A DNA stretch of 32,340 nt, taken from contig JAADJA010000044.1 of NCBI GenBank assembly GCA_013151015.1, positions 65,417 to 97,756 of the forward strand, written 5' to 3'. Below are positions 1 to 32,340 of this stretch, piece by piece. Numbering within the stretch: position 1 is the stretch's first letter; every line of letters begins with the position of its first letter. The stretch comes from Chlorobiota bacterium. GTDB lineage: Bacteria; Bacteroidota; Bacteroidia; Bacteroidales; JAADJA01. The position numbers were made by a program, and so were the translations under genes. Below the pieces are notes generated by a model. The model worked only from the letters and a program-made list of their open reading frames with translations, had not been told where the DNA came from and did no database searches.

Positions 1-1926
1 TACGACCCTTCCTACCAAATTTTTTTCCCTGTGATGCACAATTGGGCCTTGTTCGTTGATTACAACTGTGATGGGAAAGAGGATATTTTCACTTCGGTGC
101 CGGCCGGTTTGGCAGTTTACCGCAATGACTTTTCGGAAAAAGGGGGATTGCATTTTACCTTGGTCACTTCACTCCTTTTTAGTGAAACCCCAAACGGACA
201 GGAACATATTTATGTGAGCCCACCCGATATGCCGGCCATTACCGACATTGATGGCGATGGCGATATCGACATCCTTTCATTCGGGATTTTGGGGCAAAGG
301 GCAAAATACTTTAAAAACAGGTCGATGGAAAACAATGGAAATTGCGATGACCTGGACTTTGTTTTGGAAAGTGAATGTTGGGGCTATTTTTCCGAAAGTG
401 ATCAGGACAATACGATTACTTTGTTCGATACCTGTGGTGTAAAATCCAACTTGCCCAAAAAAGAAACCCGCCATGCAGGTTCGTCCTTGCTTGCCATTGA
501 TTTTAGCGGTGACGGTGCAAAGAACCTCATGCTCGGCGATATCTCCAATTCAAATATGACAATGCTCACAAATGGGGGAACCGCACAGGAAGCTTCCATG
601 ACCGCGGTTGACACCGCTTTTCCTTCTAACTCGCTTCCCGTTGACCTTACCGCATTTCCTGCGGGATATTATTTGGATGTGAACAATGACAATAAAAAGG
701 ACATGTTGGTTTCGCCCAATAATCCCAATACTTCCGAAAACTTCGACCACATTCTGTTTTACAAAAATAAGGGTTCAGAAGATATACCCGTTTTGGAGTT
801 TCAACAAAAAGGTTTTTTGCAGGACGAAATGATCGATGTGGGCGCCGGGGCAAAACCCTCTTTCTTCGATTATAACGGAGATGGCTTACAGGATATCGTC
901 ATTGGCAATTATGGCTATTTTGAAGAAACCAATGTATATGCCGGACAACTTTCGCTGTTCGAGAACACGGGAACAAGCTACTTGCCGGCCTACAAGCTCA
1001 TCACACGGGATGCCTGGGGACTTTCACAGTTTGGCCTGAATGCCCTCTCCCCCGCATTTGGCGATTTGGACAATGACGGAAAAATGGAAATGCTCGTTGG
1101 CGACGAAAACGGGAATGTCCATTTGTTCATGAACAATGCAAACCCCGGAAACCCTGCCGAATTTGTCCTTGAAACAGGTATTTACAAAAGTATTGATGTG
1201 GGCCAGTTTGCCACTCCCCAGATTATGGACGTGAACCGGGATGGCATGCCCGACCTGTTGATCGGTGAAAGGAGCGGCACGGTCAATTATTATGAAAACA
1301 TGGGAACGGTTTCCGGGCCCGATTTCAACTCCGCTCCCACCAACGATTTTTTTGGGGAAGTGGATGTGATGCCCGAATGTTGCACTGGTTTTAGTTCTCC
1401 AACTATTGTTGAGGACTCAACCGGGTCCTACGTAATGTACGTGGGTTCCGAACAAGGGTATTTGTACCGATACGATGATATTGACGATAATCTTGACGGG
1501 GCTTTTATCCTGGCCGATTCGCTATACCTGTATGGATTTGATATTCATATTTCAGGGGCGGATATCAATAATGATGGTAAAATCGAAATCGTCTATGGTG
1601 AATATGCCGGTGGAATTGCTCTCCTGAAAAACGGCAAACCCCAGGTTGCGGCAATCAATACTATTTCAGGAAATTCATTTGTTTTTATTATCTACCCCAA
1701 TCCTGCCAATAATTTTATCAAGATTTCAATGAAAAGTAATTTTACCCCTAAACAAACCCATGTTGAAATCCTGGATATTTATGGAAGCATCGTAGTTGTT
1801 AAAGACTTTTCGGCAAAACAAGATGATTTTTATCTGAATATCTCCCATCTTGCAAAAGGGGTTTATATCGTGAAGGTAAATTCCGATGGTTTTGTTGTAA
1901 ACAAAAAGATTATTGTTCAGCGATAA
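1..1926 (+). CDS. Secreted FG-GAP/VCBS-repeat protein with T9SS C-terminal sorting domain (5' end outside window)
   Basis: The frame is open from base 1 (a GTG at 31 is only the first possible start inside the window), so the N-terminus and signal peptide are missing. The visible ~640 residues hold at least eight Asp-rich calcium-loop repeats of the FG-GAP/VCBS type, such as DIDGDGDIDIL, DYNGDGLQDIV, DLDNDGKMEML and DVNRDGMPDLL, which in known families build a beta-propeller. The last ~80 residues start with IYPNPANNFIKI and end with KKIIVQR. This is a type A T9SS sorting domain that directs export and cell-surface attachment or release. Binding partner and substrate cannot be told. It is probably a surface adhesin or scaffold. 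No terminator is obvious before the next promoter. Confidence 0.9.
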   Translation, partial: YDPSYQIFFPVMHNWALFVDYNCDGKEDIFTSVPAGLAVYRNDFSEKGGLHFTLVTSLLFSETPNGQEHIYVSPPDMPAITDIDGDGDIDILSFGILGQRAKYFKNRSMENNGNCDDLDFVLESECWGYFSESDQDNTITLFDTCGVKSNLPKKETRHAGSSLLAIDFSGDGAKNLMLGDISNSNMTMLTNGGTAQEASMTAVDTAFPSNSLPVDLTAFPAGYYLDVNNDNKKDMLVSPNNPNTSENFDHILFYKNKGSEDIPVLEFQQKGFLQDEMIDVGAGAKPSFFDYNGDGLQDIVIGNYGYFEETNVYAGQLSLFENTGTSYLPAYKLITRDAWGLSQFGLNALSPAFGDLDNDGKMEMLVGDENGNVHLFMNNANPGNPAEFVLETGIYKSIDVGQFATPQIMDVNRDGMPDLLIGERSGTVNYYENMGTVSGPDFNSAPTNDFFGEVDVMPECCTGFSSPTIVEDSTGSYVMYVGSEQGYLYRYDDIDDNLDGAFILADSLYLYGFDIHISGADINNDGKIEIVYGEYAGGIALLKNGKPQVAAINTISGNSFVFIIYPNPANNFIKISMKSNFTPKQTHVEILDIYGSIVVVKDFSAKQDDFYLNISHLAKGVYIVKVNSDGFVVNKKIIVQR

Positions 1927-2005
1927 AAGTTAAGGTTAAACGTAAGGAATTGGAAACACTACCGACAAAGTGGGGAAAACATGGCTTGCGTTTGTCAAAA
2001 CTGTT

Positions 2006-2038
2006 TTTGCAGCATATTAAAATTGGAATATACATTTG
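2006..2038 (+). promoter_or_regulatory. Bacteroidota-type promoter for the DinB-like gene
   Basis: TTTG (2006-2009), a 21-nt spacer and TACATTTG (2031-2038) match the -33/-7 consensus of Bacteroidota housekeeping promoters. The start codon follows 39 nt downstream. Confidence 0.7.
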
Positions 2039-2077
2039 AAACAATTACCACATTTATTCAATTAACAGAATGAAATC

Positions 2078-2593
2078 ATGGATTTGAAACAAGCGGCAAG
2101 GAATATCCTTGAAGATGTAATACTTTACTTACAACAACTGGACGACGTACGCTACAAGCAGCAGCTGGAAGTATTTTCGGGATCGAGCGTGGGAATGCAC
2201 ACCCGGCATATTATCGAATTTTACCAATGCCTGATAGACCACGGCACCTCGCGCATCATCAATTACGACAAGCGCGAGCGCAACCGTGCCATCGAGGAAG
2301 ATACAAGCCACACCATTAGTGTGATCCACGATTTACTGGAAAAACTGGCCCACATCAACGAAGATGACAAACTCATCCTGGAAGTGAGCTACGAATTGGA
2401 AAACGGGGGATATAGCCTGGTGGACACCAATTTCAAAAGAGAGTTGGTGTATAACCTGGAGCATACCATCCATCACCTTGCCCTCGTTAAAATCGGCTTA
2501 AAAGAAATTGCACCTGAAATATTATTGCCGGCACACTTTGGTGTGGCACCATCAACCATCAAGTTTAAGAAACAGTTTGTAAAAAACCTGTAA
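2078..2593 (+). CDS. DinB-like four-helix metal-site protein
   Basis: This is a 171-residue protein of the DinB/YfiT-like superfamily, a helical bundle with a three-His divalent-metal site. The expected histidines are visible: GMHTRHIIEFY (His41/His44) and LEHTIHHLALVK (His129, His132, His133). Members include thiol-dependent transferases and many proteins without a known reaction, so the substrate is unknown. It has no signal peptide and is presumably cytoplasmic. It has its own promoter at 2006-2038. Its stop codon lies inside the 5' arm of a repeat hairpin (2584-2630), so the repeat probably also forms the transcript end. Confidence 0.75.
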   Translation: MDLKQAARNILEDVILYLQQLDDVRYKQQLEVFSGSSVGMHTRHIIEFYQCLIDHGTSRIINYDKRERNRAIEEDTSHTISVIHDLLEKLAHINEDDKLILEVSYELENGGYSLVDTNFKRELVYNLEHTIHHLALVKIGLKEIAPEILLPAHFGVAPSTIKFKKQFVKNL

Positions 2594-2739
2594 GGTTGAA
2601 GCAGGCCTGAGCATGGGCGACCTGACAGGTTGAAGAAAAAAGAGTAGGCAGTTGACAATTAGCAAAACCTTTTAGGTCGGAAAAAGCCCACGGGAAGGAG
2701 ACCTGACAGGTTGAAGAAAAAAGAGTAGGCAGTTGACAA
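2584..2739 (+). repeat. Tandem dimer of an 82-bp hairpin repeat (family 1)
   Basis: There are two hairpins. The first has arms AACCTGTAAGGT (2584-2595) and ACCTGACAGGTT (2619-2630). The second has arms AACCTTTTAGGTC (2666-2678) and GACCTGACAGGTT (2700-2712). A 40-bp stretch starting with GACCTGACAGG is identical at 2618-2657 and 2700-2739, a period of exactly 82 bp. The loop of the first copy begins GAAGCAGGCC, the family signature. Related copies lie at 4555, 11436 (inverted) and 31649. Confidence 0.85.
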
Positions 2740-2767
2740 ATTGCAAAATAGACTAAAGAAAAAAAAC

Positions 2768-3508
2768 ATGTGTACAGTAACATACATACCACAATCCGAA
2801 GATGCCTTCATCCTCACCCACAGCAGGGACGAGAAAGTGTTGCGCGGTATTGCTTCCCCGCCGGTTATCAGGAAGATAAACGGAATCAAACATATTTTCC
2901 CGGTTGACCCGAAAGGTGGTGGAACATGGATCGGTGTTGGCGAAAACAACCGGATTGCCTGTTTGTTGAATGGCGGGACGAACAAACACATTCCCCATCC
3001 GCCTTATCACCATAGCCGCGGGTTGATCATCCCTGATTTGTTCAGTTATGATTCCTTTAGCTCGTTCTATAATAATTATTCATTTGAAGGACTGGAACCA
3101 TTTACGTTGATTGTTATGGAAGAAAACCAGGTATTTGAACTGCGCCTTGAAGAAAAAATCCTACGGATAAAAGAACTCGATAGGAATATCCCGCACATTT
3201 ATTCTTCGGCAACGCTTTATTCGCCGGAAGTTGCGCACGACAGGAAACTGGAATTCCATGAATGGCTGAAGGCACAGCAAAGATTTACACAACATGAATT
3301 GCTCAAATTACATTCAAGGTTCCGTTACGAATTATTGAACACCGAAAAACCGGTTGACAACCACTCGATCCTGAAAACGGTAAGCACCACTTCGATCATG
3401 AAAAACAAGACCAATGCCGAGGTGTTGTATTTCGACCGTGTGAACGATATGCAGCTCATCCGGAACCTAAAACTCAAAAACATCTACAAACTCGAAAATG
3501 CGTCCTGA
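2768..3508 (+). CDS. NRDE/TANGO2-family Ntn-hydrolase-like protein
   Basis: This is a 246-residue protein of the NRDE (TANGO2-like) family. The ATG at 2768 is chosen over upstream in-frame starts because it places Cys at position 2 (MCTVTYIP), the expected N-terminal nucleophile of this family. The second signature, HSRDE, follows about 20 residues in and corresponds to the NRDE motif. PKGGGTWIGV and ACLLNGG are typical of the fold. Bacterial members have no firmly assigned reaction; the eukaryotic homologue is linked to lipid or heme metabolism. The 3' end overlaps the ATP-grasp gene by 11 bp, which indicates translational coupling and a shared pathway. Confidence 0.8.
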   Translation: MCTVTYIPQSEDAFILTHSRDEKVLRGIASPPVIRKINGIKHIFPVDPKGGGTWIGVGENNRIACLLNGGTNKHIPHPPYHHSRGLIIPDLFSYDSFSSFYNNYSFEGLEPFTLIVMEENQVFELRLEEKILRIKELDRNIPHIYSSATLYSPEVAHDRKLEFHEWLKAQQRFTQHELLKLHSRFRYELLNTEKPVDNHSILKTVSTTSIMKNKTNAEVLYFDRVNDMQLIRNLKLKNIYKLENAS

Positions 3509-4544
3509 TTTCAAAAACAAAGCTTTTTTCATAAAACTTTCCAATTGGGAATACTGGCCTTTTTACCTTGTATATATTCCGATATTCCTCTATTGGGTTT
3601 ACCTTGGGATAAAAGCCCGTTCGGTATTGTTTTTCAGTGCCGCCAACCCGGCGATCGAAAGCGGTGGGATGTTGGGCGAATCGAAATTCAATATCCTTGA
3701 AATGCTACCGGGCGAATTTAAACCGAAGACTATTTTTATCCATAAAGATTATTCGGAAGGGAAAATCCTTCAACTCATAAAGGCCAACGGGATAAATTTC
3801 CCCTTGATCGCAAAACCCGATATTGGCGAAAGGGGCTGGATGGTCGAAAAGCTTGACAATCCCGAACAATTGAAAAAATATATCAATGATGCCTATTTCC
3901 ATTTTATCATCCAGGATTTCATTGCGCACCCACTTGAATTTGCGATAATGTATTACCGCTATCCGGAGGAGGGGAAAGGAATCGTGAATTCGGTTACGAT
4001 AAAGGAATTCCTTTCGGTAACGGGAGACGGGAAATCAACCGTAAAAGAACTGTTGAACAAGAACCCAAGGGCAATTTTACAAATCCCGGTGCTGAATGAT
4101 GTGTTGGGCAGTGAATTAAACAATGTAGTAAAGAAAGGTGAAAAACGGGAACTGATGCCTATCGGAAACCATTGCCGCGGAACAAAATTCATCAACGGGA
4201 ACCATTTGATCGATACAAAATTGATGGAAGCATTTGATGATATCAACAAAACAACTCCCGGGATTTTCTTTTGCCGTTACGATTTGAAATGCACAAGCAT
4301 TGAGGATTTGAAAAACGGGAAAAACATAAAGATCATGGAGATAAACGGTGTGGGTTCGGAACCGGCGCATATTTACGATCCGGGCTTTAAACTGATGGAT
4401 GCCTACAAAGCACTTTTCAATCAATGGAAGACGATTTATGAAATCAGTCGCATCAACCGCAAAAAAGGGATTACATACATGACCGTGAAAGAGGCCACAC
4501 AAACAATCCGGTTTTTATTGAATTATAAAAAGAAGGCAGCTTAG
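3498..4544 (+). CDS. ATP-grasp ligase-like protein with N-terminal membrane segment
   Basis: This is a 348-residue protein with the C-terminal layout of ATP-grasp carboxylate-amine ligases (D-Ala-D-Ala ligase clan). FPLIAKPDIGERG is the ATP-binding lysine strand. FIIQDFI is the hinge. IMEINGVGSEPAHIYDPG carries the Mg-binding Glu and Asn. Residues ~18-40 (YWPFYLVYIPIFLYWVYLG) are strongly hydrophobic, so the enzyme is probably tethered to the inner membrane, which is unusual for soluble ligases. The start codon lies inside the end of the NRDE gene (11-bp overlap). The substrates are unknown. It should join a carboxylate to an amine or similar nucleophile using ATP. Confidence 0.72.
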   Translation: MRPDFKNKAFFIKLSNWEYWPFYLVYIPIFLYWVYLGIKARSVLFFSAANPAIESGGMLGESKFNILEMLPGEFKPKTIFIHKDYSEGKILQLIKANGINFPLIAKPDIGERGWMVEKLDNPEQLKKYINDAYFHFIIQDFIAHPLEFAIMYYRYPEEGKGIVNSVTIKEFLSVTGDGKSTVKELLNKNPRAILQIPVLNDVLGSELNNVVKKGEKRELMPIGNHCRGTKFINGNHLIDTKLMEAFDDINKTTPGIFFCRYDLKCTSIEDLKNGKNIKIMEINGVGSEPAHIYDPGFKLMDAYKALFNQWKTIYEISRINRKKGITYMTVKEATQTIRFLLNYKKKAA

Positions 4545-4554
4545 GGGGAGAAGA

Positions 4555-4612
4555 AACCTGTTGTGTCGAAGAAGGACATTGGGTTAGGGGACACGACAGG
4601 TTGAAAATATCA
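4555..4612 (+). repeat. Family 1 hairpin, stem-variant copy
   Basis: The arms are AACCTGTTGTGTC (4555-4567) and GACACGACAGGTT (4600-4612). They pair over all 13 positions if one G-U is allowed. The loop again begins with GAAG. The middle of the stem differs from the other copies on both arms together (GTGTC/GACAC against GGGTC/GACCC), which is compensatory change. It lies 11 bp after the ATP-grasp stop codon and is followed by a CAGTTGGCAA tail as in the other copies. Confidence 0.75.
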
Positions 4613-4657
4613 ATTAATAAAACAGTTGGCAAGAAGCATTCAAAAAAAGCAATGTAA

Positions 4658-4698
4658 ACCTGACTCTTTCAGGTCGTTCCGATACTGAAAGGTCAGGT
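4658..4698 (+). repeat. Long hairpin just upstream of the LysE-type gene
   Basis: The arms ACCTGACTCTTTCAG (4658-4672) and CTGAAAGGTCAGGT (4685-4698) pair with a single bulged T around a 12-nt loop. It ends 14 bp before the next start codon. It could be a terminator for the upstream operon, an mRNA leader structure or another dispersed repeat. No U-tract follows. Confidence 0.6.
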
Positions 4699-4712
4699 CA
4701 AAAACAATCTAA

Positions 4713-5342
4713 ATGACGATCATCAGCATATTTTTCATCGGGTTTATTGCCAGCTTCATAGGATCTTTACCTATCGGGATGCTGAACATGACTGTTATGG
4801 AAATCAGTTTTTCAAAAAGCCTGAAGCAAGGTGTTTTGTTCTCGGCCGGGGCTGCTTTTACTGAATTTTTCCAGGCGATTATTGCCTTAAAATTCAGCAG
4901 TTGGTTCTTGGGGAACCCAACTGTGGAAATGATGATCAAGTTATCGGTTATCCCAGTATTGCTCATTTTCGGGGTCGTCCACCTTCGGAAAAAGCTAAAC
5001 GGTTCAACTTCAAAAGAAAACAAGACCGGAAGCTATTCCGGTTTTTCGAAAGGGATGTTCCTTTCGGGCATCAATCCCATATCCATCCCTTTTTGGGTAT
5101 TTTATGCCGTTTGGTTCCAATCCATGGGATGGATAAGTTTTGAGACCTTTCCGGCAGTCATGTTCGTTATCGGAATTACCCTCGGTACATTTGTATGCCT
5201 CAGCCTTTATGGAAAAGTGGGGCAATATATTTTTTCCCGTATTGCTATTCTAAACCTGTGGATGAACAAAATCGTTGGTAGTGTGTTTATTATTCTTGCG
5301 CTGTACCAGAGTGCAATGATGATAAATACGTATTGGCTTTAA
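4713..5342 (+). CDS. LysE/RhtB-family exporter
   Basis: This is a 209-residue polytopic inner-membrane protein with about six hydrophobic segments. The N-terminus, FIASFIGSLPIGMLNMTVME, has the LysE-family pattern (G-x-x-P-G first helix), and KQGVLFSAGAAFTEFFQ is the conserved second helix. Family members export amino acids or other small metabolites. The cargo cannot be read from sequence. The rhodanese lipoprotein gene starts 11 bp downstream, so the two probably share a transcript. Confidence 0.78.
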   Translation: MTIISIFFIGFIASFIGSLPIGMLNMTVMEISFSKSLKQGVLFSAGAAFTEFFQAIIALKFSSWFLGNPTVEMMIKLSVIPVLLIFGVVHLRKKLNGSTSKENKTGSYSGFSKGMFLSGINPISIPFWVFYAVWFQSMGWISFETFPAVMFVIGITLGTFVCLSLYGKVGQYIFSRIAILNLWMNKIVGSVFIILALYQSAMMINTYWL

Positions 5343-5353
5343 GAAAACATAAA

Positions 5354-5779
5354 ATGGACCGCTTTAAGACTTTGCTTTTCCACTTGATCATTTCAAGTTT
5401 TTTATTCACTTCCTGTTCGTCTTCCAATGCACAGAAAGAAACCGTGATTGCAGATGAAATAGATGCCGTTGCGGCGAAAGCAATGATAGAGGACAATTCA
5501 TCAAATAAGGATTTTGTGATTCTCGATACTCGTTCGGTCCAGGAATATGAGGGGGGACATTTAAAAAATTCAGTCTTTATTGATTTCTCCGCCCCCGATG
5601 TAAAGGATCAGGTTTTGAAACTCGACAAAAACAAGGTTTATTTAATCTATTGCCATTCGGGTGGACGTTCCGGGACGATACAGGATTTTATGAAGACGAG
5701 CGGGTTCAAGGAAACCCATAACATGAAAGGTGGGATTGTCTCATGGCGAGCGGAGGGTTTTGAAACCGTGAAAGATTGA
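5354..5779 (+). CDS. Rhodanese-domain lipoprotein
   Basis: This is a 141-residue protein. The ATG at 5354 is preferred over an in-frame TTG at 5333 because it starts a clean lipoprotein signal: MDRFKTLLFHLIISSFLFTS followed by Cys21. One rhodanese domain follows: VILDTRSVQEYEGGHLKNS, then the active-site loop CHSGGRSG with Cys100 as sulfur carrier, then GGIVSWRAEG at the C-terminal end. It is probably membrane-anchored in the periplasm, where single-domain rhodaneses move or relay sulfur or act in thiol redox reactions. It is predicted to be cotranscribed with the LysE-type exporter. Confidence 0.88.
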   Translation: MDRFKTLLFHLIISSFLFTSCSSSNAQKETVIADEIDAVAAKAMIEDNSSNKDFVILDTRSVQEYEGGHLKNSVFIDFSAPDVKDQVLKLDKNKVYLIYCHSGGRSGTIQDFMKTSGFKETHNMKGGIVSWRAEGFETVKD

Positions 5780-5835
5780 TTCATATGCGAACCTCGCAAC
5801 TATAGCAAACCAACTACACATTATTATTGTATGCA

Positions 5836-5859
5836 CAAGTTGGCAACAACACCAACTTG
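5836..5859. other. Perfect 8-bp stem hairpin between convergent genes
   Basis: CAAGTTGG (5836-5843), loop CAACAACA, CCAACTTG (5852-5859). It lies between the convergent rhodanese and methyltransferase genes and may end transcription from both sides, but there is no U-tract. Confidence 0.45.
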
Positions 5860-5902
5860 AGGGGACTCAACACAAAATTCACCGTAAGTGGTTTTGGAAT
5901 TA

Positions 5903-6499
5903 TTAATCACTCCGTTTCCGCATTAAACAAACCCAAATCTTCGATGGTATTTCATCGTTGGAATCAAAACGCCCCTGGACAATGGACAGGATTTCAAAAT
6001 AAGGCTCAACGATTTCAACAACTTCCAGTGCTTTTCTTTTTGGTGGGCCAATGTCCAATCGCCCGTCATCGTAATTCCCGATCAACGAAAGCCACAAGCC
6101 ATCTTTCATTAATAGCCCATGCACATTTTCTACAAAAACCTTCCTGTCTTCTTTCTCATCAAAGGTATGGAAACAGCCCCGGTCGAAAACAAAGCCAAAA
6201 GTATTTGCCGGAAGTTTCTCCCCAAGAAAATCCATTGTCCTGAAATCGGTTTCAACACCTGTTTTGACAGCTTTGTCTTTTGCCATTTCAATCGCTTTTG
6301 AGGACATATCGATTCCCAATGTTTCAAATCCTTCCCGGGCAAGCCAGATGACATTATCGCCTGTTCCACAACCAATGTCCAGGGCTTTGCATGGTTCAAC
6401 AGGGCGGGATTTTACTATATTCTTTAAGTTGAAATCGGGACGCTTGATGTCCCAGGGCAAATCGCCGGTTTCGTAACGTGGGTTGAAATCTTTTTTCAT
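5903..6499 (-). CDS. Class I SAM-dependent methyltransferase (TPMT/TehB-like)
   Basis: This is a 198-residue cytoplasmic protein with a Rossmann methyltransferase core. Motif I is ALDIGCGTGDN (residues 39-49). ETLGIDMSSKAIEMAK is motif II, with the acidic residue for the SAM ribose. FDRGCFHTF follows strand 4. The N-terminal stretch ETGDLPWDIKRPDF resembles the W-D segment found in thiopurine/tellurite-type methyltransferases, but the acceptor is unknown. It is monocistronic and convergent with the rhodanese gene. No consensus promoter was seen upstream. Confidence 0.82.
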   Translation of the reverse strand: MKKDFNPRYETGDLPWDIKRPDFNLKNIVKSRPVEPCKALDIGCGTGDNVIWLAREGFETLGIDMSSKAIEMAKDKAVKTGVETDFRTMDFLGEKLPANTFGFVFDRGCFHTFDEKEDRKVFVENVHGLLMKDGLWLSLIGNYDDGRLDIGPPKRKALEVVEIVEPYFEILSIVQGRFDSNDEIPSKIWVCLMRKRSD

Positions 6500-6896
6500 G
6501 CTAAATTTATTAAGTATGAAAAAGAAACAGCAAGGGACAGGATTTGTTTTCTTTTAGTGGCAATAAACATGATTGGATACTTGATATGAAACTTTTACTA
6601 TCGCCCGTACAGAATTTTTTTCATTTTTCCCTAATGTTAAATACCAAGAAGACAGTTTGCAATATGCAAACTCCCTGCTTGCCAATTGCCTACTTTGGTT
6701 TTTTCAGCATTTCGCATATCAGCTCTTTATCAATAGTTCGGTAAATAATTATAATGTATTGATTGCAATGTATTTGTAGCCTGAAAGGCATTTTATCATA
6801 TTGCTGTACATCAATACGTTGCGTTCTTTGTGGTGTTGCGCGAGAAAAAATTACCGAAGTATTGTTTTTCATAATGCCCTTAAAATAGGCAGGTTC
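6500..6896. other. Non-coding interval with small inverted and short repeats
   Basis: This ~400-bp space separates two minus-strand genes. It holds the perfect stem GTTTGCA/TGCAAAC at 6655-6671 and a TTGCCAATTGCCTAC motif near 6678-6693, the reverse complement of the GGCAATTGG-type short repeats at 31.6 kb. It also holds a stretch near 6815-6845 resembling CGCAACACCACAAAGAACGC-type Bacteroidota intergenic repeats on the minus strand. A 60-codon open frame on the minus strand (6690-6872) overlaps this repeat and is not believed. Confidence 0.5.
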
Positions 6897-7919
6897 CTAA
6901 TTTCCATAATCATCAATTTCAAAAGTCAGGATACGGATTTCCGTCCAATGGGTAAGGTCACGGACTTCCCCCCGCCGCATCCGTCCATGCTTTTGGATTC
7001 GCTTGGCCATTTTGGGGCCAATTGCATCATCTATCGTCACCACCTCCGATTCAATGGGCAATTGATTTGAATCATAAAAAATGACAAGGCACTTGATATT
7101 GTGGATTGGATAGATTAAATTATTGCGGACCGAAAAGGTGTAAAAGCCCGAATTGGGGTTGGAATCGAATTTAAAGGCCGTTCCGGTAACCGCTTCCCTC
7201 AGGTAATTGCTCCAATCTTTTTCAAGTAGGGAGGACTTGGAACGCTTGCTTTTCTTGAAAGAGAGATCGCCCTTTGGCTTTTCCGATAAAAGCTGATGCA
7301 AATAGGTAACGGGGACTGCAAAACTAAAAGTCATTCCCGTTTTTATAATCGTTACGGCAACTCCGATCACATCCCCTTTTTCGTTGATGACAGGCCCTCC
7401 GTTGCAGCGAGGGGCAACAAAAGACGTTATCTGGATCATGGTGTCGGATTTCGAGCTCAGCTTTGAGGTTTTCAAGTCAACGACCCCATTGATGATGCCT
7501 GGAGAAACTTTGGCGCCAGTACCGCTCGGATTGCTGATCGCACGCACCTTGTCGCCATAATCAAATTTCAATTTACTGGCCAGTTTCACCGGAAATATAC
7601 CAAGTTGCTCCACCGCAAGTATGGCAATATCCATTTTCTCGTTCTTTGAAATGACCCCAGCAATTTTATATCTTTCTGATTTATCGTTTAATACCACGAA
7701 ACCGCTCGCACTGTTCTCTATAACATGAAAACTTGTCGCAACCCGGTTTTCTCCAACAACAAACCCATTCCCAAGCGGCAAGGCTTCATGGTTCTCATCG
7801 TACATCAGCAACAAAACCGTACTTCCGGTCGCCGGGCCCGGGAAAGGGGAATTGGACTGCCCTAGACAAGTTGAAAACACGACAACAAGGAACAATAAAA
7901 AGGGTAGTTTTATCTTCAT
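6897..7919 (-). CDS. Secreted trypsin-like (HtrA/S1C-type) protein with Asn at the serine position
   Basis: This is a 340-residue exported protein: hydrophobic signal at residues 5-20, then a trypsin-like double-barrel domain (about 45-215) and a ~110-residue C-terminal region without a PDZ motif. The His of the triad is in ATSFHVIENS (His65) and the Asp in KMDIAIL (Asp97). The third site, normally GNSGGP, reads RCNGGP here, so Asn173 sits where Ser is expected. The codon is AAC, one transition from AGC. The protein is therefore predicted to be catalytically dead, perhaps a binding or chaperone-like pseudoprotease. The signal contains FSTC, a poor lipobox, so either signal peptidase is possible. 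It is transcribed divergently from the DUF3298-type lipoprotein gene. Confidence 0.8.
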   Translation of the reverse strand: MKIKLPFLLFLVVVFSTCLGQSNSPFPGPATGSTVLLLMYDENHEALPLGNGFVVGENRVATSFHVIENSASGFVVLNDKSERYKIAGVISKNEKMDIAILAVEQLGIFPVKLASKLKFDYGDKVRAISNPSGTGAKVSPGIINGVVDLKTSKLSSKSDTMIQITSFVAPRCNGGPVINEKGDVIGVAVTIIKTGMTFSFAVPVTYLHQLLSEKPKGDLSFKKSKRSKSSLLEKDWSNYLREAVTGTAFKFDSNPNSGFYTFSVRNNLIYPIHNIKCLVIFYDSNQLPIESEVVTIDDAIGPKMAKRIQKHGRMRRGEVRDLTHWTEIRILTFEIDDYGN

Positions 7920-7940
7920 ACGAAAGAGGTCTCGTTTTTA

Positions 7941-7967
7941 CAAAAATACGCTTTTTCTAAAATCAAA
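7941..7967 (-). promoter_or_regulatory. Candidate promoter of the pseudoprotease gene
   Basis: On the minus strand TATTTTTG (7948-7941) fits the -7 consensus TAnnTTTG. A TTTG at 7967-7964 lies 15 nt upstream of it, shorter than the usual spacing, so the -33 assignment is weak. Confidence 0.45.
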
Positions 7968-8025
7968 CCCTGTTTTATGTATTTTTACGGAAATATTTAA
8001 TTTTAACAAATTCAAGATTAGGCCT

Positions 8026-8775
8026 ATGCGAAATACATTAATCACAGTTTCGGGAATCGTTCTATTTTCATTTCTCCTTTTTTCATGTTCAAATACCAAA
8101 CAAATGAAATTCGAAGACGTGGCCTTTCACAAAACAATCGGCGATTGTGAAGATGATATCTGTGTAAATATTGAAATTGAATACCTTAAAATGGAGGGGG
8201 ATTCGGAAACTGCCCAAAATTTCAACCATTTGATAGAACAATTCATCTTTCGGAAAATGTCCATTTCGGACGACATCAAAGAATTAACGCCCGAAGAATA
8301 TGTTGCTGGCATTGTCAAGGAGTTCAAATCGTTCAAAACCGAGTTCCCCGATGCAAATACAGGTGGATACGAACAAACCACCAACTGCAAACTCACCTGG
8401 TCGGACGAAAAACTGATTTCGGTGGAACTGCTTACCAGTGTTTATTCGGGTGGGGCACACCCAAGCTATTTGGACGAATTCCTGAACGTGGACCCGAAGA
8501 CCGGAAATGCGATCGACATACTTGGCTTTATTACCGACAAAGAAACTTTTAAGGCTTTTGTGGAAAGCAAGCTTAGGCTAAAACTGGGGATGGGCGAAAA
8601 CGACAAATGGGAAGATTTTACTTTTGTGGATAAATTCATCCTTCCCGAAAATATGGGAATGACCGAAAAAGGGCTGCGCCTGGTGTACAATGAATACGAG
8701 ATTCTGCCCTATTCGGATGGAAAGACCGAGATCCTGATTACCAATGATGAGCTAAAGGATTTCTCAAGTTTTTGA
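8026..8775 (+). CDS. DUF3298/DUF4163-type lipoprotein
   Basis: This is a 249-residue protein. The ATG at 8026 is chosen because it opens a lipoprotein signal (MRNTLITVSGIVLFSFLLFS before Cys21). The open frame extends upstream without any better start. The C-terminal half contains the pattern of the DUF3298/RsiV-like family: LLTSVYSGGAHPSYLDEFLN followed by DPKTG, then a block ending LVYNEYEILPYSDGKTEI. Relatives occur beside peptidoglycan deacetylases or as lysozyme-binding RsiV domains, but no reaction is known for stand-alone copies. It is predicted to be anchored in the periplasm or outer membrane. It is divergent from the pseudoprotease gene, with a shared ~105-bp upstream region. Confidence 0.72.
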   Translation: MRNTLITVSGIVLFSFLLFSCSNTKQMKFEDVAFHKTIGDCEDDICVNIEIEYLKMEGDSETAQNFNHLIEQFIFRKMSISDDIKELTPEEYVAGIVKEFKSFKTEFPDANTGGYEQTTNCKLTWSDEKLISVELLTSVYSGGAHPSYLDEFLNVDPKTGNAIDILGFITDKETFKAFVESKLRLKLGMGENDKWEDFTFVDKFILPENMGMTEKGLRLVYNEYEILPYSDGKTEILITNDELKDFSSF

Positions 8776-8784
8776 TTTGCATCG

Positions 8785-8908
8785 CCGCTTGAAGCTTGCA
8801 ATTTCAAGTATTATGAAGATAGAAAGTTTCTATCTTTCCTATTTCCAAACTGCACTTTATCAGTTGAAAACTGATTGTGTCAGATTCCATCACAGATTAA
8901 TCCTGTGA
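8785..8908 (-). repeat. Composite three-hairpin repeat (family 2), inverted copy
   Basis: Read on the minus strand this copy has the same order as those at 26721 and 27505. Stem A is TCACAG/CTGTGA (8890-8908). Stem B is CAGTT-GAA-AACTG (8861-8873). Then come AGAAACTTT (8823-8831 inverted) and the CTTCAAGCGG end (8785-8794). The loops differ freely, while block order and stems are kept. Confidence 0.65.
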
Positions 8909-8930
8909 AGGGCGGAAGAACCAGATCCGT

Positions 8931-9875
8931 TCAATGGCCAACAATCATTGTTCTTGAAACCATATCATCGGCTAAATTAAAAACAACGAAGTAAATCCCA
9001 CTGGGATAATCAGATATGTCGATAATGATCTTGCCTTCATTTGATTTTTGGAAGGAACCAAAAAACACTTCTTTCCCAATTGAATTAAAAATACGCACAT
9101 CCGTTTTCTCCCCCTTGGAAATAGAAGATTCGACATGGAGTATTTTATTTGCCGGATTTGGGTAAACGCGTATTTTGGGTTCATCGGGGACTTCATTGAC
9201 ACCCAAAAAATCAAAACCACAGTTTTCGGAAGGATCGGCAGTAAAACCATATAGGTATTCACCATTAACTTCAAGGCAATTCATTTCCGGTTGGTGAAAT
9301 GCATCCCAGTAGAATAAATTCGGGAAAGGAGACTTCCATTCACCTACACCTTCTATAACTTGAAGGTCAAAACTACCATACTGCATTATTGATGCAAAGA
9401 AGTAATTTTTTCGTGATTCTCCATTCCATAGCTGTGTTGAGTCAAAAACCGGATTTACTATCAGATAAATACTGTCACCAATATTTGCATAGTCAAAAGC
9501 AGGTAAACTAATAGTGTCCCCAATGTTTACATCAAAATCGTACCCAAGCTTCTCCTGGGTTTCCCCCTGGTAAAGCCTTACAAAGAATATCTTCTTTTTC
9601 CCTGTTTCCTGCCTCATCAGGCAGTGCAATGTCCAGAGGGTATCCTCACTGTTTGGGATTTCAGTGAGCCTGAAAACTTTCTTAAATTGGTTTTCATTTA
9701 CTGTTGTATCTCCCTTAACTGTATATACCACAACATCGTAACCCCCATTTAAGTAATTAAACTCCAATACTGTCCAAAAAGCGTTTTCCTCGGGGAAAGG
9801 GACGTAGTTTTGGGAATGGACAATCGATGATGTTAGAAGAAGTAAGACTGTACTAATTCTTATTGCATTTTTCAT
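8931..9875 (-). CDS. Secreted protein with T9SS type A sorting domain, unknown function
   Basis: This is a 314-residue protein with an N-terminal signal peptide (hydrophobic core at residues 8-20, ending near HSQ). A ~210-residue middle region is unrecognised and rich in Tyr, Phe and acidic residues (YLNGGYDVVVYTVKGDTTV; GDTISLPAFDYANIGDSIY). It ends in a classic sorting domain: IRVYPNPANKILHVE, then DISDYPSGIYFVVF. It should be exported through T9SS to the surface. It starts 13 bp after the end of the BtpA-family gene on the same strand, so it may be cotranscribed, although the functional link is unclear. Confidence 0.85.
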   Translation of the reverse strand: MKNAIRISTVLLLLTSSIVHSQNYVPFPEENAFWTVLEFNYLNGGYDVVVYTVKGDTTVNENQFKKVFRLTEIPNSEDTLWTLHCLMRQETGKKKIFFVRLYQGETQEKLGYDFDVNIGDTISLPAFDYANIGDSIYLIVNPVFDSTQLWNGESRKNYFFASIMQYGSFDLQVIEGVGEWKSPFPNLFYWDAFHQPEMNCLEVNGEYLYGFTADPSENCGFDFLGVNEVPDEPKIRVYPNPANKILHVESSISKGEKTDVRIFNSIGKEVFFGSFQKSNEGKIIIDISDYPSGIYFVVFNLADDMVSRTMIVGH

Positions 9876-9888
9876 ATTTTAAAACGTT

Positions 9889-10674
9889 TTATAATTTCCC
9901 CATAAAACCTTTCACCCTGGCCTCGTCCACCGTGTTCATTGCTTTCCCTTCTTTCTTAAAATAACTGCCAACGATAAAACCATCGGCTGTTTCAGACAAG
10001 GTTTTTATGTTATCGGGATTCACGCCACTGCCCAGCAGGATGGGAAGGTTTGTGTTCTGCCTCACCTTTTCAATATCGGCTGAACGGGTTGGCCGTCCGG
10101 TTCCTTCACCTGAAACAATGATTGCATTGGCCAGGCCACGGTCTGACAAATCGCGGGTTTCGGCTTCTAATCCACGCTTGCCCAAAGGTGAAGCATGTTT
10201 CACGTCCACATCGGCAAAAACGAGCACATCCGATTTCAAGTTTGCCCGCAAGCGCAATGTTTCATGGGCTTTCCCATGGATCAGGCCCTGATCGGTAACC
10301 GCAGAACCGGTATGGATATTCACCCGGATAAATTGGGTTTGCGTTGCAACGGCAATGGCCATCGCCGATTGGGCATCGTTCCTAAGTGCATTTACACCAA
10401 TTGGCCCCGGAAATACATTCCTTATTTCACGGATTACGGCGGTCATTGCCGCAATGGTTTCGGGTGGAAGTTTTTCGGGATAAAAAGGCATGTCCCTGAA
10501 ATTCTCCACAATAAGGCCATCCACATTGTACTTTTTAAAAATCGCAACCTCCTGTAAAGCGGTTTCAAAAACGTTCACCATTTCCCCTTCATAAAGCGGT
10601 GCCCCGGGAAGGGGCATTAAATGGATACAGGCAATTATCGGTTTCGGGCTTGTAAAAATATCCTTATAGTTCAT
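9889..10674 (-). CDS. BtpA/SgcQ-family TIM-barrel protein
   Basis: This is a 261-residue cytoplasmic protein of the BtpA family: IACIHLMPLPGAP at the start, DGLIVENFRDMPF, GVNALRNDAQSAMAIA, FIRVNIHTGSAVTDQGLI, VFADVDVKHASPLG, and the phosphate-binding-like end LPILLGSGVNPDN with DGFIVGSYFKK. The cyanobacterial member BtpA affects photosystem I accumulation, and SgcQ lies in a sugar gene cluster. In non-photosynthetic bacteria the role is unknown. The fold and the GSGV phosphate loop suggest a sugar- or nucleotide-phosphate substrate. TAATTTTG at 10698-10691 (minus strand) could be its -7 box, 16 bp before the start codon. Confidence 0.85.
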   Translation of the reverse strand: MNYKDIFTSPKPIIACIHLMPLPGAPLYEGEMVNVFETALQEVAIFKKYNVDGLIVENFRDMPFYPEKLPPETIAAMTAVIREIRNVFPGPIGVNALRNDAQSAMAIAVATQTQFIRVNIHTGSAVTDQGLIHGKAHETLRLRANLKSDVLVFADVDVKHASPLGKRGLEAETRDLSDRGLANAIIVSGEGTGRPTRSADIEKVRQNTNLPILLGSGVNPDNIKTLSETADGFIVGSYFKKEGKAMNTVDEARVKGFMGKL

Positions 10675-10690
10675 CGACAGCTTTTTGTGT

Positions 10691-10698
10691 CAAAATTA
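10691..10698 (-). promoter_or_regulatory. -7 box candidate for the BtpA-family gene
   Basis: TAATTTTG on the minus strand matches TAnnTTTG 16 bp before the start codon. No -33 element is seen at the usual distance. Confidence 0.4.
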
Positions 10699-10724
10699 GG
10701 AAAATTATACTATCACGGAACAGC

Positions 10725-10764
10725 TCTGCAAAACTTCCAGCGGTCTGTTGCAAGCTGCCCGTCC
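10725..10764 (+). repeat. Partial copy of the end block of repeat family 2
   Basis: The blocks AACTTCCAGCGG and TTGCAAGCTGCC match the distal end of the copy at 26842-26866 (AACTTCAACCGG, then TTGAGCTGCC). The stem A and B blocks are absent. The partial copy ends about 65 bp before the IS3 remnant. Confidence 0.4.
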
Positions 10765-10830
10765 TTCACCATCACGGCAATAGGGGCGGCCACTTTCCAA
10801 AAACCCAGTACTGTCATGGGTGTATTATCC

Positions 10831-11311
10831 TGATATAGGTTGACCTTTTTTTATAATTATTTACCATTTTCAAAGCTCGCAAAAAAGTTATTTCCGAATT
10901 TTTTTTGGTCTTTTTAATTGACCAAAAAATTCAGAATAAATTTTAAGCTTTTGGTATGTTTTTAAATATGATTGCAATTTACTAATTTTTTAATTGTTTT
11001 AGATTTTTTTTATTTCTTCTGTATGATTTGTATTCTAAGTCAGGATTTAAATGTACTTCAGATGGTTTTCTAAGTTCTAAACTCAAATGAGTTCTTAGGT
11101 TGTTATATATGTATTCAGCCTGAACGATCATTTTTTCTGCTAATTCAGTATTCTTAATTGTTTGTTTTAATCCATATTCATATTTTAGGGTTCTATTAAT
11201 ACGTTCAGCCACAGCGTTTTCATATGGGTCATATTGTTCAATCATGCTCATTGTTATTCCATTTGATTCTGCAAATTCTGTGTACCTAGTATTGCAATAT
11301 TGAAACCCCAA
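10831..11311 (-). mobile_element. Truncated IS3-family insertion sequence
   Basis: The 3' end of an IS3-family element survives. The likely terminal inverted repeat begins TGATATAGGTTGACC at 10831. An A/T-rich hairpin TTTTTTTTGGTC/GACCAAAAAA lies at about 10901-10929. The C-terminal part of the transposase follows to about 11311. The element stops abruptly where a palindromic repeat (11314-11357) begins, so the 5' half and OrfA are missing. It is no longer able to transpose on its own. Confidence 0.75.
10982..11311 (-). pseudogene. IS3-family transposase OrfB, C-terminal fragment
   Basis: The frame gives GFQYCNTRYTEFAESNGI, then MSMIEQYDPYENAVAERINR, then YNNLRTHLSLELRKPSEVH. These are the end of the rve integrase core with the third catalytic Glu (ENAVAER) of the DDE triad, plus the usual YN-x-R-x-H-L-S-L tail. 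The two catalytic Asp residues and the helix-turn-helix OrfA are absent. The sequence upstream of GFQYC no longer encodes the family's H-S-D-R-G, which places the break at about 11311. Confidence 0.85.
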
Positions 11312-11313
11312 TT

Positions 11314-11357
11314 GGCGCAAGTCTGACGGGGAGCATTGCAGGTAAGGGACTTGTGCC
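11314..11357 (-). repeat. 44-bp palindromic repeat (family 3) at the IS break
   Basis: The arms GGCGCAAGTC (11314-11323) and GACTTGTGCC (11348-11357) pair with one mismatch. Read on the minus strand it matches the element at 31828-31870, whose arms are GGCACAAGTC and GACTTGCGCC. At both loci a family 1 hairpin precedes it. Confidence 0.7.
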
Positions 11358-11435
11358 TTGCTTTGTGGCAGTTACTTCGTTTTGTCCCTCCCCCTATGTT
11401 CAAGATTTGCAATCCGGTTACCGCTTATTTCCCTC

Positions 11436-11482
11436 AACCTTCCGGGTCGCCACCACTTTGGCCTGCTTCGACCCAAAAGGTT
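11436..11482 (-). repeat. Family 1 hairpin repeat, inverted copy
   Basis: On the minus strand the arms are AACCTTTTGGGTC and GACCCGGAAGGTT, with a loop beginning GAAGCAGGCC. They are identical to the arms of the second copy at 31731. The rest of 11358-11719 has no gene that I can support. The open frames on the plus strand run through this repeat. A possible -7 box TAGGTTTG is at 11620-11627. Confidence 0.8.
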
Positions 11483-11719
11483 TGGATTGCCCTTCCGCCA
11501 AATGTTAAGGATTTCCGAATCTCAAACCATTATTTTAAGGGGCTGCAATCCGCTTTCCCTAAAAACCTTTATCTTTACCCAACAAAACAAATAGTTTTTT
11601 AAACTGGTACGCAAATCAATAGGTTTGCATTGCACATAGTGTAGCCGGGAGACTACTTTTAGAGGGAACTCATATTGCATATCAAGCTTGAAACCTAAAA
11701 TCAATTAAAATCAAACAAC

Positions 11720-14700
11720 ATGAAAAGAACGAAGAAAATATTATTTACCAGCCTCGTGCTATTTCTTATACTGACAACCTCCACAAGAACGAATGCACAA
11801 TCAACTGAAAAAGTAAAAGTCAGCAAAAACACCTTTGGTGCCATTGAGGCCAGGCACATCGGCCCAGCTACCATGAGCGGCAGGATAGCTGCCATTGATG
11901 CCGTTCAGTCCGATCCCAGGATTATTTATGTGGGCAGTGCCAGCGGCGGATTGTGGAAAAGCAAAAACGGGGGCGTGCAGTTCAAGGCCATTTTCGATAA
12001 ATACTGCCAGGCAATCGGTGCAGTCACAATCGACCAAAAGCATCCCGATACGGTTTGGGCGGGGACAGGGGAAATCTGGACACGGAACAGCACTTCTGTT
12101 GGCGATGGCATTTACAAAACCACCGATGGTGGCGAAAACTGGAAGAAAATGGGATTGGAAAATACCGAACGCATCGGCAAAATAATTATCCATCCCAAAA
12201 ACCCGGATATCGTTTATGTGGCTGCCCTTGGACATATTTGGAACGCCAACAGGGAAAGAGGCGTTTTTAAAACAACCGACGGTGGCAAAAACTGGGAGAA
12301 AGTCCTTTATGTGGATGAAAATACCGGTTGCACCAGTCTTGCCATCGACCCGCAAGATCCGCGTATCCTTTATGCGGCCATGTGGGAATTCCGCCGTACG
12401 CCCTATTCGTTTCATTCGGGTGGACAAGGATGTGCTTTGTACAAATCCACTGATGGAGGTGCAGAATGGGGGAAAATCCACAATGGCCTTCCCGAAGGGG
12501 AGCTTGGAAGGATAGCCGTGAGCATTTCACCCGTTGACCCAAACATTGTTTATGCTTTGGTGGAATCCAAGAAATCGGCCTTGTACCGATCAGAAGACAA
12601 AGGGGAAAGCTGGGAAATGGTGAACAAAACCACCAGCATGGGCGCAAGGCCTTTTTACTTTTCAAATATCATCACCGATCCTGTAGATACTAACCTGATT
12701 TACAAACCAGGATATTATCTTGAATACAGCGATAACGGAGGTAAAAATTTCAGGCCGACCTATGTTACCGGAGGAAGGGTCCATGGTGATCTGCATGCGC
12801 TCTGGATCAGCAAAAAAGACAACAACCTGTTGTACCTTGGAACCGATGGCGGACTGTATGTTTCCAACGACAAGGGCAGCTCGTGGCGCTTTTTCCGCAA
12901 CCTGCCCGTTTCGCAATTCTACCGAGTTTCGGTTGACAATAAAAAGCCTTACAACGTTTATGGCGGATTGCAGGACAATGGTTCATGGTACGCACCTTCT
13001 AAAAGCCCAAGCGGCATCCAAAACCGCAACTGGACAAGCGTGGGCGGCGGTGACGGTTTTTATGTTTTTGCCGATAAATATGACGACAATATTGTTTACT
13101 GGCAATACCAGGGCGGGCATATTTACAGGAAATTCATGGACACCAAAGAATCTAAGGACATCCGTCCGTACGAAAATGAAGGGGAAAATAAATTGCGTTT
13201 CAACTGGAACACGCCAGTAGCTTTCAGTCCGACAAAAGATGTGATGTACGTGGGCGCACAATACCTGTTTCGCACGACCGACAAAGGGGACAACTGGGAA
13301 CAAATTTCCCCCGACCTCACCACCAATGACCCTGAAAAACAAAAACAGGAAGAAAGTGGAGGCATCACCATTGACAATTCCACCGCCGAAAACCATTGCA
13401 GTATTTTCGCCATCAGCGAATCACCTAAGGATGCCAACGTAATTTGGGCCGGGACCGATGACGGCAATTTGCAAATGACGAAAGATGGCGGGAAAAACTG
13501 GACAAATGTTGTAGAAAATATCGACAGTTTGCCAGCCCATACCTGGGTTTCGGGGATTACCGCAAGCCGTTATGATGAAGCCACTGCTTTCGTTACTTTC
13601 GATGGCCACCGTACCGGCGACATGAAACCCTATTTGTTCAAGACAACGGACTTTGGGGAGACATGGGAATCCATAACGGACAAAAACATAAAGGGCTATT
13701 GTTATGAAATGATCGAAGATACGGAAATGCCGGGGCTTTTGTTTCTCGGGACAGAATCCGGCCTGTTTGTTTCCATTGATGGCGGGCAGGTTTGGTCGCA
13801 ATTTAAAGGGAAACTGCCCAATGTTTCCGTCCGCGACCTTGTGATCCAGGAGAGGGAAAACGACCTTGTCCTTGGCACACACGGAAGGGGCATTATGATT
13901 ATTGACGATATTACGCCACTTCGGCAATTATCGAAGGAAACCCTGCAACAAGATGTTGCTTTTCTGAAATCGAGGCCTTACAAAGTGGGGTATCTTGGTT
14001 GGGAAATGGGCTTGACGGGCGATGATGAATTTGTGGGTTCCAATCCGCCGGGCGCTTCCATTATTTCCTATTACCTGAAAAAACGCCATATCTTTGGTGA
14101 AATGCACCTTGAGATATACAATGAAGATGGTGAAAAAATAAAGGAGCTCCCTGCCGGAAAACGAAAAGGGATAAACCGTGTTCCATGGCATATGCGCATG
14201 AAACCGCCCAAAGTGCCACGCTCCCCCTTAATGGCTTTCCAGGCAATGTACGGCCCATCTTACCCGCCCGGCGAATACACCGTGAAGATGATAAAAAAGG
14301 ACACCGTCTTTGAATCCACGATCAAGGTGGTTTATGATGAGACCATCCCCCACTCCACCGCCGACCGCGATGCCCGTTTAATAACCCTGATGAAAGCCTA
14401 TAACCTTTTGCAGGACCTGGCTTATTTAGACAAACTGATTACGGTAGCCGGTGAGCAGGCCAAAGAAAAATCGGCGAAAGCAAACAACAAGTCCCTCGGG
14501 AAAAAGCTGACCAATATTTCCAAAAAAATGGAACTGCGCCATAAAGAACTTGCGGCCACCACGGCCACGGGCGCCATTACCGGAGAAGAAAAGCTGCGTG
14601 AAAAAATCGGGAATATTTACAGTGCGGTCTTGGGGTACCAGGGAAAACCCACCCAATCCCAAATTGACAGGTTAAGCAACCTCACTACCGAATACAATGC

Positions 14701-14827
14701 CCACAAACAATGGATGGACAGCTTTATGGAAAACGACATCCCTGTTTTGAACAAAGAACTGGGAAAAGAAGAAACCCCGGGATTTACATTTATTTCAAAG
14801 GAAGAGTTTTTGAAGGAAGAAAAATAG
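11720..14827 (+). CDS. Secreted VPS10/Asp-box (BNR) beta-propeller protein, 'glycosyl hydrolase'-annotated type
   Basis: This is a 1035-residue exported protein: signal peptide in the first ~27 residues (ILFTSLVLFLILTTS, ending TNAQS). At least eight Asp-box motifs of the S/T-x-D-x-G-x-x-W form follow, including TTDGGENW, TTDGGKNW, STDGGAEW, SEDKGESW, SNDKGSSW, TKDGGKNW and TTDFGETW. These indicate one or two sortilin/VPS10-like propellers over about residues 40-730. The last ~300 residues are a different domain (VPWHMRMKPP, YGPSYPPGEYTVKM) ending in a helical, probably coiled region. Homologues are common in Bacteroidota and often labelled glycosyl hydrolase, but Asp-boxes alone do not prove glycosidase activity. 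No T9SS sorting domain is present, so it is probably periplasmic. It is convergent with the M15 peptidase gene, 32 bp apart. Confidence 0.85.
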   Translation: MKRTKKILFTSLVLFLILTTSTRTNAQSTEKVKVSKNTFGAIEARHIGPATMSGRIAAIDAVQSDPRIIYVGSASGGLWKSKNGGVQFKAIFDKYCQAIGAVTIDQKHPDTVWAGTGEIWTRNSTSVGDGIYKTTDGGENWKKMGLENTERIGKIIIHPKNPDIVYVAALGHIWNANRERGVFKTTDGGKNWEKVLYVDENTGCTSLAIDPQDPRILYAAMWEFRRTPYSFHSGGQGCALYKSTDGGAEWGKIHNGLPEGELGRIAVSISPVDPNIVYALVESKKSALYRSEDKGESWEMVNKTTSMGARPFYFSNIITDPVDTNLIYKPGYYLEYSDNGGKNFRPTYVTGGRVHGDLHALWISKKDNNLLYLGTDGGLYVSNDKGSSWRFFRNLPVSQFYRVSVDNKKPYNVYGGLQDNGSWYAPSKSPSGIQNRNWTSVGGGDGFYVFADKYDDNIVYWQYQGGHIYRKFMDTKESKDIRPYENEGENKLRFNWNTPVAFSPTKDVMYVGAQYLFRTTDKGDNWEQISPDLTTNDPEKQKQEESGGITIDNSTAENHCSIFAISESPKDANVIWAGTDDGNLQMTKDGGKNWTNVVENIDSLPAHTWVSGITASRYDEATAFVTFDGHRTGDMKPYLFKTTDFGETWESITDKNIKGYCYEMIEDTEMPGLLFLGTESGLFVSIDGGQVWSQFKGKLPNVSVRDLVIQERENDLVLGTHGRGIMIIDDITPLRQLSKETLQQDVAFLKSRPYKVGYLGWEMGLTGDDEFVGSNPPGASIISYYLKKRHIFGEMHLEIYNEDGEKIKELPAGKRKGINRVPWHMRMKPPKVPRSPLMAFQAMYGPSYPPGEYTVKMIKKDTVFESTIKVVYDETIPHSTADRDARLITLMKAYNLLQDLAYLDKLITVAGEQAKEKSAKANNKSLGKKLTNISKKMELRHKELAATTATGAITGEEKLREKIGNIYSAVLGYQGKPTQSQIDRLSNLTTEYNAHKQWMDSFMENDIPVLNKELGKEETPGFTFISKEEFLKEEK

Positions 14828-14859
14828 TTTGATTCCTGACATTGAATACCTAACTGCCT

Positions 14860-15795
14860 TTACCACCTCGCCTTATACCCCCGTGTATCCACATGGATAA
14901 AATAGGTGTGGGCCGAGTTTTTATTGTATTTCCCCAGGCCACCGATCAAATGCTCATTGTCGGGGTCATTGTCATAGCGGCCGATGATTTTATGCAATAC
15001 CTCGGCATCGGTCATGGAATGTCTTCCATCGTGGTCAAGGTCGTCGATAACACCATCATGGTTTTCGTCCACATAAATATCGGCAGCATCACCATATATA
15101 TGCCGGCTGTTTTTCACATTGCCGATTGATTTGTTATAATATGGTGTCCTATACCCGCTCATCACAAAAAGCGTTTTGGCCTTCACACCCTCTTTATTTA
15201 GTTCACTCACTAAAAACTCCAGTTTCGCAAGTAATTTAGGATTAAGGATCAAATATTTTGGCCATTCCGATTCTTGCTTGCACAAAAACTGTTTCAACTG
15301 AAAATGCGACGTGATAAAAATATCCTTGTTTTCTTCCGTCACCTCTATCATCCCTTGCGGTTTCTTATAATTGCTTTTCCCTTTATAACCTTCTTCCGGA
15401 TATGAACCAATGCGGTACCCGTTCAGGTACTCCCCTTTCATATTGCTCAATGGTTCCAAAACAAAAACAGTGACAACCACCGATTGATCCGTGGTTTTAT
15501 TGGTAATAGCGAGTCGGTCGTCGCCACTTATTTCAGGGGCAGTATAAGCCCATTGCCCGCCCCCTTTTCTTTTTACGCTCCCTTTTTCGGCAAATACCTC
15601 AATATTATAAGGATCTGCGGATTCCACATCAAACCGAATTGTCTTTCCCGGCATTACCGTTTGGAAAAACCTCTGGAAATGGATTGTGTCACAATCCTGG
15701 AACTTTACCGCAAAACCTGCTTCTTCGGCCAAAACCCCCTTTGGCAAAAGAGCCAAAAACAGAAAACTTATTGTCAAAAAAATATTATTTCGCAT
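14860..15795 (-). CDS. Periplasmic M15-family peptidase (D-Ala-D-Ala carboxypeptidase-like)
   Basis: This is a 311-residue exported protein. After a signal peptide (to about residue 23) comes a ~100-residue beta-rich region, then a Peptidase M15_3/YcbK-like domain from about residue 155 to the end. The zinc-site residues are visible: SRHIYGDAADI (His232, Asp239) and FIHVDTRG (His301). VMSGYRTPYYN is the conserved strand before them. An insert DENHDGVIDDLDHDGR directly follows the HxxGxAxD motif and looks like an EF-hand calcium loop. The enzyme should cut peptidoglycan cross-links or stem peptides. It lies 51 bp downstream of the L,D-transpeptidase gene on the same strand, so the two form a cell-wall operon. 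Confidence 0.85.
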   Translation of the reverse strand: MRNNIFLTISFLFLALLPKGVLAEEAGFAVKFQDCDTIHFQRFFQTVMPGKTIRFDVESADPYNIEVFAEKGSVKRKGGGQWAYTAPEISGDDRLAITNKTTDQSVVVTVFVLEPLSNMKGEYLNGYRIGSYPEEGYKGKSNYKKPQGMIEVTEENKDIFITSHFQLKQFLCKQESEWPKYLILNPKLLAKLEFLVSELNKEGVKAKTLFVMSGYRTPYYNKSIGNVKNSRHIYGDAADIYVDENHDGVIDDLDHDGRHSMTDAEVLHKIIGRYDNDPDNEHLIGGLGKYNKNSAHTYFIHVDTRGYKARW

Positions 15796-15846
15796 AGGTT
15801 AAATATTATTTGGAACATACACAATCCTTGGCCAAAACAAGGCAAC

Positions 15847-17475
15847 TCAAGGCCGGGCAAACGGCTTGTCCAATTCCTTCAATACCGCTGCATCCCTTCC
15901 ATACACATCTTTGTTAAAATACAACTTATCTTGTTTGTCGGCGCCGGCAGTCCAATAAAGCAGCACAATATCAATCGGGTTTTTCAGGTTCACCCGTGTG
16001 GTTTTCCCTGATGCCAATACCTCGTTTATTTTATCCATGTTCCAAACATCGGGCTCGCCCATCAAATCAATCAACAATTCCCATTTTTTGTCCAAGCGGA
16101 TACAACCATGGCTAAACGCCCTTTTCTCGTTTGCAAAAAGGCTTCTTGATGGTGTATCGTGCAAATAGACAGAATACTTGTTGGGGAAGATAAACTTCAC
16201 CTGTCCCAGGGCATTGTGAGGCCCGGCCGTTTGACGGACAATATAAGGGAAGTTGTTTTGGGAAAGCTTATTGAAATCAATGGTGGAAGGGTCAATTTCC
16301 TTTCCCGACCGATCCATGATGATCATGTTTTTTTCGGTCAGGTAATTTGGGTTCTTTTGAAGTTTCGGAAGTGTTTCCTTGGTAGCGATGGAATGGGGCA
16401 ATGTCCAGGTGGGATTAAGCACAATATACCTCATTTTCCCTTTGAAAATGGGAGATTCATGATACTGCTTTCCCACGATTGCCCGGGAGTAATAAACGAT
16501 GGAATCATTGATGACCCGCCTCACATTGTACCCGGCAATGTTCACCACAAGAAAATCATCCGGCAGATGGTGCATTACCCACCTTGCCCTTTCCATATTG
16601 ACCCGGATATCGTCGATCCTTTCCTCCACCGTAACGTTCATCGCTCCAAGTGTCCCTTTGCCGATTACGCCGTCCTGGTTCAGGTTATGTCGAAACTGAA
16701 ATTCCTTGACCGCCTTTACGACCTCATCATCGTTAATGGAATCGTTTTCGCTTTTTACACTTACTGGCAAATCACCTGTTATCTCCAGGTAATCCCTTAT
16801 CGCCAAAACCCTTTTGTCTTTCATTCCCGGCTTTAAGACCTGTCCTTCGGGTATTTTGGGCCAGCCTCCGTTTTTGGCGATTTCCCTATAATGTTTCAAT
16901 CCATTGCGCAAGTGTACATACATAAAATTATCCGGTTTCAGGCTGTTCAACAAGCCGGTGAGGTCTTTGTTCTCCAATGCAGCATATAGCAGACTGTCGC
17001 CATTGCCCGGCAATTCATTGGTCGGCACGTCCCAGCCGGGCCTTATTTTGGACTGATCGACTTTGCCGAGGATAAGGTCTTTTCCATATATGAAAAGTCC
17101 ATCGGTCATCAGCAGATCACGGTCGGCAAGTTTATTGGGATCGGCATTGTTCCCTTTTGTTTCATCGATCAATCTTTTTATCCTGTCCAAATGGTAATCC
17201 CCGGGCATCAAACCTTCATTGTACGCATCTTCCAGATTTGCCATCAATTCCTTGAAATTCTTTTTGTTCCGCCAAACCGGAGCATAATCATTCAATTCAT
17301 AATAATCCGCAATCAGGTCCTGGGCATAAAGCACAACACCATCAGCAGAAATGGAATGGTTTTGTATGCCGGCTTCTATTTTGTTTTCAATAATTTGGTT
17401 TAAGCTCAACGATCGGGAAAAGCCAACAACCCAAAAAAAAGGGAGGGCAAGGACAAAAAAGAGTGTTTTTCTCAT
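15847..17475 (-). CDS. Murein L,D-transpeptidase (YcbB/LdtD type)
   Basis: This is a 542-residue exported enzyme. The ATG at 17475 is chosen over a longer frame because it starts a signal peptide (MRKTLFFVLALPFFWVVGFS). Order: scaffold domain (about 30-210), peptidoglycan-binding domain (about 215-282; GMKDKRVLAIRDYLEITGDL and FQFRHNLNQDGVIGKGTLGA), then the YkuD catalytic domain (about 305-490). The active site is AFSHGCIRLDKKWEL with Cys458, and YSVYLHDTPSRSLF is the preceding conserved block. The architecture matches E. coli LdtD/YcbB, which makes 3-3 cross-links. The partner M15 peptidase gene follows. Start-site spacing to the divergent flavin reductase-like gene is 49 bp. Confidence 0.92.
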   Translation of the reverse strand: MRKTLFFVLALPFFWVVGFSRSLSLNQIIENKIEAGIQNHSISADGVVLYAQDLIADYYELNDYAPVWRNKKNFKELMANLEDAYNEGLMPGDYHLDRIKRLIDETKGNNADPNKLADRDLLMTDGLFIYGKDLILGKVDQSKIRPGWDVPTNELPGNGDSLLYAALENKDLTGLLNSLKPDNFMYVHLRNGLKHYREIAKNGGWPKIPEGQVLKPGMKDKRVLAIRDYLEITGDLPVSVKSENDSINDDEVVKAVKEFQFRHNLNQDGVIGKGTLGAMNVTVEERIDDIRVNMERARWVMHHLPDDFLVVNIAGYNVRRVINDSIVYYSRAIVGKQYHESPIFKGKMRYIVLNPTWTLPHSIATKETLPKLQKNPNYLTEKNMIIMDRSGKEIDPSTIDFNKLSQNNFPYIVRQTAGPHNALGQVKFIFPNKYSVYLHDTPSRSLFANEKRAFSHGCIRLDKKWELLIDLMGEPDVWNMDKINEVLASGKTTRVNLKNPIDIVLLYWTAGADKQDKLYFNKDVYGRDAAVLKELDKPFARP

Positions 17476-17494
17476 TTTAAAGGTTTTATTGTTA

Positions 17495-17512
17495 TAAGTT
17501 TGTGCAAAAATA
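17495..17512. promoter_or_regulatory. Overlapping divergent -7 boxes (Ldt and flavin reductase genes)
   Basis: On the plus strand TAAGTTTG (17495-17502) would serve the flavin reductase-like gene. On the minus strand TATTTTTG (17512-17505) would serve the transpeptidase operon. Neither has a clear -33 element at standard spacing. Confidence 0.45.
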
Positions 17513-17524
17513 AGCAAATAAAAA

Positions 17525-18124
17525 ATGGCAAAAATCGAATGGAAACCCGGCAATATGCTTTATCCGCTGCCTGTTGTAATGATAAGCTGCGGAACAAAAC
17601 CCGAAACGCATAACATCATCACCGTTTCATGGACAGGGACCATAAACACTGATCCGCCCATGGTTTCCATCTCCATCCGAAAGGAAAGGCACTCCTTCAA
17701 ACTCATCAAAGAAGCCGGGGAATTTGTGATCAACCTCACCACCAAGGAACTTGCAAAAGCCGCCGATTGGTGCGGGGTAAAATCGGGAAGGGATTTTGAC
17801 AAATTCAAGGAAATGAAGCTGACCGCTGCTCCCGCTTCCAAAATAAAAACACCCCTTATTGCCGAATCACCGGTAAACATTGAGTGCAAAATCACACAGG
17901 TCATCGAACTGGGAACCCATCATATGTTCCTGGCAAAAGTAGTGGCCGTAAACGTGGAAGAAAGGTTCCTCGACAAACAAACCAATAAATTCGATCTGCG
18001 CCAAACCGATCCCATCACCTATTTGCACGGTAGCTATTACACCCTGGGCGAAAACCTTGGCCGCTTTGGTTTTTCGGTCAGGAAGAAAAAAGGGAAAAGG
18101 AAAGATGCGGAAAAGGAAATCTGA
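17525..18124 (+). CDS. Flavin reductase-like / flavoredoxin-family FMN-binding protein
   Basis: This is a 199-residue cytoplasmic protein of the flavin reductase-like split-barrel family. It begins WKPGNMLYPLPVVMISCGT. It has the FMN-phosphate region NIITVSWTGTINTDPPMVSISI, then SFKLIKEAGEFVINL and the block CGVKSGRDFDKF. This order is that of flavoredoxins and related NAD(P)H:flavin reductases. HHMFLAKVVAV is the last barrel strand. The C-terminal ~20 residues are very basic (VRKKKGKRKDAEK). The electron donor and acceptor are unknown. It stands alone, divergent from the L,D-transpeptidase operon. Confidence 0.85.
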   Translation: MAKIEWKPGNMLYPLPVVMISCGTKPETHNIITVSWTGTINTDPPMVSISIRKERHSFKLIKEAGEFVINLTTKELAKAADWCGVKSGRDFDKFKEMKLTAAPASKIKTPLIAESPVNIECKITQVIELGTHHMFLAKVVAVNVEERFLDKQTNKFDLRQTDPITYLHGSYYTLGENLGRFGFSVRKKKGKRKDAEKEI

Positions 18125-18145
18125 TTTGATGAATAAATCTTTCTC

Positions 18146-18193
18146 CCGGTCCTGCTGAGCTTGTCGGTCATGCTGAGCTTGTCGAAGCAGACC
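18146..18193 (+). repeat. TGCTGAGCTTGTCG direct repeat inside a hairpin
   Basis: TGCTGAGCTTGTCG occurs at 18153-18166 and 18171-18184. The pair is enclosed by arms GGTCCTGCT and AGCAGACC. This TGAGCTTGTCGAAGCA motif is a widespread intergenic repeat in Bacteroidota (from memory, not searched here). Confidence 0.6.
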
Positions 18194-18510
18194 TTACACT
18201 TTCCCTAAAAGCCAATTCAAAGAAACAGAAGAATTCTTCCATTATTTTTTCCCAGAGGCTATCTGCCATACTATTCACAGAGCGGGTTGTTTAGTTTCAC
18301 AGAAAACCATTAATGCTTATGGAACCATCATACCTATAAAAACCAGGCATGCTTTCGGATCTTCAGACATTGGCAGTAAAACAGAATGGCTTTTTTACCC
18401 CGATTACATGAATAGGATCACAAGCTAAGCTTTACATCCATATTTGGCAAATAAACGTACCTTTGCCTTTGGCCAATACAGAAATAAAGGTAATAGTGCT
18501 TTTATAACAA
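18194..18510 (+). other. Gene-free interval with an unassigned start-less open frame
   Basis: No ATG-initiated gene is visible. One plus-strand frame is open from the repeat at about 18173 to a TAA at 18426-18428. It encodes about 84 residues including TEEFFHYFFPEAICHTIHRA and KTRHAFGSSDIGSKTEWLFY. It could be the tail of a gene destroyed by the repeat insertion or chance openness. GGCAAA/TTTGCC arms at about 18450-18472 form a small hairpin before the toxin-antitoxin cassette. Confidence 0.25.
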
Positions 18511-18520
18511 TGTTGCCAGT
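18511..18520 (+). repeat. Left inverted repeat of the mntA-hepT cassette
   Basis: TGTTGCCAGT here is the exact inverse of ACTGGCAACA at 19238-19247. The two flank the toxin-antitoxin pair closely on each side (72 bp before mntA, 5 bp after hepT). Confidence 0.55.
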
Positions 18521-18568
18521 AATTTTGAAGTTGAGAAAGTTATCAATTATTCTAACAGAAAAGATTTG

Positions 18569-18576
18569 TATCTTTG
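18569..18576 (+). promoter_or_regulatory. -7 box of the mntA-hepT operon
   Basis: TATCTTTG is an exact match to TAnnTTTG, 16 bp before the mntA start. The same context (GATTTTGTATCTTTG, here with one T fewer) precedes the second toxin-antitoxin operon at 26916. Confidence 0.55.
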
Positions 18577-18592
18577 CTAAAACACTAAAAGT

Positions 18593-18889
18593 ATGACAAA
18601 TAAAGAATACATATTATCAGAAATGAAGCAACAGAAAAGAGAATTGCGAAATCTTGGTATTGTTAGAATTGGACTTTTTGGTTCATATGTAAGAGAGGAA
18701 CAGTCAGAAAAGAGTGATATTGATATTCTTATCGAATTTGAACCCGAAAAAGAAAATTTCGATAATTACATGTCCGTTTATGACATACTTGAAAATCTGT
18801 TTAGAAACGAAAAAATTGAAATTGTTACAAAAAATGGACTAAGTCCATATATTGGTCCTCAAATACTTAAAGAAGTTATTTATGCATAA
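18593..18889 (+). CDS. mntA: MntA-type minimal nucleotidyltransferase antitoxin
   Basis: This is a 98-residue minimal nucleotidyltransferase. The signature G-S-x10-D-x-D is complete (Gly30-Ser31, Asp42, Asp44 in GSYVREEQSEKSDID), and the third acidic position is Glu in KIEIVT. The end LSPYIGPQILKEVIYA is typical of MntA. In characterised pairs MntA transfers AMP groups to a tyrosine of HepT and so silences the toxin. The gene overlaps hepT by 8 bp. Codons are visibly richer in A/T than in flanking chromosomal genes, which fits recent acquisition. Confidence 0.92.
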   Translation: MTNKEYILSEMKQQKRELRNLGIVRIGLFGSYVREEQSEKSDIDILIEFEPEKENFDNYMSVYDILENLFRNEKIEIVTKNGLSPYIGPQILKEVIYA

Positions 18890-19232
18890 AGACCCAATAG
18901 AGTATTTAAAACATATTTTAGACGAATGTAAGTATATCAAGTCTGTGATAACTCCTGAACTTGAAAAAAATGAATTTTTAGAAAATGAGACTTTAAAACG
19001 AGCAGTGATAAGAAGTCTTGAGATTATAGGAGAAGCAACGAAGAAGATTTCTGCTGACTTGAAATATCAATGGAATTCTATATCATGGAAAAATATGGCT
19101 GGAATGCGGGATAGATTAATCCATGACTACATGGGAGTAAATTATTCAATTGTTTGGGATGTGATTAAAAATAAAATTCCTGAATTATATGACCAAATTG
19201 AAAGTGTCATTGAAAAAGAAGCAAAAAAATAA
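18882..19232 (+). CDS. hepT: HepT-like ribonuclease toxin (DUF86/HEPN)
   Basis: This is a 116-residue HEPN-domain protein. The ATG at 18882 overlaps the mntA stop (ATGCATAA) and is preferred to an in-frame TTG at 18852. The catalytic R-x4-H-x-Y motif is intact in MRDRLIHDYMG, so the toxin should be active. Its Tyr is the residue AMPylated by MntA in studied systems. AVIRSLEIIGEATKKIS is the conserved second helix. HepT is thought to cut RNA, and this module type is linked to plasmid and genome maintenance and to phage defence. The cassette ends 5 bp later at an inverted repeat. Confidence 0.93.
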   Translation: MHKDPIEYLKHILDECKYIKSVITPELEKNEFLENETLKRAVIRSLEIIGEATKKISADLKYQWNSISWKNMAGMRDRLIHDYMGVNYSIVWDVIKNKIPELYDQIESVIEKEAKK

Positions 19233-19237
19233 AAACT

Positions 19238-19360
19238 ACTGGCAACACGCAATATAAAAAATTGGGCTAATAGTACCAAACATGAACATCTTAACAACAA
19301 ATAACCATTATAGTAAGTTGAAAGATTGGCGTTTCGAAATGCCCAACTTATCATATTGCC
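19238..19360 (+). repeat. Structured right boundary of the mntA-hepT cassette
   Basis: ACTGGCAACA (19238-19247) is the inverse of the left repeat. GGCAA (19241) pairs with TTGCC (19356-19360), and TTGGGC (19262-19267) pairs with GCCCAA (19341-19346). This makes a ~120-bp folded element with nested arms. The size and nested arms recall integron attC sites, but the box consensus is not met and no integrase is nearby. The rest of 19361-19554 shows no gene. Confidence 0.45.
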
Positions 19361-19554
19361 ACCGTTCAGGATTTGAAACTCCGCCCTAAACTACCAGCAA
19401 GCTCAGCAATCCATTCTCACCAAAACCCACTTCCGGGGCAAAATCCAATTTTGGGCAACACAGATATCCTGCAATCAATATAAACCAAGGCCTGAAAGTT
19501 CATTTTTGCCATTGGGATTTACCTTAATTTTTCATAAATATTTCCACCCAAAAC

Positions 19555-19584
19555 TTGTCCGGTATTTTTAAACCTTTACATTTG
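19555..19584 (+). promoter_or_regulatory. Promoter of the cPGS-like GTPase gene
   Basis: TTG (19555-19557), a 19-nt spacer and TACATTTG (19577-19584) form a good Bacteroidota promoter. The leader to the start codon is about 60 nt. Confidence 0.65.
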
Positions 19585-19644
19585 CAAAACAATTTTTCAG
19601 AAGTTGTAATAATTTAAGTTTTAGTAATCATAAATTTTATTCGT

Positions 19645-20982
19645 ATGAAAAAGAATGTAATAATTATCGGTGCTGCAGGAAGGGATTTCCACAATTTCAA
19701 CACTTATTACCGTGGGAATGATTCTTACAATGTGGTGGCTTTTACGGCTGCTCAGATTCCCGATATCGACGGAAGAAAATACCCGACCGAACTGGCCGGT
19801 GACTTGTATCCCGAAGGTATCCCGATTTTCGCAGAAGAAGATTTGCCGAAGTTAATCAAAGACTTTAAGGTCGATGATTGCGTGTTTTCATACAGCGATG
19901 TAACATATCAGTATGTGATGGCAATGAGTGCAATCGTGAATGCCAACGGGGCAAACTTTATTTTACTGGGCCCTGAGGACACTATGGTGAAAAGCACGAA
20001 ACCCGTAATTGCCGTTGGTGCCGTTCGTACCGGTTGCGGAAAAAGCCAAACCTCCCGTAAGGTGATCGAATACCTGATGGCGAAAGGCTTGAAAGTAGTT
20101 GCTATCCGCCACCCGATGCCCTACGGTGACCTGAACGAACAAAAAGTCCAGCGCTTTGCAACAGTCGAAGATTTGGCAAAACATAAATGTACCGTTGAGG
20201 AAATGGAAGAATATGAACCCCACGTAGTTCGTGGAAACGTAATTTATGCAGGGGTTGATTATGAAGCAATCCTGCGGGCCGCCGAACAAGATCCCGATGG
20301 ATGTGACGTGGTTTTGTGGGACGGCGGAAACAACGACTTCCCGTTTTATGTGCCCGATCTCAACATGACCGTTGTAGACCCGCACAGGCCCGGTGACGAA
20401 CTCAGGTATTATCCTGGCGAGGTTACTCTGCGCATGGCCGATGTGGCTATCATCAACAAAATAGATACTGCCGGCCCGGAAGCTATCCAGCAAGTTAGGG
20501 AGAACATCGCAAAGGTTGCCCCTAATGCAATTGTCGTGGATGCTGCTTCCCCGGTAAAAGTGGACGACCCTTCGGTTATCAAGGGGAAAAAAGTCCTGGT
20601 AGTCGAAGATGGGCCAACACTTACGCACGGCAAAATGAAAATTGGCGCCGGTACGGTTGCCGCCATGAAATATGGTGCAGCCGAAATGGTCGATCCACGT
20701 CCTTATACCGTCGGGAAACTCTCAGAGACTTTCAAGATTTATCCCGAGATTGGTGTTTTATTGCCAGCAATGGGATACAGCGATGAGCAATTGAAAGATT
20801 TGGAAACCACCATCAACAATACCGAATGTGATTCAGTGGTCATCGGGACACCCATCGACCTGAACCGTATCGTAAAAATCAATAAGCCCAACACAAGGGT
20901 TTATTATGATCTTCAGGAAATCGGGGATCCTTCTTTGCAGGGTATTATTGATGATTTTGTGAAGAAGCACAATCTCGTGTAA
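19645..20982 (+). CDS. Cyclic 2,3-diphosphoglycerate synthetase-like GTPase
   Basis: This is a 445-residue cytoplasmic protein homologous to archaeal cyclic 2,3-diphosphoglycerate synthetase (cPGS). The N-terminal ~120 residues form a Rossmann-like domain (VIIIGAAGRDFHNFN, typical of this family). The central P-loop is GAVRTGCGKSQTS (residues 125-137). VVLWDGGNNDFPFY follows, then a guanine-type NKID motif (AIINKIDTAGP). The C-terminal domain includes TLTHGKMKIGAGTVAAMKYG. In methanogens cPGS closes the ring of 2,3-diphosphoglycerate with ATP, giving a thermoprotective solute. Whether bacterial members make this compound is not known to me. It has its own promoter and a strong terminator. Confidence 0.85.
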   Translation: MKKNVIIIGAAGRDFHNFNTYYRGNDSYNVVAFTAAQIPDIDGRKYPTELAGDLYPEGIPIFAEEDLPKLIKDFKVDDCVFSYSDVTYQYVMAMSAIVNANGANFILLGPEDTMVKSTKPVIAVGAVRTGCGKSQTSRKVIEYLMAKGLKVVAIRHPMPYGDLNEQKVQRFATVEDLAKHKCTVEEMEEYEPHVVRGNVIYAGVDYEAILRAAEQDPDGCDVVLWDGGNNDFPFYVPDLNMTVVDPHRPGDELRYYPGEVTLRMADVAIINKIDTAGPEAIQQVRENIAKVAPNAIVVDAASPVKVDDPSVIKGKKVLVVEDGPTLTHGKMKIGAGTVAAMKYGAAEMVDPRPYTVGKLSETFKIYPEIGVLLPAMGYSDEQLKDLETTINNTECDSVVIGTPIDLNRIVKINKPNTRVYYDLQEIGDPSLQGIIDDFVKKHNLV

Positions 20983-20997
20983 TTTATGTTTGCTCAT

Positions 20998-21095
20998 AAT
21001 GTCCGATTTCTTCGTTACGCTTGCATTTAAATCCATTCATTTACAAAAGTAAACTTCTGTCTTTAAATACTTCGCAAGCCTCGAACTCGAACATT
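20998..21095. repeat. 98-bp imperfect inverted repeat
   Basis: The left arm begins AATGTCCGATTTC and runs to CGCTTGC (to about 21023). The right arm runs CGCAAGCCTCGAACTCG to AACATT. Inside, ATTTAAAT...TTTAC-AAAA-GTAAA...TTTAAAT continues the pairing. The whole can form one long hairpin 15 bp after the GTPase stop codon, before the real terminator. Confidence 0.6.
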
Positions 21096-21130
21096 CTGAA
21101 CCAAACATCAACTTTAGTATTGATTATTCA

Positions 21131-21163
21131 AAAAAAAAGCGGCTTAAAAGCCGCTTTTTTTTT
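21131..21163 (+). terminator. Intrinsic terminator after the cPGS-like gene
   Basis: AGCGGCTT-AA-AAGCCGCT (21138-21155) is preceded by an A-run and followed by a run of nine Ts (counting the T that ends the stem), so it may work in both directions. This is the best Rho-independent terminator in the window. Confidence 0.9.
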
Positions 21164-21260
21164 GTTTTCAACAATAAATTAACATCGGGACAAAACATGG
21201 ATTTATATTGTAATTTTGATGCCTATTCTTTTTTGATATAGTGGACAAATATTCTTTAGG

Positions 21261-21348
21261 AAATCAAAAAAATGAATGCCCAATACTCCCCTCTTGAGAG
21301 GGGTTTGGGGGTGTGTATATCAAACCCGACCATTCATTTTTTTGATTT
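21261..21348. repeat. 88-bp element with perfect 18-bp terminal inverted repeats
   Basis: AAATCAAAAAAATGAATG (21261-21278) and CATTCATTTTTTTGATTT (21331-21348) are exact inverses. The interior holds a second hairpin, CCCCTC-TTGA-GAGGGG, and GTTTG/CAAAC arms. It lies 78 bp before the pyrB start and could be a MITE-like unit or a strong leader structure. Confidence 0.75.
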
Positions 21349-21425
21349 TTCATCTACATATTGAAGAAAGACAAGTATTTAATTTGAATACTATTTTAGT
21401 AAATATTACAGAAAACATTTATCGC

Positions 21426-22331
21426 ATGAAAAACAAAAGCCTTGTTTCGATCAACGACATCCAAAAAGAACAATATCAGGAGATACTTGATCTTGCTGAA
21501 AAATTTGAGGAAAACCCGACCCAGGATATCCTGAACAAATATGTGGTGGCCACCCTCTTTTTCGAACCTTCCACCCGGACACGCCTGAGTTTTGAAAGTG
21601 CTGCTTCACGGCTTGGGGCCAAAGTAATCGGTTTTACGGATGCAGCAACTTCCAGCGTAAAAAAGGGTGAATCGTTAAAAGACACGATCCTTACGGTCAG
21701 TAACTATTCGGATATCATCGTGATGCGCCATCCGAAAGAGGGAAGTGCACGATATGCCAGCGAGGTTTCGCCCGTGCCCATCATCAATGCGGGCGACGGT
21801 GCCAACCAGCACCCGACACAATGCCTCCTCGATTTGTATTCCATCCGCAAAACACAGGGAAGGTTGGACAATATCAACATTGCTTTTGTGGGTGACTTGA
21901 AATATGGCCGGACCGTTCATTCATTGGCCATTGCGCTCACGAATTTCAACACGACCTTCCACCTTGTTTCGCCTGAAGAGTTGAAATTGCCCAGCTCCGT
22001 AAAACGATATATCAAGCAAAAAGGATTGAAATATTACCAATATTCCGAACTGGAGGAAGTAATCCCAAGTGTTGATATTTTATATATGACGCGCATTCAG
22101 CAGGAAAGGTTTTCGGACCCTTTGGAGTTTGAAAGGGTGAAAAATGCTTATATCCTTCGCAAAACCCATTTGAAATATTCCAAGAAAAATTTAAAGGTTC
22201 TGCACCCCTTGCCGCGCATCAACGAAATTACCGAAGATGTTGACAGCGACCCCAAAGCCTATTATTTCCAACAGGCCCAAAACGGGGTTTACGTGCGGCA
22301 GGCTTTATTGGCGACCATTCTTGGTGCTTGA
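21426..22331 (+). CDS. pyrB: Aspartate carbamoyltransferase catalytic subunit
   Basis: This 301-residue enzyme of pyrimidine synthesis joins carbamoyl phosphate and aspartate. The ATG at 21426 (MKNKSLVSINDIQ) is chosen; the open frame upstream runs through the 88-bp inverted-repeat element and is not coding. The carbamoyl-phosphate loop is FFEPSTRTRLSFESAASRLG. SSVKKGESLKD is the 80s loop, HPTQCLLDLYSI is the H-P-T-Q motif, and KVLHPLPRINEI is the 240s region. Length fits the family. The regulatory subunit gene pyrI follows after a 187-bp gap, so the product should be the two-subunit class B holoenzyme. Confidence 0.97.
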   Translation: MKNKSLVSINDIQKEQYQEILDLAEKFEENPTQDILNKYVVATLFFEPSTRTRLSFESAASRLGAKVIGFTDAATSSVKKGESLKDTILTVSNYSDIIVMRHPKEGSARYASEVSPVPIINAGDGANQHPTQCLLDLYSIRKTQGRLDNINIAFVGDLKYGRTVHSLAIALTNFNTTFHLVSPEELKLPSSVKRYIKQKGLKYYQYSELEEVIPSVDILYMTRIQQERFSDPLEFERVKNAYILRKTHLKYSKKNLKVLHPLPRINEITEDVDSDPKAYYFQQAQNGVYVRQALLATILGA

Positions 22332-22419
22332 CAGGCCATTGGGAAAATAAAAACACAAGAGTTTATAAAGAATAATAATAATGCTTCAATGATTAAAGGA
22401 TACAATGCGACAATAAGTA

Positions 22420-22467
22420 CATTGAACCATTATCGCATTAAAACATTGAATCATTTTCATATTAAAA
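22420..22467 (+). repeat. 24-bp tandem repeat between pyrB and pyrI
   Basis: Two units of the form CATTGAAYCATTNTCRYATTAAAA lie at 22420-22443 and 22444-22467, followed by a decayed third start (CATTTG). The rest of the 187-bp gap is A/T-rich without a gene. Confidence 0.6.
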
Positions 22468-22518
22468 CATTTGTACAATAAATAATCCTTAAAAATCACA
22501 ACCACAAATATAAAAACC

Positions 22519-22986
22519 ATGTCTGTAAACGAAACGAGGAAAGAACTGAAAGTATCCGCAATCGAAAACGGGACAGTTATTGATCACATCCCTGCAGATG
22601 CGGTGTTTCAGGTCATCAATATCCTCAACCTAAACAATATCAGGAACCAGTTGATGGTCGGGACCAACCTCGACAGCAAAAAATTGGACAAAAAAGGCAT
22701 CATCAAGGTAAGCAACAAATACTTTGAGAAAGATGAGATCAACAAGATTGCCCTGATCGCCCCAACAGCTTCACTCATCGTAATAAAAGACTTCACGGTG
22801 GTTTATAAAGAAAACGTTGAAATTCCCAACTCGGTGGACAAAATCGTAAAATGCATCAACCCAAACTGCATCACCAACCATGAAAAAGTGCCCACACAGT
22901 TTTCGGTAGTTGACAAAGATGATTTGAGTTTGCTTTGCCATTATTGCGAGAAAACAACAAAAAAGGAAAATTTCAGTTTTATTTAA
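22519..22986 (+). CDS. pyrI: Aspartate carbamoyltransferase regulatory subunit
   Basis: This is a 155-residue allosteric subunit that binds nucleotides and links PyrB trimers. The N-terminal nucleotide-binding part has KVSAIENGTVIDHIPADAVF, and NKIALIAPTASLIVIKDF is the core strand pair. The four zinc cysteines are in KCINPNCITN and SLLCHYCEK near the C-terminus. Length is normal. It follows pyrB and ends 1 bp before the probable TTG start of pbpC, which suggests that the three genes are read together. Confidence 0.97.
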   Translation: MSVNETRKELKVSAIENGTVIDHIPADAVFQVINILNLNNIRNQLMVGTNLDSKKLDKKGIIKVSNKYFEKDEINKIALIAPTASLIVIKDFTVVYKENVEIPNSVDKIVKCINPNCITNHEKVPTQFSVVDKDDLSLLCHYCEKTTKKENFSFI

Positions 22987-22987
22987 A

Positions 22988-25369
22988 TTGAATTCACGGG
23001 CAAAATCAAAAACGCACAGTAAACGTAAAATCACATTTTACATATTCTTGGTCATTGCCCTTATTTCCTATTGGTTTTGCCTGCCCAAACAACTTTTCAA
23101 CGACCCGGCCTCCACGGTTTTAAACGATCGGAACGGTATTCTGATCGGGGCAAAAATCGCGGATGATGGCCAATGGAGGTTTCCCCAAAGCGATTCCGTC
23201 CCTTTTAAATTCAAGACCTCCCTCCTGCAATTTGAGGACAGGCATTTCTATCAACACCCGGGGGTAAATCCCGTTTCCATTTTCCGGGCTTTCTATCAAA
23301 ATATCCAATCCGGGAAAATCGTGAGCGGCGGTAGTACGCTCACCATGCAGGTTATCCGTTTATCAAGAAAGGGGAAACCGAGAAGTATTTATGAAAAGAT
23401 CCGGGAGATTATCCTTGCAACACGGCTTGAACTAACTTTTACAAAAGAGGAAATCATATCCCTTTATGCATCCCATGCGCCTTTTGGTGGAAATGTGGTG
23501 GGTTTGGAAGCAGCTTCATGGCGGTATTTCGGGCGCAACCCCGAAGATCTTTCCTGGGCCGAATCGGCCACCCTTGCCGTTTTGCCAAATGCCCCTTCAC
23601 TTATTTATCCGGGGAAAAACCATGACCGCCTGCTCAGGAAAAGGAACAAGCTCCTGACCCGGTTATTGCAAATTGGGGAACTTGACACACTCGAATGTGA
23701 ACTTGCAAAAGCAGAGCCCCTTCCCAACAAACCTTTGGCTTTGGAACAATCTGCCCCCCACCTTTTATCCCGGGTTTATCAAAATGCCAAAGGCAAGAAG
23801 ACAATAACGACCCTTGATTATCCCACACAAAACCAGGTTTCCGAAATCATTGAAAACCATCACGCCCTGTTAAAATTCAACCAGGTTCATAATGCGGCGG
23901 CCATCGTTATTGAGGTGGAAACGGGAAATGTACTGGCTTATGTTGGGAACACGAAAAACCCCGGCCATCCCGAACATGCGGGCGATGTGGATATTATCCG
24001 GGCGCACCGTAGTTCGGGAAGTATCCTGAAACCCATTTTGTATGCGGCCATGCAGGATGATGGCGAAATCCTTCCCAACACCCTCATCCCTGACATACCG
24101 GCCTACTATGGCGGTTATTCCCCGAAAAACTTCGACCTGAAATATTCCGGGGCCGTTCCCGCTTCCAAAGCCCTTTCACGTTCCCTGAATGTTCCGGCGG
24201 TTAGGATGCTCCGGCAATATGGATATCCGCATTTTTATCATCTGTTGAAAAAGCTTGGGATCAAAAGCCTTAACCATCCCCCCGACCATTATGGACTATC
24301 GCTGATCCTCGGGGGTTCGGAAGTTTCGCTTTGGGAACTGGCCGGCATTTATTCCAGTTTCAGCAGGGTACTGAACCATTATTACAAAAACCAGGGGCTC
24401 AATGATGAAATGGATTGGAGGATGCCCAATTTCGAAAAACAAATGGAGGTTGATAAGGGAAAACCGGAATTGAACGCCGCCTATCTTTTAAGCCCTGCTT
24501 CCATCTGGCTCACCTTTAACGCCCTCCTTGAAGTTAACCGACCTGAGGAATTAAGTGGTTGGAAATCCTTTTCATCTTCCGAAAAAATCGCCTGGAAAAC
24601 CGGGACAAGTTACGGCTTTCGTGATGCCTGGGCCGTTGGTATCACACCCGAATATGTGGTGGCCGTTTGGGCCGGGAATGCGGATGGCGAAGGGAGGAGC
24701 GGACTGACCGGGGTTTCGGCAGCTGCACCGATCATGTTCGACATTTTCAATATCCTTCCCAATAAAACCTGGTTCGACCCTCCTTATGATGAAATGTCGA
24801 AAGTGATTATCTGCCGCCAGAGTGGCCACAGGGCTTCTTCCATTTGCGATCCCGTTGACACGGTCTGGATACATTCCAAAGGGGAAAAAACAACTGCCTG
24901 TCCCTACCACCAACTCATCCATCTTGACAAGACCAAAAGCTACCGTGTAAACAGTAACTGTTATGATCCGGGCGAAATGGAACATACTCCCTGGTTCGTC
25001 TTGCCCCCGGTCTGGGAGTGGTATTACAAAACCGGCCATCCGCTATACCGTCCGCTCCCGAAATGGTTGCCGGGATGCGAAAAAGATATTTCAAGAAACC
25101 CAATGGAGTTTATCTATCCCGCCGAGAACACAAAACTCTATGTCCCCGTTGAATTGGATGGCAGCCCGGGCAGTATTGTTTTTGAGGCGGCCCATCACAA
25201 CGAAAATGCAATTATCTATTGGCATCTCGATGAAGAATATTTAGGGCTTACCCGCCAACCCCATCAACTTTCCATTCAACCGAAAGGGGGGAAACACCTG
25301 CTCACCCTTGTGGACGACCAGGGGAATGTATTGAAAAAATGGATCAGGGTTTTAAAGAAAGTGCATTGA
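22988..25369 (+). CDS. pbpC: Penicillin-binding protein 1C
   Basis: This is a 793-residue bifunctional peptidoglycan synthase. It has a short basic N-terminus, one membrane helix (ITFYIFLVIALISYWFC), then a GT51 glycosyltransferase (LLQFEDRHFYQHPGVN; SGGSTLTMQVIRL). The transpeptidase domain follows with SxxK in SSGSILKPILYAAM, SRSLNVPA as SxN, and KTGTSYGFRDAW as KTG. The last ~90 residues (EFIYPAENTKLYVPVELDGS onward) are the BiPBP_C domain of the 1C class. No ATG lies near the start. TTG at 22988, 1 bp after the pyrI stop, is the only sensible start, so translation is probably coupled. The alpha-2-macroglobulin gene often paired with pbpC is not adjacent. Confidence 0.93.
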   Translation: MNSRAKSKTHSKRKITFYIFLVIALISYWFCLPKQLFNDPASTVLNDRNGILIGAKIADDGQWRFPQSDSVPFKFKTSLLQFEDRHFYQHPGVNPVSIFRAFYQNIQSGKIVSGGSTLTMQVIRLSRKGKPRSIYEKIREIILATRLELTFTKEEIISLYASHAPFGGNVVGLEAASWRYFGRNPEDLSWAESATLAVLPNAPSLIYPGKNHDRLLRKRNKLLTRLLQIGELDTLECELAKAEPLPNKPLALEQSAPHLLSRVYQNAKGKKTITTLDYPTQNQVSEIIENHHALLKFNQVHNAAAIVIEVETGNVLAYVGNTKNPGHPEHAGDVDIIRAHRSSGSILKPILYAAMQDDGEILPNTLIPDIPAYYGGYSPKNFDLKYSGAVPASKALSRSLNVPAVRMLRQYGYPHFYHLLKKLGIKSLNHPPDHYGLSLILGGSEVSLWELAGIYSSFSRVLNHYYKNQGLNDEMDWRMPNFEKQMEVDKGKPELNAAYLLSPASIWLTFNALLEVNRPEELSGWKSFSSSEKIAWKTGTSYGFRDAWAVGITPEYVVAVWAGNADGEGRSGLTGVSAAAPIMFDIFNILPNKTWFDPPYDEMSKVIICRQSGHRASSICDPVDTVWIHSKGEKTTACPYHQLIHLDKTKSYRVNSNCYDPGEMEHTPWFVLPPVWEWYYKTGHPLYRPLPKWLPGCEKDISRNPMEFIYPAENTKLYVPVELDGSPGSIVFEAAHHNENAIIYWHLDEEYLGLTRQPHQLSIQPKGGKHLLTLVDDQGNVLKKWIRVLKKVH

Positions 25370-25460
25370 ACAATAACCGCAGCAGATTGCCACCGTTTGA
25401 CCCTTCGTGAACGAATCAAGGAGGACTGAAAGTGTTCTGCCCAGGGATCACTGAAAATCA

Positions 25461-25494
25461 ATTGGGGATCATCAAGCTTTGTGTGCGCCCCAAT
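25461..25494. other. Hairpin between convergent pbpC and small Cys-rich gene
   Basis: ATTGGGG (25461-25467) and CCCCAAT (25488-25494) form a 7-bp stem with a 20-nt loop. It may end transcription but has no U-tract. Confidence 0.35.
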
Positions 25495-25523
25495 ACAGTT
25501 TCAGGGCCCAACAGGAAAGCCTA

Positions 25524-25712
25524 TCAGGAGAGCATGCCTTTCTCACAAATCCTGTAACCTTTGGAATTGTAGCCTGTCCTGATAATATTTTTCCCAAGAC
25601 AGGCCGAAAGCCCCTGCCATTTACAATTGATGTTCCGGCAATGCCGTAATCCATTGATCTGGATTCCCTGGCATTCTTCTTCTGAAATATGCGATAGATT
25701 GACCCTTCTCAT
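25524..25712 (-). CDS. Small Cys-rich protein, probable metal site
   Basis: This is a 62-residue protein starting MRRVNLSHISEEECQG. Cysteines are at 14, 25, 30, 38 and 56 in the order C-x10-C-x4-C-x7-C-x17-C (HCRNINCKWQG; SACLGKNI; GYNSKGYRIC). The compact K/R-rich sequence with evenly spaced cysteines suggests a zinc- or iron-sulfur-binding fold. I do not recognise the family with certainty. The ATG at 25712 is chosen because the 14 residues upstream in frame are A/T-rich and look non-coding. It is convergent with pbpC and divergent from the deacetylase-family gene. Confidence 0.55.
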   Translation of the reverse strand: MRRVNLSHISEEECQGIQINGLRHCRNINCKWQGLSACLGKNIIRTGYNSKGYRICEKGMLS

Positions 25713-25820
25713 TTTGAACCTCTTTTTGACCAACAAATTTATCTGAAAAACCAAAAAGAATGATTATAAATTATCTCTTTTTTCCCTTATCTAAAAATTG
25801 TTTTGCTTAATTTTGAACAC

Positions 25821-26708
25821 ATGAAAATACTTTTTAACAGCAAATCCCTGCACCATAATATTGATAGCGAAGCAGAAGGGCAATACCGGATCAAATCCTT
25901 CCCCGGCAATGTGGAAGAAACCGATATTAACGGAGAGGGGTTTATCAACCTCGTGCATACCGAAGCCCATAAAAACCGCATCAAGAATGCTTGTAAGAAC
26001 AACCAAATTGCAGCCGAAGTACTACTTTCCCCATCAAGTTATGATGCGGCCATTTCAGCAGTCGGCCTTGCCGTTAAAGCTTCTGAACAAAATGATTTTG
26101 CCGTGATCCGTCCGCCGGGCCACCATGCCGGACGGGAGAGGGCTGCCGGGTTTTGCCTTTTCAACAACATTGCCATTGCCAGCCAAAAATTAGTGAACGA
26201 AGGAAAAAAGGTTTTCATTTTCGATTTTGATGGCCATCATGGCGATGGAACGCAATCTGTTTTTTATGGGTCCGATCAGGTATTATATTGCTCGGTCCAT
26301 CAGGCTTATGCTTACCCTTATTCTGGTTTTGAAAACGAAACTGGCGAGGGGAAAGGGAAAGGTTTTACGTTAAACATACCCCTGATTTCGGGGAGCGGCG
26401 ACAAAGAGTTTTTCGAAGCCCTGGACAAAGTCATAAGTACAGCACGCAAATTCAAACCGGATGTCGTTGGGGTTTCGGCCGGTTTCGATGCCTACCACAA
26501 AGACCGCCTGCTCGGTTTGAAGTTTTCGGCCAAAGCCTATTACGAATGTGGTTTCAGGTTGCGCCGGGCCTTTCCCCACATTTTTGCGGTTTTGGAAGGT
26601 GGCTACCACGCCGATATCAAGAAATGCGTGGAATATTTCGTGGACGGGGTGAACGTGGGCGCACGGCCACAAAAAAACAGTTTTGACGATATGATGTCAG
26701 TGGGTTAA
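25821..26708 (+). CDS. Histone deacetylase-family zinc amidohydrolase
   Basis: This is a 295-residue enzyme of the arginase/deacetylase fold, of the acetoin-utilisation/acetylpolyamine amidohydrolase-like bacterial type. Catalytic His pair: IRPPGHHAGRE (His101, His102). Zinc ligands: DFDGHHGDGTQ (Asp137, His139) and SAGFDAYHKDRL (Asp223). The transition-state Tyr is in LEGGYHADI (Tyr262). The ATG at 25821 is used; an upstream in-frame TTG adds only six residues. It removes acyl groups from an amine substrate, probably a lysine side chain or polyamine; the true substrate cannot be told. TAATTTTG at 25808-25815 resembles a -7 box but would leave almost no leader. Confidence 0.9.
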   Translation: MKILFNSKSLHHNIDSEAEGQYRIKSFPGNVEETDINGEGFINLVHTEAHKNRIKNACKNNQIAAEVLLSPSSYDAAISAVGLAVKASEQNDFAVIRPPGHHAGRERAAGFCLFNNIAIASQKLVNEGKKVFIFDFDGHHGDGTQSVFYGSDQVLYCSVHQAYAYPYSGFENETGEGKGKGFTLNIPLISGSGDKEFFEALDKVISTARKFKPDVVGVSAGFDAYHKDRLLGLKFSAKAYYECGFRLRRAFPHIFAVLEGGYHADIKKCVEYFVDGVNVGARPQKNSFDDMMSVG

Positions 26709-26720
26709 TAAAAATAGCCC

Positions 26721-26866
26721 ATCACAGATTGCCTGCCCGACACAGGCGGGAATCTATGATGCAAAAAGATGCAAACAGTTTCCAACTGTTACAAGCAAGA
26801 AAGTCATTAGGTTTGTTAATGTCTGAATGCTCAAAGCTTGCAACTTCAACCGGCAACTTGAGCTGC
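26721..26866 (+). repeat. Composite three-hairpin repeat (family 2), long copy
   Basis: Stem A is ATCACAGATT/AATCTATGAT (26721-26760), with an extra inner CCTGCC/CAGG stem. Stem B is AACAGTT-TCC-AACTGTT (26774-26790). Then come AGAAAGTC (about 26798) and the end block GCAACTTCAACCGG followed by a CTTGAGCTGCC tail (to 26866). It fills the space between the deacetylase-family gene and the ParE-type module. Confidence 0.75.
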
Positions 26867-26915
26867 CAAAAAATATGTTGTTTGCATATACGAATTTCAA
26901 TTCCTTTTGATTTTG

Positions 26916-26923
26916 TATCTTTG
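26916..26923 (+). promoter_or_regulatory. -7 box of the ParE-type toxin-antitoxin operon
   Basis: TATCTTTG is an exact TAnnTTTG match 22 bp before the antitoxin start. Confidence 0.55.
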
Positions 26924-26945
26924 AGCCATATAAATAAATAAATGT

Positions 26946-27203
26946 ATGAACAACACGGCCGAATTAAAAAATAGTTTATTTGAGTTTATTGTAAATACCA
27001 ATGATGTCAATATCCTCAATCAAATACAAGATTATTTTACTCAGTTAAAGCCAGGACATACAGATTGGTGGGATGAGCTTTCCCAAAGCCAAAAAGAAAG
27101 TGTTGACAGGGGATTAATGCAATTGGATAAAGGGGAAAGGATTCCACATGAAGATGTAAAGAAAAGGATCAGGCAGCTTATCGAAAGTAAAAAATCAGGA
27201 TAA
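26946..27203 (+). CDS. Putative antitoxin of an addiction module
   Basis: This is an 85-residue acidic/basic helical protein. It contains HTDWWDELSQSQKESVDRGL followed by DKGERIPHEDVKKRIRQ. This W-x-x-L-x-x-x-x-x-x-I/V-x-x-G-L pattern with the final DKGxxxPHxxV is typical of short antitoxins paired with ParE/RelE toxins in Bacteroidota. The toxin start overlaps its stop codon by one base (TAATG). Antitoxins of this kind usually bind their own promoter, here the region around 26916. The N-terminal ~35 residues (ELKNSLFEFIVNTNDVNILN) probably form the dimer or DNA-binding part. Confidence 0.75.
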   Translation: MNNTAELKNSLFEFIVNTNDVNILNQIQDYFTQLKPGHTDWWDELSQSQKESVDRGLMQLDKGERIPHEDVKKRIRQLIESKKSG

Positions 27204-27481
27204 TGAATGTTTTTTGGTCTCTGGAAGCTTCAAATTCTTACGAAGAAATTATCCTTGGCCTTATTGAGAGATGGCCTATTGATATTGTCGAAAGTTTTGA
27301 AGGAATAGTTAATAAGATAATTAGCAGGCTTTCCAGAAACAAAAGACTTTGCCCACCATCAAAAAAGAAAAACATCAGAAAGTGCGTTATCCACAAAAAT
27401 GTTTCCCTGATTTATAAAATAAACAAAACTGAAATCGAGCTTGTTACATTTATCGATAACAGGAGCGACCATAGATATTAA
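27203..27481 (+). CDS. ParE/RelE-superfamily toxin
   Basis: This is a 92-residue protein with the ParE/RelE fold pattern: FWSLEASNSYEEIILGLIERW at the N-terminal helix pair, a basic middle (SRNKRLCPPSKKKNIRKCVI), and the closing strands NVSLIYKINKTEIELVTFIDNR. The Trp-rich first helix and the C-terminal Asp-Asn-Arg (FIDNRSDHRY) are common in ParE-type gyrase toxins. Which target it hits cannot be decided from sequence. It is translated together with the antitoxin through the TAATG overlap. A family 2 repeat follows 23 bp after the stop. Confidence 0.82.
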   Translation: MNVFWSLEASNSYEEIILGLIERWPIDIVESFEGIVNKIISRLSRNKRLCPPSKKKNIRKCVIHKNVSLIYKINKTEIELVTFIDNRSDHRY

Positions 27482-27504
27482 CAAAGAATCACAAAACCAA
27501 GCCT

Positions 27505-27602
27505 ATCACAGATTGTATCTGTGATGGATTAAGACAAACAGTTTCCAACTGTTTTATCAGAAAGTTACCCACCAGCATCGGGCAGGAAAACTTCAAGCGG
27601 TA
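27505..27602 (+). repeat. Composite three-hairpin repeat (family 2), compact copy
   Basis: Stem A is ATCACAGAT-TGT-ATCTGTGAT (27505-27525), a perfect 9-bp stem. Stem B is AACAGTT-TCC-AACTGTT (27537-27553). Stem C is AAGTT (27562-27566) with AACTT (27589-27593). The copy ends in the CTTCAAGCGG block. This is the cleanest copy. Confidence 0.8.
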
Positions 27603-27617
27603 AGATATTTCAAAAAA

Positions 27618-28349
27618 TCAAAAACACCGATCAGGAAAATCACTTATTATCCCGTCCACACCCAAATCTTTCATTTTTAGAATATCTGTCAATTCATTCA
27701 CGGTCCATACAAAAACCGTTTTCCCTTTCTGGCGAGTTCTATTAACAAATCCAGGATTTAATCTTTGATACTGGAGGTTAAATGATTCCACAAAACCGTA
27801 TTTCGAATAACTGAAATGGCTAAGCTTTGTGTCAAATTGAACAGGAAGCCATCTTGATTTCCAAACCAATAATTTATGAAGGTGGATTTCGCTATCCAAT
27901 TGATGAACCCGGAACAGCACGTCATCACGGAAACTTTGGACAATACACCAGCCATGGGCTTTGTGTTTTTGGATCAAATCAACTATTTTCTTTTCAATTT
28001 CAGGATAAACCGAATTTCCATCTTTAATTTCGATTAACAATTCCGCTTTTCCTGATGCCAACCGGATTACCTCCTCCAAAGACGGCACAACCTCAAATCC
28101 CTTAAACCCTTCAAATCGTGCCCCGGCATTGAATTTCCTGATTTCCCCAAAATCCAGTTTTCCCACCTCCCCTTTTCCGTCCGTGGTACGGTCAAGGGTC
28201 TTGTCGTGCAAAACAACCACAATCCCATCTTTTGACATTTGCACATCAATTTCCACCATATCCACATTCAGGTCAATGGCTTGTTGGATGCCGGCAAGGG
28301 TATTTTCGGGCAGGTGTCCCGCTGCCCCGCGATGGCCAATTATTTTCAT
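27618..28349 (-). CDS. Glycerophosphodiester phosphodiesterase family protein
   Basis: This is a 243-residue protein of the GDPD family, a TIM barrel that splits glycerophosphodiesters into glycerol-3-phosphate and an alcohol. It starts MKIIGHRGAAGHLPENTLAG, with catalytic His6-Arg7 and Glu15-Asn16. VEIDVQMSKDGIVVVLHD supplies the metal ligands Glu33 and Asp35 and the second catalytic His48. ELLIEIKDG gives the next acidic metal ligand. VWTVNELTDILKMKDLGVDG and IISDFPDR are the conserved end. It has no signal peptide, so it is probably cytoplasmic and recycles phospholipid head groups. Its promoter overlaps that of the divergent small membrane-protein gene. Confidence 0.93.
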   Translation of the reverse strand: MKIIGHRGAAGHLPENTLAGIQQAIDLNVDMVEIDVQMSKDGIVVVLHDKTLDRTTDGKGEVGKLDFGEIRKFNAGARFEGFKGFEVVPSLEEVIRLASGKAELLIEIKDGNSVYPEIEKKIVDLIQKHKAHGWCIVQSFRDDVLFRVHQLDSEIHLHKLLVWKSRWLPVQFDTKLSHFSYSKYGFVESFNLQYQRLNPGFVNRTRQKGKTVFVWTVNELTDILKMKDLGVDGIISDFPDRCF

Positions 28350-28375
28350 TTCCCAGAATTTAATCAGAAAAAACG

Positions 28376-28410
28376 GAAAGATACAAAAGATTGTTTTTTA
28401 CTTTTGCAAA
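28376..28410. promoter_or_regulatory. Overlapping divergent promoters (GDPD and small membrane protein)
   Basis: Plus strand: TACTTTTG at 28399-28406 is an exact -7 match for the membrane-protein gene. Minus strand: TATCTTTC at 28383-28376 is a 7/8 match with a TTTG 23 nt upstream (28410-28407), for the GDPD gene. Confidence 0.5.
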
Positions 28411-28412
28411 AT

Positions 28413-28721
28413 ATGAAAATAACCCTTGTCACAATATTGATTTTTATTTTCAACATCCCTTTTGGATACTGGCGGGCCAATGTCAAAAAACTTTCGCTTC
28501 AATGGTTTTTGTCCGTACATATCCCCATCCCGTTTATTATTGTATTGAGGATTGTAAGCAAAATAGGATTCGCTTTATACTCATATCCTTTATTTGTGGG
28601 GGCATTTTTCGGGGGGCAATATCTCGGGAAAATAATTTTTCAACGTTTGAAACTTAATAAGGATTACGTAATTAGTTCTTGCCTCGTTATGGATTGTTGG
28701 AGAAATTGCATCAAAACGTAA
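28413..28721 (+). CDS. Small membrane protein, unknown function
   Basis: This is a 102-residue protein starting at the ATG that follows its own -7 box by 6 bp, so it is nearly leaderless. The open frame upstream is antisense to the GDPD gene and not used. Three hydrophobic segments are visible: ITLVTILIFIFNIPFGYW, WFLSVHIPIPFIIVLRIVS and YPLFVGAFFGGQYLGKIIF, with a charged C-terminus ending in MDCWRNCIKT. NIPFGYWRANVKKLSLQWF looks conserved in character. I do not know a function for the family. Confidence 0.6.
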   Translation: MKITLVTILIFIFNIPFGYWRANVKKLSLQWFLSVHIPIPFIIVLRIVSKIGFALYSYPLFVGAFFGGQYLGKIIFQRLKLNKDYVISSCLVMDCWRNCIKT

Positions 28722-28725
28722 ATAG

Positions 28726-28738
28726 TGGCTTAAAGCCA
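28726..28738. other. Short hairpin between convergent genes
   Basis: TGGCT-TAA-AGCCA lies between the small membrane-protein gene and the metal permease gene, about 16 bp before a run of seven Ts. It is a weak terminator candidate for the plus strand. Confidence 0.35.
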
Positions 28739-28777
28739 ATTGAAACATGAAAGTTTTTTTAGCGATACTAATTATGA

Positions 28778-29476
28778 TTACAATCCCATAAGAATCGCAA
28801 TCCCGCTCAACAAAACAATTGCCCCGGCCAAAGCATGGGTCCATCGTTCCAGTTTCCCAAACCGCATCAGGTTGATCCCATAAACAGCAACCAAAACAAC
28901 GCCCAGCATGGTGGCTATGGTAACAATGGCAAAAATCACCGTGATAAAAACCATCCCGGACGTACTGTGTTCCGCAGCCGGATACATCAATATAGGTATT
29001 AATGGCTCGCAGGGGCCCAGGACAAAAATGGTAAATAAAATCCAGGGGGTGATGTTTTTTTTGTGCACATGATCGTGTTCACTGTGATGACCGTGTTCGT
29101 GCACATGTACTGTCCCATTGTTATGAATGTGCGAATGCTTATGGGGCTTGTTAAGGATGGCCCTTCTCAACCCCCAGATGAAATAAACCAGTCCAAACAA
29201 AACAAAAGCCCAGGCCGCAATATTCCCGCGGACACCTTCGAACATTTCAAGTTTGCCAAGGGCCAAACCAAAAGCCACGCCCACAAGCCCTAAAACGACA
29301 GAACTTCCCACATGGCCAATACCACATAAAATAGTTACCCAAATGGTTTTGAACATCGTCCACTTACGTGCTTTCGCCATAAAAATAAATGGCAGGTAAT
29401 GATCGGGGCCCAGCAAAGTATGGAAGAAACCAATGGTGGCGGCCGTTCCGGCAAGTAATACCAATTCGTTCGACAT
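28778..29476 (-). CDS. His-rich nickel/cobalt-type inner-membrane permease
   Basis: This is a 232-residue polytopic protein with six likely membrane helices. The first helix carries GFFHTLLGPDHYLPF, a variant of the H-x4-D-H metal motif of nickel/cobalt transporters (HAVDADHI in NiCoT). A cytoplasmic loop at about residues 112-140 is extremely His-rich (HKHSHIHNN, HVHEHGHHSEHDHVHKK). FVLGPCEPLIPILMYPA is the second conserved motif, found in the UreH/RcnA-like branch of the LysE/DsbD clan. The nikR gene lies 4 bp upstream on the same strand, which argues strongly for nickel. Direction (uptake or efflux) is not certain from sequence; uptake fits NikR repression. Confidence 0.82.
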   Translation of the reverse strand: MSNELVLLAGTAATIGFFHTLLGPDHYLPFIFMAKARKWTMFKTIWVTILCGIGHVGSSVVLGLVGVAFGLALGKLEMFEGVRGNIAAWAFVLFGLVYFIWGLRRAILNKPHKHSHIHNNGTVHVHEHGHHSEHDHVHKKNITPWILFTIFVLGPCEPLIPILMYPAAEHSTSGMVFITVIFAIVTIATMLGVVLVAVYGINLMRFGKLERWTHALAGAIVLLSGIAILMGL

Positions 29477-29480
29477 AAAC

Positions 29481-29882
29481 CTATTCTTTAGATGTCATTA
29501 CCAATTCACCATGTTTTACCCCCTTCAGGGCAAACAGGCGATTGGCCAATTTATTTAGTTCATCGGCTTTCCCTTTCACGGCAATTGTTTCAAGGCAATT
29601 GTCATGATCGAGGTGGACATGTTGCACCGATAATATCAAGTGATGGAACCCATGCTGTATATCCGTTGATCTTGTTTGCAGTTCACGCTTATGGTGATCG
29701 TAAACAAAAACAATGGCCCCGGCAACTTCTTCATTTCCTTCCCATTCATCCTCTACGGAGAATTTCTTGATAAGGAAACGGATGGCCTGTGAGCGGTTCG
29801 GGAAACCATGTTTTTCGACCAATCTGTCAAGTTCTGTTAAAAACCCCTCCTCAAGGGAAACACCAAATCGTTTTACGTTCAT
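29481..29882 (-). CDS. nikR: Nickel-responsive regulator NikR
   Basis: This is a 133-residue ribbon-helix-helix repressor. The N-terminal DNA-binding strand is [19 protein letters not shown], and [13 protein letters not shown] is its second helix. The ACT-like C-terminal half holds the high-affinity nickel site: His77, His88, His90 and Cys96 ([15 protein letters not shown]), each one residue beyond the E. coli NikR ligands His76, His87, His89 and Cys95. With nickel bound it should repress its target operon. Here that operon is nikR plus the His-rich permease, 4 bp apart. A palindrome with NikR-operator geometry (29884-29910) lies 2 bp before its start codon. Confidence 0.93.
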
Positions 29883-29883
29883 C

Positions 29884-29910
29884 GTGCCATGTATTTTTTA
29901 TTCGTGGCAC
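29884..29910. promoter_or_regulatory. Candidate NikR operator
   Basis: GTGCCATG (29884-29891), 11 bp, CGTGGCAC (29903-29910): 7 of 8 positions pair. The 6-bp half-sites GTGCCA/TGGCAC are 15 bp apart, close to the 6-N16-6 layout of the E. coli NikR site but with different bases. It touches the nikR -7 box and covers the transcription start region. Confidence 0.6.
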
Positions 29911-29917
29911 AAATGTA
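29910..29917 (-). promoter_or_regulatory. -7 box of the nikR operon
   Basis: TACATTTG on the minus strand matches TAnnTTTG. A TTG at 29944-29942 lies 24 nt upstream. The mRNA would start inside the GTGCCA palindrome. Confidence 0.6.
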
Positions 29918-29926
29918 TAAAATCAT

Positions 29927-29944
29927 CTGTTAATTAATTAACAA
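29927..29944. promoter_or_regulatory. Rex-operator-like palindrome in the nikR promoter
   Basis: CTGTTAA-TTAA-TTAACAA matches the Rex consensus TTGTTAANNNNTTAACAA except at the first base. It covers the spacer and -33 region of the nikR promoter. Confidence 0.6.
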
Positions 29945-30010
29945 AAGATGGGCAAAACAGAAATTTAGAATGAATCTTTATTAGGACTGATTACACTCTT
30001 GTAAATAGTT

Positions 30011-30018
30011 TATTTTTG
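30011..30018 (+). promoter_or_regulatory. -7 box of truA
   Basis: TATTTTTG matches TAnnTTTG, 15 bp before the truA start codon. No -33 element is clear. Confidence 0.5.
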
Positions 30019-30033
30019 CATCGAATTGTAATT

Positions 30034-30807
30034 ATGGAAACCGGAACCACATATAGGTATTTTATCAGGCTTGCATACAACGGCGGCCGATACCATGGCT
30101 GGCAGATGCAGGACAATGCACTGACTGTCCAGGCAGTGGTGAATGATGCGGTTTCAAAGATATTCGGGCAACAAATAAATGTCACGGGTTGCGGAAGGAC
30201 AGATGCAGGGGTACATGCAAGGGAGTTCTTTATCCATTTCGACATAGCATATATTATTCAGAAACAGGACAAGGAAACATACTTGAAAAAGCTCAACGGG
30301 TACCTTCCCAAAAACATAAGTATGTCTGAAATAATTCCCGTTACCGAAAATGCGCATGCCCGGTTTGATGCTGCATCACGTACTTACCAATATTTCATAT
30401 CACGGAAAAAAGACCCATTCAACCAGGATTTTTCATGGTTTGTTTATGGTGATATTGATGTGGACAAGTTAAACGAAGCGGCAAATATCCTTTTCGGATA
30501 TTCCGATTTCACCTCCTTTTCAAAAACAAACACAGATACAATAACCAATAATTGCAAGATCAAGTTTGCCCACTGGGAAGAAAAAGACAATATGCTCGTT
30601 TTCACGATTACCGCCGACCGTTTTCTTCGGAACATGGTCAGGGCTATCGTTGGGACATTGCTGGATGTGGGCAGGGGGAAAAATGATTTGGCGGGTTTAA
30701 GAAAAATCATCGAGAGCAAAAACCGCTCAAATGCAGGCTACTCTGTCCCTGCAAAAGGTTTGTTCCTGACAAAGGTGGAATATCCCAAAAGTTTGTTCCT
30801 GAAGTAA
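30034..30807 (+). CDS. truA: tRNA pseudouridine synthase A
   Basis: This is a 257-residue enzyme that converts uridines 38-40 of the tRNA anticodon arm to pseudouridine. The ATG at 30034 is chosen over an in-frame TTG at 30016, which lies inside the -7 box. The catalytic Asp is in GCGRTDAGVHAREFF (Asp57). YRYFIRLAYNGGRYHGWQ opens the fold, NAHARFDAASRTYQYFI is the second conserved block, and DRFLRNMVRAIVGTLLDVG is motif III. Length is normal. It is a housekeeping gene and its position beside nikR and rex is probably incidental. It is divergent from nikR and upstream of rex. Confidence 0.95.
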   Translation: METGTTYRYFIRLAYNGGRYHGWQMQDNALTVQAVVNDAVSKIFGQQINVTGCGRTDAGVHAREFFIHFDIAYIIQKQDKETYLKKLNGYLPKNISMSEIIPVTENAHARFDAASRTYQYFISRKKDPFNQDFSWFVYGDIDVDKLNEAANILFGYSDFTSFSKTNTDTITNNCKIKFAHWEEKDNMLVFTITADRFLRNMVRAIVGTLLDVGRGKNDLAGLRKIIESKNRSNAGYSVPAKGLFLTKVEYPKSLFLK

Positions 30808-30853
30808 ATCCAGCCTATAACTCATCCATTCCCTCTGCTTTTCCAATTTAGAA

Positions 30854-30871
30854 TTGTTAAAAATTTAACAG
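30854..30871. promoter_or_regulatory. Rex operator-like palindrome, upstream of the rex promoter
   Basis: TTGTTAA-AAAT-TTAACAG differs from the Rex consensus TTGTTAANNNNTTAACAA only in the last base. It ends 5 bp before the -33 TTTG of rex. Confidence 0.7.
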
Positions 30872-30876
30872 ATAAG

Positions 30877-30906
30877 TTTGTTTTTTCGCCAATCTTGTTA
30901 CTTTTG
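30877..30906 (+). promoter_or_regulatory. rex promoter
   Basis: TTTG (30877-30880), an 18-nt spacer and TACTTTTG (30899-30906) form a strong Bacteroidota promoter, placed between two Rex-like palindromes. Confidence 0.75.
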
Positions 30907-30907
30907 C

Positions 30908-30925
30908 TTGTTAATTAATTCACAG
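30908..30925. promoter_or_regulatory. Second Rex operator-like palindrome, at the rex transcription start
   Basis: TTGTTAA-TTAA-TTCACAG fits the Rex half-sites TTGTTAA and TT(A/C)ACA(A). It begins 1 bp after the -7 box, so bound protein would block transcription start. Confidence 0.6.
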
Positions 30926-30972
30926 CTAAGAATCGCTAAGTTAATCTTGTTTACAAAAGGTATTAAGTTAAA

Positions 30973-31596
30973 ATGAAGAATCTACCAGACAAAACAGTCG
31001 AAAGGCTTTGCCAATACCGAAGAAGCCTGAACAACCAATTGGCAGCCGGGAAAACCCATATATTCTCCCACGAAATTGCCAACCTCTTACATATTACTTC
31101 TGTACAAGTACGCCGCGACATTATGCTCATTGGCCATAGCGGCACGCTCCGCAAAGGATACGACATCAAAGAGATGGTAAAGCTTATCGGCAAGATCATC
31201 GACACGAAAGAAGGGCAAAGGATAGCTGTTATCGGCATGGGGAACATCGGGAAAGCCTTTATCCATTATTTATACGAAAAAAGGTCGAAACTGAAAGTGG
31301 TGGCCTCTTTTGATGTGAACCCCGATAAAATCGACAAAACCTATGCAGATGTTTATTGCTACCACCTTGACCGGCTAAAGGAAATAATCCAGAAAGAAGA
31401 TATTAAAATCGGTATTATCACCACCCCTCCCATGGTCGCCCCGGAAGTTTGCGAAAACCTTGTGACCGCAGGCATTAAAGGGATACTGAATTTCACGCCT
31501 AAACCATTGAGCGTCCCCGATGAAGTCTATTTGGAAGAATATGACATGATCACTTCATTGGAGAAAGTTGCTTTTTTTGTGAAGCATAATGAGTAG
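30973..31596 (+). CDS. rex: Redox-sensing transcriptional repressor Rex
   Basis: This is a 207-residue NADH/NAD sensor. The winged-helix domain (about 1-80) has VERLCQYRRSLNNQLAAGK and HITSVQVRRDIMLIGHSG. The Rossmann domain has the dinucleotide motif IAVIGMGNIGKAF (residues 84-96). GIITTPPMVAPEVCENLVTA and KGILNFTPKPLSVPDEVYLE complete the family pattern. When NADH is high Rex leaves DNA and frees genes of fermentation and anaerobic respiration. The two operator-like palindromes around its own promoter indicate autoregulation. Both the DNA-binding arginines (QVRRD) and the GxGxxG are present, so it should be functional. Confidence 0.95.
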   Translation: MKNLPDKTVERLCQYRRSLNNQLAAGKTHIFSHEIANLLHITSVQVRRDIMLIGHSGTLRKGYDIKEMVKLIGKIIDTKEGQRIAVIGMGNIGKAFIHYLYEKRSKLKVVASFDVNPDKIDKTYADVYCYHLDRLKEIIQKEDIKIGIITTPPMVAPEVCENLVTAGIKGILNFTPKPLSVPDEVYLEEYDMITSLEKVAFFVKHNE

Positions 31597-31614
31597 GGCA
31601 GGATTAGCAATATT

Positions 31615-31641
31615 GCAGTAGGCAATTGGCAGTAGGCAATT
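31615..31641 (+). repeat. Short tandem repeat GCAGTAGGCAATT
   Basis: GCAGTAGGCAATT occurs at 31615-31627 and 31629-31641 (14-bp period). It belongs to the GGCAGTTGGCAATAGG-like spacer sequences that flank family 1 hairpins. Confidence 0.6.
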
Positions 31642-31648
31642 TTGCAAA

Positions 31649-31777
31649 AATCTTTTGGGTCGAAGCAAGCCTGCGGGATGGAGACCCGGAAGGTTGAAAA
31701 AGTAACAAATTGGAATAGGCGGTTGACGAAAACCTTTTGGGTCGAAGCAAGCCTGCGAGGAGGAGACCCGGAAGGTT
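31649..31777 (+). repeat. Tandem dimer of the 82-bp hairpin repeat (family 1)
   Basis: The first hairpin has arms AATCTTTTGGGTC (31649-31661) and GACCCGGAAGGTT (31683-31695). The second has AACCTTTTGGGTC (31731-31743) and GACCCGGAAGGTT (31765-31777). All mismatches are G-U type. The period is exactly 82 bp, as in the dimer at 2584. The loops begin GAAGCAAGCCTGCG. Confidence 0.88.
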
Positions 31778-31827
31778 GAAAAAGTGACGAATTGGAATAG
31801 GCAGTTGATGGAAAAAACAAGGAGTAC

Positions 31828-31870
31828 GGCACAAGTCCCTGCCTTTAGTACTATCCTTCAGACTTGCGCC
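31828..31870 (+). repeat. 43-bp palindromic repeat (family 3)
   Basis: GGCACAAGTC (31828-31837) and GACTTGCGCC (31861-31870) pair with one mismatch. This is the same element as at 11314-11357, here also placed after family 1 hairpins. Confidence 0.7.
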
Positions 31871-31927
31871 ATATGAAAGTCAATGTTAGTATCGTGGTTT
31901 ATAATTACGAATAAACATTACTATATT

Positions 31928-32340
31928 ATGAAAAAATATTTAATCATTTTTGTAGTTTTATTTTTCTCATGTAATAAAAAGATCACTATTGAGAAAAAGT
32001 ATTTTAAAAACGGGGATTTGCAAGAAATGATAACTAGAAAGGGGAATTATTTCAATGGGGAATACATTGCATTTTATAGTAACGGTATTAAACGTGAGGA
32101 AGGAATCTATAAAAAGAATAGAAAAATTGGTGTTTGGAAAGCTTGGTACAAATCTGGCAATTTATTTTCAATTGCTGAATATGAAAATAATCAACTGATA
32201 AATGCCAACGGATGGGATGAAAATTCAAAACAGACCCTTGTTGATGGGAATGGTTATGCCTTGGCTTTTTATCCAAATGGAGATTCAATGTCATTAATTA
32301 ATTATACTGATTGTAAATGGGATGGAGAATTAATAAAATG
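31928..32340 (+). CDS. YwqK/MORN-repeat-like lipoprotein (3' end outside window)
   Basis: The ATG at 31928 opens a frame that stays open to the window end (137 codons seen). MKKYLIIFVVLFFSC is a lipoprotein signal with Cys15. The mature part has repeats of the form YFNGEYIAFYSNGIKREEG, KIGVWKAWYKSGNLFSIAEY and YALAFYPNGDSMS. This is the Y-x-x-G-x-x-x-x-x-Y-x-x-N/S-G pattern of MORN-like YwqK proteins, often labelled antitoxin-like although the role in Bacteroidota is unproven. It is visibly A/T-richer than rex. The large repeat block between it and rex separates the two transcription units. Confidence 0.75.
   Translation, partial: MKKYLIIFVVLFFSCNKKITIEKKYFKNGDLQEMITRKGNYFNGEYIAFYSNGIKREEGIYKKNRKIGVWKAWYKSGNLFSIAEYENNQLINANGWDENSKQTLVDGNGYALAFYPNGDSMSLINYTDCKWDGELIK

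Follow-up and report, generated by a model that had tools for sequence, protein, structure and literature searches.

The hallmarks of REPs and REPINs are inverted doublets, linkage to a RAYT (a REP-associated HUH/tyrosine transposase, or TnpA-REP), complementary variation within the stem and location downstream of genes (PMC3116915, PMC3733652). Many REPs of E. coli lie no more than 15 nt from a stop codon (PMC12306157 and a study cited there). In the Bacteroidetes, the subclass 2.6 TnpA-REPs are accompanied by 'atypical' REPs, and no REP-like sequences were found beside genes of subclass 2.1 (PMC6006769). Here we describe a hairpin family from a Bacteroidales genome that is a REP in the broad sense, and is neither a GTAG nor a CGTC REP. 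Our main reading, to which we give a probability of roughly 0.87, is that the hairpin is the REP of a REPtron that was multiplied by a divergent RAYT, was orphaned in the genome studied here and persists there behind stop codons.

The stretch of DNA that we analysed (the window, 32,340 nt) contains six copies of one hairpin: two tandem pairs, one single copy and one inverted copy. Each copy scored 61-77 bits against a covariance model that was trained on window copies too, so these scores establish positions, not independence. All six copies fold better than their dinucleotide shuffles (z of -2.3 to -5.8); for five of them at most 1 of 200 shuffles folded equally well, and for the sixth 4 of 200 did. 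The first pair lies on the plus strand at 2581-2636 (63.7 bits) and 2662-2717 (60.9 bits), and the TAA stop codon (2591-2593) of the ORF at 2078-2593 falls inside the 5' arm of its first copy. In an alignment with the sister genome, G016, this site carries one copy against two in the window's own genome (G000), which makes the dimer a local copy-number change. The single copy at 4551-4607 (plus strand, 62.2 bits) has a GTGTC/GACAC stem and lies about 10 nt 3' of the stop codon of the ORF at 3498-4544. A 172-bp stretch comprising this copy and a second palindrome (4541-4712; palindrome at about 4658-4700) is missing in G016, where the flanking genes overlap as ATGA; the gene upstream of this indel was found in no third genome of the genus. 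The inverted copy is at 11431-11486 on the minus strand (69.7 bits). The second pair, on the plus strand behind the ORF at 30973-31596, occupies 31645-31700 (71.7 bits) and 31727-31782 (77.1 bits). In the latter, the best copy, fold and pair counts place the 5' arm, AACCTTTTGGGTC, at 31731-31743; column counts over 111 copies place the 21-nt loop at 31744-31764; and column information and counts place the 3' arm, GACCCGGAAGGTT, at 31765-31777, followed by a conserved unpaired GAAAA. The initial annotation had located hairpins at these sites, correctly, and had assigned both pairs an exact 82-bp period, which holds for the second pair; the first has an offset of 81. Another interspersed palindrome-like repeat, GGCGCAAGTCTGA...GGACTTGTGCC, occurs near hairpin copies at 11313-11347 and 31837-31871 of the window, and also at the start of an extra stretch beside L244:8327; it is possibly the REP of another RAYT.

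We searched the 4.3-Mb draft genome with the covariance model, built from 41 copies, and obtained 137 matches (121 at E<0.001), a lower bound because 150 candidates were scored. One unit of the family spans about 56 nt and consists of a 13-bp stem, a conserved 21-nt loop and a 3' GAAAA. Conservation extends from an A-run before the stem to the GAAAA after it, and the flanks share almost no information; hence the 82-bp unit and the AGTAGGCAGTTGACAA-like tail, both of which had been counted as part of the element, are local features. Across the family, information drops to about zero after GAAAA. Same-strand neighbouring copies are 57-147 bp apart genome-wide, with spacings of 81-83 at six junctions, which does not support an exact 82-bp unit as part of the element. 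The AGTAGGCA-like sequence belongs to a simple repeat distinct from the family, and a AGTAGGCAATTGGC-like simple repeat apart from the hairpin, at 6681-6694 (minus strand), 31617-31630 (plus strand) and 2643-2656 (plus strand) of the window, accounts for the supposed tail. The loop consensus is GAAGNNRGCCNGTGCGNNGGN, with G18, G21, G25 and G37 shared by 102 or more of 111 copies, and the GAAG start proposed for the loop is found in most copies. Singlets, tail-to-tail pairs and tandem pairs predominate in G000 and G016. The family also forms arrays, one with 13 copies in about 2.1 kb. A literature search with the stem sequences gave chance matches only. By eye, an integron attC site was considered and rejected, as the paired ends stop short of the GTTGAAA tail.

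The two arms of the stem vary together (AGGT/ACCT, GGGTC/GACCC and GTGTC/GACAC), as the initial annotation had suggested. The 13 stem pairs are 94.9% paired, and two-sided changes number 31 versus 7.7 in shuffles, although the copies are related by descent and the shuffle control is therefore not a strict probability. The signal disappeared when the partner column was slid as a control, and the four most strongly coupled column pairs are all stem pairs. The proposal that remaining mismatches are mostly G-U also stood: non-Watson-Crick stem cells on the plus strand comprise 142 T.G versus 15 C.A. The plus strand folds at -18.7 kcal/mol versus -13.9 for the minus strand, and in 153 of 167 copies it is the strand with the more stable fold. 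Together, the T.G excess and the greater stability place the function in the plus strand, at the level of either RNA or single-stranded DNA. G000 and G016 are about 89-98% identical over long blocks, and in 12 gap-free pairs of orthologous copies differences affect 6.4% of stem sites and 21% of loop sites; divergence is 7.4% in the upstream and 14% in the downstream flank. Loops thus diverge faster than downstream flanks between these genomes, despite several G positions that are conserved genome-wide. Stem changes between orthologues were mostly one-sided and unpaired (13, versus 2 two-sided), so selection on pairing is weak at that time scale; compensation is visible among old copies, not at the short G000-G016 range.

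Within the genus, 11 of 17 genomes carry the hairpin and six lack it. Across the order its distribution is patchy: 9 of 393 genomes were positive, three of them from the genus, and a few other families carry copies, although some matches outside the genus are short simple palindromes and not the hairpin. Named matches are Bacteroidales/Bacteroidetes MAGs. A simple relative of the hairpin may exist in other Bacteroidales, where short-loop palindromes of the form AACCTGTCAGGTT-N5-AACCTGACAGGTT lie at L295:2522-2560, L297:2332-2370 and L299:2222-2262. Abutting inverted heterodimers of two subtypes, A and B, are found in G001, G013 and G129. No clean insertion of a single hairpin was seen between G000 and G016; the clear indels carried more than the hairpin or left a remnant. 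Viral contigs gave no pattern match, and plasmids no match either.

In four genomes of the genus, the hairpins flank an HUH/tyrosine transposase of about 207 aa, often as inverted heterodimers (G001 C536 and C553, G008 C83, G015 C141 and C305, and G003 C102). This divergent RAYT came to light when the ORFs within a hairpin array were read: a 208-aa ORF on G001 contig 536 is surrounded by alternating hairpins. On G008 C83 the gene is separated from the nearest hairpin matches by about 35 bp in front of it and about 20 bp behind it. The flanked RAYT matches NCBIfam REP_Tyr_transpos with E=6e-15 and 55 bits (cut-off 80), and the clade and its neighbours score 39-66 bits against NF047646, all under the cut-off of 80. 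In the flanked members scanned, Pfam PF01797 (Y1_Tnp) gave no match or one below cut-off, and among PDB structures TnpA-REP (4er8) alone matched meaningfully. The HUH motif NHxH and the catalytic Tyr motif YxHxNP are invariant in nine aligned sequences. Six of the seven members of a clade with 100/99 support are flanked by the hairpin; the seventh, G011 C66, has palindromes of its own. The stems vary from RAYT to RAYT (AACCTTTCAAG, ACGCCAAG, ACATACCAAG and AACCATTCGGG) and most share the loop GTCGAAG...GCC.GTGCGG, a combination that would follow from every RAYT driving a REP of its own. On plasmids the RAYT has no more than distant relatives, and we found none in viral contigs. We found no hairpin near the six Y1_Tnp matches of the window's own genome, sixteen Y1_Tnp loci of relatives or 20 RAYT loci, most of them of the 2.6 type; taking such loci as evidence against a RAYT was overturned by the divergent flanked RAYT. 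G129, from another family, has hairpin dimers, and its RAYTs are only 31% identical and have no hairpin beside them.

We identified RAYTs of the window's own genome on C165, C46, C77, C225, C195 and C209. No hairpin lies beside those on C165, C46, C225 and C195 in this assembly, which is 94.8% complete, and those on C77 and C209 have no flanking hairpin as judged by position against the genome match list. Nor was a hairpin-flanked RAYT found in G016. With no flanked RAYT in their own assembly, the copies of G000 look orphaned, with the caveat that the draft is incomplete. Other palindromes lie alongside the C165 and C46 RAYTs, and the latter is flanked by a different repeat, ACGCTTCCAGGTCTTGCAGACGCTGGAAGGT (L340:1061-1133 and 1904-2091). 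Subclass-2.6-type RAYTs of the genus are flanked by a further repeat family, GGCGTAGTC...GACTACGCC, often accompanied by an AATCTxxAGATT hairpin, with sites at L148:3080-3110 and 3766-3796, L154:1-110 and 740-830, and L155:650-790.

The position of the copies relative to genes bears on the rival explanations. ORFs for these counts were called by a simple length rule, without a gene finder. About 100 of 111 copies in G000 are intergenic; 81 of the 100 have a same-strand gene upstream (about 49% under random placement), and 44 start within 16 nt of that gene's stop codon (about 5% expected). G016 behaves likewise, with 33 of 43 copies behind a same-strand gene and 22 starting within 16 nt of its stop, and in a small sample of seven other genomes, where dense arrays blur the pattern, 27 of 39 intergenic copies are behind a same-strand gene and 9 within 16 nt. 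The sense bias need not mean function, as a preference in insertion could produce it. A host-encoded 3'-UTR RNA element, a stabiliser of mRNA or a ribosome-stalling hairpin selected at each gene with a secondary RAYT association, would explain the sense orientation, the tight spacing to stop codons, the G.U pairs on the plus strand and the low divergence of orthologous stems (5-6%) against downstream flanks (14%). However, the hairpin is patchy within a genus that includes hairpin-free genomes, it forms dimers and the 13-copy array, its neighbouring genes are of no single kind, and RAYTs are densely flanked by hairpins whose stems differ with the RAYT; we therefore give this explanation only a slim chance. 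A search of recurrent neighbours in G000 for a linked transposase found none.

Intrinsic terminators spread by duplication would also sit directly 3' of stop codons, and one family hairpin of G000 has a short, unrelated hairpin as its counterpart in G016. Yet a single copy out of 167 has at least four T in the 8 nt that follow the sense-strand stem, the tail is a conserved GAAAA, and the antisense strand, somewhat T-rich, has the less stable fold, so that this origin is highly improbable. The suggestion in the initial annotation of a transcript end element is compatible with the sense placement near stop codons, but an intrinsic terminator is an unlikely form of it. Least probable of all is a structured RNA or riboswitch-like family unconnected with mobile DNA, for although the loop is conserved and the stem covaries, no Rfam family matched at gathering score, the hairpin is positioned behind genes and not ahead of them, and it is linked to RAYTs. 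The REP-like mobile hairpin that was proposed alongside the transcript end element is supported by copy number, by inverted dimers and above all by the flanking of RAYT genes in relatives.

The family resembles REP/BIME/REPIN systems with their RAYTs, such as the GTAG REPs (PMC3733652, PMC3116915), in being short, palindromic, extragenic and high-copy, in its inverted doublets (G001, G013 and G129), in complementary stem variation, in flanking an HUH/tyrosine transposase (G001, G003, G008 and G015) and in its frequent location downstream of coding regions. Unlike GTAG and CGTC REPs, it has no GTAG or CGTC tag, and its conserved ends are A-rich at the 5' side and GAAAA at the 3' side. It also differs from those systems in its conserved, purine-rich 21-nt loop, conserved T.G wobbles, GAAAA foot and strong sense orientation, in a divergent RAYT that has the HUH motif and catalytic Tyr but stays under the curated family cut-off, and, in the window's genome, in the prevalence of singlets and lack of a flanked RAYT. 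Subclass 2.6 is similar in phylum and in RAYTs flanked by non-GTAG secondary structures (PMC6006769), but in this genus the RAYTs that resemble 2.6 (YIH[QN]NP, about 180 aa) fall into a clade of their own, and those inspected in G000 and G016 have the different repeat GGCGTAGTC...GACTACGCC. Judged by its description, the flanked RAYT resembles the table entry for subclass 2.1 TnpA/TIRYT (PMC6006769) in its NHFH motif, length of about 200-240 aa and YIHxNP-like Tyr motif; unlike that subclass, its gene is flanked by hairpin dimers.

Returning to the reading of the hairpin as the REP of a REPtron, we propose that the unit of about 56 nt would have been multiplied as a non-autonomous element by the divergent RAYT, probably as inverted A/B dimers. 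What the RAYT binds is most likely single-stranded DNA, the plus strand in its folded state, of which it would read the stem with its T.G pairs, the purine-rich loop and the GAAAA foot. The RAYT next to such hairpins was presumably lost from the window's genome or is unassembled there, leaving orphaned copies that persist mostly just 3' of stop codons in the sense orientation, where the same fold would form in the mRNA 3' UTR and may hold up ribosomes at termination or stop exonucleases, effects reported for E. coli REPs. Weighing against this reading are the lack of a flanked RAYT in G000 and G016, the hairpin-free RAYTs of G129, the NCBIfam score under its cut-off, the lack of a clean single-hairpin insertion, the one-sided stem changes between orthologues and a sense bias that insertion preference could explain. 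A bolder extension, which we regard as unlikely, is that a RAYT clade that current models recognise poorly has spread a tagless REP with a plus-strand fold that also works in mRNA, with more than 100 copies kept directly behind stops as a genome-wide layer of control over translation termination or mRNA stability and a protein, which might be the RAYT, binding the loop.

The link between an untagged, loop-conserved repeat and a RAYT clade almost missed by Pfam Y1_Tnp suggests that the REPtrons of Bacteroidota are under-counted. The different stems at different RAYTs are natural material for studying how a RAYT recognises its own REP, and the strong sense bias next to stop codons opens REP exaptation to testing in a phylum where it has received hardly any study.

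Follow-up and report, generated by a model that had tools for sequence, protein, structure and literature searches.

The analysed stretch of DNA (the window) comprises 32,340 nucleotides of a Chlorobiota bacterium (assembly GCA_013151015.1), positions 65417–97756 of contig C209 in a 4.32 Mb draft genome of 237 contigs (G000). It carries three copies, A, B and C, of a repeat built from hairpins (Table 1). Copies B and A enclose two small ORFs, a putative antitoxin without a family match in NCBIfam, Pfam or PADLOC and a ParE-like toxin that also gave a weak PADLOC match to E2. Copies were scored with two models: R1, a covariance model of unit 1 from six aligned unit-1 copies of G000, and R2, a unit-2 model from nine inverted halves, which include neither copy B nor copy C.

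Table 1. Repeat copies and neighbouring features, in window coordinates
Feature	Position	Strand	Evidence
Second palindromic repeat family (AACCTTNNGGGTC .. GACCCGGAAGGTT), partly tandem, period about 82 nt	2583–2745; 11434–11483; 31647–31810		
Copy C, whole, inverted	8784–8913		
Copy C, facing unit 2	8784–8839	+	R2 45.7 bits, E 8e-9
Copy C, unit 1	8858–8913	-	R1 72.7 bits, E 1.2e-16; C in R1 building set
314-aa ORF with Por secretion tail, beside copy C	8931–9875	-	PF18962 54 bits
GGCGCAAGTCTG repeat, inverted copies	11313–11347; 31837–31871		
Copy B, whole	26717–26854		
Copy B, unit 1 (hp2 26774–26790)	26717–26791	+	R1
Copy B, inverted unit 2	26790–26854	-	R2 28.2 bits, E 7.7e-5
85-aa ORF between B and A, putative antitoxin by position	26946–27203	+	ORF list
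92-aa ORF between B and A, ParE-like toxin	27203–27481	+	PF05016 18.6 bits, below cut-off 23
Copy A, whole	27501–27602		
Copy A, unit 1	27501–27554	+	R1 71.4 bits, E 2.6e-16; A in R1 building set
Copy A, parts of unit 1	hp1 27505–27525; GACA 27533–27536; hp2 27537–27553		read from sequence
Copy A, degenerate second unit, GC-rich palindrome inside, end ..AACTTCAAGCGGT	27555–27602	-	by eye

Form of the repeat

Each half of the element is a tandem hairpin pair, in which a first hairpin (hp1) is followed by about 5 nt, the tetranucleotide GACA and a second hairpin (hp2). In the full element, of about 130–140 bp, two halves stand face-to-face, with hp1 outside and hp2 inside, and the hairpins have the tip AGTTTNNAACT in common. 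Read by eye among the matches listed, unit 1 has the order GC[AC]C, hp1, about 5 nt, GACA, 2–5 nt and hp2; its hp1 is TCACAGATT..AATCTGTGA in G000, where it carries AGATT..AATCT, and CACAGTTTGYAACTGTG in several relatives, and its hp2 has a variable stem with the core GTTTNNAAC. This core forms a hairpin tip here, presumably unlike the attC sites of integron cassettes. Unit 2 consists of GCNGCTTGAAGTTTNNAACTTCAAGC, a linker as in unit 1 and an hp2 whose core is AAGT..ACTT. Exact GACA followed hp1 in 64 of the 91 units scoring at least 30 bits, against about 3% by chance, in a set found with a model that itself contains GACA. The canonical GTAG or GTGG tag was absent from the hairpin foot; units start with GC[AC]C and GACA lies between the hairpins.

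An opposite unit 1 lay within 200 nt of 13 of the 20 unit-2 matches examined, converging with hp2 inside in 11 cases and diverging in two; these 20 were hand-picked from 78 R2 matches (from G000, G016 and G008 those taken as unit 2, from G003 the top two), and R2 also matches many unit-1 copies, weakly. The inverted doublet known from REPINs was thus found in the 11 converging pairs and in copies B and C.

The first-pass annotation described a three-hairpin repeat at about 27505–27602 and 26721–26866 and inverted at 8785–8908. The copies are real, as R1 scores A, B and C and R2 scores B and C, but there are four hairpins, arranged as two facing two-hairpin units. What had been taken for a third block, AGAAAGTT..AACTTCAAGCGG, consists of pieces of two hairpins from the inverted second unit. 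Since R2 matches a facing half in both C and B, the "three hairpins" correspond to one two-hairpin half and the outer pieces of the facing half. A partial copy proposed at 10725–10764 was rejected because R1 and R2 were both silent there up to E = 10.

The copies differ in preservation. The R2 search of the window found no unit 2 in copy A. Copy B, outside the R1 building set, scored 40.5 bits under R1 with filters on and 26.6 bits (E 4e-5) with filters off. Its hp1 stem has one mismatch (ATCTATGAT), and in its unit 2 both hairpins are degenerate while the ATTCA-GACA linker is retained. The hp1 loop of copy B holds a GC-rich palindrome of 20 nt (26731–26750; GCCTGCCCGAYGCAGGCGGG), and a GC-rich palindrome of about this length occurs in the hp1 loop of some other copies. 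Its presence there explains why 8 of 109 R1 matches, in G000, G016 and G013, extend over at least 70 nt. A pattern of the loop palindrome with up to two mismatches was found at seven sites of G000 (L256–L262) and at none with the reversed control; at five of the seven, judged by eye, the hairpin whose loop holds it is of the double-hairpin type. The counterpart of copy B in the relative G016 lacks it.

Family size, covariation and site comparison

At E ≤ 0.01, R1 gave 31 matches in G000, 49 in G016, 17 in G003, 8 in G013, 3 each in G004 and G008 and 1 in G007, some of them other-strand second readings of the palindromic hp1, and no match in 34 of the 41 genomes searched. The seven positive genomes belong to one genus, represented by 17 of the genomes searched. 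This search with a structure model, which the first-pass annotation had proposed, revealed the further copies that a family would have, and the order of the blocks was not lost. The pattern TCACAGATTN{0,30}ATCTGTGA gave seven strand matches at five sites of G000 and none with the reversed control. Of these 17 genomes, 11 contain the tip pattern CAGTTTGYAACTG (G003 alone 30 times), and the control matched once in the whole set.

In unit 1 both stems show covariation far above that in shuffles and slides, and the tip is kept. Across 110 distinct rows, both partners vary in 15 of the 18 pairs, and 93.2% of cells are paired. The covariation score is 0.401, a value that none of 500 shuffles reached (0.146 in shuffles). 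The alignment was fitted to the model and is therefore biased towards its structure. The nine unit-2 sequences did no better than shuffles: the paired percentage was reached by 36 of 500 and the covariation score by 138 of 500. As the unit-2 stems hardly covary, we limit the claim of covariation to unit 1.

In G000 the repeat has the character of REP sequences, short palindromic units present in many copies between genes. Only 2 of the 30 copies scoring at least 30 bits overlap an ORF of at least 110 aa, and one lies at a contig edge. With long ORFs taken as genes, the neighbours of the 27 copies that could be classed converge in 9 cases, diverge in 6 and point the same way in 12.

Fifteen sites of G000 were compared with G016, and five of them aligned. 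G016 lacks the element at C114, C149 and C83, in diverged intergenic DNA, and at C96 and C105 one flank was unaligned. The comparison with relatives that had been suggested therefore showed orthologous sites with and without the element, but neither G016 nor the genus gave a base-precise empty site or a direct sign of movement. The alignments were also read for colinearity on both sides of elements common to G000 and G016. Four of the ten sites judged were colinear (C117, C12, C37 and C77) and in six the alignment broke off at the element in one direction (C119, C209:74274, C209:92133, C55, C7 and C179), a count that omits C206 and C90 (short contigs) and C137 (fragmented matches). In the interval between B and A, G016 has the first element in common with G000, then a 142-aa ORF without a Pfam or NCBIfam family in place of the ParE-like pair, and an element remnant after this ORF. 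The 945-bp gene of the 314-aa ORF beside copy C is a gap in the alignment with G016.

RAYT genes and the probable origin of the repeat

In G004 and G008, hairpins of the family lie on both sides of a RAYT gene, and in G008 the gene is enclosed by a unit 1 and a unit 2 facing each other. The proteins, of 182 or 185 aa, match NF047646 (REP-associated tyrosine transposase) above its cut-off. In both genomes the gene is placed between mutA and mutB, which we take to encode the methylmalonyl-CoA mutase subunits and which are named from protein sequence. We located mutB in 15 of the 17 genomes of the genus. The mutA–mutB junction holds the RAYT gene and units in 2 of the 15 (G004 and G008), units without the gene in 4 (G003, G007, G000 and G016), no family hairpin in 7 (G015, G001, G011, G009, G012, G006 and G014), a run of N in G010 and another ORF in G005. 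This pattern fits an insertion followed by loss of the RAYT gene; events may also have come in another order.

Only G004 and G008 yielded a RAYT gene between repeats of this family; there R1, built from G000 copies, may miss some units beyond the three matches in each. No such gene was found in G000, G016, G003 or G013, which have the most copies, and this counts against the reading that we prefer. The search for a REP-type transposase, also proposed in the first-pass annotation, was thus successful in two relatives, whereas the RAYTs of G000 itself are flanked by other palindromes. PF01797 found six Y1_Tnp genes in G000, and a search with a RAYT protein found two (C195 and C209:14848); as partners of the double-hairpin family they were rejected, their flanks carrying other palindromes. 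G000 is rated 95% complete, so a RAYT gene could have been missed. Because no family-flanked RAYT was found in G000, its copies are probably relics that were inherited and are decaying.

By size and motifs, the G004 and G008 RAYTs are best read as candidates for the Bacteroidetes type, TnpA_REP subclass 2.6. The main text of PMC6006769 equates this subclass with RAYT group 5 of Bertels, gives a median of 179 aa and the motifs NH[LIV]H, WQ and YIH[QN]NP, and describes flanking "atypical secondary structures" that have no GT[AG]G, are exempt from the tag and have copies elsewhere in the genome. Read by eye, the two proteins have NHIH or NHMH, WKQ and YIHNNP; NHMH, in G008, is not covered by the published NH[LIV]H. 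The Bacteroidetes host, the flanking structures without GT[AG]G and the further genomic copies agree with this description, and the two-hairpin GACA units and facing doublets differ from it as far as the main text goes.

The repeat also resembles REPINs (PMC3116915) and BIMEs (PMC6006769), as described in the available text of these papers, in its inverted doublets of short palindromic units, its many intergenic copies and its link to RAYTs. It differs in that each half has two hairpins instead of one, the halves differ in stem sequence and there is no GTAG-type tag. An HUH Y1 enzyme gene between subterminal hairpins, as in G008, recalls IS200/IS605 elements as the main text of PMC6006769 presents them. 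Unlike those, the enzyme scores above the NF047646 cut-off and NF033573 is not listed for it, and no multi-copy autonomous form was seen. We found no description of the detailed double-hairpin form in the main text of PMC6006769 or the available text of PMC3733652, PMC8266576 and PMC3116915. Its kind is already known, in REP sequences, REPIN doublets and RAYTs.

The RAYT genes lying between such hairpins in two relatives make a variant of the known REP mobile elements the most probable identity of the repeat. We consider it likely that the copies form a family of short, non-autonomous repeats of the REP/REPIN type, moved by a hairpin-recognising RAYT and here probably surviving as relics. By analogy with E. 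coli TnpA_REP, the enzyme would recognise the hairpins, perhaps via their tips, on single-stranded DNA, and would cut near a guide-like tetranucleotide, perhaps GACA, where the E. coli enzyme uses GTAG. Doublets may thereby have been moved or copied into intergenic sites. The main text of PMC6006769 credits Bacteroidetes-type RAYTs with no more than "atypical" structures at their flanks. Having both a defined form (two hairpins, one tip, a GACA linker and facing doublets) and an enzyme gene makes DNA recognition by these RAYTs testable.

The elements could instead be the ends of gene cassettes, with an HUH transposase or recombination between copies swapping the DNA between or beside them, hence the toxin–antitoxin pair between B and A. 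The different ORFs in this interval, the missing 945-bp gene and the six one-sided breaks point in this direction. However, the breaks are only a lead: their count has no background rate to be set against, and in draft genomes of short contigs, such as these two, breaks at repeats can be assembly errors; moreover, no cassette was caught moving and four of ten sites are colinear. We regard this explanation as unlikely. It is similarly doubtful that RAYT-driven doublets also move or exchange passenger genes between copies, such as the toxin–antitoxin pair against another gene in the relative. If genes do exchange at copies, REP elements would serve as gene-cassette borders and not just as passive repeats.

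The first-pass annotation had left the choice between a mobile non-coding element and a structured RNA. Mobility is favoured by the many copies, the flanked RAYT and the sites with and without the element, from which we infer movement. A role of the hairpins in RNA, as terminators, mRNA stabilisers or structured regulatory RNA, would agree with the covarying stems, the mostly intergenic copies and the nine copies between converging genes. However, Rfam gave no match either at the gathering threshold or at E ≤ 1, the counts of neighbouring genes show no clear orientation preference, and presence at a given site differs within the genus. Such a role is improbable as an account of the family, and the hairpins may have a side effect on transcripts. 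The facing halves also look like the terminal inverted repeats of MITEs, and there are far more copies than family-flanked RAYT genes, as would be the case if a conventional DDE transposase had moved the elements and the RAYT lay nearby by coincidence. This is very improbable, as the halves are not mutual inverted repeats in sequence (TCACAGATT type against GCTTGAAGTTT type), and the genes found between family units, in two species, encode RAYTs and not DDE enzymes.

Other RAYTs and palindromes

For the protein P0001 no PDB relative was found at E ≤ 0.01. Seven further RAYTs were scanned, six of which score above the NF047646 cut-off, with L116 short by 0.3 bits. Judged by eye, the other RAYTs of the genus mostly have their own, different palindromes, as expected if every RAYT has its own repeat. 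A rule that the REP of every RAYT is a pair of hairpins with a common tip and different stems was not established. Such pairs occurred near the gene at 6 of 40 RAYT loci and far from it at 0 of 40, but hairpin sets drawn one each from different RAYT loci qualified as pairs in 21% of draws. The tip label GTTTGYAAC needs two changes on a RAYT tree of 39 rows, which does not demonstrate a single origin. A Cyclobacteriaceae RAYT (L236), which shares 50% identity with P0001, is accompanied by hairpins that have the GTTTGCAAC tip as here and other stems, and in the tree it is not sister to the G004 and G008 enzymes.

Several palindromes accompany the Y1 transposase genes of G000. The RAYT gene on C195 (L010/L106) has an apparent CCTGCC..GGCAGG palindrome within its reading frame, near the start. 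Around the RAYT gene on the contig of the window (L116, C209:14848), CCCRTTGGTGACAACACCAACGGG and CATGTTGGTGTTGTCACCAACATG palindromes alternate in an array. Four short Y1_Tnp genes (L006–L009, on C23, C2, C183 and C132), one with an internal stop, are surrounded by small repeated palindromes such as GTCCCGTTAGGGAC and GCACCNCTGGTGC; they resemble subclass 1.2, for which the main text of PMC6006769 lists no REP. The GGCGCAAGTCTG motif of the window also occurs beside other RAYT genes of the genus, for example L093 and L099.
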